A stretch of DNA of 33,101 bases from an uncultured cyanobacterium (GTDB taxonomy: Bacteria > Cyanobacteriota > Cyanobacteriia > Cyanobacteriales > Microcystaceae). This document shows positions 1 to 33,101 of this stretch, piece by piece. The DNA is taken from positions 1-33,101 of the forward strand of contig CAISPN010000051.1 in NCBI GenBank assembly GCA_903887375.1. Reading direction: 5' to 3'. How positions within the stretch are numbered: position 1 is the stretch's first letter; every line of letters starts with the position of its first letter. Made by a program: the position numbers and the translations under genes. The notes under the pieces were generated by a model. It saw only the letters and a program-made list of their open reading frames with translations, was not told the DNA's origin and made no database searches.

Positions 1-1
1 A

Positions 2-1117
2 TTCAAGTATTCTTGGACTAAACAAATTAACAAAAAAATATTTATTCACCCTCTGATCTGTGGTTCTATTTTTTTATTCAGCATTATTATTCGTAAAATT
101 GTGGGTGATAGTAGAATAAGCAACCTTGATTTAATTAGTACTCTAAAAATATCTTTTCATCAAATATTATTTGGTCCAATTGTTAGTTTGTACATGTTTG
201 TATATCGTATTTTTTCGCTTAGAGTTACTAACGAAATAATATTTCTAATGATAATAGCTTTTGTTTGTTTAATTTTTGCATTTACAGATCTCAAAATATC
301 CAAAATTAAAACAACAGATAATCTTTTCATTCTGAAAAAGTTAACATTGTTAGGTTTTGCTCTTTTGTTATTGGCATATCCTTTAACTTTAACTGTCGAT
401 GCATCAGTAATTAGCGGTGATGGTTCTCGTGTGCATAATGCAGCAGCTTTTGGAGCATCAATATTGTTGGGATTAATCTGCTATTTATTTCTCACTTTTT
501 TAAAAAATTATCGATTGAAGCAATTAGCTTTTATTATTATCGCTGCTTACTTTTCTCTTTTAGTTGGCTTTGGTTTAACTGTTCAAAATGATAATAGACT
601 GAGCTGGCAATATCAACAAGCATTTTGGAGTGATGTAATCAAGCTTGCGCCAGATCTTTCTGAAAAAACAGTAGTTTTCATTGATAGTCCTAGTCTTAGA
701 GGGATTTGGGGTGCTCAGTTAAGTCCATTTCCTGAATATTGTCAAGTTTTACCAATTTTATATTCATTTCCAGAAAAATGGAAAGTATTACCTTCGATGT
801 ATAGATTAGATGATCATTGGGGAAAAAAGATTACTGCAAATGGAAAACTAAAACTAGCTAAAGAAGATGGATTAATTTATCATGGTTCTTTGTGGTATAG
901 TGGTTTGCTACGTATAGTAAACACTACAGATATGATTTTAATACAAGAAAAAAATGGTAAATTAGTCCGTCAAAGTGAACCGATATCCATAAATGGAGTT
1001 AAATATCAATTTAAGCCTCTTACTGCATCAACAGTCCAATCATTTCAAAAAAAATATTTATATAATGATATTATTCCAAAGACAATTCCAGAAGTAAACT
1101 ATCTTAAACCCTTTTAA
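2..1117 (+). CDS. Multi-pass membrane protein, C-terminal part (5' end outside window)
   Basis: The reading frame is open from the first base, so the start lies upstream; the GTG at 101 is only an internal codon. The visible 371 codons hold about six hydrophobic segments (near codons 17-30, 55-71, 78-94, 114-130, 148-167 and 174-193). A soluble C-terminal part of about 175 residues follows and ends at a TAA. I see no catalytic motif. A run reading SGDGSRVHNAAAFGASILLG precedes the fifth segment. The shape, membrane helices followed by a soluble tail, is compatible with GT-C type glycosyltransferases or other polysaccharide-assembly proteins, but that is inference. The neighbouring sulfotransferase-like gene and the AT-rich composition fit a cell-surface locus. 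Function is otherwise unknown. Confidence 0.75.
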   Translation, partial: FKYSWTKQINKKIFIHPLICGSIFLFSIIIRKIVGDSRISNLDLISTLKISFHQILFGPIVSLYMFVYRIFSLRVTNEIIFLMIIAFVCLIFAFTDLKISKIKTTDNLFILKKLTLLGFALLLLAYPLTLTVDASVISGDGSRVHNAAAFGASILLGLICYLFLTFLKNYRLKQLAFIIIAAYFSLLVGFGLTVQNDNRLSWQYQQAFWSDVIKLAPDLSEKTVVFIDSPSLRGIWGAQLSPFPEYCQVLPILYSFPEKWKVLPSMYRLDDHWGKKITANGKLKLAKEDGLIYHGSLWYSGLLRIVNTTDMILIQEKNGKLVRQSEPISINGVKYQFKPLTASTVQSFQKKYLYNDIIPKTIPEVNYLKPF

Positions 1118-1136
1118 TTTATAGAAGTCAAAATTT

Positions 1137-1952
1137 CTATAATAAATAACCTGCATCTAGCAAGTAAGATGAGTATCTCTCTGTAATAATTTCTACTTCA
1201 AGCGGGCTTAAGACTTCCTTCCACCTATCGAATTTATCGAAATCATCTGAAATATGATTTGAATGTAAAAGTGTTTTTTTGTCATAAGTTTCGATCTGTT
1301 CATACTCGTTCTGTAATATTTCTGATATTTTTTGCAAGGTTAGATTTATACTTGTTTTGTTATTCTTCTGATCCTTAAGAGCCAAATAAAGATCTCTTAA
1401 TCTGAGTTTAATTTTCATTTCTTTAATAGCTTTTTTTGATCTTTTCAATGATGTTTGCCTGATTGCTTCTTTAACTATGTTTGTTTGTATTTCTAAGCTT
1501 ATATATTCATTAAGATTGTTGGTAATTAAGTATGGGTTGATAATTATATCTTCGTATTTTTGCCAAATAATATTATCTATAGATCTCAATCTAAAATATA
1601 TATCTATTGCTTTATCATATATAGGTATTAACTCTTCAAAATCTTTTTTTAGAAATCTTTTGGCAGAAACAAACATTTCTCTAATATCTCTGTACGTATA
1701 GCAAATTATGATTTTCTTTTGAGAAATGACTTTCTCGATTTCTGGAATAATCTCATGTGTTTTTATAACATAAAACTTTTCACTGTTGGCCCATTTAAAT
1801 AATCTTTCTTCTAATTCATTAAAATCTTTTTCACTTAACCATTCAAAATATCCTTTACCCTTCCCATATCCACCAATTTCAATCAAATTTCTCACTAAGT
1901 TGTACTGCATCGTTGAACCAGAGCGATACATTCCATTGCATACAATTAACAA
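1137..1952 (-). CDS. Sulfotransferase family protein
   Basis: A 271-residue protein with the two nucleotide-binding signatures of PAPS-dependent sulfotransferases. The 5'-phosphosulfate loop is near the N-terminus (GMYRSGSTMQYN, residues 7-18). The 3'-phosphate motif is near residue 85 (YRDIREMFVSAKRF). Such enzymes move sulfate from PAPS onto hydroxyl or amino groups of a glycan or small molecule; the acceptor cannot be read from sequence. The length is normal for a small bacterial family member. The start is TTG, chosen because a perfect AAGGAG lies 7 bases upstream and because the P-loop sits immediately after it. The gene converges on the membrane protein to its left, 19 bases away, and both are AT-rich. 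A surface-polysaccharide role is inferred. Confidence 0.75.
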   Translation of the reverse strand: MLIVCNGMYRSGSTMQYNLVRNLIEIGGYGKGKGYFEWLSEKDFNELEERLFKWANSEKFYVIKTHEIIPEIEKVISQKKIIICYTYRDIREMFVSAKRFLKKDFEELIPIYDKAIDIYFRLRSIDNIIWQKYEDIIINPYLITNNLNEYISLEIQTNIVKEAIRQTSLKRSKKAIKEMKIKLRLRDLYLALKDQKNNKTSINLTLQKISEILQNEYEQIETYDKKTLLHSNHISDDFDKFDRWKEVLSPLEVEIITERYSSYLLDAGYLL

Positions 1953-1959
1953 TAGCTTT

Positions 1960-1965
1960 CTCCTT
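1960..1965 (-). promoter_or_regulatory. Strong Shine-Dalgarno deciding a TTG start
   Basis: AAGGAG on the minus strand, 7 bases ahead of the TTG at 1952-1950. Few genes in this window have so good a match to the anti-Shine-Dalgarno. It supports TTG as the true start of the sulfotransferase-like gene, since the next ATG (residue 8) would cut into the P-loop. Confidence 0.6.
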
Positions 1966-2002
1966 GGGTACTATTGCTTTATATAAATTATCTTACTTGG
2001 TA

Positions 2003-2031
2003 TTGAAATTATGTGTAACTTAATTTACACT
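2003..2031 (+). promoter_or_regulatory. Candidate promoter of the PepSY-like/pyrC-like pair
   Basis: TTGAAA (2003-2008) and TACACT (2026-2031) are separated by 17 bases, a plausible sigma-70 type promoter about 70 bases ahead of the ATG at 2102. The 149-base gap between the divergent sulfotransferase and this gene holds nothing else I can support. This is a consensus match only. Confidence 0.3.
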
Positions 2032-2101
2032 CTTTATAGACAATAGACTTTTTAGATCAAAATACTAGTGAACTTGCAAAAGCAGGACTAATCAAACAAA
2101 G

Positions 2102-2392
2102 ATGTCTAAGCTCAAATATTTTAGAAAATACCACCGTATTGTTGCTCCTATCCTATTTCTACCTCTACTTGTTACAGTAATTACAGGTGTAGGCTTTGAT
2201 CTAGCGGAGGAGTTGTTTCATGCTCCGGATAATGTTAAAGAAACGATCATTTCTATTCATAAAGGCGGCTATCTAGGAGAAAAGCTCAGTATTTTGTATG
2301 TAATTCTCAATGGATTAGGGGTTGTGGTTATGCTCATTACAGGGCTTTTGATGTTGATGAACTTTAGAACCCGTCAGCATCCTAGCGAATAA
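2102..2392 (+). CDS. Small PepSY-associated transmembrane protein
   Basis: A 96-residue protein with two membrane helices (about residues 13-31 and 62-86) joined by a loop. An RKYHR stretch leads into the first helix. IHKGGYLG precedes the second helix, followed by a glycine-rich segment ending ITGLLML. This matches the general pattern of the PepSY-associated transmembrane family (histidine plus basic residues before helix 1, H-x-G-x-x-G before helix 2). Larger family members are linked to iron uptake or reductase functions; the role of this short form is unknown. The stop codon is followed immediately by the ATG of the next gene, so the two are surely co-transcribed. Confidence 0.65.
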   Translation: MSKLKYFRKYHRIVAPILFLPLLVTVITGVGFDLAEELFHAPDNVKETIISIHKGGYLGEKLSILYVILNGLGVVVMLITGLLMLMNFRTRQHPSE

Positions 2393-3628
2393 ATGTATAT
2401 ACCTTCTTCAGTTGTTCTTGGCAATGTACGATTCATAGATCCATGGAATAGCATTGATCAAGTTGCTGATGTTTTGATTATTGAGGGTAAAATAAAATCG
2501 ATCAATACTCATCAGCTCCCTGGAGAGATTGATTATCTTAATTGTGAAAATCTTTTACTAGCCCCGGCTTTAGTAGATCTCTATAGTATATTAAGCCAGC
2601 CCGGACATGAAGAAAGAGAAACCCTCTCTAGTTTACTTTGTGCTGCTAGAGCCGGCGGAATAGGGCAGCTCAATCTTTACTCTAAAATACTGAATGAGCC
2701 TGCTTCTTTTGTACATGTTGATGAGCTTTTAAAAGCAGAAGGCTCCTTGATAGATGTTAACTTTTGGGCCTGTGCCAATATTAATCAACAACTGAACAAC
2801 TTGCTTGAGCTCAGTCAAAATCGGATTGTTGGTTTTATTTATATCAACCCTATTGAAGACTATGCGCTGCTGCGGAGCATCCTGGAATATTTAGCTCCGA
2901 TAGGTTTACCGCTTGCTTTGACCGCGCAAGATAGCGCTCTAGCTGGCAAAGGTGTGATGAGAGAAGGGGTTCAAGCTCTACGGCTTGGCTTGAGCGGTGT
3001 TCCTAGCTATTGTGAAACAGCATCTCTAGCTGGTATCTTGCAAATGGTAGAGGAAATTGGTACCCCCGTTCACTTTATGAGAATTTCTACCGCCAAATCA
3101 ATTGAGCTCATTGCTCAAGCCAAAAGAAAAGGACTGCCAATTACAGCTAGTACCACCTGGTTGCACTTACTCTTTACCAGTGAAGATATTGCTAGTTACA
3201 ATCCGAATTTACGACTTGAGCCTCCCTTGGGTAATCCTAGTGATCGCCAAGCTTTGGTTGAGGCAATCAAAACCGGAATAGTTGATGCTATAGCCATAGA
3301 CCATACCCCCTACACCTATGAAGAAAAAACAGTGGCCTTTGCTGAAGCGCCAACAGGGGCAATTGGTCTAGAGATCGCACTGGCTTTGCTCTATCAACAA
3401 TTAGTCGTCACAGAAAAAATTTCACCTCTAGAGCTATGGGCGGCTCTAACTCTCAAGCCAATTCACTCCCTAGGCAGATCCCCAAACAATCATTGGATTC
3501 TCTTTGATCCCAATAAGCAATGGAAAGTAGAGCCTTCTAGCCTTAATTCGCTCTCACACAATACACATTATTTGGGAGAGCAAGTTTCTGGTAAAGTCAT
3601 AGGCAGTTTTTATGATTTTAGGCCTTAG
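2393..3628 (+). CDS. pyrC: Dihydroorotase-like protein, probably catalytically inactive
   Basis: A 411-residue protein of the amidohydrolase superfamily with the overall order of a type I dihydroorotase: the QPGHEERE segment (69-76), ISTA (231-234), EPPLG (276-280), AIDHTPY (301-307) and a GAIGLE segment (322-327). Active enzymes have an H-x-H after strand 1; here the residues are Y64 and I66. The later ligand histidines are replaced by T177 (in LTAQD) and R230 (in HFMRIST). Only the aspartate D303 remains. It is therefore very likely a pseudo-dihydroorotase, comparable to the inactive PyrC' of Pseudomonas, which holds aspartate transcarbamoylase together. That partner role is inference. The start is the ATG abutting the previous stop, and the 3' end overlaps the convergent gene by 11 bases. 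Confidence 0.8.
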   Translation: MYIPSSVVLGNVRFIDPWNSIDQVADVLIIEGKIKSINTHQLPGEIDYLNCENLLLAPALVDLYSILSQPGHEERETLSSLLCAARAGGIGQLNLYSKILNEPASFVHVDELLKAEGSLIDVNFWACANINQQLNNLLELSQNRIVGFIYINPIEDYALLRSILEYLAPIGLPLALTAQDSALAGKGVMREGVQALRLGLSGVPSYCETASLAGILQMVEEIGTPVHFMRISTAKSIELIAQAKRKGLPITASTTWLHLLFTSEDIASYNPNLRLEPPLGNPSDRQALVEAIKTGIVDAIAIDHTPYTYEEKTVAFAEAPTGAIGLEIALALLYQQLVVTEKISPLELWAALTLKPIHSLGRSPNNHWILFDPNKQWKVEPSSLNSLSHNTHYLGEQVSGKVIGSFYDFRP

Positions 3629-4340
3629 TTCTCTGGAGGATGACCATATCCTTTCCAACTACTGGACTTCTTGCTAGAATCGTCCCATCGCCATCAGCCA
3701 ACTCAATTTTGGCAAAGGCCATATCCTTGGCGTGGCGCCAGATGTCATCAGCCAATCGGTCTTGTTGAACATCACTGAGCTCATACCAAAGTGGCTCTAA
3801 CTTAACTTGAAGAAAACTACGTTCAAAATCCACCTTGACCGAAGCAATAAGCTCATCGTGTAACTGACTGTTGTAAGAGCTAATAGACTGCTTAATACCA
3901 GCTAAAAAAGTTTGCTCTGGAGTCAAGGCAACTTCTTGTTGAGCAATAGTTTCTTCTTCCTCTTGGGCGATTACTGGTGGCTCTGGCTCTTTTACTTGAT
4001 TTGGTTCTACTTGCTCAACTGGCTCTTGCGGGGATAACTCAATAGGAGCTTGGGCAACTTGAGTCAAATTAGCTCGGTTCAAATTGTAGAAATATATTCC
4101 ACCACCTAAAACAACCAGCAGCAAAATAGTAGCTAATAGAGGGGAGAGCTTTTTAACTAGAGAAGGTTTAGCTACAGAGCCTTGGAGAGATTCAGTAGCA
4201 TCTGCTAGGCGTCTAAGCAAAGTTGGGGAAGGATAATTTTGTTTTGGATTGGCCTTAACTTGGACCAAGATCTCTTCTAATTTCTCTATGGTTTCTTGTA
4301 ATTGCAGAGAGATTGCTTCTTTATCGGCTGGTTTTGGCAT
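3618..4340 (-). CDS. Single-pass membrane protein with Pro/Glu-rich linker, unknown function
   Basis: A 240-residue protein that I do not recognise by name. Residues 1-62 are soluble, with a Leu/Glu-rich helix (10-30). One hydrophobic segment spans about 66-86. A proline, glutamate and glutamine-rich linker follows (about 96-136). A compact C-terminal domain covers about 140-240 and includes LEPLWYELSDVQQDRLADDIW and a run ending ARSPVVGKDMVILQR. The layout suggests a cytoplasmic N-terminus and a domain held away from the membrane by a stiff linker, in the periplasm if it is in the inner membrane. It is divergent from a lipoprotein gene 61 bases away, so an envelope role is possible but unproven. 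The start is the ATG at 4340. Confidence 0.7.
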   Translation of the reverse strand: MPKPADKEAISLQLQETIEKLEEILVQVKANPKQNYPSPTLLRRLADATESLQGSVAKPSLVKKLSPLLATILLLVVLGGGIYFYNLNRANLTQVAQAPIELSPQEPVEQVEPNQVKEPEPPVIAQEEEETIAQQEVALTPEQTFLAGIKQSISSYNSQLHDELIASVKVDFERSFLQVKLEPLWYELSDVQQDRLADDIWRHAKDMAFAKIELADGDGTILARSPVVGKDMVILQRTKA

Positions 4341-4401
4341 ATGTTGGCATTTGAGCGTCTATCGTTCATTATATATCTGGGACTAGTTCTCTAAAACTTC
4401 C

Positions 4402-4821
4402 ATGAAAAGATTAATTGTTCTAATAGTATTAATATTCGTCATTGCTGGCTGCGGTAGTCCACCTAGCCAATTTGCCCCAGATAGAGAAATCATTAGCCAA
4501 GCTCTGCTACTTACTCTCCAACAAGCTCAAAGTCAAATTGCTCAGCAATTAAATACAGAACAACCCAAATTGCGTATTGAGAATATTAAGGTCAAAGAAA
4601 CCATTCCTTCTTATCTTGAAAATCTGGCTGTATATCATCTGGTAGGTAGTTACGATCTCAGATTACAACTACCGCATAGGAAGGTGAAGCAAAAAAACAA
4701 TCCCTTTGATCTTTTTTTGCAACGACAGGCAGAAGGTAAATCTTGGCGGTTACTTAAAAAAAACGCACAGGAAAATCAATGGTCTAGTTATTTGATCACC
4801 TTAACTGAAAAATCTCAATAA
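4402..4821 (+). CDS. Lipoprotein of unknown function
   Basis: A 139-residue protein with a classic lipoprotein signal: MKR, a hydrophobic stretch (4-14), then IAGC with the acylated cysteine at position 17. The mature part of about 120 residues is Gln-rich, helical at first, with LRIEN and YHLVGSYDLRLQLP segments that look like beta strands near the middle. I see no known domain. It is divergent from the membrane protein to the left and followed by 106 bases before the GH57-like gene. Confidence 0.7.
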   Translation: MKRLIVLIVLIFVIAGCGSPPSQFAPDREIISQALLLTLQQAQSQIAQQLNTEQPKLRIENIKVKETIPSYLENLAVYHLVGSYDLRLQLPHRKVKQKNNPFDLFLQRQAEGKSWRLLKKNAQENQWSSYLITLTEKSQ

Positions 4822-4927
4822 AAATCAATAACTTTTTGTGATTTTTCAAACTAGATGTTAATTTAGAGAAATAGTAGCTCAAGTTTGAGATTGTTAAATT
4901 CCTATCCTTGCGGGTGAGCCAACAAAT

Positions 4928-7534
4928 ATGTCTATTTCTCTAGAAAAAGTTTATCCTGTGATGACTACTGAAGATCTCGCTGGTCCTTTGGTTATTGAAT
5001 CAAAGGAAAAAGTGTTCGTTTGCGTACATGGTCATTTTTACCAGCCTCCCCGTGAAAATCCTTACCTGGGAATAATAGAAAGACAACCTAGCGCGCAGCC
5101 ATTTAGTAATTGGAATGAGCGAATACATTCAGAATGTTATCGTCCAAATGCCTTTGCCAGGATTTTTAATAACGAGGGACAGGTATTGGGGATCATTAAT
5201 AACTATGAATATTTGAGCTTTAACATGGGTGCAACCTTAATGTCATGGCTAGAAAATCATGATATAGAAACCTACAAAAAAATATTGGAAGCTGATCATA
5301 ATAGCAGTAAAAGATTAAATGGAAATGGTAATGCTATTGGGCAGGTTTATAATCATATAATTTTGCCATTAGCCAACAAAAGAGATAAGTACACTCAAAT
5401 TAGATGGGGTAAAGCTGATTTTCGTCATCGTTTTGGCCGCGAAACCAAAGGTCTTTGGTTAGCCGAGACAGCTGTAGACTATCCAACCCTAGAAGCCCTC
5501 ATAGATGAAGGGATTGAATTTATAATATTGGCTCCTTCTCAGGCATTGCGCTGTAGGCCAATGTCCTCCAACTATCATCAACATCAATGGATAGAGGTAG
5601 AAAATGCCGAGATAGATCCTACTAGGCCTTACCGTTGTTTCATTGAAGATGAACGCTACATCGATATCTTCTTCTACGATGGACCGATTTCGCGTGATAT
5701 GGGTTTTTCCGAACTGCTAAATAGTTCAGAACTGCTGGCTAATCGCTTAGGAGAATCGATAAAATCAGATCGCCTAGAACCTCAATTGATATCTGTAGCC
5801 ACAGATGGAGAAACCTTTGGTCATCACAAAAAAGAAACCGAAAGATCTCTAGCCTATGCTTTCACGGTGGAATTTGCCCGTCGCGGTTGGCAAGTAAGCA
5901 ATTTCGCCCATTTTTTGAGCCAATTTTCTCCAACTTGGGAAGTGATGCTCAAACCAGTTACAGCTTGGAGCTGCGCGCATGGAGTCGGCCGCTGGCAAGA
6001 AGATTGTGGCTGCGCCAATGATGGTCATTGGCACCAAAAATGGAGACAACCTCTAAGAGAGTCGCTAGATTGGCTAAGAGATGAATTGATTCAAGTTTAT
6101 GAAAATTTAGCCAGCCAATACCTCAAAGATCCTTGGTTAGCCAGAGATGAGTATATTCAAGTAATCCTAGATCGAAGCGAAGGTAACATTGAGGAGTTTT
6201 TAGCTAGACATCAAAAATATCCACTCAATAGGAATGAAAAAGTAGATACTCTCAGACTATTAGAGATGCAGCGCCATAGCTTGCTAATGTATACCAGTTG
6301 TGGTTGGTTTTTTGAAGAACTCTCACGACCTGAAGGAGTACAAATTTTACGCTATGCTTCACGCGCTCTAGAGCTGGCGGCAGAAGTTGCCGGCATCAGA
6401 TTAGAGGATGAATTTACCAAACTTCTATCTTTAGCTCCTAGTAACTTAGCAGAGTATCGAGATGGGCTGCAGGTGTATCGTCTAATGGTAACCCCAGCCC
6501 AAGTTAGCTTCAAGCAAGTTGCAGCGCATTATGCTATCAGCTCACTGTTTGAGCACTATCCCAGAGAACACAAAATTTACTGCTACCAAGCTAGGCTGTT
6601 GGACTATGAAAAGCGACAAATTGGGACTTCAACCCTGGCAATTGGCCAGCTCAATCTACTGTCAGAAATCACCTGGGAAGAGCACCATTTTATCTTTGCC
6701 GTTCTTCATTTGGGCGGTTGGGATTTTCATTGTTGTATTATTTCTTTTGAAGGTCGTCCGAGCTACGCAAATTTAAAAGAAGAAATTTTTACTGCCTTTG
6801 CCTCTGGTAGTGTAGCTGAGACAATTCTTGCGATGACTAAAGCTTTCCAAGGTGAGCAGTTTTTCAATCTCCATCATCTCTTTGCTGAAGAGCGTGAGAG
6901 AATCATGCATAAACTCACCGAAGAGACCAAAAGACGGCTAGATCAGCTCTATACTCAAGTTTATCGAGATAATTACAGCATCTTGGTTGCTTTTCACAGA
7001 GATGCTCTGCCGGTGCCGATTGAGTTACAAGTGGCAGCCGAAATCGCTCTTTCTCACCGTTGTCTGCGAATCGTTACTCTACTTGCCGGCAGTCAGCAGA
7101 CCAGTAGCAAGCAGAACTATTTGAGGCAGTTGCAAGAAATTGGGCAAGAAGCAGGGCACCTTCAATGTCATCTCAAAGTTCCTCAAGTCAAAGAGACCTT
7201 GGAGAGGTTAATCATACAATCAATGCACCATCTCTTTCAAACCAAATCAATACTTGATTTTAAAGAAGAGGTGCAACTGATTGTCGAGATGATCTCTGTA
7301 GGTAAGGCTCTGAGTTTGAACCTCTCGTTAGAAAAAGCCCAAGAGCTTTACTACAACAGTTTACAAAAGGGTAGCTCAATCAACTGCTTGGATGGACAGA
7401 GCGAATCAAGCTGCACGACAGAACATTTACATGGACTGCTGCAACTTGGAGAATACCTGAAAGTCAAAGTCACATCCTGGTACCAACAGACCAGAATAGA
7501 AAAAAATGTTGATGGACTTCTAGTAGGAAGCTAA
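4928..7534 (+). CDS. GH57-family glycoside hydrolase with DUF3536 domain
   Basis: An 868-residue protein. The N-terminal third is a GH57-type barrel: HGHFYQPPRE (34-43, the family's first motif), GLWLAE ending at E180 (position of the catalytic nucleophile) and TDGETFGHH (292-300, with D293 as the candidate acid/base). The rest matches the long DUF3536 region attached to this barrel in cyanobacterial proteins. GH57 enzymes act on alpha-glucans (amylases, branching enzymes, 4-alpha-glucanotransferases); the exact activity here is unknown. Its neighbours glgB and gpmI support a link with glycogen and sugar phosphate metabolism. There is no signal peptide, so it is likely cytoplasmic. It starts at an ATG after a 106-base gap, and its stop overlaps the convergent thioredoxin stop by 3 bases. 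Confidence 0.85.
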   Translation: MSISLEKVYPVMTTEDLAGPLVIESKEKVFVCVHGHFYQPPRENPYLGIIERQPSAQPFSNWNERIHSECYRPNAFARIFNNEGQVLGIINNYEYLSFNMGATLMSWLENHDIETYKKILEADHNSSKRLNGNGNAIGQVYNHIILPLANKRDKYTQIRWGKADFRHRFGRETKGLWLAETAVDYPTLEALIDEGIEFIILAPSQALRCRPMSSNYHQHQWIEVENAEIDPTRPYRCFIEDERYIDIFFYDGPISRDMGFSELLNSSELLANRLGESIKSDRLEPQLISVATDGETFGHHKKETERSLAYAFTVEFARRGWQVSNFAHFLSQFSPTWEVMLKPVTAWSCAHGVGRWQEDCGCANDGHWHQKWRQPLRESLDWLRDELIQVYENLASQYLKDPWLARDEYIQVILDRSEGNIEEFLARHQKYPLNRNEKVDTLRLLEMQRHSLLMYTSCGWFFEELSRPEGVQILRYASRALELAAEVAGIRLEDEFTKLLSLAPSNLAEYRDGLQVYRLMVTPAQVSFKQVAAHYAISSLFEHYPREHKIYCYQARLLDYEKRQIGTSTLAIGQLNLLSEITWEEHHFIFAVLHLGGWDFHCCIISFEGRPSYANLKEEIFTAFASGSVAETILAMTKAFQGEQFFNLHHLFAEERERIMHKLTEETKRRLDQLYTQVYRDNYSILVAFHRDALPVPIELQVAAEIALSHRCLRIVTLLAGSQQTSSKQNYLRQLQEIGQEAGHLQCHLKVPQVKETLERLIIQSMHHLFQTKSILDFKEEVQLIVEMISVGKALSLNLSLEKAQELYYNSLQKGSSINCLDGQSESSCTTEHLHGLLQLGEYLKVKVTSWYQQTRIEKNVDGLLVGS

Positions 7535-7863
7535 GCAACCAGAGAAACCTTCATTAGTTTAGGTATTTTCTGGATTTCTTCTCTTGTGACTATACCTTCA
7601 AAACGACGAACCTCTTTGCCATTGGCAAAGAGGATCAATGTGGGTAGACTCTTGAGACGATAGGCATTGGCTAAAGAAAGACTATCATCAGCATTAAAGG
7701 TAACAATCTTGATTTGCGTCCCAGCTTCTTTTTGTAGTTGGACGAGCATAGGATGTACCAAACGACATGGTCCGCACCAAGGAGCCCAAAAATGGACTAG
7801 TACGGGACAAACAGAAGCTGAAATTAACTCCGAAAAATTTTTTTCAGTTGCTTGAAGTAGCAT
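7531..7863 (-). CDS. Thioredoxin
   Basis: A 110-residue single-domain thioredoxin. The redox motif WCGPC is at 29-33 and the cis-proline loop at LKSLPTLILF. I chose the ATG at 7863; an upstream TTG at 7869 would add two residues without a ribosome site. The buried aspartate of classical thioredoxins (E. coli D26) is a histidine here (VLVHFWAPWCGPC). That resembles the divergent cyanobacterial thioredoxins with Tyr at this position rather than the m-type. The expected role is cytoplasmic disulfide reduction; the target proteins are unknown. It lies between the GH57-like gene and glgB, on the glgB strand and downstream of it, with 69 bases between them, so it could be read through from glgB. 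Confidence 0.85.
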   Translation of the reverse strand: MLLQATEKNFSELISASVCPVLVHFWAPWCGPCRLVHPMLVQLQKEAGTQIKIVTFNADDSLSLANAYRLKSLPTLILFANGKEVRRFEGIVTREEIQKIPKLMKVSLVA

Positions 7864-7932
7864 GATCAAAAGTTGTCTTTAAATAAAAATTTTTAAAAAA
7901 TGTCACTGGGATCATGCTACATCTATTTGGGA

Positions 7933-10272
7933 TCATTGTATAGAGTCTTGTGAAACTTTTTTGTCTTGCTCTAGTTCTTTTGATCTTATTTCTTCTGGTT
8001 TGATTTTAAACATCAGAACTCCCAGCGGAGGCAAACAGAGATCTAGGGAATAGGGATGCCCATGGAAAGACCATTCCTCTGTATATTTGCCGCCAAGATT
8101 CCCCATATTGCAGCCACCATAGTTACGAGCATCACTATTAAATATTTCGCCATAAAAGCCGGCTTCTGGTACACCAATACGGTAGTGGCTATGGGGTTGA
8201 GGAGTAAAGTTACAAACTACTACAACAAATTCGCCTTTCTCTTTGCTATAGCGGATAAAGGAGATAACACTATGGCGGTTGTCACTGCAATCTATCCATT
8301 CAAAACCTTCTGGTTCAAAATCCATACTATAGAGAGATGGCTCTTGTCGATAGATATTATTGAGCTCTTTGAAAAATTCTTTCAGCTCTCTATGTTTGTC
8401 ATACTGTAGCAGATGCCATTCGAGATCTCCCCAAACATTCCATTCTCTCCATTGGGCAAATTCCATACTCATAAACATGGTTTTTTTGCCAGGATGAGCA
8501 AACATATAGGCAAAGAAACAACGAACATTGGCAAATTTTTGCCATTCATCCCCAGGCATCTTACCAATTATGTTACTCTTGCCATGAACAATTTCATCAT
8601 GAGAGATAGCCAACATAAAATTCTCGCTGTGATGGTACCACATGCTGAAAGTTACGTTATTTTGATGAAACTGACGAAACCAGGGATCCATGCTGAAATA
8701 ATCCAACATGTCGTGCATCCAGCCCATATTCCATTTCAGATTGAAACCCAAACCTCCCACATAGGCGGGCCAAGATACCATAGGCCAGGAAGTTGATTCT
8801 TCTGCAATCGAAAGAACCCCAGGATAATAGCTAAATAGTACGCTGTTGACTTGTTTGATAAACTCGGCTGCTTCTAGGTTTTCTCGTCCGCCATATTCAT
8901 TGGCAACCCATTCCCCATTTTCCCGGCAGTAATCCAGATAGAGCATTGAGGCTACGGCATCTACCCTGATTCCATCAATATGGTACTTGTCAAACCAGAA
9001 AAGAGCATTAGAGACTAGGAAGTTACGTACTTCATTGCGTCCATAGTTAAAGACAAGGGTTCCCCACTGTTTGTGTTCACCCTTTCTGGGATCTTCATGT
9101 TCGTAAAGATGAGTACCATCAAAAAAGGCTAAACCATGGCCATCTTTAGGGAAGTGTCCAGGAACCCAATCTACAATCACACCAATGTCATTCATGTGAC
9201 ATTGCTCGACAAAATACATCAAATCTTCAGGATTGCCATAGCGAGAAGTGGGCGCGAAGTAACCAGTTACCTGATAGCCCCAAGAACCATCAAAAGGATG
9301 CTCCGCAATTGGCATCAACTCAATATGGGTATAGCCGAGCTCCTTGACATAGGGAATAAGCTGATGAGCCAATTCATAATAACTTAAGAACCTAGCTCCT
9401 GTATTCCATTCAGAAACTTGAACCGGATCAACTTCACCTTTGAGTAAAACCGTCTTCTCAGAAGAACTGGCATGTAACCAAGAACCAATGTGAACCTCAT
9501 AGACTGAAATGGGATCTTTGAGAAGATCTCTATGGCGTCTTCTTTCCATCCATTTTTGATCTTTCCATTGGTAGGTACTTAAATCGGCAACAACTGAAGC
9601 GGTCTTGGGTCTGACCTCTTGCTGGAACCCGTAGGGATCGGTTTTTTCGTAAATATGTCCAGCCATGTTCTTGATTTCGTATTTATAGGCATTGCCTACT
9701 TTAACCCCGGGAATAAAGATCTCCCATACAACATCGTTGCGTTTGCGCATTTGGTGCTCTCGGCCATCCCAATTATTAAAATCGCCCAAAACTGAAACAT
9801 TGCGCGCATGTGGAGCCCAGACCGCAAAATAAACACCATCTACTTCTTCTACTTTGGAAAGGTGGGCTCCCATTTTTTCATAGATTCGGTGATGATTTCC
9901 CTCGGCAAATAGATGTAAATCGAAATCCGTTAGATTTACCGACTTGAAGCTATAGGGATCGTAAATCACCCTTTCTGATGAATCTTCCTTAATCTTCAAT
10001 TGGTAGTTGACTAATTCATTTGATTCAATCACCACTTCAAAGAAATTAGGATGATGTACAGATATCATTGGGTACTCTAGTCCGACAGAATCTAGTCCGG
10101 CAGAAGGCCGCAAAACCGAAACTTCGTGGGCTTTAGGGAGATAAGCTCTAACAGCCCATTTTTTGCTATCTTGATTTTCTTCAATGAGATGACAGCCAAG
10201 AACCTGAAATGGGTCATGGTGCAGGTTATAGACGATTTGATTGACTTGATCTAAAGATATTGTTGCCGACAT
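7933..10272 (-). CDS. glgB: 1,4-alpha-glucan branching enzyme
   Basis: A 779-residue GlgB, full length for the cyanobacterial type. It makes alpha-1,6 branches in glycogen by cutting and transferring alpha-1,4 chains. There are two N-terminal carbohydrate-binding modules (about 16-115 and 130-235), the second with the [10 protein letters not shown] signature (161-170). The GH13 barrel has catalytic D438 (in DGIRVDAV), E491 (in SIAEES) and D559 (in SHDEIVHG). A beta-sandwich C-terminal domain ends near 760, followed by a charged tail. The ATG start at 10272 is preceded by the 205-base region shared with divergent gpmI, which contains repeated palindromic elements and suggests coordinated control of glycogen synthesis and lower glycolysis. 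Confidence 0.96.
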
Positions 10273-10338
10273 TGAGTTGTTTGGTTAGATATGTATGAAT
10301 AAAATAAAATCAGGTTATTGAATACTTAAGCATACTTT

Positions 10339-10351
10339 CACAACAATTGTG
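10339..10351. promoter_or_regulatory. Small palindrome in the glgB upstream region
   Basis: CACAA-CAA-TTGTG, a perfect 5-3-5 inverted repeat about 67 bases ahead of the glgB start. On the minus strand it contains TTGTTG, which could be a -35 element with TATTCA 16 bases downstream. Both readings are weak: a transcription-factor half-site pair or part of the glgB promoter. Confidence 0.2.
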
Positions 10352-10380
10352 TGGTTAGCGGACACATTATTTTCTAAAAA

Positions 10381-10414
10381 TTTAGGTTAACAACTAAGTT
10401 TAAGTTAACCTAAA
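10381..10414. repeat. 11-bp inverted repeat, operator-like (glgB-gpmI region)
   Basis: TTTAGGTTAAC (10381-10391) and its exact complement GTTAACCTAAA (10404-10414) are separated by 12 bases. The inner core AGGTTAAC recurs as a tight palindrome at 10455-10466, so the element occurs three times within 86 bases. It lies upstream of the candidate -35 box of gpmI and about 110 bases ahead of glgB. No T-tract follows, so a terminator is unlikely; a regulator binding site is the better reading. Confidence 0.5.
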
Positions 10415-10422
10415 AGTCATGA

Positions 10423-10450
10423 TTGTGCTATTTTACTTTGCGATTATAAT
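10423..10450 (+). promoter_or_regulatory. Candidate gpmI promoter
   Basis: TTGTGC (10423-10428), a 16-base spacer, and a perfect TATAAT (10445-10450). The expected start site, near 10457, falls inside the palindrome at 10455-10466. This would let a protein bound there block initiation. Consensus match only. Confidence 0.45.
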
Positions 10451-10454
10451 TAAT

Positions 10455-10466
10455 TAGGTTAACCTA
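10455..10466. promoter_or_regulatory. 12-bp palindrome at the predicted gpmI start site
   Basis: TAGGTTAACCTA is a perfect 12-base palindrome containing the same AGGTTAAC core as the two arms at 10381-10414. It lies 4 bases after the TATAAT box and 12 bases before the gpmI ATG. Its position fits a repressor operator; the factor is unknown. Confidence 0.45.
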
Positions 10467-10477
10467 GGTAATGACTT

Positions 10478-12076
10478 ATGAAATCAGAGTACATATCTCC
10501 ATTGGTCTTGGTTATTTTGGATGGTTGGGGCTATCGAGAAGCAAAAGAAGCAAATGCTGTCGCTTTGGCCAAAACGCCTATTATGGATACTCTTTGGGCT
10601 ACTTACCCTGCCACATTGATCAACACTTCTGGCCGAGATGTCGGTTTACCCGAAGGGCAGATGGGCAACTCTGAAGTAGGACATGTCAACATAGGAGCTG
10701 GTCGCATCGTACCACAAGAACTAGTTAGGATTTCCGATGCCGTTGAGGACGGATCTATTAACAGTAATTCTGTCTTGATTAATGTCTGTCAACAAGTCAA
10801 AAAAGCGCAAACTAAACTTCACCTGATAGGACTTTGCTCAGAAGGCGGCGTACATTCGCATCTTTCCCATTTGCTTGGGCTTTTGGATATGGCCAAACAG
10901 CAACAAGTAGAGAATGTCTGCATTCATGTTATCACCGACGGGAGAGACACCAGTACAGATGAAGGAATCAAGGCAGTAGAGGCAATTGAATCGCATATTG
11001 CTCAAATTGGCTTGGGCAAGATAGTCACAATCAGCGGAAGATTCTACGCAATGGATAGAGATCGCCGCTGGGATAGAGTTCAAAAAGCCTATCAAGTTAT
11101 GACCCAAGATGACCCTATCGTGGACAAAAATGCTAGCCAAGTAGTTAGAGATTCCTATAGCCAGGATATCACCGATGAATTTATTTTACCAACTCGTATA
11201 GCTTCTGGAGCAGTCGAAGCAGGTGATGGGGTGATCTTCTTCAATTTCCGTCCTGATAGAGCTAGAGAGCTCAGCTATGCTCTGATGATGACCAATTTTG
11301 ATGGATTTGCCAGAGAGAAAATAGAACCACTACATATGGTAACTTTCACTCAATATGATCATCACTTACCAGTTAAAGTAGCTTTTGAACCACAAAATCT
11401 CAATAATATATTGCCTGAAGTTATAGCAGCAAAAGGTTTACATCAGTTTAGAATAGCTGAGACCGAGAAATATCCCCATGTAACCTATTTCTTCAATGGT
11501 GGACGCGAAGAGCCCCTGCCTTTAGAAGATCGTGAGCTGATTCAAAGTCCCATGGTGATGACCTATGACAAGGCGCCAGCAATGTCAGCACAAGCAGTTA
11601 CTGACTCGCTTTGCCATGCTATTGATAAGGGAATCTATAGCTTGATAGTAGTTAACTATGCCAATCCCGATATGGTTGGTCATACAGGCAATCTAGAAGC
11701 TGCCATTACAGCGATAGAAACTGTAGATAGCTGTCTAGCCAGGGTGTTGACTTGTGCCCAGAAAAAAGGCGGCACTGTGATGATAACAGCAGATCATGGC
11801 AATGCTGAATATATGCGTGATGAACAGGGCAATCCTTGGACAGCTCACACCACTAATCCTGTACCTTTTATCTTAGTTGAAGGTGAAGGCAGAAAGATAG
11901 TAGGTCATGGCGGCGCTCCAATATTAAGACAAGGTGGTAAACTTGCTGACATTGCTCCGACTATCCTAGATGTTCTACAATTGACTAAGCCAGAGGAGAT
12001 GACTGGAGTGTCCTTGATTGAGTCTAATCCCTTAGAACTTAAAGCAAGTCGCGCACCAGTTAGCATCTCGCTCTAG
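10478..12076 (+). CDS. gpmI: 2,3-bisphosphoglycerate-independent phosphoglycerate mutase
   Basis: A 532-residue GpmI, the normal length. It interconverts 3- and 2-phosphoglycerate through a phosphoserine intermediate and needs two divalent metals. Visible landmarks are LVILDGWGYR (11-20, first metal aspartate D14), the nucleophile S65 in GNSEVGH, TDGRDT near 152, RFYAMDRDRRWDR (substrate-binding arginines) and late metal motifs NYANPDMVGHTG and TADHGNAEYM. It links the Calvin cycle and glycolysis to pyruvate. It starts at the ATG 28 bases after a TATAAT box. It is followed 37 bases later by secG, an order I recall from other cyanobacteria, so co-transcription is likely. Confidence 0.96.
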   Translation: MKSEYISPLVLVILDGWGYREAKEANAVALAKTPIMDTLWATYPATLINTSGRDVGLPEGQMGNSEVGHVNIGAGRIVPQELVRISDAVEDGSINSNSVLINVCQQVKKAQTKLHLIGLCSEGGVHSHLSHLLGLLDMAKQQQVENVCIHVITDGRDTSTDEGIKAVEAIESHIAQIGLGKIVTISGRFYAMDRDRRWDRVQKAYQVMTQDDPIVDKNASQVVRDSYSQDITDEFILPTRIASGAVEAGDGVIFFNFRPDRARELSYALMMTNFDGFAREKIEPLHMVTFTQYDHHLPVKVAFEPQNLNNILPEVIAAKGLHQFRIAETEKYPHVTYFFNGGREEPLPLEDRELIQSPMVMTYDKAPAMSAQAVTDSLCHAIDKGIYSLIVVNYANPDMVGHTGNLEAAITAIETVDSCLARVLTCAQKKGGTVMITADHGNAEYMRDEQGNPWTAHTTNPVPFILVEGEGRKIVGHGGAPILRQGGKLADIAPTILDVLQLTKPEEMTGVSLIESNPLELKASRAPVSISL

Positions 12077-12113
12077 TTATCCCTAATAGATCTATCTAGA
12101 TATTGAAATTAAA

Positions 12114-12353
12114 ATGACTATTGTTGATGTTTTAAGAATTGTTTGGTCTCTCTCGGCGGTTTTGTTGATAGTTCTTGTGCTGCTACATAGCCCCAAAGGG
12201 GATGGAATTGGTGGTATTGGAGGACAAGCTCAGCTTTTTACCAGTAGCAAAAGTGCTGAAAAAACTCTTAACCAAATCACTTGGTCCTTGAGTATTATTT
12301 TTGTTGCCTTAACTGTAGTACTAGATCTCTCTAAAAAACTCTTTGGTGTCTAG
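12114..12353 (+). CDS. secG: Preprotein translocase subunit SecG
   Basis: A 79-residue SecG, the accessory subunit of the SecYEG channel in cytoplasmic and thylakoid membranes. Two membrane helices are visible (about 4-24 and 55-74). Between them lies the family hallmark, the short glycine-rich loop HSPKGDGIGGIGGQAQLF, followed by SSKSAEKTLNQ. The length matches cyanobacterial SecG. It follows gpmI by 37 bases, and its last codons overlap the start of the protease gene. Confidence 0.92.
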   Translation: MTIVDVLRIVWSLSAVLLIVLVLLHSPKGDGIGGIGGQAQLFTSSKSAEKTLNQITWSLSIIFVALTVVLDLSKKLFGV

Positions 12354-13083
12354 ATTTTGGGCTTTTTTTTGCTGCTTTTTCGCGGCAGCCCAAAATGTCG
12401 CATTTATTCATCCTTTACCTGCTAGTTTGGTAAATTTGACCAGCAGCTCTAGCGATGATTATTTTTCTGCGATTACTCCAATTGAATTTGGCTATTTAAT
12501 TTGGTCGTCTTTTCCCATCAAGGTATACATTGAGCCTATTGCTCCTAATGTAGTAGAAGGAACAGGTGAGGATAGGCGCTGGCGAACTTGGGAAAGATTA
12601 GCTAGAAAGGCTTTTAACAATTGGTCTGTATATTTGCCCTTGACTATTGTAGATGGGATAGAACTATCTGATATTGAGATTCTAAGAGAGTATCCCCCAA
12701 CAAGCTCAACAAGAGCAAAAGCTGGGCAAACTAGATATTGCCTTTACCAGTCTAAAGATCGGATTTTGAGGCACAAAATGATTATCAAAATTCCACCCAA
12801 TCTAGCCGAATATAGCTTGCAATCAACTATTGAGCATGAACTAGGACATGCATTGGGGATCTGGGGGCATAGCGATAAGCCCAGCGATAGAATGTACGAT
12901 TCCCAAAGCCCTCAGGCTGCTTCTATTTCCCCAAGGGATATCAATACTCTCAAAAAAATATACCAACAGCCAACCAAGTTAGGTTGGCCTGTTTCTTATT
13001 CTTCCCAAGACTCCACTAAAATTAATTCACTGACGGGATCTTGGAGAGAAAAACCAAAGTCCAATAGTTCCTGTTTCCAATAA
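12343..13083 (+). CDS. Exported matrixin-type zinc metalloprotease
   Basis: A 246-residue secreted or periplasmic peptidase. A hydrophobic N-terminus with small residues (FWAFFCCFFAAAQ) looks like a short signal peptide cut near 16. The zinc site is HELGHALGIWGHS, with H165, E166 and H169, the glycine G172 and a third histidine H176. The Met-turn candidate is M184 in DRMYD. In classical matrixins the third histidine comes one residue earlier (HExxHxxGxxH), so this is the HExxHxxGxxxH variant. The start is either TTG at 12343 or GTG at 12346, overlapping secG by 8-11 bases, which indicates translational coupling. The last 88 bases are antisense to the DUF4327 gene. The substrate is unknown. 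Confidence 0.8.
   Translation: MVSRFWAFFCCFFAAAQNVAFIHPLPASLVNLTSSSSDDYFSAITPIEFGYLIWSSFPIKVYIEPIAPNVVEGTGEDRRWRTWERLARKAFNNWSVYLPLTIVDGIELSDIEILREYPPTSSTRAKAGQTRYCLYQSKDRILRHKMIIKIPPNLAEYSLQSTIEHELGHALGIWGHSDKPSDRMYDSQSPQAASISPRDINTLKKIYQQPTKLGWPVSYSSQDSTKINSLTGSWREKPKSNSSCFQ
12952..12993 (-). terminator. Likely terminator of argB-DUF4327, inside the protease gene
   Basis: On the minus strand, just after the DUF4327 stop, AACA-G-GCCAACC (12993-12982) pairs with GGTTGGC-TGTT (12975-12965). This forms an 11-bp stem with one bulged G and a 6-base loop. Two Gs and then a U-rich run (TATATTTTTTT) follow. The hairpin sits within the coding sequence of the oppositely oriented protease, so it must satisfy both functions. 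Confidence 0.5.
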
Positions 13084-13214
13084 GTCCATTCATCCCCAAA
13101 CAGGAAGGCGATTTTCCACAAGCTATCTTCACTTTTGAGGATTTTTGAATCGACTAATGCCCTAACCTTGCTCTGAATCTTCACCATCGGGTGAACGAGT
13201 TCTTTTGCTGTCAT
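12996..13214 (-). CDS. DUF4327 family protein
   Basis: A 72-residue protein that I recognise as the small cyanobacterial DUF4327 family, from the MTAKELVHPMVKIQSKVRAL start and the SLWKIAFLFGDEWTYWKQEL core. It is soluble, with no signal peptide or membrane segment. Function is unknown. It lies 97 bases downstream of argB on the same strand, so it may be co-transcribed, and its 3' end overlaps the convergent protease gene by 88 bases. The start is the only sensible ATG. Confidence 0.8.
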   Translation of the reverse strand: MTAKELVHPMVKIQSKVRALVDSKILKSEDSLWKIAFLFGDEWTYWKQELLDFGFSLQDPVSELILVESWEE

Positions 13215-13311
13215 AATTGCGTATTTTGAAGGTCTCTCAGGTTGTTCTACAACTCTATTAATAACAAACTAATAGGATTAAAGCAAGGGCAAATGAGTAA
13301 AAGTACGGATA

Positions 13312-14214
13312 TTACGGTCTACCTGTATGGTGTTCGGAGGAAACAATCATCGAACCAATCCCTTCATTGGTAAAGATTTCCAATAGCAAAGCATGGGGTA
13401 TACGTCCGTCAATGATATGGGCAGCGCGCACCCCTTGGGCTAAGGCTCTGACGCAACAGTTGACCTTGGGAATCATTCCACCACTTACAATACCTTCTTG
13501 TATAAGTTTTCTGGTCTGTTGGAGATCTAGTTTAGTAATCAAAGTGGAAGGATCTTTATAATCTCGCAATATACCGGGAGTATCAGTCAAAAGAATCATT
13601 TTTTCAGCCCCCAAGGCAGCAGCTAGTTCTCCAGCGACGGTATCAGCATTGATATTATAGGCTTGACCTGTTTCATCGGCGGCTACGGAACTAATAACCG
13701 GCACATAGCCCTTTTCTACTAGAGATTCAATAAGATTGGGACTAATGATAGCAACTTCACCAACAAAACCAACATCAGCTTCAGCTAGATGTCTGGCGGT
13801 GATTAAGTTGCCATCTTTTCCACATAAGCCAACAGCCAAGGCGCCCTCTTTATTGATTAGAGAGACTAGTTCTTTATTAACTCGCCCAACTAATACCATT
13901 TCCACAACATCCATTGTCGCAGCATCGGTCACACGCAGCCCATCTTTAAATTGAGCTTCAATGTTTAGCTTATCTAGCCAACTGTTGATTTCTGGACCTC
14001 CACCATGCACAATTACTGGCCTGATGCCTACGCAAGAGAGAAAAACAATATCCCGGATAACATTTTCTTTAAGTGAGCCATCTTTCATTGCGGCTCCACC
14101 ATATTTAATCACCACTGTCCGGCCAGACAAAAACTGAATGTAGGGAAGAGCTTCACTAAGGATACGTACACGGGTAGCAGCCTCAGCTTGAATATATTCG
14201 CTGGCATAGTTCAT
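13312..14214 (-). CDS. argB: Acetylglutamate kinase
   Basis: A 300-residue ArgB of the amino acid kinase fold, phosphorylating N-acetylglutamate in arginine synthesis. Visible landmarks are VIKYGGAAM (36-44, phosphate-binding lysine and glycines), VHGGGPEI (the second glycine loop), [24 protein letters not shown] and [12 protein letters not shown]. The length and N-terminal helix ([20 protein letters not shown]) fit the hexameric, arginine-inhibited type, which in cyanobacteria is bound and activated by the PII signal protein. That regulation is known for the family and not shown here. It starts at the ATG at 14214, divergent from the RND gene across 196 bases. Confidence 0.96.
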
Positions 14215-14410
14215 AGTTAAATTGATTCCTCTTGATTTACTAGAATCTTTTTCTCAATTTAGTTAGTTTAAGATGCCCCACTATCCCTAGAACTGTTCAA
14301 AATGAACCAAAATTCAAATCAACGAAGGCAAAATCTTGCTAGTGGTATTGTTCGGAGATAGCCTAAAATCTAAAAAGACTAAATTTCTGCTAATCTAGCA
14401 CAGTTTCTAA

Positions 14411-17032
14411 ATGATACAACGGTTTAATATTTCCCGAAGCGCTTTACAGCATCCACGACAGGTAGTGGCCTTCTGGCTAGCCGTGATAGCTGCAGGAATA
14501 TTGGCCTATAGCTCTCTTAAATATGCACTTTTTCCCGATATCAGCTACCCAGTGGTAGTAGTAAGTGCGCAAAAAGCTTCATTGAACAGTGCACTAAATA
14601 CCGAAGCGAATTTAACCAATCCTTTAGAAAAAAGTTTAAAGACTTTGCCAAACATTAAGGAAATTTACTCAACTACCTACCCACAACAATCCACAATCAA
14701 TATTGTCTTTACTCCAGGTACTGTCTTGGAAAATGCTGCCGAGCAGACTAAAAATATTTTGGCTAATTTTCGGCAGTTTAAAACACAAGTTTTCGCCCTA
14801 AACCTCAATGAATCGCCAGTAATTAGCTATGCCCTTAGCAGTGATCAGATAGATATTTCCCTAATCAGGCAGATCGCTCAAGCAGAACTGATCCCCAATC
14901 TGGAAAAGCTTCAAGGTGTTCTCAAAGTCAATCTTCTGGGAGATTCTAGTATCAAAAATAGCCATAAAAAAGAAGATGGTTCCTATTTGAGTGAAAAATT
15001 CCCAACGCTGGTTCACTTTCAAGGAAAAAATGCTCTAGCTTTAGAGATAGTTAAAAAAAGTGATGCTAACACTTTAGATGTCGTGGCTTTAGTCCAGCAA
15101 AAAATTCAAAAGCTACAACAAAGGCACCAAAATATCCAGTTTGATCTAGCCGAGACTCAGGCAAAATATATCAAAGCTGCAACCGGAGCAACGGTAGATG
15201 AGTTATTTCTAGCAGTGATTTTGGCAGTCGGTGTGATTTTTCTGTTTCTGAGAACCTTCAGTGCTACGATAATTTCTGCTTTGGCAATTCCCACCTCTCT
15301 TTTGGGTACTTTTATTGTGATGGCTATTTTTCACTTTAATCTAGAGACCTTGACCCTGTTGGCTTTAACTATGGTGATTGGGATTGTGGTAGATGATGCC
15401 ATCGTAGATGTAGAGAATATTTCTCGCCTTATTGAGCAAGGGCAAGATACCAAATCCGCCGTGATCAATGGTACTAATGAAATTGGTCTCTCTGTCATAG
15501 CCTCTACTTTGACTATTGTGGCGGTCTTTTTACCTGTCGGACTGATGGTAGGTTCAGTTGGCAAATTTTTTAAACCATTTGGTTTGACCATCTCCGCCGC
15601 AGTCCTCTTTTCTCTATTGGTAGCAAGAACATTAACACCAGTTCTTTGTCTGCGCTGGCTTAAACCTAGCCTAGTCAAAAAAAGAGAATTTGCTCTGGTC
15701 AAATCATATGCAAGATTATTGGATTGGGCATTAGCTCATCGTAAAACAGTAATTGCAATAGCTCTAGTTAGCTTTTTAGTGGGAATTGTTTTTATTCCTT
15801 TTATTCCCAAGGGGTTTGTACCTATACTAGATCGCGGCGAATTCAATGTGATGTATAGCACTGCTCTGCCGAGAATTAATATAATTTCTTCTGGTGATAG
15901 TCCTTCTGGCTCTGTTTTTAATTGGATGGATGATTTGGCCAAATCCCCAGAAGAATTTCTGCTAAAAAGAACAATGAGCGCTGGTAAGCGACTAGAGAAG
16001 GTGATCCTTAATAGTCCCGATATAGAATCAGCCTTTACTACTGCAGGAATCAACGGTCAGCCCAATCAGGGAAAAATCCATGTCAAAATGAAAGCCAAGC
16101 GAACCAGAAACACAGTTGAAATGCAGGATTATATAAGGCAGCATTTACCACAGCTTAAAGGAGTGAGCTTCAGTGTGGAAGATATTCCCTTTGTCCAGAC
16201 TGATGCCAATAAACAACTACAATTAGCTATTCAAGGTCAGGATTTAGGCATATTATTAGAAGCTGCTCAGAATTTGAAAACTCAAGTAGCTAAAATCTCA
16301 GGATTTAAAGATGTAGCTCTTTCCAACTCCACAATAGATGCCGAGAGCCCATTTAAGATTGAGCATCTAGGTGGTGAGAGGATGATCTATCTCAGTGCTA
16401 ATCTCTCGCGTAATTTGGCTCTGGAAGATGCCACCTTGAAAGTAGAAAAACTCTCTAGTGTGATTCTTCCTCAGGAAATAAAATTGAGACGCTGGGGCAA
16501 TTCGGCTGATAGCTCCGATGTTTTGGTAAGCTTTGGCTTTACCATATTGCTTTCTACGATACTTCTATTGTTGGTGCTATTTTTGCTCTTTGGCCGTCTT
16601 CTTGAACCAGTTGTGATTGGCTTGAGCTTACCGCTGGCAATTGTTGGGGCTATGTTTGGCTTATGGATTACAAGGAGTGATTTTGGTATTATTTCTCTCC
16701 TTGGTCTAATTTTTCTTTTGGGATTACTGAGCAAGAATTCTATACTACTTTTAGACTATATCAAGAGGCTTAGGGCGACGGGAACAGAGAGGAAATTGGC
16801 AATTATTGAAAGTGGCAAAATAAGATTAAGGCCTATCATCATGACTACTGCTGCAACAATTTTGGGCATGCTCCCTATTACATTAGGTATCGGAGCTGGA
16901 GCAGAATTACGCCAACCAATGGCTGTGGCTATTGTCGGCGGGTTGCTAACTTCTACTTTATTGAGCCTGATTGTTGTGCCAGTGCTCTATACCTTGCTGG
17001 ATGATTTTTGCTACCAAAATAAATTTAGATAA
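14411..17032 (+). CDS. RND-family transporter, short form lacking docking subdomains
   Basis: An 873-residue inner-membrane transporter of the AcrB/HAE-1 type, about 150-180 residues shorter than usual. The proton relay is intact: D328 and D329 in MVIGIVVDDAIVDVEN, and K775 in LLGLLSKNSILLLDY. All membrane blocks of both halves appear present (first helix about 17-37; later groups 262-415, 444-465 and 703-865). The loss lies in the two periplasmic loops. After QGVLKVNLLG (168-177) the chain goes straight to a PN2-like strand, and after GFKDVALSN (631-639) straight to a PC2-like strand. Both are the places where AcrB inserts its TolC-docking DN and DC subdomains. No membrane fusion protein gene is adjacent. 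The substrate is unknown. A Ycf46 gene follows after 4 bases. Confidence 0.88.
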   Translation: MIQRFNISRSALQHPRQVVAFWLAVIAAGILAYSSLKYALFPDISYPVVVVSAQKASLNSALNTEANLTNPLEKSLKTLPNIKEIYSTTYPQQSTINIVFTPGTVLENAAEQTKNILANFRQFKTQVFALNLNESPVISYALSSDQIDISLIRQIAQAELIPNLEKLQGVLKVNLLGDSSIKNSHKKEDGSYLSEKFPTLVHFQGKNALALEIVKKSDANTLDVVALVQQKIQKLQQRHQNIQFDLAETQAKYIKAATGATVDELFLAVILAVGVIFLFLRTFSATIISALAIPTSLLGTFIVMAIFHFNLETLTLLALTMVIGIVVDDAIVDVENISRLIEQGQDTKSAVINGTNEIGLSVIASTLTIVAVFLPVGLMVGSVGKFFKPFGLTISAAVLFSLLVARTLTPVLCLRWLKPSLVKKREFALVKSYARLLDWALAHRKTVIAIALVSFLVGIVFIPFIPKGFVPILDRGEFNVMYSTALPRINIISSGDSPSGSVFNWMDDLAKSPEEFLLKRTMSAGKRLEKVILNSPDIESAFTTAGINGQPNQGKIHVKMKAKRTRNTVEMQDYIRQHLPQLKGVSFSVEDIPFVQTDANKQLQLAIQGQDLGILLEAAQNLKTQVAKISGFKDVALSNSTIDAESPFKIEHLGGERMIYLSANLSRNLALEDATLKVEKLSSVILPQEIKLRRWGNSADSSDVLVSFGFTILLSTILLLLVLFLLFGRLLEPVVIGLSLPLAIVGAMFGLWITRSDFGIISLLGLIFLLGLLSKNSILLLDYIKRLRATGTERKLAIIESGKIRLRPIIMTTAATILGMLPITLGIGAGAELRQPMAVAIVGGLLTSTLLSLIVVPVLYTLLDDFCYQNKFR

Positions 17033-17036
17033 AAAT

Positions 17037-18530
17037 ATGAACTTTTCTGAGGAATTTGAATTATTAATTAGAGCTTGTTATCCTCTACTCTATATCGCTA
17101 CAGCCGAAGAAGAAAGATTAGAATCATCTATTGCCAAATCTGCACAAAAATTGGGCAATAGGACAGTGTATATTTGGGATTTTGTCGAAGGATATCAACA
17201 CAGCTCTGAAGGATTAGGCAGGCGCAATCCACTTCAAGCTCTAGAATTTATCGAAAAATTACCTGATAAATTAGGTGGAATTTTCATTCTGAGAGATTTT
17301 CAACGTTTTTTAGAAGATATTTCTATTTCTCGTAAACTGCGCAATTTAGCCAGATTATTAAAAGCACAACCCAAAAATATTGTCATAATCTCAGCCACAA
17401 TCAATATACCCAACGATCTATCTGAGGTTTTGACAGTTGTCGACTTTGCTCTACCTACTGCTAGTGAAATTCGCTCTGAAATAGAACAAATATTGACAAA
17501 TATCCAACAAACCTGTGAATCATCCTTGTTAGATGATGTGGTGCGAGCATCTCAAGGTCTTTCTCTTGAGCGCATCAAAAGAGTACTCACGCGCTGCATT
17601 GCTCTCAATGGAAAACTAGAATCAAACGATGTAGAAATGATTCTAGAAGAGAAAAGACAATCTATCAGACAAACTCAGATTTTGGACTTTTATCCAGCTA
17701 CAGAGCAAATTTCAGATATAGGCGGCCTTGATCAGCTAAAAGATTGGCTGCTACGCAGAGGCTCAGCTTTTAGTGAAAGAGCTAGGCTCTATGGTTTACC
17801 CAATCCACGCGGCCTTCTTTTAGTAGGAGTACAGGGAACCGGAAAATCTCTAAGTGCCAAGGCTATTGCCCATCATTGGCATCTTCCACTTTTGAGGCTA
17901 GATGTGGGCCGACTTTTTAGTTCTCTTGTGGGAGAATCAGAATCTCGCACTCGCCAGATGACTAATCTAGCAGAGGCTTTAGCTCCTTGTGTACTTTGGA
18001 TTGATGAAATCGATAAGGCTTTTGCTGGCTCAGAGGGCAAGGGCGATAGCGGAACCACCAGTAGAGTTTTTAGCACATTTATTAACTGGCTAGCGGAAAA
18101 ACGCTCACCTGTTTTTGTTGTAGCAACCGCTAACAATGTACAATTTTTACCAGCAGAAATGCTGCGCAAGGGCCGTTTTGATGAAATTTTCTTTGTAGGT
18201 TTACCAAATAGAGCTGAAAGGGAAGCCATTTTTAAAGTTCATCTTTCTAGGTTGAGATCTCAGAGTTTGCGCAACTATGATCTTAAAAGATTGGCCTATG
18301 AAACACCCGATTTTTCTGGCGCAGAAATAGAACAAATTTTAATTGAAGCAATGCATATTGCCTTTAGTCAAAATCGTGAATTCACAACAGATGATATTTT
18401 AGAAGCTGCTAGTCAAATGATCCCTCTAGCTAGAACAGCTCAAGAGCAAATTGAATATCTCCAAAGCTGGGCCTATTCAGGAAAAGCAAGACTTGCCTCT
18501 AGAGATAATAGGCTCTCAGAAAGAGATTAA
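17037..18530 (+). CDS. ycf46: AAA ATPase, Ycf46-like
   Basis: A 497-residue protein. The ATG at 17037, 4 bases after the RND stop, is preferred to an upstream in-frame alternative that would overlap the RND gene. Residues 1-200 form the family-specific N-terminal domain. One AAA module follows: Walker A GVQGTGKS (264-271), Walker B VLWIDEID (319-326), a sensor-1 asparagine in VVATANN and an arginine-containing RKGRFDEIFFVGLP stretch. A C-terminal helical lid ends the protein. Ycf46 proteins occur in cyanobacteria and some red-lineage plastids; work on a Synechocystis member links them to CO2 uptake, but the mechanism is unclear. Tight spacing suggests co-transcription with the RND gene. Confidence 0.88.
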   Translation: MNFSEEFELLIRACYPLLYIATAEEERLESSIAKSAQKLGNRTVYIWDFVEGYQHSSEGLGRRNPLQALEFIEKLPDKLGGIFILRDFQRFLEDISISRKLRNLARLLKAQPKNIVIISATINIPNDLSEVLTVVDFALPTASEIRSEIEQILTNIQQTCESSLLDDVVRASQGLSLERIKRVLTRCIALNGKLESNDVEMILEEKRQSIRQTQILDFYPATEQISDIGGLDQLKDWLLRRGSAFSERARLYGLPNPRGLLLVGVQGTGKSLSAKAIAHHWHLPLLRLDVGRLFSSLVGESESRTRQMTNLAEALAPCVLWIDEIDKAFAGSEGKGDSGTTSRVFSTFINWLAEKRSPVFVVATANNVQFLPAEMLRKGRFDEIFFVGLPNRAEREAIFKVHLSRLRSQSLRNYDLKRLAYETPDFSGAEIEQILIEAMHIAFSQNREFTTDDILEAASQMIPLARTAQEQIEYLQSWAYSGKARLASRDNRLSERD

Positions 18531-18581
18531 AAAAAGTTAATTAATCTTTAAAATTAAGCTTTTTCTAGAATTTTAATATAC

Positions 18582-18612
18582 ACTAAATTAGAGTTATTAA
18601 TCACAATTTAGT
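18582..18612. repeat. 8-bp inverted repeat between ycf46 and the next gene
   Basis: ACTAAATT (18582-18589) and AATTTAGT (18605-18612) are exact complements with a 15-base spacer. It is AT-only apart from one C/G pair, so as RNA it would be a weak hairpin. It may be a binding site or chance in AT-rich DNA. Confidence 0.2.
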
Positions 18613-18623
18613 AAGTTTTGATT

Positions 18624-18640
18624 CTTAACATAACTTAACA
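18624..18640 (+). promoter_or_regulatory. Phased direct repeat ahead of the MscS-like gene
   Basis: CTTAACA (18624-18630), TAA, CTTAACA (18634-18640). The 7-base direct repeat has a 10-base period, one helical turn, which is the geometry bound by OmpR/PhoB-type response regulators such as cyanobacterial RpaB. The sequence does not match the HLR1 consensus exactly. It lies 20 bases before the ATG. Confidence 0.25.
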
Positions 18641-18660
18641 CAAAGGATAGATCTAAAAAT

Positions 18661-20274
18661 ATGAATATTTTAAATCTTCCCAATTTTCTAAGTTGGGAAA
18701 TTTCTGTCCTATTAGCTCAAACTAATCCAGTGGAGATTATCAATCCTGCAATCAAGCAGGTTACCGTCTATCTTCCCAGTATTTTAGGCGCTGTTGCGGT
18801 TTTGATTGTTGGCTGGTTGGCGGCTGTAATTGTTGCTTCAATAGTTGGTGGTCTGCTCAGAAAAACTGATTTTGATAATCGCCTTGCTACTTGGTTAGGT
18901 GGTGGAAGAGGAATAGATAGATCCATTCCTATAGAAAAATGGATCTCTACTGCCATTTTTTGGCTGGTCTTTCTCTTTGCCATTGACGCTTTTCTCAATG
19001 CGCTGCAATTGCCTGCAGTTTCAGCTCCTTTAAACTCTTTCTTGCAACAGGTATTTAGCTACCTACCACGGTTTGTCAGCGCAGCGGTCACCTTGGGTAT
19101 TGGTTGGCTTTTGGCAACCTTGGCCAAGAAAGTTGTAGTAAGAGGAGTTGGCAGTTTTAATTTAGAAAATCGCATCGCCCAAACAACTGGCGCTGCTCCT
19201 GAGGATACCCCTCTGGCGCTCAATGAAGCTTTTGGCAATGCATTGTACTGGTTTATTCTGCTATTTTTCTTGCCTTTGGTATTAGATATCTTGCAACTGC
19301 AAGGTCCCCTTCAACCAGTACAAAATCTCCTCAATCAAATTCTGTTAGCTGTACCCAAGATTCTGACAGCGGCCCTAATTGGTGTAATAGGCTGGTTCGT
19401 TGCTCGAATCGTCAGGATTATAGTTACCAATTTTCTCTCTGCGGTGGGGACTGACCAAATTGGCTCCAAAGTTGGACTCAAACAGGGGAGAAATACTCTT
19501 GCCCTTTCCCAGATATTGGGCACTTTAGTTTATGTGCTGATTTTGATTCCTACTGCCATTGCTGCTCTCAATGCGCTGCAGATAGAGGCAATCTCAGCTC
19601 CTGCTGTAGGAATGCTTGGTCAGATTTTAAATTCTCTGCCTAAGATATTTACCGCAGCTCTAATTTTGACGGTCTCCTATGCTATAGGGCGTTTTGTCTG
19701 TGACTTGGTGACAAATATCCTCACTAGTATTGGCTTTGATGATATTTTCACTTGGCTAGGCCTTCCTAAAGAGCCACCAAAAACTTCTGAATATGTAGGG
19801 GCTGGTGGTGGTTCTTCTAAAGTTATCCAACAAACTCCCTCTCAGATTGCAGGCATTATAGTTTTGGTTGGCATCATGCTCACTGGCGCAGTTGCCGCAG
19901 TAGAAAAGCTGGAATTTGCCGCTCTTACTAGAATTGTCAATGCTGTTTTGGAAGTTTCTGTAAATGTTTTGGGTGGATTGATTGTTCTGGCTATAGGACT
20001 TTATCTAGCCAATCTTGCTTATAACGTAATCAGCCGCTCTGGTGCTAGTCAGGTCAAAATATTGGCTCAGACTGCGCGCATTGCAATCATTGCCTTTTCA
20101 GCAGCTATGGCTCTAGATCGTATGGGTGTAGCTTCCAATATAGTGAACCTGGCCTTTGGCTTACTTTTAGGTGGCATTGCTGTGGCTATAGCACTAGCTT
20201 TTGGTTTGGGTGGTCGAAGCGTAGCTGATGAAGTGCTGCGCGAATGGCTAGCTTCTTGGAAGCAAAGAAAATAG
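18661..20274 (+). CDS. Mechanosensitive-channel family protein with TM-helix repeats
   Basis: A 537-residue, very hydrophobic protein built from repeated modules. Each has a short amphipathic helix, then a proline and a membrane helix with a GW or GY at its centre. Copies are near 27-66 (LPSILGAVAVLIVGWLA), 125-160 (LPRFVSAAVTLGIGWLL), 221-257 (VPKILTAALIGVIGWFV) and 317-352 (LPKIFTAALILTVSYAI), with a divergent fifth at 425-457. The C-terminus (about 498-530, AFGLLLGGIAVAIALAFGLGG then RSVADEV) resembles the pore helix of MscS, but the beta domain that follows in MscS is missing. It is probably an inner-membrane osmotic-stress or ion-conducting protein; channel activity is unproven. The gene ends at a strong terminator. 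Confidence 0.82.
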   Translation: MNILNLPNFLSWEISVLLAQTNPVEIINPAIKQVTVYLPSILGAVAVLIVGWLAAVIVASIVGGLLRKTDFDNRLATWLGGGRGIDRSIPIEKWISTAIFWLVFLFAIDAFLNALQLPAVSAPLNSFLQQVFSYLPRFVSAAVTLGIGWLLATLAKKVVVRGVGSFNLENRIAQTTGAAPEDTPLALNEAFGNALYWFILLFFLPLVLDILQLQGPLQPVQNLLNQILLAVPKILTAALIGVIGWFVARIVRIIVTNFLSAVGTDQIGSKVGLKQGRNTLALSQILGTLVYVLILIPTAIAALNALQIEAISAPAVGMLGQILNSLPKIFTAALILTVSYAIGRFVCDLVTNILTSIGFDDIFTWLGLPKEPPKTSEYVGAGGGSSKVIQQTPSQIAGIIVLVGIMLTGAVAAVEKLEFAALTRIVNAVLEVSVNVLGGLIVLAIGLYLANLAYNVISRSGASQVKILAQTARIAIIAFSAAMALDRMGVASNIVNLAFGLLLGGIAVAIALAFGLGGRSVADEVLREWLASWKQRK

Positions 20275-20288
20275 ACCAAATAAAACAT

Positions 20289-20320
20289 AAAAGGGGTTTT
20301 TTACCCCTTTTCTTTTTGTT
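20289..20320. terminator. Bidirectional rho-independent terminator
   Basis: AAAAGGGG (20289-20296), loop TTTTTTA, CCCCTTTT (20304-20311), followed by CTTTTTGTTTT. The 8-bp stem carries A/T tails on both sides and lies between two convergent genes whose stops are 15 and 6 bases away, so it can serve both. Confidence 0.85.
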
Positions 20321-20325
20321 TTAGA

Positions 20326-22257
20326 TTAGCTTGCTCTATTGGCTAATTCCTCCAAAAACAATCGATCTTGTTCGGTCATTATTATCTCATTGCCATTGTC
20401 ATGATGATGAGCTGCTTCATTGGGCTCTGTAGGAAGTGGAACTATAGCTGAAACCTTATCTTTTTTAAAGAGCGTTTTTCCTTCTTTGATAGTTTCAACG
20501 ACCTTGATATTTTTGATAGCTAAAGGATCCACTTTGAGAGGATTTTGATCTAGAATCACAAGATCTGCAACCTTACCGACTTCTAAAGAGCCTTTATTTT
20601 TCTCTTCTTTGATTTCATAGGCAGCATTGATGGTTATGCTACGCAAAGCTTGATAAGGAGTAACCCTTTGTTGCGGGGCAATTACCTTGCCTGAGGTTGT
20701 AATACGATTGACTGCATTGTAAACACCATAGATTAAACTAGGGCTTACACCAGCAGGCATATCATGATTACTAGTCCATTTAATTTTATTGGTTTCCATG
20801 CTATTGGCAACTGCTGCCCAAGACTCACGTTCTGGCCCCATGAGAGCGGCAACATAATCACCCACTAATTCCAAAGCATTAATAGTAAAACTGGGAACAC
20901 CACCTACTGCCTTAATCCTTGCAACTTGATCTGGTCGGACGAACTGAGCATGAATAAATATAGGTCTATGATCGCTCATGCCCTGCTTTTTAATTGTCTT
21001 TTCGATAGCTTGTAAATACTGCTCAACTGCCTCATCTCCTAGAACATGCGCAGAAACCTGGATATTACTTTTCCAGTATTTATTAAGACTATCTTCTAAG
21101 TCTTTTTGAGGAGTTGTCCTCACGCCACTGTAGTTTTTATCACTCACGCCTTCAGGAAGCTTAGTAAAGGGTTTGGACATCCAGGCAGTTTCATTACTGC
21201 CATCTATCCAAAATTTTATTCCACCTAAACGGACCCTATTGATATAGCGTTTATCGAGATCTGGGCGCAATGACAAAAGAGCCTTAGTGTTATCTACCTT
21301 CTGATTGGAGTATTTTTCAACTACATGATAGGCTGCATCAATGGCATCATTCGCTACAGAGCCTTTGGCATATAACACTAGATCGATTGGTAGTAAATTC
21401 TTATCGATAGCATTTTTGGTGATATCAATATCATCAGCACCAAGACCAAATCCTGCTTCTAAGGCAGTAGTTTGACCGTTTTCTAGCCATTGTTTGGATG
21501 CTAGAGCAATACCTTTTTCTGATTGAGCTATTGTTATGGCTGGACGCTTAGCGCGAACATAGTTGAGGGCTTCTTCAGCAACATGACCATCTAATTCTTG
21601 AGAACCAGCTTTGCGGTAATAAATACCACCTTCTGGATCTGGAGTTGCAGCGCTGAGGTTTAGCTGTTTCATCAATGCACTATTAATTGCAGCATGGTGC
21701 CCTGATCCATCTACTACCATAATAGGATTGGTAGTGCTGATGCTATCTAATTCTTCTTTAGTTGGATGACGATGTTCTTCCATGTTGTTGGTTCTATAGC
21801 CTAAACCAACAATCCAGCTACCTTCTGGAACTTTTTTTGATTGCTCTTTGATTCGAGCAAGCAATTCGGGAATATTTTTAACTCCCAATAGGCTAGCATC
21901 TAGAAGATTTTTGCTTTGATAAATGAAGTGACCATGAGCATCAATAAATCCTGGTAAAAGGGTCTTACCCTTAAGATCGATTAATTCTGGAGATTTGCCG
22001 GCCCATTTGATTGCAGCAGCTTTATTTCCTGCATATTTTATTTTGCCTTCTTGGACAATGATCGCTTCAACATATTCGATCTGATCTCCAGTCATAGTCA
22101 GGATATCTCCACCATGATAAAGCGTACTCTTGCTAGAGGCAGAAACCTTCATTGTTAAAGGGGCTATAACGCTCAAAAGTCCGAGCAAAATAGCCAAAAC
22201 AAATGTGAGCCACCTGCGTTGATCAAAGAAATTAAAAATACCGTACATATATTCCAT
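20326..22257 (-). CDS. Exported amidohydrolase, YtcJ/amidohydrolase-3 type
   Basis: A 643-residue metal-dependent hydrolase. The N-terminus has a basic stretch and a hydrophobic core (about 16-34, WLTFVLAILLGLLSVIAPL) with VSA-S near 40, so it is a secreted or membrane-anchored signal. The barrel starts with LPGFIDAHGHF, metal histidines H108 and H110. Later landmarks are GSNETAW, the histidines in VSAHVLGDEA and FIHAQFVRP, and the aspartate in SNHDMPAGVSP. This is the order of the amidohydrolase-3 family, which hydrolyses varied amide or N-formyl substrates; the real substrate is unknown. The tail includes AAHHHDNGNE, a possible metal-holding patch. The start is the ATG at 22257; a second ATG three codons on is possible. 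Confidence 0.85.
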   Translation of the reverse strand: MEYMYGIFNFFDQRRWLTFVLAILLGLLSVIAPLTMKVSASSKSTLYHGGDILTMTGDQIEYVEAIIVQEGKIKYAGNKAAAIKWAGKSPELIDLKGKTLLPGFIDAHGHFIYQSKNLLDASLLGVKNIPELLARIKEQSKKVPEGSWIVGLGYRTNNMEEHRHPTKEELDSISTTNPIMVVDGSGHHAAINSALMKQLNLSAATPDPEGGIYYRKAGSQELDGHVAEEALNYVRAKRPAITIAQSEKGIALASKQWLENGQTTALEAGFGLGADDIDITKNAIDKNLLPIDLVLYAKGSVANDAIDAAYHVVEKYSNQKVDNTKALLSLRPDLDKRYINRVRLGGIKFWIDGSNETAWMSKPFTKLPEGVSDKNYSGVRTTPQKDLEDSLNKYWKSNIQVSAHVLGDEAVEQYLQAIEKTIKKQGMSDHRPIFIHAQFVRPDQVARIKAVGGVPSFTINALELVGDYVAALMGPERESWAAVANSMETNKIKWTSNHDMPAGVSPSLIYGVYNAVNRITTSGKVIAPQQRVTPYQALRSITINAAYEIKEEKNKGSLEVGKVADLVILDQNPLKVDPLAIKNIKVVETIKEGKTLFKKDKVSAIVPLPTEPNEAAHHHDNGNEIIMTEQDRLFLEELANRAS

Positions 22258-22360
22258 CTTTTGGTTGTTTCAAAGAGATTAACTCGTGAATATTTTAAGT
22301 GATTACGATATTTTTCTTGCTAAAATCTATGTAGTTATTTCTTAATTGTCTTTTTTCGTT

Positions 22361-23710
22361 ATGCTGACTATTTGCACTATCATCACCAAAAGTCATTTAG
22401 TCTATGCCAGAACCCTCTTGCAATCTCTTCAAAAATATAACGAAGATGTTAAATTTTATGTTCTGCTGGCGGATCAAGTAGATGGCTATTTTGAGCCGAA
22501 GGATTATGATTTTTCTTGGATATTTCTAGAAGATCTTTGTGATCAAGAGATAGTAAGACAAATGTGTTTTTACTACAGCGCCTTTGAGCTTTGCTGCGCC
22601 TTGCGTGGCCACCTTCATCAGTATCTCTATCAAAATACTGATATTGACAAATGGGTATTTCTAGATTCAGACATAATGGTTTGTGGTTCCCTAGAGCCTA
22701 TTTTTCAGGAACTAGAGAATCACTCAATTCTTTTGACAGCCCATTGTGATATGCCTGTTGACAATGAATATGTTTATCCTCATGAGGTAAATTTTCTGAG
22801 AGTAGGAACTTTTAATGCAGGATTTTTGGGACTAAGCAGATCTAGTACTACTTGGGGTTTTATAGAGTGGTTCAAAAATAGATTAACCAAATTTTGTTTT
22901 AATGATTTGGCTATATCTGAGCCTAGAAGTTTATTTGTAGATCAACTTTGGTTAAATTTAGTACCTCAATTTTTTAGTGGTGTCTCAGTCTTTTCTCATC
23001 CCGGTGCTAACTTGGGACATTGGAATTTGTATCACAAAAAATTAGAAATTGAACAATACGATAAAGTTTTGGTAGATGGAGAGCCTTTACTTTTTGTCCA
23101 CTTTAGTGGTTGGGATATCAATAATCCCGATGAAATTTCTAAATATAGTCCAATGTATCAGGGAAAGCGCAGTACTATTTGGTCAATGCTTGCCAAAACT
23201 TACCTTGAGAGCCTGCTTAGAAATGATTATCCAACTTCAATTAAATATCCTTACGCCTTTACTCACTATAGTACTGGAGAGACCATTACTTTAGCAGCAA
23301 GAAGACATTACTATCTCGAACTCCAACAAGGTTTATCTTTATCTGAATCTCCTTTTGCTTTTTCTAAAAATGTTTCTAGCTTTTTGAGTCATACAGAATC
23401 TATAGCTCTTCTCAAAGAAGAAATTGAATCAGTCCGAAGCGAGCTAGATTGTTTGACCCAAGCTAATAATCAACTTAAAACAACTATTCAAACTAGTCAA
23501 TCAGATCTCCATGAACTCTCACAAAGAAATACCGAACTAGAAAAAACTATTCAAACTAATCATTCAGATCTCCATGAACTCTCACAAAGAAATACCGAAC
23601 TAGAAAAAACTCTAAAAGCTATAGAGATTTCTAAGTTTTGGCGATTAAGAAATTTATGGTTCAAGATAAAAATCTTGCTAAGACTGCCTACCAGTAAGCA
23701 AATCATTTGA
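22361..23710 (+). CDS. Glycosyltransferase with coiled-coil tail
   Basis: A 449-residue protein starting at the ATG at 22361; an in-frame TTG 15 bases upstream is less likely because MLTICTIITKSHLVYARTLL is a typical opening strand and helix. FLDSDIMV carries the D-x-D metal and sugar-nucleotide motif (102-104). FNAGFLGLSR and LFVHFSGWD are landmarks of GT-A enzymes that hand sugars to surface glycans, closest in style to GT8-like proteins. From about residue 350 there is a coiled coil with a duplicated 21-residue unit, then a basic aromatic end (SKFWRLRNLWFKIK) that may bind the membrane. The sugar and acceptor are unknown. It stands alone between the amidohydrolase and rpsT. Confidence 0.8.
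   Translation: MLTICTIITKSHLVYARTLLQSLQKYNEDVKFYVLLADQVDGYFEPKDYDFSWIFLEDLCDQEIVRQMCFYYSAFELCCALRGHLHQYLYQNTDIDKWVFLDSDIMVCGSLEPIFQELENHSILLTAHCDMPVDNEYVYPHEVNFLRVGTFNAGFLGLSRSSTTWGFIEWFKNRLTKFCFNDLAISEPRSLFVDQLWLNLVPQFFSGVSVFSHPGANLGHWNLYHKKLEIEQYDKVLVDGEPLLFVHFSGWDINNPDEISKYSPMYQGKRSTIWSMLAKTYLESLLRNDYPTSIKYPYAFTHYSTGETITLAARRHYYLELQQGLSLSESPFAFSKNVSSFLSHTESIALLKEEIESVRSELDCLTQANNQLKTTIQTSQSDLHELSQRNTELEKTIQTNHSDLHELSQRNTELEKTLKAIEISKFWRLRNLWFKIKILLRLPTSKQII
23489..23614 (+). repeat. Two tandem 63-bp units in the glycosyltransferase tail
   Basis: Units 23489-23551 and 23552-23614 differ at only 4 of 63 positions by my count. Each encodes 21 residues (SDLHELSQRNTELEKT at the core), exactly three heptads, so the duplication lengthens the coiled coil without breaking its register. 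The near identity points to a recent duplication. Confidence 0.9.
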
Positions 23711-23738
23711 TCGCATCAGAATAATATATAAAATAATA

Positions 23739-23767
23739 TTGTATAAAGCAGATAAATATGCTAGGAT
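23739..23767 (+). promoter_or_regulatory. Candidate rpsT promoter
   Basis: TTGTAT (23739-23744) and TAGGAT (23762-23767) with a 17-base spacer, about 40 bases ahead of the GTG start of rpsT. The 96-base gap is otherwise AT-rich without other signals I can support. Consensus match only. Confidence 0.3.
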
Positions 23768-23806
23768 AGTTAATCCGATACTAATAAAGACTAGATTAAG
23801 ATAACC

Positions 23807-24100
23807 GTGGCCAATAAAAAGTCTGCGATAAAGCGTATAAAGATTGCTGAGCGGAACCGTATCCGCAACAAGAACTACAAATCCTCTGTCAGAACATTAA
23901 TGAAGAAATGCTTCCAAGCGGTCGAATCCTTTGGTGCCGGCAAAGAAAAGCAAGACTCTGTTGATGAATCACTAGCCCAAGCCTACAGCAAAATAGATAA
24001 AGCAGTTAAAAAAGGTGTGCTCCATGCAAATACAGGGGCTAGAAAAAAATCTCGCCTAGCTCGGGCTTTGAACAAGGTCAGCTCATCTGCCAGTGCTTAA
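23807..24100 (+). CDS. rpsT: 30S ribosomal protein S20
   Basis: A 97-residue S20, a basic helical protein that binds the 5' domain of 16S rRNA. The family opening [20 protein letters not shown] and the later [21 protein letters not shown] are unmistakable. The start is GTG, fixed by the conserved N-terminus. It leads the cluster rpsT-tatD-rpoB-rpoC2, which I recall from other cyanobacteria; tatD begins 61 bases on. Confidence 0.96.
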
Positions 24101-24139
24101 GTTGAGCCTAAGAGTTCATTCTAAGCACTAAAAATAGTG
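24092..24139 (+). other. Two competing hairpins around the rpsT stop codon
   Basis: AGTGCTTA (24092-24099) pairs perfectly with TAAGCACT (24122-24129). The stop codon of rpsT is inside the first arm. A second hairpin, CACTA-AAAA-TAGTG (24126-24139), uses part of the same bases, so the two cannot form together. There is no U-tract, so a terminator is unlikely. An RNA processing or attenuation element is possible. Confidence 0.3.
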
Positions 24140-24161
24140 ACTGCTAAATAGTAGGTTAATA

Positions 24162-24947
24162 ATGCAGTTAGTTGACACTCATGTACATATCAACTTTGAT
24201 GACTTTGCACAAGATTTGGATGAGTTGGCTCAGCGCTGGCGCAACAATGGTCTTGTGCACTTGATTCATTCCTGTGTTGAGCCACAAGAGTTTGAGAGCA
24301 TCAAGGCTATTGCCGACCGCTTTCCTGAAGTTTCCTTCTCAGTTGGATTGCATCCACTCTCGGCAGATCAATGGAAACCAGGAGAGACAGATAAGCTGAT
24401 TTTGTCTCTGGCTAAGTCAGATACACGAGTAGTAGCTATAGGAGAAACCGGGTTGGACTTCTATAAAGCAGAAAATAAAGAACAACAAAAGGAGGCATTG
24501 GTTGCTCAGCTTAGAATTGCTCACCAGCTAGATATTCCAGTGATCATACATTGTCGAGAAGCTGCTCTAGATCTCAAAAACGTGCTTAAGGAATTTTTTG
24601 GGAGCGTTGGTTCTCTCAGGGGGGTTATGCATTGCTGGGGAGGAACACCCCAAGAAACCGACTGGTTTCTAGATCTTGGGTTTTATATCAGCTTCAGTGG
24701 AGTAATTACCTTTAAAAATGCTCAACTTATTCAACAATCAGCTCAAAGAGTTCCTTATGATCGCTTATTAGTAGAGACGGATTGCCCTTTTTTGGCACCT
24801 GTACCCAAACGTGGGAAAAGAAATGAGCCTTCCTACGTTTTTCATGTAGCAGAGTGTTTAGCTCAATTACGTCAGGTTCAACTTGAGGATTTAGCAAGAC
24901 AAACTACCGAAAATGCCCAAGCGCTTTTTCGCTTTGTCCATACCTAA
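24162..24947 (+). CDS. tatD: TatD family metal-dependent DNase
   Basis: A 261-residue TatD-type hydrolase with all metal-site motifs: DTHVH (5-9), GETGLDF (E95), IHCRE (H130), MHCWGG (H157) and ETDCPFLAP (D207). Family members are 3'-5' exonucleases acting on single-stranded DNA in repair or DNA turnover. The length is standard. It lies between rpsT and rpoB with 62 bases to the rpoB ATG, and is probably in one transcript with them. Confidence 0.93.
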
Positions 24948-25009
24948 AGCCTCTGTTGATTATCTCAATTCAAAACTATCTCGGATTTTTCTGTTATTTG
25001 ATCTCCAAA

Positions 25010-28000
25010 ATGAACACTTCAAACTACAATAACCTCTTGCCAGTACCGGATCTAATCGAGATTCAACACCACAGTTTTCGTTGGTTTTTAGAAGAAGGAC
25101 TGATAGAAGAACTAAACAGTTTCTCTCCTATCACTGACTATACTGGGAAACTAGAGCTTCATTTTATAGGGGACAATTACAAGTTAAAAGAACCAAAATA
25201 TAGTGTAGAAGAGTCTAAGCGTCGTGATAGCACATATTCAGTTCAGATGCATGTGCCTACTCGTCTGATTAATAAAGAGACCGGAGAAATTAAAGAAAAT
25301 ACAGTTTTCATTGGTGATTTACCCCTAATGACTGATCGGGGAACCTTTATAGTAAACGGAGCCGAAAGGGTAATTGTCAATCAAATTGTACGCTCTCCTG
25401 GAGTTTACTACAAATCAGAAACTGATAAAAATGGACGAAGAACTTATTCAGCCTCTTTGATTCCCAACAGAGGAGCTTGGTTAAAATTTGAAACAGACAA
25501 AAATGGCTTAGTCTGGGTAAGAATTGATAAAACACGCAAGCTCTCAGCTCAAGTTCTGCTCAAGGCAATAGGGCTAAGTGATAGCGAGATTACGGACTCA
25601 CTGCGCCATCCAGAGTATTACCAAAAAACACTAGATAAAGAAGGTAGCCCCTCTGAAGAAGATGCTTTACTAGAACTTTATCGTAAGCTCAGACCTGGCG
25701 AACCTCCTACTGTTACCGGTGGACAGATGCTTTTGGATTCACGTTTTTTTGATCCTAAGCGCTACGATCTAGGCAGAGTAGGTCGCTATAAACTCAACAG
25801 AAAACTAAATCTGAGCATACCTGATCACACCAGGATTTTAACTAGAGAAGATATCCTCACAGCGATAGATTACCTGATCAACTTAGAGTTTGACATGGGT
25901 AATACCGATGATATAGATCACTTGGGTAACCGTCGTGTTCGATCTGTAGGAGAACTGCTTCAAAACCAGGTTAGGGTGGGTTTGAATCGCCTGGAACGCA
26001 TCATCCGTGAGCGTATGACTGTTGGTGATTCAGATACACTCACTCCTGCTTCCTTGGTCAACCCCAAACCTTTAGTAGCAGCAATTAAGGAGTTCTTTGG
26101 CTCATCCCAACTCTCGCAGTTTATGGATCAGACCAATCCTTTAGCTGAGTTAACTCACAAGCGTCGCCTCTCAGCATTAGGCCCTGGTGGACTCACTAGA
26201 GAAAGAGCAGGCTTTGCTGTGCGGGATATTCACCCATCTCACTATGGGCGTATTTGTCCTGTAGAAACTCCCGAAGGGCCCAATGCCGGATTAATAGGCT
26301 CTTTAGCAACCTATGCAAGGGTCAACAGCTATGGTTTTATCGAAACTCCATACTATAGAGTAGAAAACGGCAGGGCCAGAAAAGATCAACCTCCCGTCTA
26401 CCTCACTGCTGATGAAGAAGATGATATGCGGGTAGCTCCTGGAGATGTAGCCACCGATCAACAAGGCTATATTCTAGGTCAAACTGTACCTGTTCGTTAT
26501 CGCCAAGAGTTTTCTACTACTACACCAGGACAAGTTGATTATATTGCAGTTTCCCCGGTGCAGATTGTCTCAGTTGCTACTTCCTTGATTCCTTTTCTAG
26601 AGCATGATGATGCAAACCGCGCCCTAATGGGGTCTAACATGCAACGTCAAGCGGTGCCTCTACTAAGGCCTGAAAGAGCATTGGTGGGGACAGGGCTGGA
26701 AGCTCAAACAGCCAGGGATTCTGGAATGGTCGTTGTGTCTCGTTATTACGGTACGGTAACTCACGTAGATGCAACCAGAATCAAAATCAAAGTAGAAGAT
26801 CTTGCAGTACCCCATCTACAGGATTATCTAGTAGATGAGATAGTTACAGTTTCAAGTAGAGTTTTAGCTGATCGTCTAGCTCAAGGCATTCACTACTTAG
26901 CAACAAACCAAAGCAGTGACATTCTCAATCGATTTGAAGATGAGAATCACAAGAAACAACTGACAGATTGGGTAATCGCTAGTTTGCAAGAAAGTTTGCC
27001 TCCTTCTTTAGATGCAGTTAAAGCCTACTTGGAAAGATTTCTAGCTTTCCTACTTGATTCTGAAAGAGGATTAGAGACAGTCATTATCAAGTCTCTCAAG
27101 GTAATGCCATTGCCTCAAGAATTGATCCCTAGTGAATGGCGTAGTAAATTAGCTAACCTGATTCAACCATATTTCAGAAGCGCTTTGATCAATTTAACAA
27201 TTGCTGCTAAAGCAAGTGTAAATATCAATATCTATAACGAGCATATAGCCATAGCTAGCAAAATTAAAGATGCCTTGGAGAACAAAAAACTCTCAATCCT
27301 GCCTAATCTAATTACAGATCTAGCCAATGTATTGGAGCGAACCAACAGCATAGAAATACCCAAGCACTTAATACCAATTCAAGAGCGTGAGATTGAGTAT
27401 CGTCTGCAGAAGTACCAAAGATCTAACCAAGATACCTGCCTCAACCAAAGGCCATTGGTCTATATTGGTGAAGATGTAGAACCTGGGCAAGTATTAGCCG
27501 ATGGCTCGGCTACTGAAGGTGGTGAAATTGCCCTGGGGCAAAATGTCCTTGTTGCCTATATGCCCTGGGAGGGTTACAACTACGAAGATGCTATCTTGAT
27601 CAGCGAAAGACTGGTCTATGACGATACTTATACTAGTATCCATATTGAAAAATATGAAATAGAAGCCAGACAGACCAAGCTAGGACCTGAAGAAATTACC
27701 AGAGAAATACCCAATGTTGGGGAAGATGCCCTTAGAAATCTCGACGAAAGAGGGATTATTCGTACGGGAGCCTGGGTTGAATCTGGCGATATCTTGGTAG
27801 GTAAAGTCACTCCAAAGGGTGAATCAGACCAGCCACCAGAAGAAAAGCTGCTTCGGGCAATCTTCGGAGAAAAAGCTCGTGATGTCAGAGATAACTCTCT
27901 CAGGGTACCTAACGGAGAAAAAGGAAGAGTTGTGGATGTGCGTGTCTTTACCCGTGAGCAAGGGGATGAATTGCCACCTGGAGCCAACATGGTTGTGCGG

Positions 28001-28888
28001 GTTTACGTTGCTCAAAAACGTAAAATCCAAGTCGGAGATAAAATGGCCGGTCGCCATGGTAACAAAGGAATCATCTCTCGTATCTTACCGATAGAAGATA
28101 TGCCTTACCTACCTGATGGACGTCCTGTTGATATAGTACTAAATCCATTGGGTGTGCCTTCTAGGATGAACGTAGGACAAGTTTTCGAATGCTTGCTAGG
28201 CTGGGCTGGGGAGAATCTTGGTGTGCGCTTTAAGGTCACTCCTTTTGATGAAATGTATGGAGAAGAATCCTCCAAAGAAACAGTCCATGGAATGCTCGAT
28301 GATGCTTCACATAAACCAAATCGTGATTGGGTTTTTGATCAGCAACAGCCCGGCAAGATCCAGGTCTATGATGGCAGAACTGGTGAGCCATTTGACCGTC
28401 CGGTCACAGTGGGCAAAGCCTACATGCTCAAGCTTGTTCACCTAGTCGATGACAAGATTCATGCTCGCTCTACTGGACCTTACTCATTGGTAACCCAGCA
28501 GCCACTCGGTGGAAAAGCTCAACAAGGTGGTCAGCGCTTTGGAGAGATGGAGGTCTGGGCACTAGAAGCTTATGGAGCAGCCTATACCCTACAGGAAATT
28601 CTGACTGTCAAGTCTGATGATATGCAGGGACGCAATGAAGCTCTCAACGCTATTGTCAAAGGCAAGCCTATACCAAGACCTGGCACACCGGAGTCCTTTA
28701 AAGTACTGATGAGGGAGCTGCAATCTCTTGGTTTAGATATCGCTGTTCACAAAGTAGAAACAAATGCCGATGATTCTGGCGGTAGCCGAGATATAGAAGT
28801 TGATTTGATGGTTGACAATTTCCGACGCACTCCCAGTCGTCCAACTTACGAATCTCTTGGACTGAGTGACTTAGATGATGAAAGCTAA
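25010..28888 (+). CDS. rpoB: DNA-directed RNA polymerase subunit beta, with large insertion
   Basis: A 1292-residue beta subunit. The ATG at 25010 ([19 protein letters not shown]) is preferred over an in-frame TTG at 24956, which would add 18 unlike residues. Family landmarks are the fork and rifampicin regions ([20 protein letters not shown]), [28 protein letters not shown] and the C-terminal [15 protein letters not shown]. Cyanobacterial RpoB is usually about 1100 residues. The excess lies almost entirely at residues 597-794, between [11 protein letters not shown] and [14 protein letters not shown]. There a helical stretch of about 198 residues replaces a loop of some 10-40 residues. It lacks intein ends. 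RpoB assembles with alpha, RpoC1, RpoC2 and omega. RpoC2 follows after 24 bases; rpoC1 is not here. Confidence 0.96.
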
Positions 28889-28905
28889 AGCTAATGACAA
28901 TTTTG

Positions 28906-28909
28906 GGAG
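28906..28909 (+). promoter_or_regulatory. Ribosome binding site deciding the rpoC2 start
   Basis: GGAG (28906-28909) lies 3 bases before an ATG at 28913 and 6 bases before a second ATG at 28916. The second spacing is the better one, so rpoC2 is taken to start at 28916. Confidence 0.4.
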
Positions 28910-28915
28910 ACTATG

Positions 28916-31900
28916 ATGTTTTATAATTACACCGTCGATAAGGGCCGTCTGAAAAAGCTAATTGCTAGTGTTTATCGCAGTCATGGTTCAGCTCGTTGCG
29001 CGCAACTAGCTGATGGACTCAAAGATCTGGGCTTTCGCTATGCAACTCAGGCTGGGGTTTCAATCAGTGTAAATGATCTGACTGTTCCACCAGCTAAAAA
29101 GCAAATGCTCGAAGAGGCAGAACAGGAAATTCGTATGACAGAACAGCGCTTTGCCAGGGGAGAAATCACCGAAGTAGAACGCTTTCAAAAGGTAATTGAC
29201 ACATGGAATGGGACTTCAGAATTACTGAAAGATGAAGTGATCCGTAACTTCCGTGTCACCGATCCTCTTAACTCGGTTTATATGATGGCCTTTTCCGGTG
29301 CAAGGGGTAATATGAGCCAAGTTCGTCAATTAGTAGGTATGAGGGGGCTAATGGCTAATCCTCAAGGGGAACTGATTGACTTGCCCATCAAAACTAATTT
29401 CCGAGAAGGATTGACAGTCACAGAATATATCATTTCATCCTACGGAGCGAGAAAAGGGTTAGTTGACACTGCATTGCGTACTGCTGATTCGGGTTATCTA
29501 ACCCGTCGTCTAGTAGATGTTGCTCAAGATGTCATCGTTCGGGAAGTTGACTGTGGAACCGATAGAAGTATTACGGTTACCCCAATGAAAGATGGGGATA
29601 GGGTTTTAATTCCCTTGGCAGATCGCCTCTTGGGTAGAATTTTAGCCGAAGATTTTGAAGTCGATGGAGAAATAATTGCTAAGCGCAATCAAGATATCGA
29701 TGATGATTTAGCCAAGAAAATTGGACGTGCTCGCGAAGAAATCAAGGTTCGTTCTCCTTTAACTTGTGCATCTTCTCGCTCAGTCTGTCAACATTGCTAC
29801 GGTTGGAGTTTAGCCCATGGCCATATGGTGGATATGGGAGAAGCCATAGGTATTATTGCTGCCCAATCAATTGGAGAGCCAGGTACTCAGCTAACCATGC
29901 GTACTTTCCACACAGGTGGGGTATTTACTGGAGAAGTTGCCCGTTCAGTCAAATCACCCATCGATGGTACAATTCGCCTGAGCAAAGAGCTAGTTACCCG
30001 TCGTATCCGTACTCCACATGGCGATGACTGTGAACAGATTGAAGTTTCAGGAGATTTAACTGTAGTGCCTCTTACCAAAGGAGTATCTCCAGTTGAGTAT
30101 CACCTTAATCCTGGTTCGCTTCTTTTTGTTGAAGATGGTGCCAAAGTTGAAGCAGGACATGTGATTATTGAAGAATCTACAGTTAAACTACAGCGCTCAA
30201 CCGAAAGAGCTACCAAGGATGTGGCTACAATCCTGGCCGGTGAGATATTTTTCGCAAATATCGTACCTGAAGAAAAGACAGATCGCCAAGGTAATACAAC
30301 TCGTATAGCAGGCCGTAGCGGTTTAATCTGGATACTCTCTGGCGAAGTTTATAACCTGCCGCCTGGAGCAGAAGCCACCGTCAACAACGATGACTATGTT
30401 GAAGAAGGTAATGTCTTAGCTGAAACCAAACTAATCACCAATAATGGCGGTCTAGTGAGAACCGTTTTGGGTAGCCGTGAGATCGAGATTGTCACTGCTT
30501 CTGCTATTTTAGATAGCGCTCAGGTCAAGGTAGAAACCACTGGTGGACGTGAGCAATATATTATTCAGACTGTTGATGGACAAAGATTTGCTCTTAAAAC
30601 TACCCCAGGAACTAAAGTTCCCAACCACTCAATCATTGCAGAATTGATTGATGATCGCTATCGGACAACTACTGGTGGGATCGTTAAATATGCAGGAATT
30701 GAGATCAGCAAAGGCGGCCGCAAACAGGGCTACGAGATTATTAAAGGAGGTACCTTGGTTTGGGTACCAGAAGAAACTCATGAAGTCAACAAAGATATTG
30801 GACTTCTCAATGTAGAAGATGGAGAGTATGTAGAAGCCGGAACCGAGGTGGTTAAGGACATCTTCTGCCAATCTAGTGGAGTAGTAGAGATCATTCAAAA
30901 AAATGATATTCTGCGTGAAATCATTGTCAAGCCAGGCGATATATATAGAGATCTAGATCCTGACTGGTTGATGACATTTGAAAGTGGTTCTCTGGTTCAA
31001 CCTGGCACCGAAATTATTCCTGGTGTAGTAGTGGGTGAACTGCGCCAAGGGGATATTGTAGAAACAACTGAGGGTATGGCTCTATTGCTAAGGCCAGTGG
31101 AGGAATATACAGTCTCTGATGAACCTGCTTCACCATCTCAAGGTTCAATCAACCAAGAGGGAGAACGTACCATTGAGCTGCGTTCTGTTCAACGTCTTTA
31201 CTATAAAGATGGCGAGAGGGTTCGTTCAGTAGAGGGCACTAATCTTTTGAGCACTCAGTTAGTACTTGAAATGTCTTCACAAGAAAAAGATGGCATCATT
31301 CATCTAACTGCTGATATTGAAATCAAAAAAGATGAAAAAGCTAACTGTGATCGTTTGCAATTGGTGATTTTGGAGTCATTAACCCTCAGACGTGATAGCG
31401 AAACCGATCCTTATGGTGGAAGCGTTCAGACTAGAGTTTTGGTTCAAAATGGACAACAGATCCCCAAAGGAGCAGTAGTAGCGCGCACCGAAATCCAATG
31501 TAAAGAAAATGGTTACGTCAGAGGTATTCAAGGCGGAAATGAAGTAGTAAGACGCATTTTGGTGATGCGCGAATCTGACCAATTTACCTTAACAATTCCC
31601 GGTAAATCTAAGCTTAAAGTTGGGGATCTTCTTGTAGCAGGCACTACACTTGCTCCCGGGTTAATTTTGTCAGACTCTGGTCAAGTAGTTTCTCTCCAAG
31701 AAGTTAAAGAAGGATTCGAAGTGAAATTCCGCTCAGCACGTCCTTATCGTGTCTCTGCTGGAGCTATTCTTCATGTCGAACATGGAGATTTAGTTCAAAG
31801 GGGAGACAATCTGGTTCTGTTGGTTTTTGAAAGGGCTAAAACTGGCGATATCATCCAGGGTCTACCAAGGATCGAAGAGTTGCTAGAAGCTCGTAAACCA

Positions 31901-32902
31901 AGAGAAGCCTGTGTCTTAGCACGCAAACCTGGTATTTGCCAAGTAGAATATGCCAATGATGAAACGGTAGATATTAAGGTCATTGAAGAAGATGGCATGA
32001 TTAGTGAATATCCTCTCTTACCTGGACAGATTTCCATCGTTTCTGATGGTCAAAAAGTTGAAGGGGGTGAACCACTGACTGACGGGCCTTCCAACCCACA
32101 TGAGTTGTTGGAAACCTATTTCAATCTTCATCTTGAAGTTGATGGTATTCAAGAAGGCACACTCAAAGCTTTGCGCAAAACTCAAAAGTCTTTGGTCGAT
32201 TCGGTTCAATCTGTTTATCAATCTCAGGGAATTGATATTTCCGATAAACATATCGAGGTGATCGTTCGCCAAATGACTTATAAGGTTCGCATTGACGATG
32301 GAGGGGATAGCACTGCTCTTCCAGGAGAATTGGTCGAATTGCGTGGGATAGAAAAGCACAATGAAACAGTCTCTCTAACTGGTCAGGCTCCTGTCAAATA
32401 CACCCCTGTTTTGTTGGGAATCACTAAGGCTTCTTTGAATACTGACAGTTTCATCAGTGCTGCATCATTCCAAGAAACCACTCGGGTTCTGACTGAAGCA
32501 GCCATTGAAGGAAAGTCTGACTGGCTGCGTGGTCTCAAAGAAAATGTCATCATTGGACGTTTGATTCCTGCAGGAACAGGCTTTGGTGCTCATGAAGATG
32601 CAGCCGCCGCAGCACTCTTAAGTGAACCCATTGAGGATAATGCTTATTCTCGCCCTTCTTACGAGATGGGTGATCGCCATTATGAAGATGAGGGATTTGG
32701 CAATAGTCTGACAGTCGGTAACCTTGACAATGATTTGGTTGACGATCATATTGCTCGTCGAGTTATCGGCGGCGGTGTCAATCTAGATGGTGATGAGAAT
32801 GATTTAATAACTGATGTTCTATTCTCCGATGAAGAAGATCTCGAAGAGGATGAAGATGAGCTCTATGAAGATGACGATGAAGATGACGATTTGGATGATT
32901 AG
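28916..32902 (+). CDS. rpoC2: DNA-directed RNA polymerase subunit beta'' (RpoC2)
   Basis: A 1328-residue C-terminal half of the split beta-prime subunit. The N-terminal part matches family sequence closely ([44 protein letters not shown]). It has the four-cysteine zinc site (C in REVDCGTD and three in [11 protein letters not shown]) and the trigger loop ([20 protein letters not shown]). Between the trigger-loop halves comes the long cyanobacterial SI3 insertion, largely of hybrid-motif repeats. The closing part of the loop and jaw resumes near ARPYRVSAG and [17 protein letters not shown]. The last 29 residues are 21 Asp or Glu. Its partner RpoC1, carrying the catalytic NADFDGD site, is not encoded in this window. 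Confidence 0.96.
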
Positions 32903-32918
32903 TACTAGATGATCCTCG

Positions 32919-32950
32919 AAGCCGGTGTAATTTGCGCCGGCTTTTTTATT
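32919..32950 (+). terminator. Rho-independent terminator after rpoC2
   Basis: AAGCCGG (32919-32925) pairs with CCGGCTT (32937-32943). The stem extends by a U-G and a G-C pair to leave a 7-base loop, and TTTTTATTTTT follows. It lies 17 bases after the rpoC2 stop. On the other strand there is no T-run, so it works mainly for rpoC2. Confidence 0.85.
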
Positions 32951-32951
32951 T

Positions 32952-33101
32952 TTAGCGGTTAAGCCAAGCTGTTAAAGCTAGGGCTAAAGCGTCAGAGGCA
33001 TCATCAGGGGTGATTATTTTTTCTAGATTTAATTCTCTTGCGACTGATTCTTGAACTGATCTTTTGTCGGCTTTACCATGTCCTGTCAGTGCCTGCTTGA
33101 C
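32952..33101 (-). CDS. ruvC: Holliday junction resolvase RuvC, C-terminal end
   Basis: The last 49 codons of a gene reading into the window from the right edge, ending at TAA (complement of 32954-32952). The peptide [17 protein letters not shown], then [15 protein letters not shown], is the C-terminus of RuvC. It contains the GHGKADK segment and the two aspartates of the PDD-x-x-D active-site motif. RuvC cuts Holliday junctions together with RuvAB. The gene converges on rpoC2, with the terminator between them. The start lies outside the window. Confidence 0.88.

Follow-up and report, generated by a model that had tools for sequence, protein, structure and literature searches.

An AcrB-type RND transporter lacking both docking subdomains as a candidate hopanoid carrier in cyanobacteria

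RND lipid transporters without the AcrB funnel include MmpL3, the HAE-2 lipid exporter. In the hopanoid pathway, the closest described system is HpnN, an HAE-3 protein of Rhodopseudomonas and Burkholderia, which according to the accessible text of PMC8277102 is a dimer with helical PD3/PD4 inserts in its periplasmic domains. In the alphaproteobacteria, hpnN is reported from all genomes of predicted extended-hopanoid producers (accessible text of PMC12583986). The entry site for substrates of AcrB lies between PC1 and PC2, and proton-driven cycling moves them upwards from there, a description drawn partly from the accessible text of PMC8277102. For cyanobacteria, co-occurrence module 65 brings together HpnA, HpnB, Shc, HpnH and a phosphorylase, and no transporter is named among its groups in the available part of the source (PMC5862535); in Nostoc punctiforme, the outer membrane of akinetes is where hopanoids are concentrated (PMC3883690, available part). 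Among the papers listed in our literature search, outside which subscription titles mostly fell, none dealt with the protein described here, with hopanoid transporters of cyanobacteria, with HAE-1 pumps that lack docking domains or with how cyanobacteria place hopanoids in their membranes.

We analysed a stretch of 33,101 nucleotides from an uncultured cyanobacterium of the Microcystaceae (GCA_903887375.1, contig CAISPN010000051.1), referred to here as the window, which contains a real, open reading frame for an RND protein:

14411..17032, plus strand, docking-less RND transporter gene (HAE-1/AcrB-type), 873 aa, candidate cyanobacterial hopanoid transporter

The protein matches Pfam ACR_tran with 521.9 bits (cut-off 28) in four pieces in the genome search, covering profile positions 2-180, 270-565, 571-709 and 798-1020 of 1021, with about 90 profile positions absent from each half. 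It scores below the curated cut-off of 1250 for NCBIfam RND_permease_2 and RND_permease_1 (508.1 and 340.3 bits, respectively), and TIGR03480 (HpnN) is absent from its 17 NCBIfam matches at E<=0.001. Its best PDB match by sequence is MdtB, and unlike MmpL3 it matches the MMPL family only weakly (38.5 bits, residues 266-413). An AlphaFold2 model built on an alignment with 48 other proteins (mean pLDDT 89.3, pTM 0.88) contains the porter strands and helices, together with twelve helices, by our own count, where the transmembrane segments lie. The model superposes on AcrB, AcrD, AdeB and other pumps over ~820 residues with an rmsd of ~3 Å and Z ~55; HpnN is not among the best 50 rows of either structure search, which is no evidence either way. 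The initial annotation of the window had described the membrane part and the proton-relay residues as intact, and both descriptions hold. The relay residues, which we take to be equivalent to D407, D408, K940, R971 and T978 of AcrB, are as follows:

15392..15397, plus strand, proton-relay aspartates D328 and D329, invariant in 26/26 aligned family rows
16733..16735, plus strand, proton-relay lysine K775, invariant in 26/26 aligned family rows
16823..16846, plus strand, R805 to T812, both invariant in 26/26 aligned family rows (window included throughout)

By descent the protein is an AcrB/HAE-1 relative that lacks the docking feature of HAE-1. The two large gaps in the ACR_tran match correspond to the positions of DN and DC in AcrB:

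14939..15007, plus strand, missing-DN site, residues 177-199, short coil between two PN2 strands (profile gap 180-270)
16322..16357, plus strand, missing-DC site, residues 638-649, short coil in porter module PC2 (profile gap 709-798)

At both sites the model has only plain short loops, that at the missing-DN site being a coil with pLDDT <50 at residues 182-195. We compared loop lengths in the same alignment with 48 other proteins, comprising 46 RND proteins from other genomes and two docking-less family members. The DN site (residues 170-208) spans 39 residues in the 873-aa protein and 105-116 in the 46 non-family proteins, whereas the corresponding lengths at the DC site (residues 598-650) are 53 and 138-161; the two other family members have 36 and 58 residues at the DN site and 53 at the DC site. 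Profile gaps, loop lengths and model thus concur in the loss of both TolC-docking subdomains that had been proposed from the DNA alone. The accompanying estimate of 80-90 missing residues per loop is accurate for the C-terminal half (85-90 in 45 of the 46 comparisons, 108 in the other) and too high for the N-terminal half, where direct alignment gives a loss nearer 66-77 residues. Structure prediction and superposition on AcrB, the check suggested at that stage, leave the porter fold in place without docking hairpins.

Homologs of the docking-less gene are represented in 49 of 194 genomes of the phylum, including that of the window. Carriers are the genomes whose match reaches E<=4e-107; beyond them, the strongest matches (2e-75) are to full-length pumps. 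Identity to the window's protein is 45-57% in the other 48 copies, and the match is a single one spanning almost the full length in 36 of the 49 carriers and falls into two pieces in 13. Twenty-six family members (the window's and 25 orthologues, the latter 48-56% identical to it) were aligned and measure 868-989 aa, all 26 with short loops at both docking sites, and no internal stops occur in the family rows listed. The suggested search for homologues therefore yields orthologues that share both losses, and a recent deletion is not supported. Among the 80 loci listed for named genomes, which are predominantly those of full-length pumps, an identity of 49-50% to the window's protein is reached only in Okeania (L078) and Moorena (L081); loops were measured in 48 of these 80 loci. 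The Okeania and Moorena members measure 978 and 1070 aa. Most of their extra length comes from inserts near residues 414-432 and 484-514 and not from the DC site, and the DN-site loop of the Moorena protein is somewhat longer.

Phylogenetic analysis used the alignment columns in which half or more of the short rows have a residue, a choice that excludes the docking inserts; the trees are quick ones, assessed by SH-aLRT and without bootstrap. In a tree rooted with three heavy-metal (HME) RND pumps, built without the HAE3 and HPNN rows and without the long-branched FULL_L088 and FULL_L106 (L164 and L165 have no ORF of 700 aa), the 18 short rows form one clade with a support of 100. Support is 91 for the grouping of this clade with six full-length pumps from the phylum, and 100 for its grouping with sixteen. 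The short proteins have 24-56 residues at the DN site and 48-56 at the DC site, whereas the 47 other rows of this last tree, the HME root included, have 84-121 (84 in the truncated row L175) and 137-146 residues and keep the docking segments, one truncated row only in part. Because the short rows form one clade and all other rows keep these segments, the loss is best read as an old, single derived event. In a tree rooted with HpnN, whose branch has a length of 4.9 changes per column, the branching of the short rows stays open at the base (clade support 73); this tree neither supports nor excludes a docking loss shared with HpnN by descent.

To examine gene neighbourhoods, up to 19 kb was fetched around 40 orthologues and the neighbours were clustered together with those of the window, giving 41 loci. 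At least one hopanoid (hpn) gene lies within the fetched region at 23 of the 41 loci, and at 19 an hpn gene is adjacent to, or within 1.5 kb of, the docking-less RND gene. The neighbours comprise an HpnG-like phosphorylase (16 loci), HpnA (15), HpnH (12), HpnB (5) and Shc (5), and the set consisting of an HpnG-like gene on the opposite strand, followed by the RND gene, HpnA and HpnH in this order, is complete at 10 loci. In the Moorena locus, relatives of HpnA and HpnH directly follow the docking-less gene. One example of each neighbour scored above its NCBIfam cut-off in the case of HpnA (481.6 against 367.65 bits), HpnH (553.8 against 225.05), HpnB (575.7 against 379.25) and Shc (913.9 against 431.1), whereas an HpnG-like example (L041:7049-7738) reached 77 bits, below the HpnG cut-off of 187.1. 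This phosphorylase, the commonest neighbour, may remain unnamed in annotation as it falls so far below the cut-off.

In a larger draw of 388 genomes of the class, Shc lies at most 12.4 kb from the docking-less gene in at least 22 of 120 carriers, and 100 bases away in one; these 22 pairs were chosen by eye among the matches listed, and five are also within the 41 loci. No hpn gene was found in the fetched region at 18 of the 41 loci, some of them cut by contig ends. The window is among these 18; in its genome HpnH is on contig C47 and Shc on C66, so the docking-less gene is unlinked to hpn genes, and its hopanoid link comes only through its relatives and the presence of Shc and HpnH elsewhere in the genome. 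Two phylum genomes that do not belong to the class, G007 (C87:40656-43497) and G029 (C113:5-2579), have HpnH directly beside Shc and no short RND gene; G007 has a full-length RND gene (1115-aa frame) ~21 kb from this pair on the same contig.

The distribution of the family follows that of squalene-hopene cyclase in one direction. Shc is over the cut-off in 55 of the 194 phylum genomes (HpnH in 53) and in all 49 carriers of the docking-less gene, leaving six genomes with Shc and without the transporter (G007, G029, G085, G089, G159 and G179). Within the class, 89 of these genomes divide into 49 with both genes, none with the transporter only, 4 with Shc only and 36 with neither. The 388-genome class draw, which partly contains the same genomes as the phylum draw, gives 120 with both, none with the transporter only, 60 with Shc only and 208 with neither; weak partial Shc matches in G042, G406 and G426, none of them a carrier, were counted as absence. 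Shc is over the cut-off in 119 of the 120 carriers, and the remaining one, G319, has a partial match at E 4e-67. Fisher values for the association are tiny in both draws and ignore shared descent, by which the co-occurrence is partly inherited. In two genera of mixed composition each genome has either both genes or none, namely g10 (2 both, 2 neither) and g14 (7 both, 1 neither), and one of the g10 genomes with neither keeps an Shc remnant with stops.

A third of the Shc-bearing class genomes (60 of 180) have no docking-less match at E<=1e-85, so that the transporter does not belong universally to hopanoid biology. These 60 belong to families f22 (29), f20 (9) and f21 (8) and to twelve others with one or two each. 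In genera g115 and g137, genomes with both genes occur beside genomes with Shc only (G257, G267 and G460; 62-84% complete), in which the pump may have been lost alone or just missed. We saw no docking-less substitute in the six Shc-bearing phylum genomes without the gene. In G085, G089, G159 and G179 the RND frames listed exceed 1,040 aa, save one 216-aa fragment. G029 has a shorter frame of 844 aa, cut by a contig end, that keeps the DC segment, and a pair of 942 and 795, split between frames, in which the DN segment is present and the DC segment is not resolved. HpnH over the cut-off is missing from two carriers with Shc: G051, a genome in a single contig, and G097, in 280 contigs. By this absence G051 would make only C30 hopanoids, yet it keeps the transporter, and its gene content suggests that C30 hopanoids may be among the substrates and that the side chain may not be essential for recognition.

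The docking-less protein resembles HpnN in its length of ~870 aa and in its genomic tie to hopanoid synthesis. In contrast to HpnN, it does not match the HpnN profile and belongs to a separate lineage from the very long HpnN branch, and where HpnN has the helical PD3 and PD4, its model has AcrB-type porter modules with coil at both insert sites. HpnN itself was detected in none of the 194 phylum genomes (TIGR03480, E<=1e-20, at most 4 candidates scored per genome listed), whereas the same model places HpnN over the cut-off in three of six proteobacterial genomes. The docking-less RND protein probably does the same job as HpnN. With the AcrB/HAE-1 permeases it shares its fold, its proton relay and a place in the same tree; it differs from them in lacking both docking subdomains and a linked adaptor or outer-membrane factor (OMF), and in being tied to hopanoid genes. 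Those genes are the set grouped in module 65, whose transporter-free list is as given in the accessible part of that source.

Other neighbours were also considered. A home-made adaptor profile finds one ORF in the 41 family loci (in L075, several kb away, E 6e-8) against matches in 56 of 78 full-length RND loci, and an OMF profile finds none in 41 against 31 of 78, a comparison of neighbours that does not reach partners encoded in trans; the earlier remark that no adaptor or outer-membrane gene is adjacent is in keeping with these counts. The same annotation had asked whether linkage to the ycf46-like AAA gene at 17034-18530 recurs. None of the 40 other loci, a number of them truncated by contig ends, contributed a relative of this gene to the clusters, and we rejected the linkage as a functional clue as the adjacency is seen in the window alone.

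At 7 of 43 loci (the 41 together with L078 and L081), a gene just upstream of the RND gene and on the same strand encodes a small protein (~115 aa) that looks secreted and in which four cysteines are invariant:

L040:2946-3299, same strand as RND, four-cysteine protein
L042:7828-8169, same strand as RND, four-cysteine protein
L051:7043-7390, same strand as RND, four-cysteine protein
L054:10707-11054, same strand as RND, four-cysteine protein
L055:11539-11937, same strand as RND, four-cysteine protein
L073:6521-6865, same strand as RND, four-cysteine protein
L078:5066-5425, same strand as RND, four-cysteine protein

No Pfam family scored over its cut-off in the two members scanned. Of 65 genomes from the order, 24 have the protein, with two matches in the window's genome (C105 and C32); these 24 include G116, which has neither Shc nor the pump, and we rejected the protein as a pump partner because it is not specific. 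Relatives of a 139-aa lipoprotein-like ORF of the window (4402-4821) lie beside the short RND gene in L046, L065, L071 and L077, where they are accompanied by another ORF that, compared by eye, resembles the window ORF at 3618-4340 in its C-terminus; in the window this pair (3618-4821) is ~10 kb from the docking-less gene. The window also encodes a 537-aa protein (18661-20274) with five stretches matching the conserved transmembrane helix of mechanosensitive channels (PF05552), and a Matrixin-type (Peptidase_M10) ORF at 12343-13083 with a TTG start listed.

AcrB-type pumps are able to carry other lipids, which counts against a hopanoid reading, as do the 60 of 180 Shc-bearing class genomes without a copy and the unlinked copy of the window. 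Nevertheless, as relatives are found only with Shc and often among hopanoid genes, the docking-less RND protein is a strong candidate for the missing hopanoid carrier in cyanobacteria. We propose, with a probability of roughly 0.7, that it serves the hopanoid pathway as a proton-driven lipid transporter, descended from AcrB/HAE-1 pumps but lacking their funnel, that releases hopanoids into the periplasm with neither an adaptor nor a TolC-like channel. The proposal is based on the predicted fold, the absent funnel, the intact relay, the single clade, the lack of adaptor linkage, the linkage to hpn genes, occurrence only with Shc in the genomes sampled and the lack of a detected HpnN; hopanoids as substrate, outward transport and an acceptor are what we infer from these. 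A full-length AcrB/HAE-1-type pump would have lost both docking (funnel) subdomains; hopanoids from the cytoplasmic membrane would enter the resulting protein between PC1 and PC2, move through its porter modules and exit to the periplasm at its truncated top, with no help from an AcrA-like adaptor or a TolC-like channel, and then pass via an acceptor towards the outer membrane. The first reading of the DNA had offered a pump that releases substrate into the periplasm or moves lipids. The hopanoid association makes the lipid option specific and leaves the generic periplasmic-release pump as the weaker one.

Linkage and co-occurrence indicate a pathway and not a substrate, and a protein of this pathway could move the squalene precursor or a nucleoside or sugar intermediate of the side chain, or could sense lipids in the manner of sterol-sensing RND-fold proteins. 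A side-chain intermediate would fit the commonest close neighbours, which are the side-chain genes HpnG-like, HpnA and HpnH, but is not needed in G051 and G097, where the gene accompanies Shc without HpnH over the cut-off, and the intact proton relay argues for transport and not for sensing alone; taken together we regard these options as unlikely. A general exporter of lipids, fatty acids or drugs into the periplasm, not specific for hopanoids, is in line with the AcrB-type fold and with the full-length Slr2131 of Synechocystis (1061 aa), which has a role in antibiotic and free-fatty-acid efflux in the available part of PMC6329066. From such an exporter neither the one-way dependence on Shc, seen in 120 of 120 class carriers, nor the hpn linkage is expected, and we consider it decidedly improbable.

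RND adaptors encoded in trans are known, and the porter surface might dock an adaptor and a TolC encoded elsewhere, as in a modified tripartite pump; the absence of both funnel subdomains in every family row measured and the scarcity of adaptor and OMF genes among the neighbours speak against this arrangement, to which we give very little credence. A decaying or truncated pseudogene would account for a protein shorter than normal RND pumps, but the frame is open, both losses are present in every family row measured and the relay is invariant. Family-wide conservation refutes this reading, whose probability is close to nil, in agreement with the early argument for function rather than decay.

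We lean slightly towards the view that dedicated hopanoid transport arose a second time and independently. In an ancestor of present-day cyanobacteria, an AcrB-type pump would have lost both funnel subdomains within one lineage, severed its connection to TolC and become the proton-driven carrier that brings hopanoids to the outer membrane, in parallel to HpnN of proteobacteria. Losing nothing but the funnel would in that case offer a natural way to turn a drug pump into a lipid transporter. A natural AcrB without its funnel would also allow the need for this structure to be tested with respect to the trimer, drug exit and adaptor docking. In the rock record, hopanoids (above all 2-methylhopanoids) are interpreted as traces left by ancient cyanobacteria, and a specific candidate gene would make the placement of these lipids, and their role in the strength of the outer membrane or akinete, directly testable.
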